Assembly (NCBI GenBank): GCA_015152525.1
Contig: SUTU01000018.1
Coordinates: 1-38,225 of the forward strand
From: Cyanobacteria bacterium SIG28
GTDB taxonomy: Bacteria > Cyanobacteriota > Vampirovibrionia > Gastranaerophilales > Gastranaerophilaceae
Length of the DNA: 38,225 nt
Direction of reading: 5' to 3'
Shown here: piece after piece, positions 1 to 38,225 of the stretch
Layout: each line of letters starts with the position of its first letter
Position numbering within the stretch: the stretch's first letter is position 1
Position numbers and translations under genes: made by a program
The notes under the pieces: generated by a model
What the model was told of the DNA's origin: nothing
The model's database searches: none
The model's input: the letters and a program-made list of their open reading frames with translations, nothing else

Positions 1-79
1 GTCCGTTTTCGTCCGTTTTGTTTTGCAACCAGTTTGCGAAATTCCTACCCCTCAAACTCGCTAGTGTTCTAACTTTCTC

Positions 80-172
80 CTAAAAAATTGCCCTTGCCCG
101 ATTTCGCAAAACGGACAAAAAAATACATGGATTTTGTAATAATTTCTCACGTTGTTCTTTGCTAATTTTCAT
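80..172 (-). pseudogene. 5' relic of a transposase/HTH-like gene
   Basis: A 30-codon reading frame starts at an ATG (170-172) behind a good Shine-Dalgarno, AAAGGG, 8 nt upstream. It begins MKISKEQREKLLQNP. From memory this resembles the N-terminus of IS3-type OrfA/HTH proteins, which usually continue for about 90 residues or more. Here the frame runs into sequence related to the dispersed 'gtccgttttgcg' repeats and stops after 15 more residues that look random. I read it as the start of a gene cut off by repeat insertion or deletion. The upstream in-frame extension to base 343 overlaps a terminator and a tRNA and is not coding. Nothing else is seen in bases 1-270. Identification is weak. Confidence 0.3.
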
Positions 173-272
173 AATTCGTACCCTTTCTTTTTTACTAAAA
201 ACCCTAAAGCGAGTTTTTTGTCCACTTTTATGGGTACACTTCACCGTTCTCGCCTCTGCCGTTTCCTTGGCA

Positions 273-299
273 TAAAAAAAGAAGGTGTAAACACCTTCT
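273..299 (-). terminator. Rho-independent terminator after tRNA-Asp
   Basis: On the minus strand a perfect stem GAAGGTG/CACCTTC (281-298) is followed by seven T residues (274-280). It lies about 9 bp downstream of the tRNA-Asp 3' end, so it ends the tRNA transcript. Confidence 0.8.
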
Positions 300-307
300 C
301 TTTTTAA

Positions 308-384
308 TGGCGGGAACGACGAGGCTCGAACTCGCGACCTCATGCGTGACAGGCATGCGCTCTAACCAACTGAGCTACGCTCCC
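308..384 (-). tRNA. tRNA-Asp(GUC)
   Basis: This is a 77-nt cloverleaf on the minus strand. The acceptor stem is GGGAGCG/CGTTCCC with discriminator G and encoded CCA. The D arm contains AGTTGGTTAGAGC. The anticodon stem CATGC/GCATG holds the loop CTGTCAC, giving anticodon GTC for aspartate. The T arm contains GTTCGAG. The gene is the last unit of a transcript that begins near base 730 and passes through three tandem repeats carrying copies of its 5' 19 nt. Processing by RNase P must therefore choose the complete tRNA over three truncated look-alikes. Confidence 0.95.
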
Positions 385-693
385 ATATTTAATTTTCAGT
401 TCGGGTATTGTATTCAGTTGGTTAGAGCTTCCATTTTTCAGATACCGTTCGGCTCTGCCTCTCTGGGGCCAACTGAGCTACGCTCCCATATTTAATTTTT
501 AGTTCGGGTATTGTATTCAGTTGGTTAGAGCTTCCATTTTTTAGATACCGTTCGGCTCTGCCTCTCTGGGGCCAACTGAGCTACGCTCCCATATTTAATT
601 TTCAGTTCGGGTATTGTATTCAGTTGGTTAGAGCTTCCATTTTTCAGATACCGTTCGGCTCTGCCTCTCTGGGGCCAACTGAGCTACGCTCCC
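385..693 (-). repeat. Three 103-bp tandem repeats derived from tRNA-Asp
   Basis: Three head-to-tail units of exactly 103 bp (385-487, 488-590, 591-693) lie directly upstream of tRNA-Asp in its transcription direction. Units 1 and 3 look identical and unit 2 differs by two C-to-T changes. On the minus strand each unit starts with GGGAGCGTAGCTCAGTTGG, the first 19 nt of the tRNA (469-487, 572-590, 675-693). It then diverges and later contains GCTCTAACCAACTGA, the exact reverse complement of the tRNA D arm (plus-strand 414-428, 517-531, 620-634). The two parts can pair (CAGTTGG/CCAACTG, then AGAGC/GCTCT inside), so each unit can fold as a hairpin that hides the tRNA-like piece. There is no protein-coding potential and no spacers of CRISPR type. 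Confidence 0.9.
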
Positions 694-736
694 ATATTTG
701 GTTATCAAATGCCAAACCTAACTTCGGCACATGACA

Positions 737-765
737 ACTATAACCCGAACATATTTTTTTTGCAA
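737..765 (-). promoter_or_regulatory. Promoter of the repeat array and tRNA-Asp
   Basis: On the minus strand -35 TTGCAA (760-765), a 17-bp spacer and -10 TATAGT (737-742) predict a start near 730. That places all three repeats and the tRNA on one transcript. The rest of the 694-910 gap holds only an A/T-rich stretch and the upstream region of the next gene. Confidence 0.55.
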
Positions 766-910
766 GACTTTTTTATTTTTTTAATAAAATTCTTTTTTTA
801 TTGAATTTATTCTTCTCAAAATTAACTCTTATCTTATTTATCACTTATTTTTTATAAAACTTTATGTTAAAATATTTTTAGAAAACTGGAGTTAATAGAA
901 GAGAATTAAT

Positions 911-1849
<939 letters not shown>

Positions 1850-1851
1850 AT

Positions 1852-3762
1852 TTATGCACTAAATTCCAAATTCTTACTTTTCGCTTTTTTATGATTATAT
1901 GCCAACAAACCTGTTAACAAAGCTACACCGGCGCACACACCAAATATAATTTTAGATTTTGAGCTTTTCGAACCTGTATTGTTTACAACCTCATTAACAG
2001 AATCATTAACAGTATTATCTAAAATTTTTCTGTACTTAACTATTTTTTCGTATAATTTCGGATGTGTTTTATCATACCCTTTTGCTTTAAAAACTTTTTC
2101 CAAGCTATCTGCTACATTAAACCCAAATCCTTCTTCTAAAGCTGAGTGGTACGCTTTGTCAAAATTCTCCGGAACTTTATAAGCATAGTTTTTTTCAGGA
2201 TGTATTGTGGTATTAAATCCCTGCATATCAAACCGTTCTTTTCTGCCAAAAACATCCATATAAAAATATTGATTATTTTTTGACATCATTGGTTCTGCAA
2301 ATTTAGCTTTTGCAAATTCCTTAGGATTTTTAAGTTCTTCAGCAGAAATTTTTAACTCTTCGGATAAAGGTTTTATCGCATCTTTTTTATGAAAAGAATC
2401 TTCTACAACAAAACTGTTTTTTACAGAATCAAAATAGCGATTTTTTTCCGGAATATCTTCGGCAATCTGTCTTAAAGGTTGCGGGTCATGGTTTCCCACG
2501 CCCAAAATATATTCGTCAGGCGACCAACCTTTATTCAAAAAAGCCTTATTATACCCCCACCCTTGACCGTCATTATTATGCATGTATGTACTGCCATATA
2601 TTTTTACACGATTTTTCAGTGGTTGAATAAGTTCTGAACCTTCAAAAGCTTTAAATTCTTCAACGCCGGCGTCAAATTCATAAATCAAATTATTAGTGTC
2701 AAACTTCTCACCTTTAACTTCTTTAACCCATTTTTCTATCAAATTAAGTAAAGAGTCGTTTAAATAAACTCGATTTTCTTCAAGAACAGCATTCTGATCT
2801 GCAGGTGTTACAATCGGTGTAACATAAGCCCAACCCACATCAAACCGAATGATATCATAACGTTTCGCAAAAAGCTGAACTTTTTGTTTCAACAACTTTG
2901 CAGAAGCACTATTTTCATCCAAAATAGTATCGTAATTCAAAGCCGGTAAATTCCATTCAGGCATTCCAATAAAATGATCTTTTTTAAATGCTTCACCAAA
3001 AGCTTTAACTTCATCTTTACTAAAACCGATTAAACAATCACCGGCGAGCTTTATACCTTTAGAATTTAAAGCCTCTTTACCTTTTTTAAGATGTTCATCT
3101 GCCAAAAATTGTTTAAACTTATAAAACCCTAAATCAGCTTCCTGCATTCTTTCAAAATTAAGCCAATCTTTGTTTTTTTCAACATAATCAGCATAATTTT
3201 TCTTTAAAGTATGTTTATCATCAAGTTTCTGAAATCTTTTATATGCTTTTTTTAAAACATTATTTTGCTCGCCATCCGGATCAATAACATTCTTAAAATT
3301 AGAAATAGTATCTTTTTCAAGACTGGTATTAGCTGAAACTATTTCCTTTACCTCTTCCGGTTTTAGCAAATTTGCATATTCTTCTGTAGCTAATAATTCA
3401 GGATTAACCATATGATTACCGAGTCCTAATGCAGAACTTCTATACTGGCAGTAAAACCCTTTCACCGGATAAATTTGTCCCGGTGGCAAATCTTCAACCA
3501 CATTAAATCCCAAATAATTATGCATATATTCAAAAAATTCTTGTGATTTTTTTGATGCTATATGTCCAACACCCGTATTAAATTCACCGGATTGAGGCAG
3601 ACAAGTAGAAGGCATTATAAAAATAGATTTTCCGGTTTGCCCTGCTATATTTCTTGCTTCTGAAATCGTTTTTTTATAATCAGCCATTTCATCAGGAGTA
3701 AGTGCTCTTTTGAAATTAATATTAGATTGATTTTTTAACGTAGTATTCAGACTAACACGCAT
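1852..3762 (-). CDS. Membrane-anchored GH77-like 4-alpha-glucanotransferase
   Basis: This is a 636-aa protein with a divergent amylomaltase (GH77) core. RYDIIRFDVGWAY (about 301-313) carries the expected nucleophile Asp (D308). LIYEFDAG (359-366) matches the IAEDLG acid/base motif with E362. GNHDPQ (423-428) matches the GTHD motif with D426. The family transfers alpha-1,4-glucan chains in glycogen or maltodextrin metabolism. Two features are unusual. The first ~20 residues are a lineage-like leader containing NINFKRAL. The C-terminus has a single hydrophobic segment (about 604-623) followed by a Lys-rich tail, predicting a tail anchor. No Sec signal peptide is seen, so the catalytic part probably faces the cytoplasm. 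A possible promoter (TTGACA near 3877, 17 bp, TAAGCT) overlaps the upstream gene's end. Confidence 0.75.
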   Translation of the reverse strand: MRVSLNTTLKNQSNINFKRALTPDEMADYKKTISEARNIAGQTGKSIFIMPSTCLPQSGEFNTGVGHIASKKSQEFFEYMHNYLGFNVVEDLPPGQIYPVKGFYCQYRSSALGLGNHMVNPELLATEEYANLLKPEEVKEIVSANTSLEKDTISNFKNVIDPDGEQNNVLKKAYKRFQKLDDKHTLKKNYADYVEKNKDWLNFERMQEADLGFYKFKQFLADEHLKKGKEALNSKGIKLAGDCLIGFSKDEVKAFGEAFKKDHFIGMPEWNLPALNYDTILDENSASAKLLKQKVQLFAKRYDIIRFDVGWAYVTPIVTPADQNAVLEENRVYLNDSLLNLIEKWVKEVKGEKFDTNNLIYEFDAGVEEFKAFEGSELIQPLKNRVKIYGSTYMHNNDGQGWGYNKAFLNKGWSPDEYILGVGNHDPQPLRQIAEDIPEKNRYFDSVKNSFVVEDSFHKKDAIKPLSEELKISAEELKNPKEFAKAKFAEPMMSKNNQYFYMDVFGRKERFDMQGFNTTIHPEKNYAYKVPENFDKAYHSALEEGFGFNVADSLEKVFKAKGYDKTHPKLYEKIVKYRKILDNTVNDSVNEVVNNTGSKSSKSKIIFGVCAGVALLTGLLAYNHKKAKSKNLEFSA

Positions 3763-3883
3763 TAATCAAGTTCCTATACTTAAAAATTACAAATTTGCTA
3801 GTTGGTTTAACAAAAAACAACTTTTTAGCTTATACACACATTAATTAAAAAAGCTTAACAAAAAACGCTTTGAGTGTCAAGTT

Positions 3884-4450
3884 TTAGCACTGTTTAACTA
3901 CTTTACAAGGTGAGCCCACAGCGACAACATTTGACGGTATATCTTTTGTAACGACAGAACCTGCACCAATAACTACATTATCACCAATTGTTACACCTGA
4001 TAATACAACAACATTTCCGCCAAACCAAACATTATTACCTACAGTTATTGGCTTAGCCCATTCTAAACCTTTATTACGAGTTTCAGCATCAAGAGGATGT
4101 TCCGGTGTATAAAAAGCACAATTTGGACCAATAAAAACATTATCACCAAATCTAACCTTAACAGGATCTAAAATAATCAAATTGTGGTTTGCATAAAAAT
4201 TTTCGCCAATTTCAATATTGTAGCCATAATCACATTGAAAAGGCTGTTCAATAAGAAACTTACTACCTGTTTTACCCAAAAGTTTTTTGATTACATTTTC
4301 TCTTTCATCAATTTCTTCCGGTGAAAAGTTATTATATTTATACGTTAATTTTTTACATGCTAATCTTTCTTTAACCAACAAATCATTCTCTGCATAGTAT
4401 AATTCGCCGTTTAGCATTTTATTTTTTTCTGAAACATCATTGCCTGTCAT
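3884..4450 (-). CDS. Maltose/galactoside-type sugar O-acetyltransferase
   Basis: This 188-aa left-handed beta-helix acetyltransferase belongs to the Maa/LacA/NodL family and transfers acetyl from acetyl-CoA to a sugar hydroxyl. The N-terminal MLNGELYYAENDLLVKER is the typical helical cap. Hexapeptide repeats run through the second half (for example VRFGDNVFIGPN and VTIGDNVVIGAGSVVTKDIP). The catalytic His is in FYTPEHPLD. Length matches the family. Either ATG (codon 1 or codon 12, the latter starting MLNGELYY) could be the start, and neither has a strong Shine-Dalgarno. The sugar substrate cannot be told from sequence. It lies upstream of the glucanotransferase on the same strand, but a 121-bp gap separates them. 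Confidence 0.85.
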   Translation of the reverse strand: MTGNDVSEKNKMLNGELYYAENDLLVKERLACKKLTYKYNNFSPEEIDERENVIKKLLGKTGSKFLIEQPFQCDYGYNIEIGENFYANHNLIILDPVKVRFGDNVFIGPNCAFYTPEHPLDAETRNKGLEWAKPITVGNNVWFGGNVVVLSGVTIGDNVVIGAGSVVTKDIPSNVVAVGSPCKVVKQC

Positions 4451-4480
4451 ATTTTAATACCCAAAAATTTATCCAAAACA

Positions 4481-4517
4481 CAAAAAATGAGCGAGAAAAA
4501 TTTTCTCTCGCTCATTA
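4481..4517 (-). terminator. Terminator of the ftsI-murE-nagA-NifX run
   Basis: An 11-bp perfect stem AATGAGCGAGA/TCTCGCTCATT (4487-4517) is followed on the minus strand by TTTTTTG. It sits just downstream of the NifX-like gene and closes the minus-strand transcription unit. Confidence 0.8.
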
Positions 4518-4528
4518 TTAATCTAATA

Positions 4529-4924
4529 TTAATGATGACCGCCACAGTGATGTCCTTCACCGTGTCCGCCACAAACATGACCTTCACCATGTCCGCAAGC
4601 ATTTTCACCGGCAACTAATTCACTGTTCATATATAGTTTAACCAATTCACTAATCTCTAATTCAGGACAGCCGGTAATTACTTCAACACCATTTTGTTCA
4701 AACATCATCATCGGACGACCGCCAATTCCGCCAACCAAAGCCATTTCTACTCCCTGTTCCACAAGCCAATTAACACAAGAACAAGAAACGCCTTCTTCAG
4801 GTGCATCTGTTTTAATTTCAAGTATCTCTTTTGTTTCAGGATTAATTTCTACAAAACTAAATGTTTCACAATGTCCAAAATGTGAACATAATCTGCCTTC
4901 TAAAGTTGGAATAACTAATTTCAT
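4529..4924 (-). CDS. NifB/NifX-type iron-molybdenum cofactor domain protein with His-rich tail
   Basis: This 131-aa protein is a single dinitrogenase iron-molybdenum cofactor-binding domain (COG1433 type), an RNase H-like fold known to carry Fe-S or Fe-Mo clusters. The HFGHCETF motif (15-22), the VSCSC pair (47-50) and GGIGGRPMMMFEQNGVEVITG (65-85) are typical. The last ~23 residues are a His/Gly/Cys tail of two GHGEGHxCGGH units ending in HH, which looks like a metal-binding tag. There is no nif cluster nearby. In non-diazotrophs such proteins are usually uncharacterised, so a metal storage or chaperone role is only a guess. A strong Shine-Dalgarno, AAAAGGAG, precedes the ATG. It lies 33 bp after nagA. 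Confidence 0.8.
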   Translation of the reverse strand: MKLVIPTLEGRLCSHFGHCETFSFVEINPETKEILEIKTDAPEEGVSCSCVNWLVEQGVEMALVGGIGGRPMMMFEQNGVEVITGCPELEISELVKLYMNSELVAGENACGHGEGHVCGGHGEGHHCGGHH

Positions 4925-4957
4925 TATATTTTCTCCTTTTACTATCTAAAAACAATT

Positions 4958-5848
4958 TTACCTTATTTCAATAATATTCCAATTATCATCCCAAGTAATT
5001 TCACCAATCGGGTTTAAATTATGATAAGCGTACACATTAGTTATAAATTGCGGATTAAACATATTTTTTTTAGCTAATATTTTAACAATTTCATCTAATA
5101 ACAAAGTACTTCCGGCAATTGTTCCATCTGCAGAAGTTGCTTTTTGTCCGTCATAAAATATTTTATAGTCCGCAAAAATTGTTTCTCTTAAATCACTCTG
5201 AGTTATCGGCAAAGCATCACTTACAAGTATAATTTTATCTTGTGGTTTTGACTTAAATACAAGTTTTAAAATATCATCACTCAAATGAATACCGTCAGCA
5301 ATAATTTCAGTGTACAAATTATCCTCTACTAAAGCCGTCAAAGCCGTTGAAGCATTTCTATGATTTATGCCCGACATCGCATTAAATAAATGCGTTACAC
5401 CGCTAACCTTTGACAAATCACTACCAACACAATGTCCCGCTTGAATTTTTATACCTTTTTTTATTAGATATTCAATTAATCCATTATCCAATTCAGGCGC
5501 CAGAGTAACTATTTTTATAAAATCATCTTCTATTAATTTATAATTTTCTACTGTTAATTTCAAAAAGTGTTCAGGATTGTGTATTCCTCGCTTATCAGGA
5601 TTTATAAAAATACCTTCCAAATGTATTCCCAAAATTCTTTTATCAAGCCTAGAAGCTTCTTTAATAACCTGAATTTGTCTTTTAATATTCTCAACAGAAT
5701 CTGTAACAAGAGTCGGAAAAAATCCACCAATACCATGTTGGTATAATTTATTTGCAACTTCAACAATTTCTGAAACTTTTGCAGTATTAAAATCCACTCC
5801 AAAAGCACCATGGATATGTTGTTCTATTATTAAAGGTGTTTTTATCAT
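4958..5848 (-). CDS. nagA: N-acetylglucosamine-6-phosphate deacetylase (short form)
   Basis: This amidohydrolase removes acetate from GlcNAc-6-P, feeding amino-sugar recycling or murein precursor supply. Visible motifs are the metal-binding HIHG near residue 12, LEGIFINPDKRGIHNPEHF, the AGHCVG His, THLFNAMSGINHR, IADGIHL and the catalytic LVSDA. At 296 aa it is clearly shorter than the usual ~380. It begins right at the metal-binding strand, so it lacks the N-terminal part of the beta-sandwich subdomain, and it also has a short C-terminus. The start ATG overlaps the murE stop by 4 nt (ATGA), suggesting translational coupling. Coupling to murE fits murein sugar recycling (inference). Confidence 0.82.
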   Translation of the reverse strand: MIKTPLIIEQHIHGAFGVDFNTAKVSEIVEVANKLYQHGIGGFFPTLVTDSVENIKRQIQVIKEASRLDKRILGIHLEGIFINPDKRGIHNPEHFLKLTVENYKLIEDDFIKIVTLAPELDNGLIEYLIKKGIKIQAGHCVGSDLSKVSGVTHLFNAMSGINHRNASTALTALVEDNLYTEIIADGIHLSDDILKLVFKSKPQDKIILVSDALPITQSDLRETIFADYKIFYDGQKATSADGTIAGSTLLLDEIVKILAKKNMFNPQFITNVYAYHNLNPIGEITWDDNWNIIEIR

Positions 5849-7317
5849 AAATTATTCCCGATAAAAATTTCACGAACTTTTTCTCTGTCATCAAAATGAA
5901 TTGTTTCATCAGCCAAAATCTGATAGTCCTCGTGCCCTTTACCCGCAACAAGAACAACGTCAAGCGGTGTTGCAATTTTATATGCTTCTTTAATAGCTAA
6001 TTCTCTATCCGGTTCTACTACAACTTCATTTACGCTCTTAAATCCCGCTAAAATGTCAGTAATAATTTGTTGCGGATTTTCAGAACGTGGATTATCGCTT
6101 GTAACTATAACTTTATCTGCATATTTTTCAGCAATTGCACCCATTTTAGGACGTTTTGTCGCATCTCTGTCGCCACCGCAACCAAATATACAAATCAGCT
6201 TACCACCTTTAGGCGTTATTTCTTTTGCTGACTTTAAAACATTTTCTAAACCGTCAGGTGTATGAGCATAATCAACAATAACAGTCGGTTTATTAACCAC
6301 TACCTCAAATCTGCCGGCTACACCAGGGATTTTTTCAAGAACTCTTATTGATTTTTCAACATCGAATTTTAATGCCAAAGCAGTGGTTAATGCTGCTAAA
6401 ACATTATAAATAGAGAACATGCCGTTCATCATTAGTTTAACATCATACTCTTTACCTTGAACAACACAAGTAAACTTAGCACCATTTTCATCAAAAGAAA
6501 TGTTTTTAGCCATTACGTCTGCTTGGTTTTTAATCCCATATTTATAAACACTAACCGTTTCAGAAATAGCTTTAATAAACCTTGGCGCATACTCGTCATC
6601 AACATTAATAACAGCAAAATCACCAGTTACTAAATCCGCAAATAAACGTGCTTTTGCTCTAAAATAGTTTTCCATTGTGATATGAAAATCTAAGTGGTCT
6701 TGAGTAAGATTAGTTAAAACAGCACCATTAAAATCAACATACGCAACTCGTTGTTGTTCAAGAGCATGAGAAGAAACTTCCATTACAACATTATCTATAA
6801 AGTTTTCATTAACGTGATAAAGCACTTTTTGCAATTCAGGCGCTTGAGGTGTTGTGTGTTTTACATCATGATAACTGTCGGAACTCTTAAATTTATTTCC
6901 TAATGTACCTATTAAAGCACATTTTTGATCAAAGGCTTCATACAAATGTTGAATTAAATGAGTTACGGTAGTTTTACCATTCGTGCCTGTTACACCAATT
7001 ACATTCAACTTTGACGAAGGCTCTGAATAAAACAAGCTCGAAATTTTTGCTATCGCTGTTGCTGTTGATTCAACAACTATTTGTGGAAAATCTTCCGCTA
7101 ATCTTCTCTCAACAACGCAAGCTCTTGCACCATTCATAATCGCTTCTGATGCATATTCATGTCCGTCAACCTGTTCACCGGTCAAACAGAAAAATAAATC
7201 CTTTGAGTCAACTTTCTTTGAATTAGAAGTTATACCATCAAATTCTTCACACATAATCTCATCAAAATTAACTAATTCAATATAATCAATTTCATTAACT
7301 AAATTTTCAAATCTCAT
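5845..7317 (-). CDS. murE: UDP-MurNAc-tripeptide synthetase, meso-DAP adding
   Basis: This Mur ligase adds meso-diaminopimelate to UDP-MurNAc-L-Ala-D-Glu in the cytoplasm using ATP. It has the three Mur domains, with P-loop GVTGTNGKTT at about 108-117, the ligase centre (HTTPQAPELQKVLY, MEVSSHAL, LTNLTQDHLDFH) and the C-terminal DNPRSENP motif that selects DAP over lysine. I chose the ATG at 7317 (490 aa). Upstream in-frame GTG (7326) lies inside the Shine-Dalgarno AGAGGTG, which is well spaced for 7317. It follows ftsI with a 21-bp gap, as in dcw-type clusters, and is coupled to nagA by a 4-nt overlap. Confidence 0.95.
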   Translation of the reverse strand: MRFENLVNEIDYIELVNFDEIMCEEFDGITSNSKKVDSKDLFFCLTGEQVDGHEYASEAIMNGARACVVERRLAEDFPQIVVESTATAIAKISSLFYSEPSSKLNVIGVTGTNGKTTVTHLIQHLYEAFDQKCALIGTLGNKFKSSDSYHDVKHTTPQAPELQKVLYHVNENFIDNVVMEVSSHALEQQRVAYVDFNGAVLTNLTQDHLDFHITMENYFRAKARLFADLVTGDFAVINVDDEYAPRFIKAISETVSVYKYGIKNQADVMAKNISFDENGAKFTCVVQGKEYDVKLMMNGMFSIYNVLAALTTALALKFDVEKSIRVLEKIPGVAGRFEVVVNKPTVIVDYAHTPDGLENVLKSAKEITPKGGKLICIFGCGGDRDATKRPKMGAIAEKYADKVIVTSDNPRSENPQQIITDILAGFKSVNEVVVEPDRELAIKEAYKIATPLDVVLVAGKGHEDYQILADETIHFDDREKVREIFIGNNL

Positions 7318-7338
7318 ATATAACACCTCTTTTAATAT

Positions 7339-9048
7339 TTATTTTAACTTATCCGGTTGCAAATTCAAAATATGTGAAATTTGTGTAGAAATTTCTTTGA
7401 AAATAGGTGTAGCAACAGTATTACCCCATATTTCATATCCTTTTGCAGAATCTACAATAACATATATTAAAACTTGCGGATCACTTGATGGCATATAGCC
7501 AACTATTGATGTATAAAGCTTGTCAGTATAGCCGGAGCCGTCATCCTTAGGTTTTTTTGATGTACCGGTTTTTGCTGCAATATTGAATACATCCGACTTA
7601 ATTATAGATTTACTTCTATTTATACTCTCTGTCAAAAGTTCAGTTACTGCACGAGCATGCTCTGGCGTCATTACCTGAACTCTTTTAACCTTTATTGCCT
7701 CCTCTTCAGGTGAATATTTTATAACATGCGGTGTTACTCTTACACCATCGTTTGCGATAGCTGCCACTGCTGAAACCATCTGTATCGCTGTAACCGAAGA
7801 ACCATAACCATAACCCATTGAAGCATGGTCAGAACTATCCCATCTCTGAGCTGATTTTAAAATACCAATAGATTCTCCGGATAAATCAATACCGGTTTTT
7901 TCACCAAACCCAAATTTGCGCAACATATCATAAAATTCTTGTTTATTCATCATTTGGGCGATTAATACAGAGCCAACATTACTTGAATGCTCAAATAAAT
8001 AAACTAAATCTATTAAACCCGGATTTGGATGTTTTGCGTAGTCATAGTTCTTTATAGTCCACCAACCTACTTTAATCTTTCCTGTATCATTCAATTTAGT
8101 TTTTTTATTAATCTTTTCCAATTCCATTGCACAAGCAACCGTTATAGCTTTAAATGTTGACCCTGGAGGAAAAACATCCGTTAACGTCCAATTTTTTTTC
8201 TGAAAACTTGTCGCTGTTTTAAAATTATTCGGGTCAAAATAAGGGTACACCGCATAGGCCAAAATTTCACCGTTACGAGGATTCATTACAATAACTGCAC
8301 CTCGAAAAGCATTAAACTTTTGTATCGCCTTCATTAAAGCTTTTTCACAAACGTGCTGAACAGCAGCATCAATAGTTAAAGTAACATCTTGACCTTTTAT
8401 CGGTTTTGTTGCAGCTATCGGGTCAGTTCCTATATTATAAATAACCTTGCCTCGAGGTGTAATCTCAATTTCTGAACCTTTTGCAACATTTTCAAGCTTA
8501 TCTTTAGCAGTATATTCAACACCGGATGCCACATCAGCATCAAAATTATAATAACCTAATACATGCGAAGCTAAAGTTCCTTGCGGATAAGTCCTTATAC
8601 TCTTTTTATCCATAGGAATTTCTCGCAAATTCAATTTCGCAATTTCATCACGTGTTTTTCTGTCAACATTTTTCTTTAAAGACACCAAAGGTACATCCAG
8701 TTTTAATTTTTCAGTTAATACATTCATTGGTATTTTTAATATCGGTGCAAGAAGTTCCGCCAATTCTTCAGGTGTATGAACAAAGTCAGCTTTTCTTGCA
8801 AAAATATCATAATAAATATTATCAGTAGCCAGCTTTATTCCGTTTCTATCGTATATATTTCCACGCATTACAAAAGAACTAGCTCGACGCTGATTTTTTG
8901 CTTTAATACGAAGATGTTTTATATCACACACTTGGATTAACAACAAATAAAGAATAAACAGCCATATTGCTGCATTAAACAATCCATGAAACCAACCTAG
9001 TCTGTCTGAAAAAAGTTTATTTTTGTTGTTTTTATCCGAATACTTCAT
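7339..9048 (-). CDS. ftsI: Class B penicillin-binding protein, division transpeptidase
   Basis: This peptidoglycan DD-transpeptidase (FtsI/PBP3 type) cross-links septal murein in the periplasm. From the ATG at 9048 it is 569 aa. A short cytoplasmic Lys-rich tail is followed by one transmembrane helix (about 24-41), the PBP dimer domain (RGNIYDRNG) and the transpeptidase domain. The active-site motifs are STFK (S297), SSN (355-357) and KTG (493-495). The longer frame begins with GTG at 9075, but AT-rich TATTAT boxes (9061-9071) resemble a -10 region there. GGGG/GAG just before 9048 supports the shorter start. It is first gene of ftsI-murE-nagA-NifX. Confidence 0.92.
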   Translation of the reverse strand: MKYSDKNNKNKLFSDRLGWFHGLFNAAIWLFILYLLLIQVCDIKHLRIKAKNQRRASSFVMRGNIYDRNGIKLATDNIYYDIFARKADFVHTPEELAELLAPILKIPMNVLTEKLKLDVPLVSLKKNVDRKTRDEIAKLNLREIPMDKKSIRTYPQGTLASHVLGYYNFDADVASGVEYTAKDKLENVAKGSEIEITPRGKVIYNIGTDPIAATKPIKGQDVTLTIDAAVQHVCEKALMKAIQKFNAFRGAVIVMNPRNGEILAYAVYPYFDPNNFKTATSFQKKNWTLTDVFPPGSTFKAITVACAMELEKINKKTKLNDTGKIKVGWWTIKNYDYAKHPNPGLIDLVYLFEHSSNVGSVLIAQMMNKQEFYDMLRKFGFGEKTGIDLSGESIGILKSAQRWDSSDHASMGYGYGSSVTAIQMVSAVAAIANDGVRVTPHVIKYSPEEEAIKVKRVQVMTPEHARAVTELLTESINRSKSIIKSDVFNIAAKTGTSKKPKDDGSGYTDKLYTSIVGYMPSSDPQVLIYVIVDSAKGYEIWGNTVATPIFKEISTQISHILNLQPDKLK

Positions 9049-9229
9049 GCTCTCAACCCCATAATATAATACCACAAACCCAAAAAAGATTGTAATTAGT
9101 TATTTTTCTTAATATTAGACATGTGTTTATAACCTATTTGGGGGATTTTTAAGTGCACTTTTTACACTTTATGCTAAAACCCAGTATTTACAGTCGTTTT
9201 ACAAAGTTTACAAAAGTTAACATTCCCTC

Positions 9230-9258
9230 TTGACATTTTTTTCTAAGTGTTGCATAAT
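9230..9258 (+). promoter_or_regulatory. Sigma-70 type promoter of the 87-aa gene
   Basis: A perfect -35 TTGACA (9230-9235), 17-bp spacer and CATAAT -10 (9253-9258) predict a start near 9265, about 50 nt before the gene. It is one of the best consensus promoters in the window, which suggests an abundant product. Confidence 0.75.
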
Positions 9259-9317
9259 AAAATTGTTGAATGAAGTGTAACTCAAACACTTAATAAAAAT
9301 CACCGGAGGTGGTAAAA

Positions 9318-9581
9318 ATGAAAATAAACAAAATAAATAACATAAACTTTAAAGAAAACACATTAACAAGAGAGATGAAATCAGAAAATGCTATTTTGAT
9401 GCTTAGAGATCCAAATGCAGCAGTTAAGTTTCAACAAAGCAAGGAATATGCAAGAAAAGCTGATTCTGTAGACTCAAACCCTCTTGTAGCTTTAGGTTAT
9501 AAATTATACAGAACTTTCAATATGATTAAAGAAACTGATAATTTGAAAGCCGAAAATAAACAATTTGATAAAATTGCATAA
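9318..9581 (+). CDS. Small lineage-type protein with NINFK motif
   Basis: This 87-aa protein has no recognised domain. It is basic at the N-terminus (KINKINNINFKENTLTREM), contains no membrane segment or signal peptide, and has a mainly helical, charged remainder (LRDPNAAVKFQQSKEYARKAD). The N-terminal NINFK resembles the leaders of the GH77-like and HEAT-like proteins of this window. The ATG at 9318 is the start because GGAGGTG lies 6 nt upstream; the in-frame GTG at 9309 overlaps that ribosome binding site. A consensus promoter and strong Shine-Dalgarno argue that it is real and well expressed. Function unknown. Confidence 0.7.
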   Translation: MKINKINNINFKENTLTREMKSENAILMLRDPNAAVKFQQSKEYARKADSVDSNPLVALGYKLYRTFNMIKETDNLKAENKQFDKIA

Positions 9582-9619
9582 AAAATAAAATACTATAATA
9601 TAATACACACACATAATTT

Positions 9620-9654
9620 GCGGGAATCTTAACAGGTTGCCGCTTTACTTTTTT
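9620..9654 (+). terminator. Probable terminator of the 87-aa gene
   Basis: Stem GCGGxAA/TTxCCGC (9620-9626 with 9637-9643, one mismatch) is followed by TTTACTTTTTT. It sits between the 87-aa gene and the convergent lipA. Confidence 0.45.
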
Positions 9655-10501
9655 AAATAGCACGTGTATAAGATACACTTGCTCGATATGAGCTTCTTAC
9701 CAATGGATCTATTTGGTAGTTTGTTATTCCCATATTTTCCGCAAGTTTTTTTAAATCATCAAATTCCTCCGGTGTATAATATTTTTTTACTTCCAAATGT
9801 TTTTTAGAAGGTTGAATATATTGACCGATAGTTATTATATCAACACCGGCGTTTTTCAAATCCAGTAATGTTTCTTCAAGCTCTTCTTGAGTTTCACCCA
9901 AACCTACCATTAACCCTGATTTAGTTACAATTTTAGAGTTTTCTTTTATGTATTTTAAAACATTTATTGAATTAGCATAATCGCCTTGTGGTCTTGCTGT
10001 TTTAAATAAGTTTTTAACTGTTTCAATATTATGATTAAAAACTTCCGGTTCAGCTTTAATTATGATATCTAAAGCATCTTTTTGTGCTTTAAAGTCCGGA
10101 GTAAGAATTTCAATTTTAGCATCACAAATTTTACGAATTTCGGTTATGCAATCTGCAAAATGTTGCGCACCGCCATCCGGTATATCATCTCGAGTAACAG
10201 AAGTTATTACGGCATACTTCAGTCCTAATTCTTTTACCGCTTCTGCAACATGTTTAGGTTCATTTTTATCGAGCGGTTCAGGCTTTGCCGGTGAAATATT
10301 ACAATATCTGCAATTTCTCGTACAAACATTACCCATAATTAAAAAAGTGGCTGTATTTCTGGAATAACACTCACTTTTATTAGGACACCTTGCACCTTCA
10401 CAAACTGTGTTTAAACATTTTGTTTTTAAAATCCGTCTAACAGTTTTTGTTTTTTCTGTATCGATAATAGGTCTTTTTAAATGTTCGGGCAATCTTTGCA
10501 T
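9653..10501 (-). CDS. lipA: Lipoyl synthase
   Basis: This radical-SAM enzyme inserts two sulfurs into protein-bound octanoyl groups to make lipoyl cofactors for 2-oxoacid dehydrogenases or the glycine cleavage system. Numbered from the ATG at 10501 (282 aa), the auxiliary cluster cysteines are C34-x4-C39-x5-C45 and the radical-SAM CxxxCxxC is C60/C64/C67 in VCTRNCRYCN. The C-terminal RSSYRA supplies the conserved auxiliary-cluster serine. The start at 10501 has GGAG 6 nt upstream; the upstream in-frame TTG (10513) would erase that site. It begins 12 bp after the histidine kinase stop on the same strand, so it is probably co-transcribed. No lipB or lipoylated target lies in the window. Confidence 0.95.
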   Translation of the reverse strand: MQRLPEHLKRPIIDTEKTKTVRRILKTKCLNTVCEGARCPNKSECYSRNTATFLIMGNVCTRNCRYCNISPAKPEPLDKNEPKHVAEAVKELGLKYAVITSVTRDDIPDGGAQHFADCITEIRKICDAKIEILTPDFKAQKDALDIIIKAEPEVFNHNIETVKNLFKTARPQGDYANSINVLKYIKENSKIVTKSGLMVGLGETQEELEETLLDLKNAGVDIITIGQYIQPSKKHLEVKKYYTPEEFDDLKKLAENMGITNYQIDPLVRSSYRASVSYTRAI

Positions 10502-10513
10502 CTCAATCTCCAA

Positions 10514-12202
10514 CTATACTGTAGTAATTTTTTCTTCCAAAGGTAAGTATACTTTTACACAAAAACCACATTCTTCATTTGAATACAGTCTTATTTCACC
10601 ATTCATACCTTCAACCAAGCCTTTAACAATAAACAACCCCAATCCGGTTCCACGAGTTGTTCTGGTTGTTGAATCATCTACACGGGTAAATTTATCAAAA
10701 AGAGTTTTTAATTTTTCTCTCGGAATAACATCATAATCGTTCTTTACGCTTATAACCGCTTTGTTATCATTTTTTTCAAAATCAAGAACAATAGGCGAAC
10801 TCTCTTTGCCGTATTTGATTGCATTTTCAATAAGGTTAACAAAAACCTGTTCAATCCTGTCATTGTCTGCCAAAATTCTTGCATCTGTTTCTGATACATT
10901 ATTTATAATTTCTTTATTTGAATCATTTTTAACAAGGGTTATAGAATTTTCAATAACAGAGGCTATCGGCACTGGTTTTATAATAAAATTAAGTTTTGAG
11001 CCTTCAATATCAGGTATAACCAACAAATCTTCTATCATGCGACTCAAACGCTCTGCTTGTTTTTTAATAATTTTCAAAGATTTTTGTTTCATTTCTTCAT
11101 CAATTTCAATATCCTGCCTCAACAGACGTGATGTATAACCTTGAATACTTGTTAAAGGTGTTCGAAACTCATGGCTAACCGTATCAATCATATTAGAACG
11201 AAATTCATTTAATTGTTTTAATTCTTTATTCTTTTTATTTAACTGAACATATGATTTATGAATTTGATTAATCATTCTGTTAAATTCTGTACCTAAAAAT
11301 ACCAACTCAAAAGGCGTAAAAATATTTGTCAAAAGTCTTATTCTTCTTCTGTAATTACCCTTGGAAATTGCAATAATAGCCTTAAACAATTGTCGGATAT
11401 TGATGTACAGATATGATGTATAAAGTCCCACAACAAAGAACACCGCCAAAACTGTTATTATTATTGAAAGAATAATTTTATCTCGGTTTGAATCAATTGT
11501 CTTTTTGGTAACATCTTCGGTTGTATTAACTATAATAGTAATATTTGGTTTTGTTTTCTTGTGATATGCAAGAGGTTGATTTTTTACATTCCCATAAATT
11601 ACGGTTTTATCTTTTTGCAAGTTCTGAGGCAATTGTTCCATGCTACTTTCAAAAATATCTTCTTCATAATTTATTGACGCAACTAAACGATTTTCATCTC
11701 CAGCCAAAACATAAATTTGCCGTCTGTCTTGCTCTAAAATCTTAAACAAATTATTACGAAGATTTTTCATATCCAAGATTGCCACCAAATGGTTTCCGTC
11801 TTTTAGTTCTTTAGAGAAAACGGCAACATCTTTATCATAGTGATACCTGTCATAATTTTTTATATCATTTTGAGAAACTATCAAAAGATTTTTATAAAAT
11901 GGCTGACTTTTAATAATTGTATCTAAATATTCATCTGTTTTTTGAGGTGAATTATAATATTCCAACGTTGCACTGATTTGGTTTAATTCGTTATCAATTG
12001 AATACTGAAACACATCAACTTCTTCAGAAACAATATTTGCAATCATGGTCGCCGCTTCTCTAAGTTGCGCTCTATTTGACTGTTGGTTTACATTGTTTAT
12101 AATAATACCGCTTATTGACATCGGTATAATTACTGCAAAAAATATAACAATGATTATTTGTTCAGCTATTTTTAAACGACGTTTGCTAAAAAATTTTGCC
12201 AT
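10514..12202 (-). CDS. Sensor histidine kinase with extracytoplasmic sensor
   Basis: This membrane histidine kinase (about 562 aa) has a TM helix near residues 14-36, a ~200-residue extracytoplasmic sensor region, a second TM (about 240-265), a HAMP-like linker, a HisKA domain with DTVSHEFRTPLTSIQGY (phospho-accepting His near 345) and a HATPase with NLIENAIKYG and TRGTGLGLFIVKGLVEGMNG. The ligand is unknown. I chose the ATG at 12202 because GGTGA lies 5 nt upstream; the ATG at 12214 has no Shine-Dalgarno. Its partner regulator lies 86 bp upstream, and that gap has its own -10 box inside a dyad. lipA follows 12 bp downstream. Confidence 0.9.
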   Translation of the reverse strand: MAKFFSKRRLKIAEQIIIVIFFAVIIPMSISGIIINNVNQQSNRAQLREAATMIANIVSEEVDVFQYSIDNELNQISATLEYYNSPQKTDEYLDTIIKSQPFYKNLLIVSQNDIKNYDRYHYDKDVAVFSKELKDGNHLVAILDMKNLRNNLFKILEQDRRQIYVLAGDENRLVASINYEEDIFESSMEQLPQNLQKDKTVIYGNVKNQPLAYHKKTKPNITIIVNTTEDVTKKTIDSNRDKIILSIIITVLAVFFVVGLYTSYLYINIRQLFKAIIAISKGNYRRRIRLLTNIFTPFELVFLGTEFNRMINQIHKSYVQLNKKNKELKQLNEFRSNMIDTVSHEFRTPLTSIQGYTSRLLRQDIEIDEEMKQKSLKIIKKQAERLSRMIEDLLVIPDIEGSKLNFIIKPVPIASVIENSITLVKNDSNKEIINNVSETDARILADNDRIEQVFVNLIENAIKYGKESSPIVLDFEKNDNKAVISVKNDYDVIPREKLKTLFDKFTRVDDSTTRTTRGTGLGLFIVKGLVEGMNGEIRLYSNEECGFCVKVYLPLEEKITTV

Positions 12203-12252
12203 TTTCTTCACCATTAAATGAAACGCACTTTTAATGCTACCAAATTTTTCCT

Positions 12253-12284
12253 AACCGGTATTTATTATATCTAAACTACCGGTT
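12253..12284 (-). promoter_or_regulatory. Dyad AACCGGTA...TACCGGTT around a -10 box
   Basis: Perfect 8-bp inverted arms (12253-12260 and 12277-12284) flank a TATAAT on the minus strand (12264-12269). The layout suggests a kinase-specific internal promoter with an operator overlapping it, or alternatively an RNA hairpin between regulator and kinase. No T tract follows, so it is not a typical terminator. Confidence 0.4.
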
Positions 12285-12299
12285 TATACATTTTGTAAA

Positions 12300-13013
12300 T
12301 TAATTATCTTCACCAAACGGTGTTAACTTATAACCTACATTTGTTACTGTATGTAAATATCGAGGATTCTTTGTATCAGACTCAATCTTATTTCTTAGTC
12401 CGCCAACATGAACTCTAAGCATACGAACATCTTCATCCCTATCATAACCCCAAACTTCTTCCAACAAAGTTGCAAGAGTTACTGATTTATTAAAATGTTG
12501 CATTAAACAATATAAAATCTCAAATTCAGTCGGTGTAAGTTTAACTTTTTTATTCAAGATAATACATTCCAAAGTATCAGGTAAAATTTCAATTTCACCA
12601 ACATCTAAGATTTCTGTAGAGCCTAAAGTTTCCACTTGTGGTTGGTTTCTTCTCAACAAAACCCTTATTCTCAAAAGAACTTCTTGTATATCAAACGGCT
12701 TAACCAAATAATCATCAGCACCACTATCAAAGCCATTTGTTTTATCAGCAATCGTACCTTTTGCAGTAAGCATTAAAATCGGCACATTTATTTTTGCTTG
12801 ACGAATATTTTTACATACATCAAAACCATTCATTTTAGGCATCATTACATCTAATAAAATCAAATCATATTTATTGTTTAAAGCCTTATTGAGTCCTTCC
12901 ATGCCATCTGATGCAGTATCCACAAAATAACCGCTTGATGCAATATCAAATTCAAGCAGATCACGAATTTCCATATCATCATCAACGATTAAAATTCTTT
13001 TTTTCTCACTCAT
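12300..13013 (-). CDS. OmpR/PhoB-family response regulator
   Basis: This 237-aa two-component regulator has a receiver domain with acidic pocket D11/D12, phospho-acceptor D55 in LILLDVMMPK, conserved Thr in LMLTAKG and Lys in VKPFD (K105). It ends in a winged-helix DNA-binding domain (VKLTPTEFEILYCLMQ ... RMLRVHVGGLRNKI ... TVTNVGYKL). It is expected to be phosphorylated by the kinase encoded immediately downstream. The ATG at 13013 has Shine-Dalgarno GAGGTG. It lies 50 bp after the ASKHA gene on the same strand. Confidence 0.95.
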   Translation of the reverse strand: MSEKKRILIVDDDMEIRDLLEFDIASSGYFVDTASDGMEGLNKALNNKYDLILLDVMMPKMNGFDVCKNIRQAKINVPILMLTAKGTIADKTNGFDSGADDYLVKPFDIQEVLLRIRVLLRRNQPQVETLGSTEILDVGEIEILPDTLECIILNKKVKLTPTEFEILYCLMQHFNKSVTLATLLEEVWGYDRDEDVRMLRVHVGGLRNKIESDTKNPRYLHTVTNVGYKLTPFGEDN

Positions 13014-13063
13014 AGATACACCTCTAATCCTTAGATATATTTTAGTGAAAAATAGTCAAAATT

Positions 13064-13732
13064 TCAACCGATTTCGATTAAACCTTCACAAAGTACAAAA
13101 CGCCCTAAGGTAACAACTTCACAATAATTTTTTAGTGATTCCACAAGACATTTATTATCACAAAATCCGCCGGATAAATATAACTTTTCAGGACGTTTAG
13201 CAAAATTCCAAGCATTAAAAGCTATACCGTGAACAAATTTTGAAATAGCTTCAGAAGGCTTACTGCCTGCCGAAATTGAATCCATAATCTTTTCCATGCC
13301 GAAAATTCCGCAAGTTACGTTAAATTTTTCCGGAATATATGCAAGCTCATCCGGTTTTACATCATAAAATTTTAACAACATCTCTACTGTTGCACCGGTA
13401 GAACTTGCACAAGAAGTATTCCAATCCATATCATGAAATTTATTATCTTTAAACTTTATCCATTTTGCATCACGACTGCCTAAATCCAAAACTGTTGCAT
13501 CAGACTCTACTTTTCTGTACTTCGCACCATGTGCAAGTGCTATAATTTCATTTTCATTAGCATCTGACATATGCCCACAACATCTGTCCGGTTTTATATT
13601 TAAAGATTTTATAATACTTGAAGGCATTATATAGTAATAATAACCTTGCTTACAAACAAAGAATTGCTCATCAAAGCAATTCTTGTCTGTTATTATTTTC
13701 GAATATGTTGTTCCGGCATCTAGGTATAACAT
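13064..13732 (-). CDS. BadF/HgdC-type ASKHA ATPase, probable Fe-S activase
   Basis: This 222-aa ATPase has the acetate/sugar kinase-Hsp70-actin fold: LDAGTTYSKI (4-13) is phosphate-1 and VLDLGSRDAKWIKF (81-94) is phosphate-2, with adenosine-site YLSGGF. C108 in NTSCASSTG and C141 in NVTCGIFGMEKI match the two cysteines per subunit that bridge the [4Fe-4S] cluster in 2-hydroxyacyl-CoA dehydratase activators. It is shorter than HgdC (about 260 aa). No dehydratase partner is in the window. It follows the AGCS symporter gene by 13 bp. The target enzyme is unknown. Confidence 0.75.
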   Translation of the reverse strand: MLYLDAGTTYSKIITDKNCFDEQFFVCKQGYYYYIMPSSIIKSLNIKPDRCCGHMSDANENEIIALAHGAKYRKVESDATVLDLGSRDAKWIKFKDNKFHDMDWNTSCASSTGATVEMLLKFYDVKPDELAYIPEKFNVTCGIFGMEKIMDSISAGSKPSEAISKFVHGIAFNAWNFAKRPEKLYLSGGFCDNKCLVESLKNYCEVVTLGRFVLCEGLIEIG

Positions 13733-13745
13733 AATTTTCTTTCTA

Positions 13746-15260
13746 TTATAATTTGATTACCTTTTTCACCAACGGAAAATCATGTCGCTCAAAGTAATCT
13801 TTTAAATCACGTTTGATTTCAGGTGCCAAAATATAAAGCACTATTACATTTGGTACACACATAGCAATCATCATCGCATCTGTAATATCAATTATTGATT
13901 GAACATTCATTGATGAACCGATAATAATAAACAAGCAATATATTAAATTGAATGCTAATACACGTTTTTTACCTTCACCAAGCAAGAAAGTCCAAGCTTT
14001 TTGACCGTAATATGCCCAACTGATTAAAGTAGACATTGCGAACAATACCGCTATTATTGAAAGTATTATCGGGAAAAATCCAATTACAGACTGAAAAGCA
14101 TTAGAAGCTAATTCAATACCTGATATTTGACCAATTTGAGTATTTTCCAATACACCAGAAAATACAATTGCAAAAGATGTAAACAAACAAAGCACGCCTG
14201 TTAAAAAAGTTTCTAACAAAGCAACAAAACCTTGAGAAATATGTTCTTTAGTTTGCGCTGCTGCATAAACAATTGCAGCCGCTCCGGTACCGGCTTCGTT
14301 AGACTGAACAGAACGTCTTAAACCAATAATAATTGTACCAAAAACCCCACCGGCAACTGCTGTCGGATGGAATGCTTCTCTTACAATAAGAGCTAACGCA
14401 CTTGGTATGCTTGTAAAATTAGCAAATATAACAATTAAACCTGAAAAAATATAAAGTGCGCACATTGTTGGTGTAAGAACTGTTGTAACTTTTGCAATCC
14501 CTTTAATACCACCCATAACAACCAAGCCGATTAAAATTGCGGCTGTTGTACCAAGTATCCAGGCATAACCGTGAAAAATACTATTTTCGCCACCTGTAAT
14601 AAAGATTATTTGGTGAGCAGTTTGATTTATCTGAATCATATTACCGCCGGTAATACCACCACCAATACATAAAATAGCAAATAAAACCGAAAGCGGTTGA
14701 CCTAACCAACGCATTTTTCTTCTGGTTAAACCGTGAGCAATATAATGCATCGGGCCACCTGATACAGAACCGTCTAAGTTAAATCTTCTGTATTTTACAG
14801 CTAAAGCTGCTTCAATAAATTTGATTGACATGCCTAAAATAGCACCAAAGAAAATCCAAAACGCAGCCCCGGGACCACCAATTGAAATAGAAATTGCAAC
14901 ACCGGCAATACTACCGATACCAATTGTTCCTGATAATGCGGTTGCAAGAGCTTGGAATGAACTTACATCACCACAGCCTTCACTGTTTTCAGGTTTTTTA
15001 CATACACTATCAATAGCGTGTTTAAGTCCCCAGATTGAAATTCCTTTGAAAAATATTGTGAAGAAAAATCCTGCAACTAAAATCCAAAGTATTATCAATG
15101 GAATTTTACCACCAGCAATAGGAATAGAAACAAATATTGCATTGGCGACCGCATCCGAAATTGGTGCAATGTGCTTGTCAATGAAAGCATCAACATTCAT
15201 TGCTTGCACAGATTGCAATCCCATAAGCATAGTTAACATCGCCAATAAAATTTTTTTCAT
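13746..15260 (-). CDS. Sodium:alanine/glycine symporter (AGCS family)
   Basis: This 504-aa polytopic inner-membrane protein has roughly 10-11 transmembrane segments. Family signatures are clear: GTIGIGSIAGVAISISIGGPGAAFWIFFGA, a GGPMHYI loop, and SVQSNEAGTGAAAIVYAAAQT. The family imports alanine or glycine with Na+. An N-terminal hydrophobic stretch ending LQSVQA looks like a cleavable signal peptide ahead of the first core helix. An extended -10 promoter lies 55 bp upstream. It leads the run AGCS-ASKHA-response regulator-kinase-lipA. Confidence 0.92.
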   Translation of the reverse strand: MKKILLAMLTMLMGLQSVQAMNVDAFIDKHIAPISDAVANAIFVSIPIAGGKIPLIILWILVAGFFFTIFFKGISIWGLKHAIDSVCKKPENSEGCGDVSSFQALATALSGTIGIGSIAGVAISISIGGPGAAFWIFFGAILGMSIKFIEAALAVKYRRFNLDGSVSGGPMHYIAHGLTRRKMRWLGQPLSVLFAILCIGGGITGGNMIQINQTAHQIIFITGGENSIFHGYAWILGTTAAILIGLVVMGGIKGIAKVTTVLTPTMCALYIFSGLIVIFANFTSIPSALALIVREAFHPTAVAGGVFGTIIIGLRRSVQSNEAGTGAAAIVYAAAQTKEHISQGFVALLETFLTGVLCLFTSFAIVFSGVLENTQIGQISGIELASNAFQSVIGFFPIILSIIAVLFAMSTLISWAYYGQKAWTFLLGEGKKRVLAFNLIYCLFIIIGSSMNVQSIIDITDAMMIAMCVPNVIVLYILAPEIKRDLKDYFERHDFPLVKKVIKL

Positions 15261-15313
15261 AGTTCTCTTTTCCTCAATTCATCTAATTTATAAAATATTT
15301 CGACATAAGTTTA

Positions 15314-15322
15314 ATTATAGCA
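15314..15322 (-). promoter_or_regulatory. Extended -10 promoter of the AGCS gene
   Basis: TGCTATAAT on the minus strand is a full extended -10, with a weak TTAATA -35 18 bp upstream. The predicted start is near 15307. Confidence 0.55.
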
Positions 15323-15344
15323 AAAACAAGTCAAGTTTATTAAA

Positions 15345-15377
15345 AATTGTTACAAAACATTTTTTAATGTAACAATT
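15345..15377 (-). terminator. Terminator/dyad after the 119-aa gene
   Basis: Perfect 10-bp inverted repeat AATTGTTACA/TGTAACAATT (15345-15354 and 15368-15377) is followed on the minus strand by TTTTTAATAA. Its position after the 119-aa gene and before the AGCS promoter fits a terminator, but the A/T-rich stem could also be an operator. Confidence 0.5.
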
Positions 15378-15397
15378 AGACAAAAAAAAATCGTCTT

Positions 15398-15757
15398 TTA
15401 GATATTAATAAACCTTTTAAATTCTTCAATAAAACCCTTAAAACCATTTTGCCAAAGAGAAGCCGTTCCTTTGTAATATGGTTTGTATTCGTCAATAATA
15501 TTTTGAGGTAAATCTTTTCCTTCACTCAAAGTTTGAGCTAAAAATTCTAAATAATCATCTTGAGCTTCACGATATTCAATATCTTTGTACCGAATTTCTT
15601 CATCTGCTTCAAAATGAACAAGCGCATGATACGCACACTCAATATTTTTATCTTTTGTTTTCGGAAATAGCTTAATGGCTTCTCTAACATTTATATTTTG
15701 AGCCAAAACCGAATATATTAACCTTCCGACAAGCTCTCTATTTTCTCTGCTAACCAT
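15398..15757 (-). CDS. Hypothetical 119-aa cytoplasmic protein
   Basis: No family is recognised. The protein is acidic and probably all-helical, with no signal peptide or membrane segment. Visible stretches include SRENRELVGRLIYSVLAQ, a central AYHALVHFEADEEIRYKD, and a C-terminus rich in Phe and Lys (FKGFIEEFKRFINI). It starts 3 bp after the upstream lipoprotein gene, so the two are very likely one transcript. Confidence 0.65.
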   Translation of the reverse strand: MVSRENRELVGRLIYSVLAQNINVREAIKLFPKTKDKNIECAYHALVHFEADEEIRYKDIEYREAQDDYLEFLAQTLSEGKDLPQNIIDEYKPYYKGTASLWQNGFKGFIEEFKRFINI

Positions 15758-15760
15758 AAT

Positions 15761-16018
15761 TTACCAATACGGGTTCACTATTTTTATATCAAAATTCAAA
15801 TCACTCGGTCCTAACTTTGCATCATATCTTAATTTCGGTCCTTCACTTAAATCTATAACTCCACCACCTGATGTACTCGTACTTTTAGCATCTGAAGAAC
15901 CAAAATATTTACCAAATTTTCGTTCATATTTTATAGGTGAGTTTTGTGAAAATTTACATCCGGTAAGTATTAACATCGAAAAGCATATACATAGAATTAG
16001 TAAAGCGTACTTTTTCAT
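15761..16018 (-). CDS. Small lipoprotein
   Basis: This 85-aa protein has a type II signal peptide: MKKYALLILCICFSMLI then lipobox LTGC with C21 as the lipidated cysteine. The mature part is 65 residues with a Ser/Thr/Gly-rich linker and no recognised domain; the residue after the Cys is Lys. It is the first gene of a two-gene unit with the 119-aa protein and has an extended -10 promoter close upstream. A role in the envelope is inferred only from lipidation. Confidence 0.75.
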   Translation of the reverse strand: MKKYALLILCICFSMLILTGCKFSQNSPIKYERKFGKYFGSSDAKSTSTSGGGVIDLSEGPKLRYDAKLGPSDLNFDIKIVNPYW

Positions 16019-16053
16019 AACTAATGCCTCGTTTTAATTAGGATTGCATGTAC

Positions 16054-16081
16054 ATTATAGCAATTTTCACTAATAATTCAA
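16054..16081 (-). promoter_or_regulatory. Promoter of the lipoprotein operon
   Basis: On the minus strand -35 TTGAAT (16076-16081), 16-bp spacer and extended -10 TGCTATAAT (TATAAT 16054-16059). The gene starts about 36 nt downstream. Confidence 0.6.
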
Positions 16082-16090
16082 TCCTTCTAT

Positions 16091-17419
16091 TTAGTTATTT
16101 TTAGGTGAAAGAACAGATATTACGGCATTATTAATATTCAAAAACTTTTCAGCAGTTTTTTGCAAATATTCTTGTGTGATTTCCTCACAAACAGGTATAT
16201 ATTTTTCTGCTAAATCCAAATCATCACATACTGTCATATAATACCCAATTGATTCGCCAATCTCGGAAACGGTTTCCACTTCGCACGCAAAACGTGATTT
16301 TAATTTCTTTTTAGCCTTATTTAATTCTCGCTCTGTAATATTTTCTTTTAATTTTTCGATTTCAGTTTTAACCAACTCAATAGCTTTTTCTTTATATTCA
16401 GGGTTAAAATTAGCCTGCACAAAGAAATTACTTCCATCACGGAAAGAATAGCTTTCTGCATCAATCATATTAAAAATTTGTTCATCCATATTTTCGACAA
16501 GATTTACATACAATCTTGAGCTGGTGCCCTCGCCTAATATAACTGCTAACATTTCTAATGCTATAAGATTTTTCAAATCTCTAGCCGGTGTTCCTAAATA
16601 ACCAAACATCATAAATGAAGAATTTATATTAGCATCATTTTCAATATAAACAGTTTCTTTAACCGGTTCATCCGGCAAAATATTTCTTTCCGGCGGTGTT
16701 GGTCGTTCACCCCAATTAAACTCTTTTTTTACTTTTTCCAATACTTCATCAAAGTCAAATTCACCAACAATAATCGTTGTTACATTTTGTGGTGAATAAA
16801 ATGTTCTGTAATAATTCATTATTTCTTCTTGAGAAACTTGCGAAATTATTTCAGGTGTTCCGATTACATCTCTCTTATAAGGATGCGAAGTATACATCGA
16901 GTTGTTTGTTGAATTATAAACCTTTGTCCAAGGTTGATCCTTTCTCATCCTGATTTCTTCAATAACAACATGGCGCTCACGTTTGTCGGTTACAGCTTTA
17001 TCATTAACGTCAAACGGTGCACCCATTTCGTAATCCGGAATTACAGGGTCAGTCATCATATCAGCATGTAATTCAATTGCTAAATTAAAGTTTTCATCAT
17101 TTTCACCTTTAGGAAGAGTTACATAATAAAAAGTATAATCCTTCCAAGTTGCAGCGTTTACAATCGCTCCTCTTGATTCTAAAATATGGTCAAATTCACC
17201 GGCAGGATGTTTGTGGGTTCCTTTAAACATAAGGTGTTCCAAAAAATGCGAAATCCCGTTATTTTTATCGTTTTCATTAATTGAACCTGTTTTAACCCAG
17301 CTTGAAACATTTACCATTCCGCCTTCTTTATATGCTAAAACAATTTTATGTCCGTTTTCTTGTTCATATATTTTTACTTCTTTTGTTAAAAAAGGATATT
17401 TTACTGTTTTCTCTTTCAT
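16091..17419 (-). CDS. M16-family zinc peptidase
   Basis: This 442-aa insulinase/processing-peptidase-like enzyme has the inverted zinc motif HxxEH in GISHFLEHLMFKGT near residue 58, with the downstream Glu in the RHVVIEEI segment. It has the two-lobed M16 layout and is a single-unit M16B length. The first residues (MKEKTVKYPFLTKEVKIYEQENG) contain no signal peptide, so it is likely cytoplasmic. Substrates are unknown; relatives degrade peptides. A GAGGTC Shine-Dalgarno precedes the ATG, and a TATAAT (17443-17448) lies upstream. Confidence 0.9.
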   Translation of the reverse strand: MKEKTVKYPFLTKEVKIYEQENGHKIVLAYKEGGMVNVSSWVKTGSINENDKNNGISHFLEHLMFKGTHKHPAGEFDHILESRGAIVNAATWKDYTFYYVTLPKGENDENFNLAIELHADMMTDPVIPDYEMGAPFDVNDKAVTDKRERHVVIEEIRMRKDQPWTKVYNSTNNSMYTSHPYKRDVIGTPEIISQVSQEEIMNYYRTFYSPQNVTTIIVGEFDFDEVLEKVKKEFNWGERPTPPERNILPDEPVKETVYIENDANINSSFMMFGYLGTPARDLKNLIALEMLAVILGEGTSSRLYVNLVENMDEQIFNMIDAESYSFRDGSNFFVQANFNPEYKEKAIELVKTEIEKLKENITERELNKAKKKLKSRFACEVETVSEIGESIGYYMTVCDDLDLAEKYIPVCEEITQEYLQKTAEKFLNINNAVISVLSPKNN

Positions 17420-17442
17420 CTTGACCTCTCATATTTTTCAAT

Positions 17443-17448
17443 ATTATA
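17443..17448 (-). promoter_or_regulatory. -10 box of the M16 peptidase gene
   Basis: A perfect TATAAT on the minus strand, 24 bp before the ATG, with only a weak -35 (TGCAAT) upstream. Confidence 0.45.
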
Positions 17449-17496
17449 CAATAGTCATCAATCAATTGCATAATACAATCAGCTGAAAAACTTTTA

Positions 17497-18405
17497 TTAA
17501 CTATGCGGATGAGCCGATTCGTAAACCTCTTGCATATGCTTCATGGAAATATGTGTGTATATTTGAGTATTTGAAATTCCTGCATGACCTAAAAGTTCTT
17601 GAACAACCCGCAAATCTGCACCATTTTCAATTAAGCGAGTTGCAAAACTGTGTCTAAAAACGTGTGGTGTTACTTTTTTAGGTAATTCTATTTTTTCTAC
17701 AACATCGTTTATAGCTTTTCTTATTGTTTTATTTTGCAATCTAAAACCTGTACTGTTTATAAACAACGGCGTATTGTCATTAATCTCATTTGTATTGTAT
17801 TCCGGCGCAATAAGTTTTCTTGCGGTTGTAATATATTGTTCCAAATACTGTTTTGCTCTCTGAGAAACCAAAACAATCCTCTCCTTAGCACCTTTCCCAA
17901 AAACTCTGATTTCGTTTTCTTCCAAATTCAAATCGCCAAAATTCAAATTACTTAACTCAGAAACACGCATTCCCGTCGCCCATAAAAGCTCCAAAATAAC
18001 CTTATTTCTAAACCCTGCCGGAGTATCAATTTTTACATTATTCAAAATTTTTTCAACTTCTTCCGTCGTTAAAAATTTTGGCAAAGATTTCGGTCTTTTA
18101 GGTGCAGAAAGAGATAAAGCCGGATTAGAATCAGTGTAACGTTCCCTGAATAAGTATTTGTAAAAAGTTCTTATAGATGCTGTTTTACGTGCAATCGTTG
18201 TTTTTTTATAATCAAATCTTTGAATAAAATGCAAATACTCTCTCAATTTATTAAAATCAACATCAACACAGCTTATTCCATCCAACCAAAGAATATACGC
18301 CACAATATCAGAACAATAAGCATCAAGAGTATGCTCAGAGAAATTCTTTTCTATACTTAAATAATTCTTAAACCCGTCAATAAAATCTCGTTCTCTTTTA
18401 TCCAA
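17497..18405 (-). CDS. Tyrosine recombinase, XerC/XerD type
   Basis: This 302-aa site-specific recombinase is expected to resolve chromosome dimers at dif. The N-terminal SAM-like core-binding domain runs from DKRERDFIDGFKNYLSIEKNFSEHTLDAY. The catalytic domain has Arg in WATGMRVSEL, Lys in GKGAKERIVL, HxxR in TPHVFRHSFATRL, His/Trp-site HAG in LLGHAGISNTQIY, with the nucleophile Tyr in IYTHI. I start it at TTG 18405 because AAGGA lies 7-8 nt upstream and the length then matches the family. The longer frame to 18474 contains a TATAAT promoter box (18452-18457). XerC versus XerD cannot be decided. Confidence 0.88.
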   Translation of the reverse strand: MDKRERDFIDGFKNYLSIEKNFSEHTLDAYCSDIVAYILWLDGISCVDVDFNKLREYLHFIQRFDYKKTTIARKTASIRTFYKYLFRERYTDSNPALSLSAPKRPKSLPKFLTTEEVEKILNNVKIDTPAGFRNKVILELLWATGMRVSELSNLNFGDLNLEENEIRVFGKGAKERIVLVSQRAKQYLEQYITTARKLIAPEYNTNEINDNTPLFINSTGFRLQNKTIRKAINDVVEKIELPKKVTPHVFRHSFATRLIENGADLRVVQELLGHAGISNTQIYTHISMKHMQEVYESAHPHS

Positions 18406-18451
18406 AATACATCCTTTAAATTTTGTAAGAAATTTACTTTTATTATTACTT

Positions 18452-18457
18452 ATTATA
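18452..18457 (-). promoter_or_regulatory. -10 box of the Xer gene
   Basis: TATAAT on the minus strand with a weak TTCTAT -35 17 bp upstream. It supports the TTG start at 18405, since a transcript beginning near 18445 would not include the upstream ATG. Confidence 0.45.
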
Positions 18458-18492
18458 CAATAATTTGTAGTCATATAGAAGTTTTTAAAATC

Positions 18493-18753
18493 ATGAATAT
18501 ATTTAAGTCATTTGAAACATTTTTAAAAGAACCGCTAAGCATACTTAAAGATAATTTTATTCAAATTGTAAGTATACAAACCGGCAATATATTTGAAAAT
18601 AAACCTTCCGTTGATGTTAGTATTACAAAGGATAAAACCCAAATAACAGTGGTTAATAACGAAAAATTATATAATCTTCTATCGTTAGTTAATTACAAAG
18701 CTAATCAAAAAAAACTAAATGAAAAAGAAGATACAACCAATAAGGTTTCCTAA
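18493..18753 (+). CDS. Hypothetical 86-aa protein ahead of engB
   Basis: No family is recognised. It is a small basic/neutral protein, MNIFKSFETFLKEPLSILKDNFIQ, with a beta-type middle (VDVSITKDKTQITVVNN) and a Lys-rich tail. No signal peptide or membrane helix is seen. The Shine-Dalgarno is weak (AGAAG). It lies 10 bp before engB, is divergent from the Xer gene, and is probably the first gene of the engB-WYL-WYL-coaX operon. Confidence 0.55.
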   Translation: MNIFKSFETFLKEPLSILKDNFIQIVSIQTGNIFENKPSVDVSITKDKTQITVVNNEKLYNLLSLVNYKANQKKLNEKEDTTNKVS

Positions 18754-18763
18754 AAGGTAAATT

Positions 18764-19336
18764 ATGAAACATTTGAATGCAAATTTTATTATAAGCGCTG
18801 AAAAGCTTTCTCAATGTCCGGATTTCGATTTATGCGAATTTCCTCTGTTAGGACGCTCAAATGTTGGCAAATCTTCATTCATAAATGCTTTGGCAAATAA
18901 TAAAAAAATTGCTAAAACATCTAACACTCCTGGGAAAACCAGATTAATAAACTTCTTTAACTTTTCAGACGAGTTTATTATTGCTGATTTACCTGGGTAC
19001 GGATATGCAAAAGTTTCAAAAGAAGCTCAGGCAAAATGGCAAAAATACTTGGAAGAATATCTTTTAGAAAGGCAGCAAATAAAATCATTAATTCAATTTA
19101 TCGATGCTCGTCATGAAATTCAAAAAAATGATTTACAAATGCGAGAATGGGTAGAAAGCTATAATTTACCTATTTTTACAATAGTAACAAAAATGGACTA
19201 TATTCCACGAGGAAAAGTTTTAAAAATAGTTTCTGATGTCAGGAAAAAGCTCGGTGGCGAAGTTTTACCATTCAGTGCAACTGATAAATACTACTGCGAG
19301 CAAACTCTTGAATATTTATTAAATTTGTGCAAATAA
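18764..19336 (+). CDS. engB: Ribosome-biogenesis GTPase EngB/YsxC
   Basis: This 190-aa TRAFAC GTPase is needed for late 50S ribosomal subunit assembly. G1 is GRSNVGKSS (about 29-37), G2 the TSNTPGKTR segment, G3 DLPGYG and G4 TKMD, with the G5-like SATDKY near the C-terminus. Length is typical. AAAGG lies upstream of the ATG. It sits in a compact plus-strand run with two WYL regulators and coaX. Confidence 0.95.
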   Translation: MKHLNANFIISAEKLSQCPDFDLCEFPLLGRSNVGKSSFINALANNKKIAKTSNTPGKTRLINFFNFSDEFIIADLPGYGYAKVSKEAQAKWQKYLEEYLLERQQIKSLIQFIDARHEIQKNDLQMREWVESYNLPIFTIVTKMDYIPRGKVLKIVSDVRKKLGGEVLPFSATDKYYCEQTLEYLLNLCK

Positions 19337-19356
19337 TTCTTATATAGGGAGGCGCA

Positions 19357-20289
19357 TTGTTTAAGTTAGCTGAAAATGTTGATATTAGTCAAATTTCTCT
19401 GACTGGTGCAAGAGGGATTATATTAGCCGGTTTGTTAATGATGGAACCAAGAACGCTTAGTGAAATCAAACAAGCTTTTCTTGATTACAATATTCTTGAT
19501 AAATCCAGTTCTGATGATATTTTAAGAATAGATATAAATACCCTTAAAGTTATGGGATGTGAAATTTCAAGGGCTTCTCGCAAAACCGATGGGAAATATG
19601 TTTTAACAGAACATCCGTTTACTTTTGATATTCCTGAACACGAATTAAAAATTCTCAAAAAAGTTTATAAAGCCTTAAAATCAAATGCTACAATAGAATT
19701 ACTTTTTGAATACGATGAGCTTTTTAAAAAACTTGCTTCTTATGTTATAAATCCCGAAACAAAAGAAGGATTACTCGGAATATCAATATTCAAATATTTT
19801 GATATTAATGCAGTTAAAGAAATGCTTGAAGATTGTCAAAATAAAAAAGTTATAACATTAATTTATAAAAAACCTAACGCAAAAGAAGCTACTCAAAAAG
19901 ACGTTGTTGCACAAAAACTCGTTTTTAACAATGACCAAATTTATCTATATTGTTATGATTTAAACAAAAAAGATTCTGTAATGCTTAATTTCAAGCGTAT
20001 CAGAAAAATCATTTCAAAAAGATGCTTGAATAAAGACGATAACATTGAAAAAAAACAAACTAAAATAAAATTTCACATAAAAAGTTTTGATAAAAGTTTA
20101 CTCAAAGATACTGAAAAAATAACAGAGCAAAATTACGAAGGTTATTTTATTGAAGGAATTTATCATAACGATTTTGTAGCAATGCAAAGAGTTTTGTCTT
20201 TGGGTGCAAAATGTACTGTTCTGGAGCCTCTGGAATTTAGAAACATGATAATAGGCAAATTAAAAGAAATGAGAAAAATCTATGAGTAA
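19357..20289 (+). CDS. WYL-domain type regulator, first of a pair
   Basis: This 310-aa protein resembles WYL-domain transcriptional regulators. It has an N-terminal winged-helix-like region (RGIILAGLLMMEPRTLSEIKQAFLDYN ... INTLKVMGCEISRAS), a central beta-rich WYL-like segment (KKVITLIYKKPNA ... KLVFNNDQIYLYCYDL) and a C-terminal WCX-like part. WYL domains sense ligands or nucleic acids. It starts at TTG (19357) with AGGGAGG 4-5 nt upstream. Its end overlaps the start of a second WYL-like gene by 8 nt, recalling the paired PafB/PafC arrangement. Targets are unknown. Confidence 0.7.
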   Translation: MFKLAENVDISQISLTGARGIILAGLLMMEPRTLSEIKQAFLDYNILDKSSSDDILRIDINTLKVMGCEISRASRKTDGKYVLTEHPFTFDIPEHELKILKKVYKALKSNATIELLFEYDELFKKLASYVINPETKEGLLGISIFKYFDINAVKEMLEDCQNKKVITLIYKKPNAKEATQKDVVAQKLVFNNDQIYLYCYDLNKKDSVMLNFKRIRKIISKRCLNKDDNIEKKQTKIKFHIKSFDKSLLKDTEKITEQNYEGYFIEGIYHNDFVAMQRVLSLGAKCTVLEPLEFRNMIIGKLKEMRKIYE

Positions 20290-21148
20290 ATCTCTGGCTT
20301 TAAAAAGAAATCAATCATCTATGCAAGTTTTAAAAACATTGTTATTGCTTTTACAAGACAATTACACAATGTCAGAACTTGTTGAACAATTAAACCTAAA
20401 CGAAAAAGAACCTATTTTTAACAATAGCGTTGTGAGCAAGTATATTAATACTTGCAGATTTTGCGGTATAGAAATTCTCAAAATCCACAATAAGTATTAT
20501 GTAACAAAACTTCCTTTTGGGCTTAATTTAACTAACAAAGAAAAAGATTTAATAACACTGCTTCAAAATAACGCAAAAAAATGTTTATCAAATAAAACAA
20601 GAAGTATATTCGAAAATTTAATATGTAGATTGAGCAGATTTTCCAGTAAAGAATTAATCAGAGTTGATAAAAATGCATTGGAACTTACATACTCCACTTT
20701 TGAATCTGCTGTAAAAAATAACAAAAAAATAAGATTAATGTTCAGAACAAAAGCAATAATGGATTGCACACCATTAGAAATTGTAGAACATAAAGGAAAA
20801 CCTTGCTTCAAAGTTTTATTAAAAGACCGCCAAAGATTTATTGTTATAGAACGGGTTACGGGATTGGAAATTCTTGGTGATACAATCGAGGTTGACCATT
20901 CGGACAGAAGTGTTGTATTCAAAATTTATAACGATTTAATAATGCGTTACTCTGCTCGCCAAGAAGAATTAGTTACAACTGAATGTTATCCGGAATATAT
21001 TACAGCAACAAACAGAGGCGAAAACAAAGATGTTTTATTATCTCGCTTACTCAGATATGACAGTAATTGTGAAATAATACATCCAAAAGATTACAGAAAT
21101 GAGATGAAAGCAATTATAGATGAAACTCTTGCTAATTACGGAGAATAA
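20282..21148 (+). CDS. WYL-domain type regulator, second of a pair
   Basis: This 288-aa paralogue-like partner of the preceding protein has an N-terminal helical region (QSSMQVLKTLLLLLQDNYTMSELVEQLNL), a middle WYL-like segment (NNKKIRLMFRTKAIMDCTPLEIVEHKGKPCFKVLL) and a C-terminal WCX-like region ending IIDETLANYGE. The canonical W-Y-L triplet is not obvious, so the assignment rests on layout and pairing. The 8-nt overlap suggests coupled translation and a possible heterodimer (inference). coaX follows after 5 bp. Confidence 0.65.
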   Translation: MSKSLALKRNQSSMQVLKTLLLLLQDNYTMSELVEQLNLNEKEPIFNNSVVSKYINTCRFCGIEILKIHNKYYVTKLPFGLNLTNKEKDLITLLQNNAKKCLSNKTRSIFENLICRLSRFSSKELIRVDKNALELTYSTFESAVKNNKKIRLMFRTKAIMDCTPLEIVEHKGKPCFKVLLKDRQRFIVIERVTGLEILGDTIEVDHSDRSVVFKIYNDLIMRYSARQEELVTTECYPEYITATNRGENKDVLLSRLLRYDSNCEIIHPKDYRNEMKAIIDETLANYGE

Positions 21149-21153
21149 ATTTA

Positions 21154-21924
21154 ATGTTTCTTGCAATTGATATAGGAAATACAAATATAAATATCGGCAT
21201 TTTTGAAAATGATAAACTCATACAAACCAATAAACTGGTTTCTAATATTAATTTGCCGGAAGAAGAATATGTTTCTATACTAAAAAAAACTCTCCAAAAT
21301 TACACAATAGAAGATTGCATTATAGGCTCTGTAGTTGAAGAATTGAGTCAAAAAATAAAAAACGCTTGTGATAAAGCTTTCAATATAAAATCAATGCTTT
21401 GGTGTAATTTGCTCAACTGCGGAATTAAAATCGCCTTAGAAAAACCTTTAGAAATCGGAGCTGATAGAATTGCAAACGGTTATTGCGCAAAAATTAAATA
21501 CAGCTTACCTGCAATTGTAATAGATATCGGAAGTGCAACTACATTTGATATAATTTCTAAAGACGCAACATTTATCGGCGGATTAATTATGCCTGGGATA
21601 AATATGCAATTAAAATCTTTAAACAGCAATACCTCAAAACTACCGGCATTAAAAGCAGAAGAAGCAGAAAAAGCTATCGGAACTTGCACAAAAACAGCAA
21701 TACTATCCGGCGTGATAAGAGCTTCTGCATGCGCAATTGAAGGTATGATAAAACAATGTGAAACAGAATTAGGCGAACAAGCTACTATTATTGCAACCGG
21801 TGGCGACTGTTCTTTATTATCAAAATATATGACCAGAAATTTTGACTATATAGATCCTGATATTACCCTCTACGGATTTAAGTATTTATACGATTTAAAC
21901 AAAAGTTGTCTTTGTTTAGAATAA
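21154..21924 (+). CDS. coaX: Type III pantothenate kinase
   Basis: This 256-aa ASKHA-fold kinase makes the first committed step of coenzyme A synthesis from pantothenate. Motifs are the phosphate-1 LAIDIGNTNINIGIF at the N-terminus, GADRIANGYCAK, the phosphate-2 VIDIGSATTFDII, GGLIMPGINM and ATGGDCSLL near the C-terminus. Length is normal. It is the last gene of the plus-strand engB/WYL operon. Confidence 0.93.
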   Translation: MFLAIDIGNTNINIGIFENDKLIQTNKLVSNINLPEEEYVSILKKTLQNYTIEDCIIGSVVEELSQKIKNACDKAFNIKSMLWCNLLNCGIKIALEKPLEIGADRIANGYCAKIKYSLPAIVIDIGSATTFDIISKDATFIGGLIMPGINMQLKSLNSNTSKLPALKAEEAEKAIGTCTKTAILSGVIRASACAIEGMIKQCETELGEQATIIATGGDCSLLSKYMTRNFDYIDPDITLYGFKYLYDLNKSCLCLE

Positions 21925-21990
21925 AATCCTATGTTTGTATGATGTTAGATTTTTAAAAAGTTTTATGATAGTTGTAGGGGAATTGTAAAA

Positions 21991-22011
21991 TCAGAATTTT
22001 TATAATTCTGA
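21991..22011 (+). promoter_or_regulatory. Hairpin just before the Cys4 mini-protein RBS
   Basis: Perfect 8-bp stem TCAGAATT/AATTCTGA with a 5-nt loop ends directly before CGGAG, the ribosome binding site of the gene at 22026. With no T tract it is better read as a 5'-UTR stem than a terminator. Confidence 0.45.
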
Positions 22012-22025
22012 CGGAGAAAAAAGTT

Positions 22026-22229
22026 ATGCTAAATAGTGTTATGCAACCTGCAACAGAAATATCTGATTCAATAACAAAAAATTGGACAGAACAGGCGATT
22101 GAGTGCTATACGTTGAATGGAAATTGTGCAGAATGTTCAATTAAAAAAGCTCATTATTCATTTGATTGCCAAATGCCTAAAATTGTTGAAATTTTAAAAA
22201 TGGTTAATGGTGCACCTAAAATAAAATAA
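22026..22229 (+). CDS. 67-aa protein with a Cys4 cluster
   Basis: The protein has four cysteines, C27-x6-C34-x2-C37-x10-C48 (ECYTLNGNCAECSIKKAHYSFDCQM), spaced as in a possible zinc or Fe-S site. No signal peptide or membrane helix is present. GGAG is well placed before the ATG, behind a hairpin. It is probably separately transcribed from coaX (101-bp gap). No known family is recognised; small Cys4 proteins can be nucleic-acid binding or metal sensing, but this is not shown here. Confidence 0.65.
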   Translation: MLNSVMQPATEISDSITKNWTEQAIECYTLNGNCAECSIKKAHYSFDCQMPKIVEILKMVNGAPKIK

Positions 22230-22389
22230 AATATTATAATAAGCTTGTTACTTTTAAAACACGGGATTTTGTGATAGTATAAATTTAAGTTGTAAATATT
22301 TGTAAAAATATTTTTATAAATAGGCAAATTTTTTTATTCAGCAACATTAAGTTATTGTATCGATATGGGTTTTGAAAGGAAGTTATAAT

Positions 22390-23595
22390 ATGACAATGAT
22401 CATGCCGGTTGAACCAAACAGAAATTCTCAACAAGCAAATTATAATGCTGTAAAAATACAAATTAACAAACCTAAAACAATTATTCCGGAAGGATTTAAA
22501 AATTCGTACGACGATAATGGAATATATAATGCGGTAAACATTCAAGTTGATGAACCAACTGTAGAAGTAAAAAAAGATACAACTTACGACTATCCGGAAG
22601 CAACAGAATTAGTAACTTACGAAATGGCAGGCATAAGACCTGTTATTATTCCGGAATTACCAACTCCTTTTGCTTATAATGCTAATCTTATAAATAACAG
22701 AACTTTTATTAATGCCGAATTTGAAATAGAAAACGAGTCAAAAGAAGACTCTAAGCAAAAAGGTATCGAAAATATTTCTGTTGTTCCTGAACCTAATGTT
22801 ACAACAACAGAAGCTGAAAAAAAAAATCTGAACAATAACATTAGCTTTAACGGAATAAGTTTCAAGGCTAACGATGCAAAAAAAACAATCGAAATAGTTC
22901 CGCCTGTTGAAATTAAACCTGATGTTGATATAGATAGCGTTGTTAAAAATTTATCAGGCAATGATTTTGACAAACAAGCGCAACAAATGGAAGAGATTGC
23001 AAAAGTTGCAATGTTAAAACCTGAAGATGCTGTTTCATATATCACAGCAGATGTATTTACAGGCTTAATTGAAATTGTTAAAAAAGATACTTCTGATTTA
23101 ACACCACCAAACAAAAATCAGATTGATACAAGGAAAAAAATTATTATCAACGAATTGGTAAAAGAACAAGCTGTTAAAAATAATATTCCGCTATCAGAAA
23201 TCGAAGTTCCTTATCAATTAACCAAAGAAGAAATTGATTCAGCCGTAAATATTACAACAATGGAACAAGCTGAAAGAAATAAAGAATATGCGCTTTATAC
23301 AATCGCAATTTTGTCTAAAATATATGCTGATCAAATAGAAGATATTAGTGGCAACATTGTTCCTGCAACAGATTTACCAGGAATTTCAGATGTAGTTGAT
23401 ACTCTAAAAAACAATCAAAATGCAGGCGTTAAAATAGCTGCAATCGATGCTTTAAGATACATTTCAAGACCTGAGTACAATGAAGAACTTGAATCTGTAT
23501 TCTATTTAGCTACAAAAGATAGTAACGAATACGTTGCCATAAATGCTCAAAGAGCTTTAGACAGTTTAGAAACTCAACGTAAAAATGTAGCTTAG
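22390..23595 (+). CDS. HEAT-like repeat protein with disordered N-terminal half
   Basis: This 401-aa protein has no signal peptide. The first ~180 residues are low-complexity and contain two copies of a motif, YNAVKIQINKPK and YNAVNIQVDEPT, and then the lineage-like stretch NNISFNGISFKAND. The C-terminal ~220 residues are helical with HEAT/armadillo-like repeats (for example GVKIAAIDALRYISRPEYNEELESVFY and NEYVAINAQRALDSL). The ATG at 22390 is preferred: AAAGGAAG lies upstream, whereas the TTG at 22372 overlaps it. It is probably a scaffold or adaptor; function is unknown. Confidence 0.7.
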   Translation: MTMIMPVEPNRNSQQANYNAVKIQINKPKTIIPEGFKNSYDDNGIYNAVNIQVDEPTVEVKKDTTYDYPEATELVTYEMAGIRPVIIPELPTPFAYNANLINNRTFINAEFEIENESKEDSKQKGIENISVVPEPNVTTTEAEKKNLNNNISFNGISFKANDAKKTIEIVPPVEIKPDVDIDSVVKNLSGNDFDKQAQQMEEIAKVAMLKPEDAVSYITADVFTGLIEIVKKDTSDLTPPNKNQIDTRKKIIINELVKEQAVKNNIPLSEIEVPYQLTKEEIDSAVNITTMEQAERNKEYALYTIAILSKIYADQIEDISGNIVPATDLPGISDVVDTLKNNQNAGVKIAAIDALRYISRPEYNEELESVFYLATKDSNEYVAINAQRALDSLETQRKNVA

Positions 23596-23610
23596 ACAAT
23601 TTATTCACAA

Positions 23611-23647
23611 AAAAAAGACTTACAAAATTTGTAAGTCTTTTTTTATT
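23611..23647. terminator. Bidirectional terminator
   Basis: AAAGACTTACAAA and TTTGTAAGTCTTT (23614-23640) form a near-continuous perfect palindrome with A and T runs on both sides. It separates the convergent HEAT-like and pgi genes and can serve both. Confidence 0.85.
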
Positions 23648-23660
23648 GTTATGTTTGTCT

Positions 23661-24959
23661 TTAGCCTATACGACCGGGAACAACAACACCGCCTTTTAAA
23701 TTCTTTTTATAGAATTCAACGTGTGGTTGAAGTACGCTATCAAGAACTTCAGGAAGTGCTTTTCCGCCCACAACAGCTTCAACAATTTCTTGATAACAGG
23801 TTGCAAATGCTCTTAATTGAGTTACAGCACCTGCAGCTTCCGGTGTTAAACCAAGTTCGGAAGTTTCAACTGTTTCAACAAAAGTTGCACCAGTAACTTC
23901 ATATGACTTAGAAAGAGCTTCAATATAAGCTTTAGCATTTGAAGAACAAACACCGTTATCACAAGGAACAGTTAGAGCAAAAACAAGTTTATTAGCTGGG
24001 TTAAAGTGTGCTTCTGCAGAGTGATGCATAGCATCAGGAACTTTTGCTACTTGTTTAAGTGTATCTTTAACTGATTCATTTTGCATTTGAGCATGCCAAT
24101 AAACTGTATTTTCAAACATTGAACCCATATACTGATGTACAGAAGCTGAAATTCCGTTCATTTTAGCATCTGCCCAGAAAATACCTTCTTTTAATGCATC
24201 ATTAAGTTCTAAATCTGAAGATAATGATAAAGATGAAACTTCTTGTGCTGATTTAAGCATAGATGCCATATCTTCTTTACTCATACCTGCAAATGCAAGT
24301 GTAAATAGAGCGTGATCATCAAATGCTGAAAATCTTCCGCCTACATCATCATGAATAAATAAATCACCTAACCAACCGTTTTCGTTAGAAGTTCTTCTAA
24401 GTTCACTCTTTTCTGCATTACCGTCAGTAACAGCAATAAAGTGTTTGCTTGCAGATTTTTTTGCTTCTTCTAAAGACTGACCTTTTGATACATAAGCATC
24501 TTCCAACATTTTTTGAATTCTTAAGAAACCATCTTTTGTTTCAAATGTTGAACCACTTTTAGAAGCAATCATATAGCTTGATGATAAAACATCATTACCT
24601 AATCTTGATAAAAATCTGTTGAAGCTGATTGAATCTACATCAGAATAGAATAAAACAGATTCACTGTTTAGATTAAGTCCGTTAATTGCAAGCATATGCT
24701 CAACAGTATGTTTAGAACCGCCAATACCCATTACGCTAAGTCTTGAAACACCTGCTTGAGATTTTAAATTCTCTGCTAAAGAATAGATGTCATCTAATCT
24801 TTTCAATTGTTCTTGAGGTAAGTTTACCCAATTCAAGAATTTTCCAGGTTGATTAGCACGTGATGAAAATTCGCTTACAAATTCAGAAACTTTTGAAGCG
24901 TATTTTGAGAAATCAACACCGGAAAAAGTTGTTTTTAGTGATGAACTTTTTGTTAACAT
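23661..24959 (-). CDS. pgi: Glucose-6-phosphate isomerase
   Basis: This 432-aa SIS-fold enzyme interconverts glucose-6-P and fructose-6-P in glycolysis. Phosphate-binding motifs VMGIGGSKHTVEHM and ASKSGSTFETKDG are clear, followed by DVGGRFSAF, VYWHAQMQNESVKD with the catalytic Glu region, a His in MHHSAEAHF and the C-terminal LQPHVEFYKKN. It deviates from typical PGI (GIGGSKHT instead of GIGGSYLG). The leader contains TTFSGVDFSKY. I start it at ATG 24959, with AAGGAGA upstream; the longer frame to 25004 covers that site. It follows the Spy-like gene with a short gap. Confidence 0.9.
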   Translation of the reverse strand: MLTKSSSLKTTFSGVDFSKYASKVSEFVSEFSSRANQPGKFLNWVNLPQEQLKRLDDIYSLAENLKSQAGVSRLSVMGIGGSKHTVEHMLAINGLNLNSESVLFYSDVDSISFNRFLSRLGNDVLSSSYMIASKSGSTFETKDGFLRIQKMLEDAYVSKGQSLEEAKKSASKHFIAVTDGNAEKSELRRTSNENGWLGDLFIHDDVGGRFSAFDDHALFTLAFAGMSKEDMASMLKSAQEVSSLSLSSDLELNDALKEGIFWADAKMNGISASVHQYMGSMFENTVYWHAQMQNESVKDTLKQVAKVPDAMHHSAEAHFNPANKLVFALTVPCDNGVCSSNAKAYIEALSKSYEVTGATFVETVETSELGLTPEAAGAVTQLRAFATCYQEIVEAVVGGKALPEVLDSVLQPHVEFYKKNLKGGVVVPGRIG

Positions 24960-25017
24960 ATTATTCTCTCCTTTTCCACAATAATATTTTTTATTATTAT
25001 ACACCGCTAAAAAACTT

Positions 25018-25548
25018 TTATTTAGTTTCTGTCGGTTTTAAATTTTTTAAAGAGTTATTTTGTTGTGAAAACCTTTTATTAATTGGATGTTCAGAATGAT
25101 ACTTTTTACGTCCTTCCTTCTTCATTTCTTTAAGTATTTTTTTCTGTTTCCAAGTTAATATAGATTCAAACTCTTTCATATTAGCTTTTCTTATTTGATT
25201 AGCTTGAGCTTCCAAAACTTTTAGTTTTTCATCAATCTGAGCCAATCTTTCTTCTTGAAGTTGAACAGCCACTCTGGACATCTTTACCATTTGTGCTTCT
25301 TGTTTTTTCAAAATGATTTCATCCATAACAGGTTTTATCTTCATATGACCATCAATACGAATTTTTCTCGCTTTAACCTTTTGTTCTTCTGTTAATCCCA
25401 AACGTTTTTCAAAAGCGTTTTCTCTTTCAATTCTGTGTTCTTGATGTCTTTGCGCATTAGCTTTTTTCACCAAATCTGTTGCAATTTCATTAGCATTAGC
25501 TGAAATTGTCATCGTAAAAAACATTAATAAAACCAGTAGTTTTTTCAT
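25018..25548 (-). CDS. Periplasmic Spy/CpxP/CnrX-like protein
   Basis: This 176-aa protein has a Sec signal peptide (MKKLLVLLMFFTMTISANA, cleavage near residue 19) and an all-helical, highly charged mature part. Two LTxxQ motifs, LTEEQ (52-56) and LTWKQ (131-135), are the signature of the Spy/CpxP and CnrX metal-sensor families. These are periplasmic chaperones or stress/metal sensors. It is the third gene of an anti-sigma/ECF-sigma unit, 12 bp after the sigma gene. A sensor role as in CnrYXH is plausible but inferred. Confidence 0.78.
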   Translation of the reverse strand: MKKLLVLLMFFTMTISANANEIATDLVKKANAQRHQEHRIERENAFEKRLGLTEEQKVKARKIRIDGHMKIKPVMDEIILKKQEAQMVKMSRVAVQLQEERLAQIDEKLKVLEAQANQIRKANMKEFESILTWKQKKILKEMKKEGRKKYHSEHPINKRFSQQNNSLKNLKPTETK

Positions 25549-25560
25549 AATATATCTCTC

Positions 25561-26061
25561 CTATAGTAAATCATTCAATTTTTCAGATAGTTCTTTTTTT
25601 GCATTATAAATTCTGGATTTAATTGTACCCAAAGGACATTTAAGCTTTTTGGCAGCTTCTTCGTATGTATAACCCTCTACCTCACACAAAATAATCGTTT
25701 CTCTAAGTTTCGGTTTTAAAGAATCTATAGCTTCTATAATACGTGATTGCCTTTCGGAATTAAAGTATTTCGCTTCCGGAGTTACTTTATTATCTTTAAC
25801 AGAAGTTAAAATAAAATCATCAGATGTAGAATTTAAAGAATTCTTATAACTTGAAGATTTCAAAAAATCTTTAGAAACATTTTTGGCAATTGTACTAATC
25901 CAGCTTTTAAAATTGCCACGTTCTTGATATTTTTCAGCGTTCTTCCAAACCTTAACATAAACCTCTTGTTCTAAGTCTTCGTTATCTTGTTTGGTAATCA
26001 GCCTAATTATATTTTTTACATTTTGTTTATTTGATTTTATTAAATCGTTAAAATTCATCAT
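25561..26061 (-). CDS. ECF-type RNA polymerase sigma factor
   Basis: This 166-aa sigma-70 family factor has region 2 (NEDLEQEVYVKVWKNAEKYQERGNFKSWISTIAKNVSKDFL) and region 4 (IEAIDSLKPKLRETIILCEVEGYTYEEAAKKLKCPLGTIKSRIYNAKKELSEKL), without regions 1 and 3, as in ECF sigmas. It reprograms RNA polymerase to envelope-stress-type promoters. The start overlaps the end of the ZAS-type gene by 14 nt, GGTGG precedes the tandem ATGs, and translation is probably coupled. The anti-sigma-like gene comes first, reverse of the commonest order. Confidence 0.92.
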   Translation of the reverse strand: MMNFNDLIKSNKQNVKNIIRLITKQDNEDLEQEVYVKVWKNAEKYQERGNFKSWISTIAKNVSKDFLKSSSYKNSLNSTSDDFILTSVKDNKVTPEAKYFNSERQSRIIEAIDSLKPKLRETIILCEVEGYTYEEAAKKLKCPLGTIKSRIYNAKKELSEKLNDLL

Positions 26062-26401
26062 CCACCATTAACAACCCATAAGAATCTACTGGAAATCCTA
26101 AATCCTCAGCAGAAAGAGTTTCACCATACATCAAAGAATCCATTAAATCACCGTCATTAGTTATAACTCCGTAAGTTGCCGAGAAAAACATAAACATTAA
26201 TAAAGCACAAACAGCTTTAAGTTTCATAACTCTACGTTTTTTTGATCTATAATAAAATTTTACTTCACTAATAAGTCCTGAAACTTTTTCCATTTTTTCA
26301 TGTTCAGCTTTACATTCAGGACATTCTTCTATATGTTTCATCAAAGTCTCTTCGTCGGAAAAAACAAATAAACCTTCGTATTTAGAGCATTTTTTATCCA
26401 T
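26048..26401 (-). CDS. ZAS-type membrane anti-sigma factor
   Basis: This 117-aa protein has the HxxxCxxC zinc anti-sigma signature (H23, C27, C30 in KHIEECPECKAEH), then a Lys/Arg-rich stretch, one transmembrane helix (about 61-80) and a ~37-residue acidic extracytoplasmic tail. It should bind and hold the downstream ECF sigma factor at the membrane. An AGAGGT Shine-Dalgarno precedes the ATG. A candidate ECF promoter lies 24-49 bp upstream. Confidence 0.8.
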   Translation of the reverse strand: MDKKCSKYEGLFVFSDEETLMKHIEECPECKAEHEKMEKVSGLISEVKFYYRSKKRRVMKLKAVCALLMFMFFSATYGVITNDGDLMDSLMYGETLSAEDLGFPVDSYGLLMVDDEF

Positions 26402-26424
26402 ATGCAGTACCTCTTATATAAGTA

Positions 26425-26450
26425 TAACGAAAAATAAATATTTTTGTTCA
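26425..26450 (-). promoter_or_regulatory. Candidate autoregulated ECF promoter
   Basis: On the minus strand TGAAC (26446-26450), 16-bp spacer and CGTTA (26425-26429) match the general ECF pattern (-35 GAAC, -10 CGT/TC). It is directly upstream of the anti-sigma/sigma/Spy-like unit. An overlapping TATACT could allow housekeeping transcription. Confidence 0.55.
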
Positions 26451-26458
26451 TTTTACAC

Positions 26459-26495
26459 AAGAAAGGGCGGGATGGTTTTTTAGACCATCCCGCCC
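26459..26495 (-). terminator. GC-rich hairpin, probable minus-strand terminator
   Basis: A perfect 11-bp stem GGGCGGGATGG/CCATCCCGCCC (26465-26475 with 26485-26495) is followed by TTTC on the minus strand. It is strikingly GC-rich for this genome. The T tract is weak, so it may instead be the 3' or 5' domain of a structured RNA. Confidence 0.5.
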
Positions 26496-26527
26496 CTTGG
26501 GGTATTTGTATCTTTTGAGTATTGAGT

Positions 26528-26670
26528 TTGCGGAAAAACTCACTTTTTTCTCGCAAGCTCTTGGAAACGGTTTCAAGTTGGGCTAAGTGCTATCCCGAAA
26601 GAAGCCTAACTCTCACACACCTTAGGTCGGATTCAAAAAAGTTCGAAAAATCGTCATTTTTCGACTTTTT
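26528..26670 (+). ncRNA. Candidate structured RNA of unknown class
   Basis: This gap has several hairpins in a row: 26528-26556 (11 bp, one bulge), CTTGGAA/TTTCAAG with tetraloop ACGG (26560-26577), TTGGGCT/AGCCTAA (26578-26609) and the terminal TCGAAAAAT/ATTTTTCGA (26643-26664) followed by CTTTTT. The first arm TGCGGAAAAA can also pair with TTTTTCCGCA (about 26666-26675), which gives two competing folds. Two helices contain G-U pairs only if read on the plus strand, which is my reason for choosing it. It does not match tmRNA, RNase P, SRP or a riboswitch that I recognise. 6S-like is possible. Confidence 0.35.
26635..26670. terminator. Bidirectional hairpin terminator
   Basis: TCGAAAAAT/ATTTTTCGA (26643-26664) has T5 on the plus side (26666-26670) and T6 on the minus side (26635-26640). 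It can end the 54-aa gene on the minus strand and a plus-strand RNA. Confidence 0.7.
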
Positions 26671-26682
26671 CCGCATCCTCTA

Positions 26683-26847
26683 TTAACAAACTTTTGTTTC
26701 TTCTTTCTCTGTAAAATATTCCACTACAGTATCCAGAACATTATTAAAGAAATAATCAAGCTCGCCGGAAAGACTTTTTTCTGGGGCAACTAAAGTTGTT
26801 TCATCCAAGTTTTTAAATCTGGATAACATTTCATTTTCGATACGCAT
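26683..26847 (-). CDS. 54-aa acidic protein
   Basis: This short frame was found by reading the gap. It starts at ATG 26845-26847 with AAGGA 6 nt upstream and encodes MRIENEMLSRFKNLDETTLV, continuing through an acidic helix-prone segment (LDYFFNNVLDTVVEYF) to end KEEETKVC-like with a terminal Cys. A hairpin terminator lies about 15 bp after its stop. Good ribosome binding site, codon use like the neighbours and a terminator support a real gene; no family recognised. Confidence 0.6.
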   Translation of the reverse strand: MRIENEMLSRFKNLDETTLVAPEKSLSGELDYFFNNVLDTVVEYFTEKEETKVC

Positions 26848-26980
26848 ATTCAATCCTTTCCATTTTATTATCTCTGTTTTTTTACTTAGCTTATGTAATT
26901 TATATCGGCATTTTTTTTATAAACTTTAGAGTTTTGAGATGTATCGTTACAAAAATTTACATTATTTTTATAATGATAAA

Positions 26981-27008
26981 TTTTCACAAGTCAAATTTAA
27001 TGTATAAT
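26981..27008 (+). promoter_or_regulatory. Promoter of the dCMP deaminase gene
   Basis: TTTTCA (26981-26986), 16-bp spacer and a perfect TATAAT (27003-27008). It overlaps the in-frame upstream ATG (27007), which supports the downstream start at 27031. Confidence 0.55.
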
Positions 27009-27030
27009 GGTTTTAAAAGGAGTATTCGCA

Positions 27031-27492
27031 ATGACTATCAAATCTTGGACCGATTATTTTTTAGATATGGCAAAAACATGTTCATCACGCTCAAATTGCC
27101 TAAGAGCACAAGTCGGCGCCGTTATTGTCGGTCAAGATAGGAAAATTAAGGCAACAGGCTACAACGGCACACCTTCAGGAGTAGAATCGTGTTATGAAAA
27201 GGGCGAATGTTACAGAATAAAAAACAACATTCCGTCCGGAACTTGTTATGAAACTTGCCGTTCTATTCACGCCGAACAAAATGCAATAATACAAGCTGGT
27301 CAAGACAGGTGCATGGGTGCTTCTATGTATATTTACGGTCATAATTTTATCTGCATACTATGCAAGAGATTTATTGTTCAATCGGGAATCGTTGACGTTT
27401 ATCTTAAAAAAGATGATAACTCTCCAATTGTGCATATTTTGGTTGAAGATATAAAAAAAGAACTTGATTCACCAATAGTAGTTAATGCTTAA
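27031..27492 (+). CDS. dCMP deaminase (ComEB-like)
   Basis: This 153-aa zinc cytidine-deaminase-fold enzyme converts dCMP to dUMP for dTMP synthesis. The zinc site is H80-A81-E82 (HAE) with C108 and C111 (CILC), where the usual Pro before the first Cys is Ile. An extra Cys/Tyr-rich insert (ESCYEKGECYR ... TCYETCRSIHAE) is typical of dCMP deaminases. I start at ATG 27031, preceded by AAAAGGAG; the ATG at 27007 lies in the promoter. Confidence 0.9.
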   Translation: MTIKSWTDYFLDMAKTCSSRSNCLRAQVGAVIVGQDRKIKATGYNGTPSGVESCYEKGECYRIKNNIPSGTCYETCRSIHAEQNAIIQAGQDRCMGASMYIYGHNFICILCKRFIVQSGIVDVYLKKDDNSPIVHILVEDIKKELDSPIVVNA

Positions 27493-27573
27493 TTTTGATA
27501 TCGAATAAAATATCCCCCATTTAGATGTTATATAGCATGCTTAATTCTCTTAGAATAAAATCGGGAGAGGATT

Positions 27574-28344
27574 ATGCAATTTAACTCAAATATTGAGAAA
27601 AATTTGGCTAAAGCCATAAATAAGGTAGCATTACCTAAAAAGACACGCTCTTACGAATTATGCGTAAAGGCAGATGCGTTGAGGTTTGCAAAGTCGTATC
27701 GTGAATCTGTTAAATTCTATTTAGACTCTATTATGATGGATAGAAATTATGAGGAAGCTTATTGGGGATTGGCAACTTCTTACAAGTATTTAACAGAATA
27801 TAAAAAATCTATTAAGACATTGGAAAAACTTATCAAAATTGACGAGAAAAATGATAAGTATTTCTTAGAACTTGGAATTTGTTATTTATGCGACGGGCAT
27901 CCGGAGCTCGCAATTAAGCATTTAGTCAATGCAATTGTATTAAACAGAGAAAATTTAGAAGCACAAATTCAATTAGCTATTGCTCATGAGCTTGTTGACG
28001 AAGCGGATTTATCGTTAATGATTTATAACAAATTAATCGAAACAAACCCTGAATTTTTAAAAGCTTATTACAATAAAGCCGCAATGTTAATGGGTATGGG
28101 TAATTTTGAAGAAGCATCCAAAACATTTTTCCAATTAATAAAACGAAATCCGGATTATTATAAAGCATATCTTGGCATTGCAATGAGTTTTGATAAACTC
28201 GAACGTTATTCTGATGCAATTAGATATTATAAAAAATTCTTAAATTTCAAAAAACTATCAGAAGATGCTGTTTTTGCACGTCAAAGAATTAGAGATTTAA
28301 AAGAAATCCTACCGACAAAAGAAACCAAGTTTAGAATTGTCTAA
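27574..28344 (+). CDS. TPR protein, cytoplasmic
   Basis: This 256-aa protein is built of tandem tetratricopeptide repeats, for example DRNYEEAYWGLATSYKYLTEYKKSIKTL, EKNDKYFLELGICYLCDGHPELAIKHL and NPDYYKAYLGIAMSFDKLERYSDAIRYYKKFL, about five to six units. No signal peptide is present. A strong GGGAGAGG precedes the ATG. It is convergent with a second, secreted TPR protein; the stop codons overlap by 4 nt. TPR domains mediate protein interactions; partner unknown. Confidence 0.85.
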   Translation: MQFNSNIEKNLAKAINKVALPKKTRSYELCVKADALRFAKSYRESVKFYLDSIMMDRNYEEAYWGLATSYKYLTEYKKSIKTLEKLIKIDEKNDKYFLELGICYLCDGHPELAIKHLVNAIVLNRENLEAQIQLAIAHELVDEADLSLMIYNKLIETNPEFLKAYYNKAAMLMGMGNFEEASKTFFQLIKRNPDYYKAYLGIAMSFDKLERYSDAIRYYKKFLNFKKLSEDAVFARQRIRDLKEILPTKETKFRIV

Positions 28345-28919
28345 AATTCTTGTGTAGTTAATTTTTTATAATTATCTAGATATTGTTGTGCAATTTTTGG
28401 TTTTTTTAAGTTTTTGTAAACATATGCCAAATTATAATGAATTTCCGGAATATCATTTTTTAAAGTTACAGCTTTAATTAAATTGTTTTTAGCTTTTTTT
28501 AGCTCTGCAGTTTTTATATATGCACAAGCTAAATTATAATAAACATAAGGATTTTCTTTATTTAATTTTATAGCTTTATTGTAATTTTCAATTGCAAGTG
28601 TATATTTTTCATCCTCTAAATAAATGTTACCTAAATTGTAATAAGTCTTGTAATATTTAGGATCCGCATTTATCACCTTTTGATACATAAAAATCGCATT
28701 ATTTTTATCTTCTTTTTCATCAAAAAGATTTCCCAAAAGCAACCAATCTTGAGCAGTTCTTTCATTTTCATCAATTTGCAATAACAAATCTAACGTTTTT
28801 TGAAAATTATTATCACTATAAAATGCAATAGCCTGTTTAGACAACTCCTCATTCGCTAAACAAGAATTTTGTATTAGAAACATAAGCCCAATTAACAACG
28901 ATAAAGTAATCTTCTTCAT
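28341..28919 (-). CDS. TPR protein with signal peptide
   Basis: This 192-aa protein has a Sec signal peptide (MKKITLSLLIGLMFLIQNSCLA, cleavage near 22) followed by four to five TPR units, for example NAIFMYQKVINADPKYYKTYYNLGNIYLEDEKYTLAIENYNKAI. A cysteine near the signal end (NSC) makes a lipoprotein conceivable but the lipobox is poor. It is likely periplasmic. Stop codons overlap with the opposite-strand TPR gene. Confidence 0.82.
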   Translation of the reverse strand: MKKITLSLLIGLMFLIQNSCLANEELSKQAIAFYSDNNFQKTLDLLLQIDENERTAQDWLLLGNLFDEKEDKNNAIFMYQKVINADPKYYKTYYNLGNIYLEDEKYTLAIENYNKAIKLNKENPYVYYNLACAYIKTAELKKAKNNLIKAVTLKNDIPEIHYNLAYVYKNLKKPKIAQQYLDNYKKLTTQEF

Positions 28920-28973
28920 AAAAACATTCTATTTTAAAACAACAATTTTTTCAAACATTTTATTTTAAAATAC

Positions 28974-29006
28974 AAAAAAAGAACCTTTAGTTAAAGGTTC
29001 TTTTTT
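28974..29006. terminator. Terminator after tRNA-Pro
   Basis: GAACCTTT/AAAGGTTC stem (28981-29000) with T7 on the minus strand (28974-28980) and T6 on the plus strand. It lies 10 bp after the tRNA-Pro 3' end. Confidence 0.8.
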
Positions 29007-29009
29007 AAA

Positions 29010-29086
29010 TGGTCGGGATGACACGATTCGAACGTGCGACCCCCTCGTCCCAAGCGAGGTGCGCTACCAAACTGCGCTACATCCCG
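29010..29086 (-). tRNA. tRNA-Pro(GGG)
   Basis: This is a 77-nt cloverleaf on the minus strand. The acceptor stem is CGGGATG/CATCCCG with discriminator A and encoded CCA. The anticodon stem CTCGC/GAGGG-side holds the loop TTGGGAC, giving GGG. The T arm GTTCGAATC is canonical. No repeat array surrounds it, unlike tRNA-Asp. Confidence 0.93.
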
Positions 29087-29201
29087 ATATAAAATTATCA
29101 ATTGCCTTGCTCGAATAGTTTTAAAAACATTTTTTCGGCTGAGCATGTTAATCTTACTTTAAACAAAATTATAAATCAAGTATTTTATTTCAATTTTGAT
29201 G

Positions 29202-29207
29202 TATAAT
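29202..29207 (+). promoter_or_regulatory. -10 box before the acetolactate-synthase-like gene
   Basis: A perfect TATAAT ending 9 nt before the ATG at 29217. The transcript would begin within a few bases of that ATG. Confidence 0.45.
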
Positions 29208-29216
29208 AATAACGCT

Positions 29217-30863
29217 ATGGCAAATCTTGTAATTTCAGACCAAAAATTTACACAAAACCGAATATACGGAACAAAAATGTTAACTTGCGCAAAAGCTTTA
29301 GTAGAAGCTTTGGAAGAAATACATGTTGACAGTATTTTTGGCTACCCCGGTGCAGCAGTATTAAGTGTATACAACGAATTATCTAACTCAAAGATAAGAC
29401 ATTACTTGGTTAGACACGAACAAGCTGCCGTTCATTCCGCTGAAGGTTACGCAAGGGTAAGCAACAAACCCGGAATTGTTTTGGTTACATCAGGACCCGG
29501 AATTACAAACACAATAACAGGAATTGCTAATGCCTATGCTGATTCCACACCTCTTGTAGTTCTTGCAGGTGATGTCGCTTCAAACAATAATAAAGGTAAA
29601 ATTTTCCAAAAAGTAGATATCGTTTCTATGACTAAAACTTGTTGCAAAAAAAGCTACACTGTAACTTCTAAAGACGATATAAAACAAATTGTAAAAGAAG
29701 CTTATGAAGTTGCTAATTCCGGTGAAAAAGGACCAGTTATTGTTGTTTTACCAAGAAACATATTGGAATCTAAATATACAGCCAAAATAACCAAGGATTT
29801 GCATAAGAAAAAACCAAGCGCAATAACAGATAATGATTATAACAAGACACTAAAACTTATAGACAATGCTAAATCGCCTTTAATTTTACTTGGTGGTGGT
29901 GCAATAAATGCGGTTGAGGACATTAAAAAACTTGTTTATAAAACAAATATCCCTGTCATTTCAACTTTAATGGGAATAGGTACTTTCCCGTCTGATGACA
30001 AAATGTATTTAGGAATGATCGGAATAAACGGAACTTGTTCGGCTAATACAGCACTTAATAATTCTGATTTGATTATAGCTTTTGGAGTTAGCTTTTCAGA
30101 CAGAACAACTTGCAAACGTGAAAATTTTGCACAAAATGCTAAAATTGTAAACATTAATATTAAAAAAACTTTAAACAATTTTGAACTTGAAGTTTGCACA
30201 GATGCTCAAACTTTTGCAAAAGGCTTGTTAGAACGTCTTAATGAAGAATATAACTTCAAAACTTGGAATAACCAAGTAAAGATTATAAAAGAAGAAAATT
30301 CCAGAGTCGAAAGCTCTTCTGAATGTTTACACTCTTCGTGCGTACTGGAAACAATATATGAATATACAAAAAAATATGAGCCCGTTGTTGTAACTGATGT
30401 CGGACAACATCAACTCCTAACTGCACAATTTTTCAATTTCAACAAACCCAATAAATTCATTACATCAGGCGGTTTGGGCACAATGGGTTTCGGTTTACCT
30501 GCTGCAATAGGTGCACAATTAGCAAAACCGGCTTCGCTTGTACTAAACATTACGGGTGATGGTTCTTTCCAAATGAATTTGCAAGAGCTTGCAACCTGCA
30601 GAGAACATAATATTCCTGTAAAAATTATAATTATGAATAACGGTTACCTTGGTATGGTACGACAATTACAAGATAAAATTTATAATAACAGATATCAAGT
30701 TGAAATGATTAATCCCGATTTTACCAAAATAGCTGAAGCTTATGAGCTTTTTGCTGTCAGGGTAAAAACTGCAGAAGAACTAATTCCGGCTTTACAAAAA
30801 GCTATTTCGTATCAAGGAACTGCAATAATAGATATTGCAATTAACGCTTTTGAAGAAATCTAA
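29217..30863 (+). CDS. Acetolactate-synthase-like ThDP enzyme
   Basis: This 548-aa enzyme (from 29217) shows the full three-domain acetohydroxyacid synthase layout: FGYPGAAVL with RHEQAAVHSAEGYAR and TSGPGITNTITGIANAYADSTPLVVLAGD in the pyrimidine domain, a central FAD-type domain, and the ThDP motif GDGSFQMNLQELATCREHNIPVKIIIMNN. Catalytic Glu is in HEQ. It could make acetolactate for branched-chain amino acids. There is no ilvN/ilvH small subunit or ilvC here, and a GT9 gene follows 6 bp later, so a YerE-like role in sugar branching is possible. No Shine-Dalgarno lies before 29217; ATG 29277, after GGA, is an alternative start. Confidence 0.8.
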   Translation: MANLVISDQKFTQNRIYGTKMLTCAKALVEALEEIHVDSIFGYPGAAVLSVYNELSNSKIRHYLVRHEQAAVHSAEGYARVSNKPGIVLVTSGPGITNTITGIANAYADSTPLVVLAGDVASNNNKGKIFQKVDIVSMTKTCCKKSYTVTSKDDIKQIVKEAYEVANSGEKGPVIVVLPRNILESKYTAKITKDLHKKKPSAITDNDYNKTLKLIDNAKSPLILLGGGAINAVEDIKKLVYKTNIPVISTLMGIGTFPSDDKMYLGMIGINGTCSANTALNNSDLIIAFGVSFSDRTTCKRENFAQNAKIVNINIKKTLNNFELEVCTDAQTFAKGLLERLNEEYNFKTWNNQVKIIKEENSRVESSSECLHSSCVLETIYEYTKKYEPVVVTDVGQHQLLTAQFFNFNKPNKFITSGGLGTMGFGLPAAIGAQLAKPASLVLNITGDGSFQMNLQELATCREHNIPVKIIIMNNGYLGMVRQLQDKIYNNRYQVEMINPDFTKIAEAYELFAVRVKTAEELIPALQKAISYQGTAIIDIAINAFEEI

Positions 30864-30869
30864 AAATTT

Positions 30870-31877
30870 ATGACAGAAAAATCTAAAAAAATACTATTTA
30901 TAAACTTTGGTGGCTTAGGAGATGAAATCCTATTTTTGCCTACTATTCAAGCTATTAAAAATCAGTTCACAAACTCACACATAACACTTGCTTTAGAAAC
31001 TCGCGCAAAAGGAGTTCAACAAATTACTGATACAATTGATGAAGTTTTGATTGCTGATATAAAAGGTAAGAACAAGTATTTTGAGCTTTTAAAACTACTT
31101 TTTAAAATATGGAAATCAAAATATAATATCGTTATTTCGTCCGGCTCAAACAAATTTATATCTATATTTTTATTCCTAACACTTATCAAAGAAAAATACG
31201 GTTATAATACTGGAAAATTGAGCCAACTTCTGTTAACAAAAACTGTGGAGTTAAATAAAAACCAATTTGCAGGGCTTATGTATTACGAATTAGCCAAACC
31301 ACTCACCAATAAAGAGTTTGAACTTGCTAATTTAAGTATCCAAAAGAAACCGTCAATTCCAAATAGTATTCTTATTCACCCAGGCGTAAGCAAACTTAGT
31401 GTTAAAAACGGCATGATTAAGACTATTAGTGCAAATCAATGGGCGGAAATTATTGAAAAACTGACAGAAATGAATAAAGAAGTTTTTTTAATAGGCGGTC
31501 CTGACGATAAAGATGTTATAGAAATTATAGAAAAAAAAGTGGATAAAAATAAATATAAAAACTTGTTTGGAACAACAAAAAACTTAAAAGAATTAGCAGA
31601 ATTAATTTCCGAAATGGAATGTTTTTTGTGCTCAGATTCGGCACCTTTGCATATTGCAACAGCTTTAGGAGTTAAAACTTTTGCAATTTTTGGTTCAACA
31701 GATGATAAAAAATTAATTCCGGAAAACTCAAATACTACAGCTATTAAATCTAACAACAATTGCCCTTTGCAACCTTGTTTATGGGAAAAAAGACAAACTA
31801 CCTGCAAAGAACTGCATTGCCTGCAAATCCCAACAGATAAGATAATAAAAACAATCGAAGCTTGCTATAATAAATAA
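30870..31877 (+). CDS. GT9 glycosyltransferase, ADP-heptose:LPS type
   Basis: This 335-aa glycosyltransferase family 9 protein (WaaC/WaaF/WaaQ type) acts on the cytoplasmic face of the inner membrane in LPS core synthesis. The N-terminal ILFINFGGLGDEILFLPTIQAIK is the family motif with the catalytic Asp. HPGVSKLSVKNGMI and ECFLCSDSAPLHIATALGVKTFAIFGSTDDKKLIP are the C-terminal donor-binding segments. Length is typical. It lies 6 bp after the ThDP enzyme, likely in one operon. The sugar donor cannot be stated with certainty. Confidence 0.85.
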   Translation: MTEKSKKILFINFGGLGDEILFLPTIQAIKNQFTNSHITLALETRAKGVQQITDTIDEVLIADIKGKNKYFELLKLLFKIWKSKYNIVISSGSNKFISIFLFLTLIKEKYGYNTGKLSQLLLTKTVELNKNQFAGLMYYELAKPLTNKEFELANLSIQKKPSIPNSILIHPGVSKLSVKNGMIKTISANQWAEIIEKLTEMNKEVFLIGGPDDKDVIEIIEKKVDKNKYKNLFGTTKNLKELAELISEMECFLCSDSAPLHIATALGVKTFAIFGSTDDKKLIPENSNTTAIKSNNNCPLQPCLWEKRQTTCKELHCLQIPTDKIIKTIEACYNK

Positions 31878-31942
31878 ACAAACCTCCCTACAAATAACAA
31901 CTAAGCTTAGCACATAGATTTTGTTATATTTGTAAATTATCT

Positions 31943-32161
31943 CTATACATCTTTAATAAGTGCATTAATATCAACATTCAGAGCTTTCGTAATATCAATA
32001 ACTTTTAAGATAGTCGGATTAATCTTTCCGGTTTCAATCAAACTTATTGAATTACGAGAAATTTTAACTTGTTCAGCCAATTCTTCCTGAGACAAGCCCT
32101 GTTTGATACGCAACATTTTAATATTTAAACCTAAATCTTTTAATCTTTTTTTATCACTCAT
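31943..32161 (-). CDS. XRE-family HTH regulator
   Basis: This 72-aa protein is a single Cro/CI-type helix-turn-helix (LNIKMLRIKQGLSQEELAEQVKISRNSISLIETGKINPTILKVIDITKAL). It probably dimerises and binds a palindromic operator. The ATG has no Shine-Dalgarno. A 17-bp perfect inverted repeat covers the start codon, and CATAAT lies 9 nt upstream of the ATG, so the mRNA may be leaderless. It is the first gene of the accessory-looking stretch. Confidence 0.85.
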   Translation of the reverse strand: MSDKKRLKDLGLNIKMLRIKQGLSQEELAEQVKISRNSISLIETGKINPTILKVIDITKALNVDINALIKDV

Positions 32162-32187
32162 AATAGTAACATTATGAGTGATAAAAA
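32148..32187. promoter_or_regulatory. 17-bp perfect inverted repeat over the XRE start codon
   Basis: TTTTTATCACTCATAAT (32148-32164) and ATTATGAGTGATAAAAA (32171-32187) are exact reverse complements, separated by AGTAAC. The ATG (32159-32161) is inside one arm. It is either an autoregulatory operator or an mRNA hairpin that hides the start codon. Confidence 0.7.
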
Positions 32188-32299
32188 GAATTTAATCCAT
32201 ACAAATTACTGGTAGAAATAACAATATATTATTAATACGTCCAAGAAAATCTTTTTTTTACCAGCATGGTATTTAATTACATCTAAAAAACAAGCAATT

Positions 32300-32896
32300 T
32301 TAAAAACCTTTTTTTAGCAACACGACTTTTTTATCTGAAAATAGTTGAAGCAATAATTTAATATCAATCGGAATAAAACTTGAAGAGTTGTCTTTATTAT
32401 GATTTACAGGACAAATAATTTTTCCGTTTTTAGACACACATTTAATTGAATTTAAAGTTTTATCAACCTCAATTAACCCGTCATCAAATAAAGCTTTTAG
32501 AACTTTAATATCAATAACCGCAAATTTTATAAAGTCATTAGCTTCTTCTTTTTTATATTTTGAAGAATTAATTATTCCATATACAAAGTAATCAGCGTTT
32601 AATTTAAAGAATTCCGATTTCTTTCTGTCAGAATGTATATTATGTTCTCGTTCATACCTGATAGTAAAATCATTATAATATTGGTACTTTTGCTCCCTAA
32701 AACGTTCTTGAACAGTAATAATTTTTTGATTAACCAAGTCTATTAAAAATCTGTCTACGGCATTATTCATATCCACATTATTAGCCAAAAAAGCGTCCAT
32801 ATTTTGCTTTTTCCATTTTAATAAATCATAAATTTTAGGAATCGCTAATGTTTCATGAATATAATTTGTAAACTCCCTATCAGACTGATACCCCAT
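32300..32896 (-). CDS. Hypothetical 198-aa protein
   Basis: No family is recognised with confidence. From the ATG at 32896 (GGAG 8 nt upstream; the longer TTG start covers it) it has a charged N-terminus, YYNDFTIRYEREHN and EFFKLNADYFVYGI in the middle, and a C-terminal half containing KCVSKNGKIICPVN. The D...E pattern around YNDFTIR/SEFFKLNADY loosely recalls small nuclease folds, which is only a guess. No membrane segments. It lies in the accessory region between the XRE and LuxR-type regulators. Confidence 0.6.
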   Translation of the reverse strand: MGYQSDREFTNYIHETLAIPKIYDLLKWKKQNMDAFLANNVDMNNAVDRFLIDLVNQKIITVQERFREQKYQYYNDFTIRYEREHNIHSDRKKSEFFKLNADYFVYGIINSSKYKKEEANDFIKFAVIDIKVLKALFDDGLIEVDKTLNSIKCVSKNGKIICPVNHNKDNSSSFIPIDIKLLLQLFSDKKVVLLKKGF

Positions 32897-33166
32897 ACAA
32901 TACTCCAATCACTATTTACTTTGTAAAACCATTAGGCAATACTTTGTCCGCCTTTAAATAATTAAAATTTAACATATATTTTTTTATCTGTCCATATGAT
33001 TAAATATGTTATTTTAAAGATAATTAGTTTGAAAATTTGATAATCAAATTTGGTATTTAATAGGTATATGTAAAATTTTGTAAAGATTAGATAATTGGAA
33101 AATATATTAACATAATATTTTCTTTTAGTGTTATGCTAGTTTTAAAGATGGTAAAAGGAGCGAAGA

Positions 33167-33409
33167 ATGCTATCAAAACTAACTGAACGTGAAAAAGAAA
33201 TATTAAGTTATATAATTAAAGGCTTCACTAATAAACAAATAGGCGAAATTTTGCACCTGTCATCACATACAATCAAAATATATGTTGAGAATATTTTATA
33301 TAAATTTAATGTTAAAAACAGATTACAAGCAGCAATAATTGGTATTAAATCATTGCACGGAATAGAAGAACTGAGCGAATTCAATAAGCAGGTTGAAAAT
33401 ATTGTTTAG
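33167..33409 (+). CDS. Stand-alone LuxR-type HTH regulator
   Basis: This 80-aa protein is essentially one GerE/LuxR C-terminal domain: LTEREKEILSYIIKGFTNKQIGEILHLSSHTIKIYVENILYKFNVKNRLQAAI. There is no receiver or sensor domain, as in GerE itself. AAAGGAG precedes the ATG. It could act constitutively or be controlled by its own level. No partner gene is adjacent. Confidence 0.88.
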   Translation: MLSKLTEREKEILSYIIKGFTNKQIGEILHLSSHTIKIYVENILYKFNVKNRLQAAIIGIKSLHGIEELSEFNKQVENIV

Positions 33410-33500
33410 TAGTTAATTATAGAGTAAATATACTTCTCTGACCTTCATCCGAAAATAACTGACAGTAAATTTATATCACCAAACGAAATCTTGTGATGAC

Positions 33501-33525
33501 GAGCCGACAAGCAAGCTTGTGGCTC
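33501..33525. repeat. Hairpin in the 33.4-33.7 kb gap
   Basis: GAGCC-ACAAGC pairs with GCTTGT-GGCTC (one bulged G), with a nested GTGGC/GCCAC overlapping on the right. The gap 33410-33691 otherwise holds one REP-like element and a possible -10 box for the next gene. Confidence 0.55.
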
Positions 33526-33580
33526 AGCCACTGTTTAACAATGATATCAATATCAAGCAATCCAAGACATTAACTTTATT

Positions 33581-33601
33581 GTCAGGCAGTGCCTGACCTA
33601 C
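33581..33601 (-). repeat. REP-like element 1 (GTAG + GTCAGGC stem)
   Basis: Minus-strand GTAG is followed by GTCAGGC/GCCTGAC stem with a short loop. Member of the dispersed GTAG-hairpin family. Confidence 0.7.
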
Positions 33602-33691
33602 AAACTAAAAATATTATAATTAAACAATAAAAATTAAGTCAATATTGCTCATAATGGCAATTAATTTAATTTTTTGCTTATAATAAATATT

Positions 33692-34300
33692 ATGAGAAAA
33701 CTCAACCTTGGTATTGTTGGAGTTCTAGTTCCTACAAAAGATGAAACTACAGTTAACGATGCAATCAAATCTCTTAATGGACAAATGTATTGGCTTCCAT
33801 GGGGATACAGGTTTGGTACGTTAACAAAAGTGTGCCAATATTTATATAAGAACGGTATTTGGAATTGTACTTCTAAAAAAACAGCTGGTAATGAAAAATT
33901 TTTTATTTATTCCTCTATTCCTGAATTTAGATATCCATTAGTTTTCTTTCACCACGATTCAAAAAGCCAAGGAGGACGTGGTTTGATATATTATAAATAT
34001 GAAATTGACAAAGTTATTATTGGCAAGGATTCTGCAATACCAATTAAAAATAAAGATATTAAATTTAAGCCTCTAAAGGAATGTAGTAAAGTTTGGTTTG
34101 GCATAACTAGAGTTTGCTCATTAGAACGTGAGGGTATAGATTTTGGGACTTTTGAAATACATTCTGAAATTACAGGTAAAGAAAAACGCTTTGTAGATAA
34201 ATATAAAGATGCAGCTTTTTTATATTATCAAGTTTTGCCGGTTATTGAACCATACCATAAGGATGAAGATGAACATTGTAATTGTTTAATTTGCCGTTAA
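33692..34300 (+). CDS. Hypothetical 202-aa protein
   Basis: No family is recognised. From ATG 33692 it begins MRKLNLGIVGVLVPTKDE and continues with a Trp/Tyr-rich segment (MYWLPWGYRFGTLTKVCQYLYKNGIWN), a KYEIDKVIIGKDSA middle and a Cys/His-rich end (HKDEDEHCNCLICR). No signal peptide is obvious. There is no Shine-Dalgarno; a TATAAT (33679-33684) ends 7 nt before the ATG, so a leaderless transcript is likely. The in-frame TTG at 33674 would sit at that -10 box and is not the start. Confidence 0.6.
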   Translation: MRKLNLGIVGVLVPTKDETTVNDAIKSLNGQMYWLPWGYRFGTLTKVCQYLYKNGIWNCTSKKTAGNEKFFIYSSIPEFRYPLVFFHHDSKSQGGRGLIYYKYEIDKVIIGKDSAIPIKNKDIKFKPLKECSKVWFGITRVCSLEREGIDFGTFEIHSEITGKEKRFVDKYKDAAFLYYQVLPVIEPYHKDEDEHCNCLICR

Positions 34301-34353
34301 TGATTTAGTTTTTCTACAACACATTCCGACACACTTCCCTCGAAAAGAGTTAT

Positions 34354-34375
34354 GTAGGGTGCATTGCAATGCACC
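34354..34375 (+). repeat. REP-like element 2
   Basis: GTAG then GGTGCATT/AATGCACC stem. It forms an inverted pair with the next element 18 bp away. Confidence 0.75.
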
Positions 34376-34393
34376 TTTATAATTTATCCTTTT

Positions 34394-34415
34394 CGTGCGT
34401 TACAACGCACGCTAC
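34394..34415 (-). repeat. REP-like element 3
   Basis: Minus-strand GTAG then CGTGCGTT/AACGCACG stem, inverted relative to the preceding element. Confidence 0.75.
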
Positions 34416-34470
34416 TTGTTAACCAGCTTCAAAATTCTCAAAAGTTACTTTTTACGGACTCGTCTTATTT

Positions 34471-34500
34471 TGTCATTCTCGAATCGAAGGTTCGGGAATC
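34471..34500 (+). repeat. TGTCAT-family hairpin, copy A
   Basis: TGTCATTCTCGAA...TTCGGGAATC forms a stem and matches the two copies at 38.1 kb in layout, with changed stem bases. A 14-bp direct repeat ACTTTTTACGGACT occurs at 34447 and 34557 on either side. Confidence 0.55.
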
Positions 34501-34507
34501 CAGTTAT

Positions 34508-34529
34508 GTAGGGTGCGTTTATACGCACC
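34508..34529 (+). repeat. REP-like element 4
   Basis: GTAG then GGTGCGT/ACGCACC stem with loop TTAT. Confidence 0.75.
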
Positions 34530-34720
34530 TTTTTAAAATCAAAATTCCCAATTTGGACTTTTTACGGACTAGGGGCAAATATTGAATCAGGATAGCTTTC
34601 CTTCCTAGATAGGGAGGATTAAGGTGGAGTAATGTGGAATTTTGAGTCCAATAAAAGTCCATTTTTGTCCAGTTTGGATTTTATTTTTCAACTCACTTTC
34701 AACTGCCATGATTTAGTATT

Positions 34721-34744
34721 GTTGGGCAAGTATGCCCAACTTAC
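34721..34744 (-). repeat. REP-like element 5 (GTAA variant)
   Basis: Minus-strand GTAA then GTTGGGCA/TGCCCAAC stem. The tetranucleotide differs by one base from the rest of the family. Confidence 0.65.
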
Positions 34745-34750
34745 AAAAAA

Positions 34751-34820
34751 GCACTTCCGACCAAAACGGATGTATTTTAACACTCAATTTGAGAAGAAAA
34801 AACAGTGGGTTTGAAAATTA
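34751..34820 (-). repeat. Dispersed non-coding module, copy A
   Basis: CTTCCGACCAAAACGGA, then TGTATTTTAACACTC and TTTGAGAAGAA...AACAGT. Related copies lie at 35546-35620 and, split by an insertion, at 36579-36700; partial copies at 35461 and 38080. Strand of origin is unknown. The gap 34301-34817 has no gene, only REP-like elements and this module. Confidence 0.6.
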
Positions 34821-35426
34821 AATTATATCTTCTGTCTTATAAATAAAATATCCTTCGTAATTGTAGCTTGCATCAATTCCTTTCATATAAACAAGTCTAT
34901 TGTTTATATCTTCGGTTAATGCTTGTCTTAAAAGTTCTTTTATTTCAACACTTTTAATCGGACTGCGTTCCATAGCTAACAAATAATCTTCTTTATCAAC
35001 CTTTGACCAGTCAACAACTTTACCAATTTCTTTTTTGAAGATTAAATCCAACCAAATACGAGTACTCCTGCCGTTACCTTCTCTGAATGGATGTGCTACA
35101 TTCATTTCTACATATTTATCAACAATTTCTTCAAATGTCGACTGTGGCATATTATCAATATGTTCTAAAGCTGGTTTTAGGTACATAACAGGTGCAAATC
35201 TAAAATTTCCTTTAGCAAGATTAACATCCCTTATTTCACCAACAAAGGGATAAATTTCGTCAAAAAGATGTTTGTGAATCTTAGAAAGTGAACTAAATTT
35301 CCCAGCCTCAAGAGAATCCAGAATTCCTTTTTCAAAAAGTTCTAATGCTTTTGTTTTGCTGATACGTTCTTCTTCTTTTGCAAGTTCTGCAGATTCAGTT
35401 ATGCCAAGTTTGTTTTCTAAAACCAT
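34818..35426 (-). CDS. Fic-domain AMP-transferase, autoinhibited type
   Basis: This 202-aa Fic/DOC protein has the complete active site HPFREGNGRSTR (H112 from ATG 35426), with the FRFAPVMYL flap upstream. Fic proteins transfer AMP or another phosphate-containing group to target proteins. The C-terminal ASYNYEGY holds S187-x3-E191-G192, matching the (S/T)xxxE(G/N) inhibitory motif of class III Fic proteins, whose Glu blocks ATP positioning. An N-terminal helical region precedes the core. The ATG at 35426 has Shine-Dalgarno AGAGGTG; the GTG at 35432 overlaps it. No separate antitoxin gene is adjacent, fitting self-inhibition. Confidence 0.88.
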   Translation of the reverse strand: MVLENKLGITESAELAKEEERISKTKALELFEKGILDSLEAGKFSSLSKIHKHLFDEIYPFVGEIRDVNLAKGNFRFAPVMYLKPALEHIDNMPQSTFEEIVDKYVEMNVAHPFREGNGRSTRIWLDLIFKKEIGKVVDWSKVDKEDYLLAMERSPIKSVEIKELLRQALTEDINNRLVYMKGIDASYNYEGYFIYKTEDII

Positions 35427-35505
35427 AAACACCTCTTTTATTTATTATAGCATAAAAAGTTTGTCGGTTTAAGAAGAAGGAGCAATGAATTTGAGAATTT
35501 TTGTT

Positions 35506-35529
35506 GGTGCATCAAACGATGCACCCTAC
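35506..35529 (-). repeat. REP-like element 6
   Basis: Minus-strand GTAG then GGTGCATC/GATGCACC stem. Confidence 0.75.
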
Positions 35530-35545
35530 CTGCTTACAAAATTTT

Positions 35546-35620
35546 ACTTCCGACCAAAACGGACAATAAATGTAAAATAACAGTCGGTTTGAGAAGAAAG
35601 AACAGAGATTTTGATAATTT
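35546..35620 (-). repeat. Dispersed non-coding module, copy B
   Basis: ACTTCCGACCAAAACGGA followed by CGGTTTGAGAAGAAAGAACAG, ending directly at REP-like element 7. The gap 35433-35668 is filled by this and two REP-like elements. Confidence 0.6.
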
Positions 35621-35622
35621 TT

Positions 35623-35644
35623 GGTGCAAAAAATTGCACCCTAC
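35623..35644 (-). repeat. REP-like element 7
   Basis: Minus-strand GTAG then GGTGCAA/TTGCACC stem. It ends 25 bp before the next coding start. Confidence 0.75.
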
Positions 35645-35654
35645 CAGCTTTTCT

Positions 35655-35662
35655 GATATGAT
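35655..35662 (+). promoter_or_regulatory. Extended -10 of the TPR/membrane gene
   Basis: TG-A-TATGAT (TATGAT 35657-35662) ends 6 nt before the ATG at 35669, predicting a leaderless message. No Shine-Dalgarno is present. Confidence 0.5.
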
Positions 35663-35668
35663 GCAAAC

Positions 35669-36337
35669 ATGAACTCACCAAATTTTATAAGCAGTATTGA
35701 TGATTGTTATAAGGCACTTGTTGTTAAAGATTACTGGGAACAGCCATCAACGGACACTTGCAAAAAAATTGTAAAATATTTAAACGAATATCTGCAAAAT
35801 AATCCAAATGACGCAAGAGCATACTATCTTCGCTCTATGGCAAAATTTCATTTGATGGATTTAATACCACCTGATTATTTTTGGCATACAGATAGTGAAT
35901 ACGCTAAAGGTAAAACATGGAATAAAGATGAAGCTTGGGAAGATTACAACACCGCAATAGGTATCGACCCTGATATAGTCAAAAAGAATCCTGATGTAAG
36001 AATAATTTGCGTAGGACATTCTACTGGATTGAAATATTATTTTAGAAAACCTTGTCTTGATGAAGAGTTTAATAAAATTATGAAAAACTCTCCAAACAAC
36101 GATTATTTTGTTTTTTGGGGATTTTTAATAATAGTTGTTTGCATTGGTAAAATTATGAGCCTTTTTGACAATATACCTGATATATATTATGCACCGATTG
36201 CGATATTTCTTATATTAGGTGTTTTCTATGTTATTATAAAACTTATCTGCACAAAAATAAAAGACCCTATTACTAAACTTCACAGAAAATGTTGCGAAAA
36301 AGTCGTAAGTGCAACTTATAACGAGTGGCATGGGTAA
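35669..36337 (+). CDS. TPR-like protein with two C-terminal membrane helices
   Basis: This 222-aa protein has an N-terminal half with a TPR-like unit (YLNEYLQNNPNDARAYYLRSMAKFHL, then DEAWEDYNTAIGIDPDIVK) and a C-terminal pair of transmembrane helices (about residues 148-165 and 172-193). The N-terminus has no signal peptide, so the TPR part likely faces the cytoplasm. The sequence ends with CCEKVVSATYNEWHG. No known family. The gene has an extended -10 box so close to its ATG that a leaderless mRNA is likely. Confidence 0.65.
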   Translation: MNSPNFISSIDDCYKALVVKDYWEQPSTDTCKKIVKYLNEYLQNNPNDARAYYLRSMAKFHLMDLIPPDYFWHTDSEYAKGKTWNKDEAWEDYNTAIGIDPDIVKKNPDVRIICVGHSTGLKYYFRKPCLDEEFNKIMKNSPNNDYFVFWGFLIIVVCIGKIMSLFDNIPDIYYAPIAIFLILGVFYVIIKLICTKIKDPITKLHRKCCEKVVSATYNEWHG

Positions 36338-36414
36338 AGTATGGAAGTTCGGTTTTCAATATAATGATAAATTTTAATTGCAAATATTAGACAATAACTG
36401 AAAACAAAAGTTGT

Positions 36415-36436
36415 GTAGGGTGCAATTATTTGCACC
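36415..36436 (+). repeat. REP-like element 8
   Basis: GTAG then GGTGCAA/TTGCACC stem, opposite orientation to element 7 but same stem. Confidence 0.75.
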
Positions 36437-36578
36437 AAATTTTCAAATTACCTATTTTTGTCCTTTTGTGTGATTTAGGTTTTATCGGAATTAGAGCTGA
36501 ATATTTACCCATTTAAAAGTCATTTAGCGGACATTTGTGTTACCAAAACCGGACATTTAGGACATTTTGAGTCAACTC

Positions 36579-36700
36579 ACTTCCGACCTTATTAAATCGG
36601 CAAAAAGCCGGATTACTTCGCCCTCAAAGGCTCGCAATAACATTAAACCCTTTGTATTTTAACACTCGGTTTGAGAAGAAAGAACAGTGAGTTTGATTAA
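36579..36700 (-). repeat. Dispersed non-coding module, copy C, interrupted
   Basis: CTTCCGACC at the left and TGTATTTTAACACTCGG...AAGAAAGAACAGTGAG at the right are separated by about 62 bp that contain the hairpin AATCGGC/GCCGGATT. It runs into REP-like element 9. The 590-bp gap 36338-36927 has no convincing gene, only this, two REP-like elements and a doubtful 37-codon frame. Confidence 0.55.
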
Positions 36701-36704
36701 TTTT

Positions 36705-36725
36705 GTTGGGTTACACCCAACCTAC
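36705..36725 (-). repeat. REP-like element 9
   Basis: Minus-strand GTAG then GTTGGGT/ACCCAAC stem. Confidence 0.75.
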
Positions 36726-36927
36726 AGACTTTGATATGGCACAAATTGATGTTGATTGCGAAAATGCCATAAAAGACTTAACTGCAAAAACAAGATTCCG
36801 AGCAATTCCTAATTGCTATTTTAAACTCAATTTTGCTACAAAAAAATAATTCCGTTTACAACTGCAAAAACCTAAAGCGAAAGGCTTATGGTTTCCATTG
36901 GGAGTTTGTGGAGTAAGGCGCGATAAA

Positions 36928-37254
36928 CTAACGGAGTTTACTTACAACTTTTACAGTATCTGTTAATGTTGCTCTTTTAAGACTATCTCTTACCATTTGT
37001 TGACCTTTAGCATAGTTTGTTCTGGCAATACTATCCATTCTTAAAGAGTCTTGTACTTGTTTTACAGCTTCTTCCCATGTTAAATTCTTCTCAACTGCTT
37101 CAATATACTTGTGAGGAGCTTTTTCCTTTATATATTCCCTATATGCCTCCTCTCTATCAAATTTATTATTAGGGATCGAGCAGTAAACTGCGGCAGATAT
37201 AGCTGCTGCTACAGCTACACCCCAACCAAGTAATATCTGTTTCTCTAATTTCAT
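36928..37254 (-). CDS. Small N-terminally anchored membrane protein
   Basis: This 108-aa protein has one hydrophobic segment (about residues 8-27, LLGWGVAVAAAISAAVYCSI) and then a highly charged helical tail (KFDREEAYREYIKEKAPHKY ... VQDSLRMDSIARTNYAKGQQMVRDSLKRA). It could be an uncleaved anchor with a periplasmic or cytoplasmic coiled-coil-like domain. GGAG lies about 12 nt upstream of the ATG. No family recognised. Confidence 0.6.
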   Translation of the reverse strand: MKLEKQILLGWGVAVAAAISAAVYCSIPNNKFDREEAYREYIKEKAPHKYIEAVEKNLTWEEAVKQVQDSLRMDSIARTNYAKGQQMVRDSLKRATLTDTVKVVSKLR

Positions 37255-37380
37255 TGTTATTTGTAACTCCTAGTTTTACATTTCTACAAAAATTATAAAA
37301 ACCGTAAATATTTTTTTTGCCTAAATCTTTACAATGTTAAGCCAACATGTTACTGCTTGCAAAAAACGGATAAAAACTTA

Positions 37381-37403
37381 AAAGTCGGGGTTAACCCGAC
37401 TTT
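37381..37403 (-). terminator. Terminator after the 126-aa gene
   Basis: AAAGTCGGG/CCCGACTTT stem (37381-37403). On the minus strand it is followed by TAAGTTTTT, immediately downstream of the stop codon of the gene at 37408. Confidence 0.7.
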
Positions 37404-37407
37404 ATTA

Positions 37408-37788
37408 TTATTTTAAATATTCTGAAAATTCTGCTGTTTTTCTTTGATAATTTGCATTGTTTGTATTTGCAATATTTAAAGGTGGCTCAGCTTTTGCTTG
37501 ACTAAATTTTCTAACCTCAGCCATTATGTTCTTTGCTTTTTCTACTCTTGCCAATTCTTCAGAATCGGTAATTTTTATAAACTCATCTAGTGGTAGAGCT
37601 TGACCTTTGTGTATAAAACGAAGTTTATCTCTTAAAGATTTATCTTGAGAAACTTTTTCGCAAAATGTTTGGAAAGGTTTTTCAATAAAGGCTTTTGCAT
37701 TAATTGGATTGGTCAAAACCTTTTTTGTTTCAATAGCTGACGGATTTTTTAATACCCCATAACGTGTTATTATTTTTGATACTTTCAT
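37408..37788 (-). CDS. Hypothetical 126-aa protein
   Basis: No family is recognised. It is basic, probably helical (KVSKIITRYGVLKNPSAIETKKVLTNPINAKAFIEKPFQTFCEK), without signal peptide or membrane segment, and ends in an Asn-rich linker (NIANTNNANYQRKTAEF). A strong AAGGAG precedes the ATG and a hairpin terminator follows the stop. It is a good gene by signals even though it lies among repeats. Confidence 0.65.
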   Translation of the reverse strand: MKVSKIITRYGVLKNPSAIETKKVLTNPINAKAFIEKPFQTFCEKVSQDKSLRDKLRFIHKGQALPLDEFIKITDSEELARVEKAKNIMAEVRKFSQAKAEPPLNIANTNNANYQRKTAEFSEYLK

Positions 37789-37831
37789 AATATGTACTCC
37801 TTAATACAACTGATTGTATCATAAATTAAAC

Positions 37832-37959
37832 TTATTTTATATTTTGTGCTACATCTTTTAAATCTGCTAAATTCTCAACTTCATATACAATTGCATTTTT
37901 ATATTGGCTTTCCATAGCTTTATCTAATTCAACACCAATTTTTGCTGTTCTTGCAGTTG
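37832..37959 (-). pseudogene. C-terminal fragment of a gene, broken at a REP-like element
   Basis: An open frame with coding-like composition ends in a normal stop (37832-37834) and reads TARTAKIGVELDKAMESQYK, then NAIVYEVENLADLKDVAQNIK. It has no usable start codon, and coding character ends exactly where REP-like element 10 begins. I read it as the 3' remnant of a gene cut by repeat insertion or deletion. Confidence 0.45.
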
Positions 37960-37980
37960 GTAGGTTGGGTAAAACCCAAC
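37960..37980 (+). repeat. REP-like element 10
   Basis: GTAG then GTTGGGT/ACCCAAC stem, same stem as element 9 in the opposite orientation. Confidence 0.75.
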
Positions 37981-38092
37981 AATAAAGAGCTAATTAGTGC
38001 AATTTTGTGCAAGGTTAGTGCAAAAGTGTGCAAAAAAGTGCAAGAAAAGACCGTTTTCGTCCAGTTTGGATTTCTAAACTTCCGACCATTTT

Positions 38093-38178
38093 TGTCATGC
38101 TGAACTCGTTTCAGCATCTTACCGACTTAGCGTATTTACTACATTCTGGTAAGATCCTGAAATAAATTCAGGATGACA
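38093..38178. repeat. Inverted pair of TGTCAT-family hairpins
   Basis: Copy B (38093-38123, plus) and copy C (38148-38178, minus) share TGTCAT-x-CTGAA...TTCAG-x-ATCTTACC. The middle stem base is G/C in one and C/G in the other, so pairing is kept. They face each other across 24 bp, like paired bacterial REPs. Confidence 0.65.
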
Positions 38179-38225
38179 TTTTTACTTTTGGCTTCCGACC
38201 AAACTACTCATTAAAACCCAACTAT

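Follow-up and report, generated by a model that had tools for sequence, protein, structure and literature searches.

A tandem array copying the tRNA-Asp 5′ end may be one locus of a family of mobile DNA cassettes beside tRNA genes in Gastranaerophilaceae

Three tandem repeats that copy the start of the adjoining tRNA-Asp gene appear to belong to a lineage-specific family of DNA cassettes that are structured, apparently mobile and located beside tRNA genes, a reading to which we assign a probability of about 0.5. The array lies in the 38,225-nucleotide stretch that we analyzed (the window), which is one contig (C8) of the 1.89 Mb, 26-contig genome of Cyanobacteria bacterium SIG28. We preferred a mobile-DNA reading because units vary between congeners, because mirror-image units lie beyond tRNA terminators, and because a dispersed repeat of a related genome (G151) occurs in empty and filled versions near a transposase gene. 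In one gut bacterium, one tRNA gene in four adjoins repeats that copy its end, and repeats of this kind occur in most genomes of the family. If mobile, they would be a miniature element for which tRNA ends are both target and cargo, with the gene left intact, and a simple model for how elements settle at tRNA genes; if functional, they would regulate tRNA supply through competing folds, a single design being adapted to each tRNA. The arrays also provide variable markers between strains.

The tRNA-Asp array and its counterparts in the same genome

The 103-bp units are arranged head-to-tail on the minus strand, directly upstream of tRNA-Asp nucleotide 1 (Table 1), and contain no run of N. A sequence-only reading of this DNA had described three exact-length units, each opening with the first 19 nt of tRNA-Asp and differing by two changes in all, behind a single promoter. 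Each of these points was borne out: two positions set unit 2 apart from units 1 and 3, which are identical, and the TTGCAA-17-TATAGT element can be read as a sigma-70-like promoter at the place given. The units share 98-100% identity over 103 nt (BLAST E about 1e-46 to 1e-49), and the tandem triplet is not a chance match. Also common to the units are the six bases before the copied tRNA start (AAATAT), the perfect complement of the D-arm (TCAGTTGGTTAGAGC as read on the plus strand), and the closing leader segment TGAAAATTAAATAT, which precedes tRNA-Asp itself as well. The D-arm complement, the structured core of each unit and the recurrence of the design at eight further tRNA genes had escaped the sequence-only reading.

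Table 1. Features of the tRNA-Asp locus (positions in the window)
Feature	Position	Strand	Basis
tRNA-Asp (GTC), intact	308-384	-	ARAGORN; Rfam RF00005, 68.3 bits
Unit 3, tRNA-proximal, 103 bp	385-487	-	
Unit 2, 103 bp, two differences from units 1 and 3	488-590	-	
Unit 1, promoter-proximal, 103 bp	591-693	-	
Copy of tRNA-Asp nt 1-19, unit 3	469-487 (also 572-590, 675-693)	-	
Structured core of unit 3, CCCCAGAGAGGCAGAGCCGAACGG	445-468	-	comparison across tRNAs and genomes
15-nt perfect complement of the tRNA-Asp D-arm, unit 3	414-428 (also 517-531, 620-634)	-	inverted repeats
Leader segment TGAAAATTAAATAT, unit end just before the tRNA	385-398	-	boxA-like by eye
Promoter-like TTGCAA-17-TATAGT upstream of the array	737-765	-	read from sequence; sigma-70-like
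Intrinsic terminator-like hairpin after tRNA-Asp	273-306	-	inverted repeat, then T-run

The Asp array had been treated as a lone odd locus, a view that gives way to a genome-wide and family-wide one. A search of the SIG28 genome with the Asp unit returned two more arrays, at tRNA-Gly(TCC) (3 x 133 bp) and tRNA-Lys(CTT) (4 x 123 bp), and inspection of the tRNA loci showed that 9 of the 34 tRNA genes bear one to four upstream units copying their own 5′ end. In addition to Asp (3 x 103 bp), Gly and Lys, these are one tRNA-Met (four clear units and a gap of N), a second tRNA-Met, tRNA-Ile and tRNA-Leu-TAG (two units each), and tRNA-Asn and tRNA-Arg-ACG (one unit each). Read on the core strand, a unit passes from local flank into the first ~11-19 nt of the tRNA end and then into a hairpin core placed in a tRNA arm; the core is often followed by a stretch of that arm with its reverse complement and then by a copy of the flank, after which comes the intact tRNA. 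Units of equal length within one array differ at 0-4 bases, which, together with patchy presence in relatives (below), supports the earlier proposal of recent expansion or homogenization.

Many tRNAs, with or without an array, are preceded by a TTGACAATTAAATA-like leader motif (window 385-398; L013-L050) that by eye resembles the boxA antitermination motif of rRNA operons; a 16S gene was sought in the SIG28 assembly for comparison with an rRNA leader, and none was found there. A second small repeat type, consisting of recurrent AGGGGTAAAT...GTTTAC hairpins, is also present in tRNA leaders (L128, L139, L155, L190, L212 and others).

A hairpin core and its placement in tRNA arms

The core common to many units has the form ACTCTGCCGA-hairpin-GAGAGG, with several interchangeable terminal loops (class B), and other units, including those of the Asp array, have the related arrangement GAGAGGC...GCCGAACGG (class A). 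Both arrangements hold a tandem G-A internal loop that, judged by eye, resembles a kink-turn, as does the GAGAGGC/GCCGA internal-loop motif of the Asp core itself. What links class A to the well-tested class B is a common design and motif and not homology of sequence, a point that weighs against the mobile-DNA reading of the Asp array. Stem positions of the hairpin vary with pairing retained; the Asp unit folded as DNA is weakly structured (z -1.17). The sequence before the core is mostly TGGC or TGGT, and TAG follows it in 54 of 220 cases.

The ACTCTGCCGA core was present in 254 of 264 sampled genomes of the same family, at 0-86 copies per genome, and in 4 of 22 sampled genomes from other families of the order, and a reversed-pattern control gave 2 hits in the 286 genomes. 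When one genome per species was scanned, at least 114 stretches matched the pattern, with ~14 chance matches estimated over the whole collection, and among the matches listed the taxon-named contigs were nearly all Gastranaerophilales or Melainabacteria. The exact class A pattern, which is too strict, was found in only 4 places. The core pattern had no match in viral contigs, and there is therefore no sign of a phage vehicle for it. Rfam 15 at its gathering score identified only the tRNA in the window, and a low-threshold Rfam scan of 20 array loci gave nothing above the gathering score except tRNA. Group I and II introns, T-box leaders and known ribozymes were dropped as candidates because Rfam returned no such match over the units.

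The cores have sharply defined insertion points in the D-arm, the T-arm or the anticodon loop, where they replace a few nucleotides of the arm. In most units the copied segment stops at tRNA nt 11/12, or at nt 18-20, and tRNA sequence picks up again at nt 16-19 after the core; in several Pro, Val and Lys units the core stands exactly between G18 and G19. Near tRNAs, 139 of 154 distinct cores were on the tRNA strand, a set biased by the pattern used. In five genomes searched without this pattern bias, 43 cores were divided into about 30 in sense orientation at 5′ ends, 8 in antisense orientation at 3′ ends, and 5 elsewhere. In antisense units the core is placed either in the T-arm, preceded by 11 nt of the tRNA 3′ end (Glu, Met, Phe), or in the anticodon loop (Met). 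Their units are mirror images beyond the tRNA 3′ ends, T-arm complement included, and the tRNA terminator stands between such a unit and its tRNA. The suggestion that the units produce tRNA-half RNAs acting as RNase P decoys gained no support, since co-transcription is not expected for mirror-image units past terminators.

Variation among relatives and cores away from tRNA genes

In four congeners examined, units at a given tRNA gene were present patchily. At tRNA-Asp, the SIG28 genome has three units, G018 and G023 have one each, G049 has one of another core class, and G060 has none; at tRNA-Gly-TCC, units were found in three genomes (in G018, of a different 155-nt class) and were absent from two. 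Presence, number and core class all differ at the same tRNA genes, and units have been gained, lost, exchanged and tandemly amplified among close relatives. In the comparison with relatives that had been proposed, unit number and presence varied; the lack of conservation named in advance as a refuting outcome was not observed, the system being genome-wide and family-wide. The idea that the array is a scar of repeated site-specific events proved right in its direction, in that insertion points are sharp and the number and presence of units vary among congeners.

The copied segment tracks the local tRNA. Units at tRNA-Leu-TAA of different species carry GCCCTTG or GCTCCAG, and Lys units carry GGGTGTG, GGGTGCG, GGGTGAG or AGGCTCG; a few units (L147, L167) are exceptions. 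In G018 a third core class forms 145-155 nt units at Gly-TCC, Arg-ACG and Arg-CCT (L077, L134, L135), with a similar GAGCAGGTTGACGAAGCGGA-like core at the three tRNAs and three different copied ends. The Met leader of G060 (L084) contains a degenerate partial tRNA-Met copy without a core, upstream of the intact tRNA-Met, and partial tRNA duplication can therefore happen without a core.

Cores also occur away from tRNA genes. Of the 28 cores examined in G151, a genome with 86 pattern matches, 24 had no tRNA nearby; most of these lie inside a dispersed repeat that starts with TGTCTGAGTGGGACC, ends with CAGTTGACTATATGAAA, and is present in dozens of copies with unrelated flanks, in empty and filled versions. 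The empty sites read GTACAC-GGAGT-GCGAG and CTTACG-GAAGTG-ACCCC, and in filled copies the core replaces GGAGT or GAAGTG (for example, GTACAC-core-GCGAG). One copy of the repeat lies on each side of a G151 gene for a REP-associated tyrosine transposase (NF047646, above cut-off).

Five Y1 transposase matches were identified in the SIG28 genome, and for four of them a tRNA gene lies no more than 1.8 kb away (rough P of 8e-5, calculated post hoc for a proximity noticed afterwards). One of the five matches is on contig C15 (L344, 632-2590), where about 1.8 kb of sequence interrupts a core of a tRNA-Phe array at the apex of its hairpin; this insert contains a REP-associated tyrosine transposase gene and a 143-aa gene with no Pfam match. 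The GTAGGGTAGACT...AGTCTACC inverted repeat of this insert goes with the transposase, and the REP-associated tyrosine transposase of this genome (G000) has a different palindrome of its own. A paralogue of the 143-aa gene adjoins another REP-associated tyrosine transposase on contig C4 (L343). Y1 transposase was not detected in the core-rich genomes G093, G117, G155, G211, G233 and G304, or in G060 and G018, and it was found in one core-free genome. With the correlation incomplete, the transposase was rejected as a clean predictor of core number.

Mobile DNA, alternative explanations and known systems

A mobile-DNA reading explains why units use either tRNA end and either strand, why sites occur empty and filled, why presence is patchy, and why some cores lie away from tRNAs. 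The core would be recognized as folded single-stranded DNA, and the cassette would insert into the loop of a tRNA arm with duplication of the tRNA end, leaving the gene intact; arrays might then grow or shrink through recombination or slippage between the direct repeats. The candidate enzyme, by association only, would be a REP-associated tyrosine (Y1, HUH) transposase. Since tandem units can be divided in any register, no target-site duplication rule sets the unit boundaries. A pure insertion model does not require the bias of about 30:8 toward sense 5′ placement, and this bias counts against it. More tentatively, we consider a broader picture, a hitherto undescribed class of tRNA-targeting DNA cassettes whose hairpins, as folded single strands, enter tRNA arms, bring along or capture the local tRNA end and thereby rebuild the gene, pile up in tandem and are possibly reused by the host as self-trapping switches of pre-tRNA folding, at many tRNA genes simultaneously.

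The strongest alternative, although unlikely on balance, is that the units act as a cis-acting RNA switch in the tRNA leader that would keep the precursor in a non-tRNA fold until release. The copied 5′ strand would pair with the 3′ acceptor strand of the tRNA and the complementary segment would trap the authentic D-arm; a protein binding the hairpin core, for instance, might bring about release, and additional units would strengthen or tune the effect. Consistent with this model, in the predicted minimum-energy folds of the last unit and its tRNA the native acceptor stem is replaced at 26 of 29 loci by pairing between the copied end and the 3′ acceptor strand, and most of these 26 folds also contain pairing of unit sequence to tRNA nt 8-30. 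The joint fold at Asp gains -11.9 kcal/mol over the separate folds, compared with a mean of -3.9 for shuffled units. These are equilibrium folds, which leave out co-transcriptional folding and RNase P, and minimal units and Leu units have no predicted trap. Sense placement behind a promoter predominates, as a switch would have it, but mirror-image units lie past terminators, on the untranscribed side. Similarly, the stems vary with pairing kept, but the ratio of G-T to A-C mismatches in them (21 to 12) gives no clear favor to RNA. Patchy presence among congeners and the occurrence of the core in dispersed repeats also argue against a switch.

The conservation of the copied ends bears on both readings. 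Across 24 single-unit loci, the copied 11 nt had 0 mismatches in 264 positions (0 of 144 for positions 1-6, which are free of pattern bias), whereas the adjacent 15-nt leaders differed at 97 of 360 (27%). We counted this against the mobile-DNA reading, as it could mean selection on RNA. However, unmutated copied ends can reflect either selection on the copied end or, equally, sequences that were real tRNA ends until a recent insertion. Because recent insertion predicts the same result, copied-end identity does not decide between DNA and RNA, and the two readings are not mutually exclusive.

It is improbable that the units are passive debris, in which slippage or unequal crossing-over duplicated the leader together with the 5′ end of the tRNA, with unrelated hairpins gathering in the dead copies. 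Tandem repeats expand readily, units inside an array are nearly identical, and the core-less tRNA-Met copy of G060 is what such a process would leave. This explanation was already weakened by recurrence, as the same core and insertion point are found at many tRNAs in hundreds of genomes; in addition, the copied ends show no decay, and a non-tRNA repeat exists in empty and filled versions. An artefact of metagenome binning is very improbable in general, even though arrays are often at contig ends and one (Met) contains a run of N, since the sequences are locus-specific and the same architecture recurs in many independent MAGs, some labelled sheep, goat, deer or horse; it is unlikely for the Asp array because such arrays come from different hosts and this one has no N run.

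Among known systems, REP and REPIN palindromes, which are associated with REP-associated tyrosine transposases (RAYTs), are short, imperfect, non-autonomous and present in many copies (PMC3116915, PMC2817692, PMC3733652). The cassettes resemble them in having a short, dispersed palindromic unit with paired stems and 0-86 core matches per genome, and in the presence of a RAYT gene in the SIG28 genome. A cognate RAYT gene flanked by the repeat is at most possible: copies of the core-hosting repeat flank the G151 RAYT gene, and the SIG28 RAYT gene inside the split core has its own palindrome. They differ in that the cores are located in tRNA arms with a copied tRNA end, form tandem arrays, and are numerous in several genomes in which Y1 transposase was not detected. 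We did not file the cassettes under REPs because the tetranucleotide tag (GTAG/GGAG/CGTC) is not consistent at the foot of the core. A second comparison is with the mitochondrial double-hairpin elements and repetitive hairpin-forming elements of fungi and sponges, which are very small, scattered, near or in RNA genes, and of no known function (PMC2800124, PMC5910586). As in those elements, the core is inserted in or replaces loops (the D-, T- and anticodon arms and the two G151 repeat sites), and mobility is suggested by empty versus filled G151 copies and by array-free leaders of the same tRNA in congeners. In contrast, the cassettes are bacterial, carry the local tRNA end and often its complement, form tandem arrays, and have a core sequence conserved across many genera.

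The 178-bp repeats of E. coli tyrT, associated with rtT RNA, are also tandem beside a tRNA, and each includes a tRNA-derived stretch of about 19 nt. It is the 3′ end that is duplicated in E. coli, downstream, at one locus (tRNA-Tyr), whereas here mainly 5′ ends are copied, upstream, at many tRNAs and around a common hairpin core; the rtT Rfam family had no match in the window or in the 20 array loci, where only tRNA was found. Integron arrays consist of tandem cassettes with attC sites, which are folded palindromes with variable terminal hairpins. The units described here share the tandem cassettes, the folded palindromes and the variable terminal hairpins, but they contain no coding cassettes and their target is a tRNA arm. 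To our knowledge, none of the compared systems has units that copy the adjoining tRNA end around a common hairpin at many tRNA genes, and the literature covered, which included few subscription journals, described neither arrays of this kind in the lineage nor bacterial examples of partial tRNA copies combined with palindromes. We regard the cassettes as a variant of small mobile hairpin repeats, with a fair chance that they merit a separate class.

Two further features of the window were observed. Downstream of tRNA-Asp, positions 1-120 are the reverse complement of ...TTTTGCGAAATCGGGCAAGGGCAATTTTTTAGGAG..., and this sequence recurs directly after the REP-associated tyrosine transposase gene on contig C4 (L343, about 1840-1960); because a second copy sits there, we take the segment to be a dispersed repeat with inverted ends. 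At positions 4529-4924, the minus strand encodes a 131-aa protein with a Cys/His-rich repetitive tail (27-bp tandem repeat at 4535-4596).
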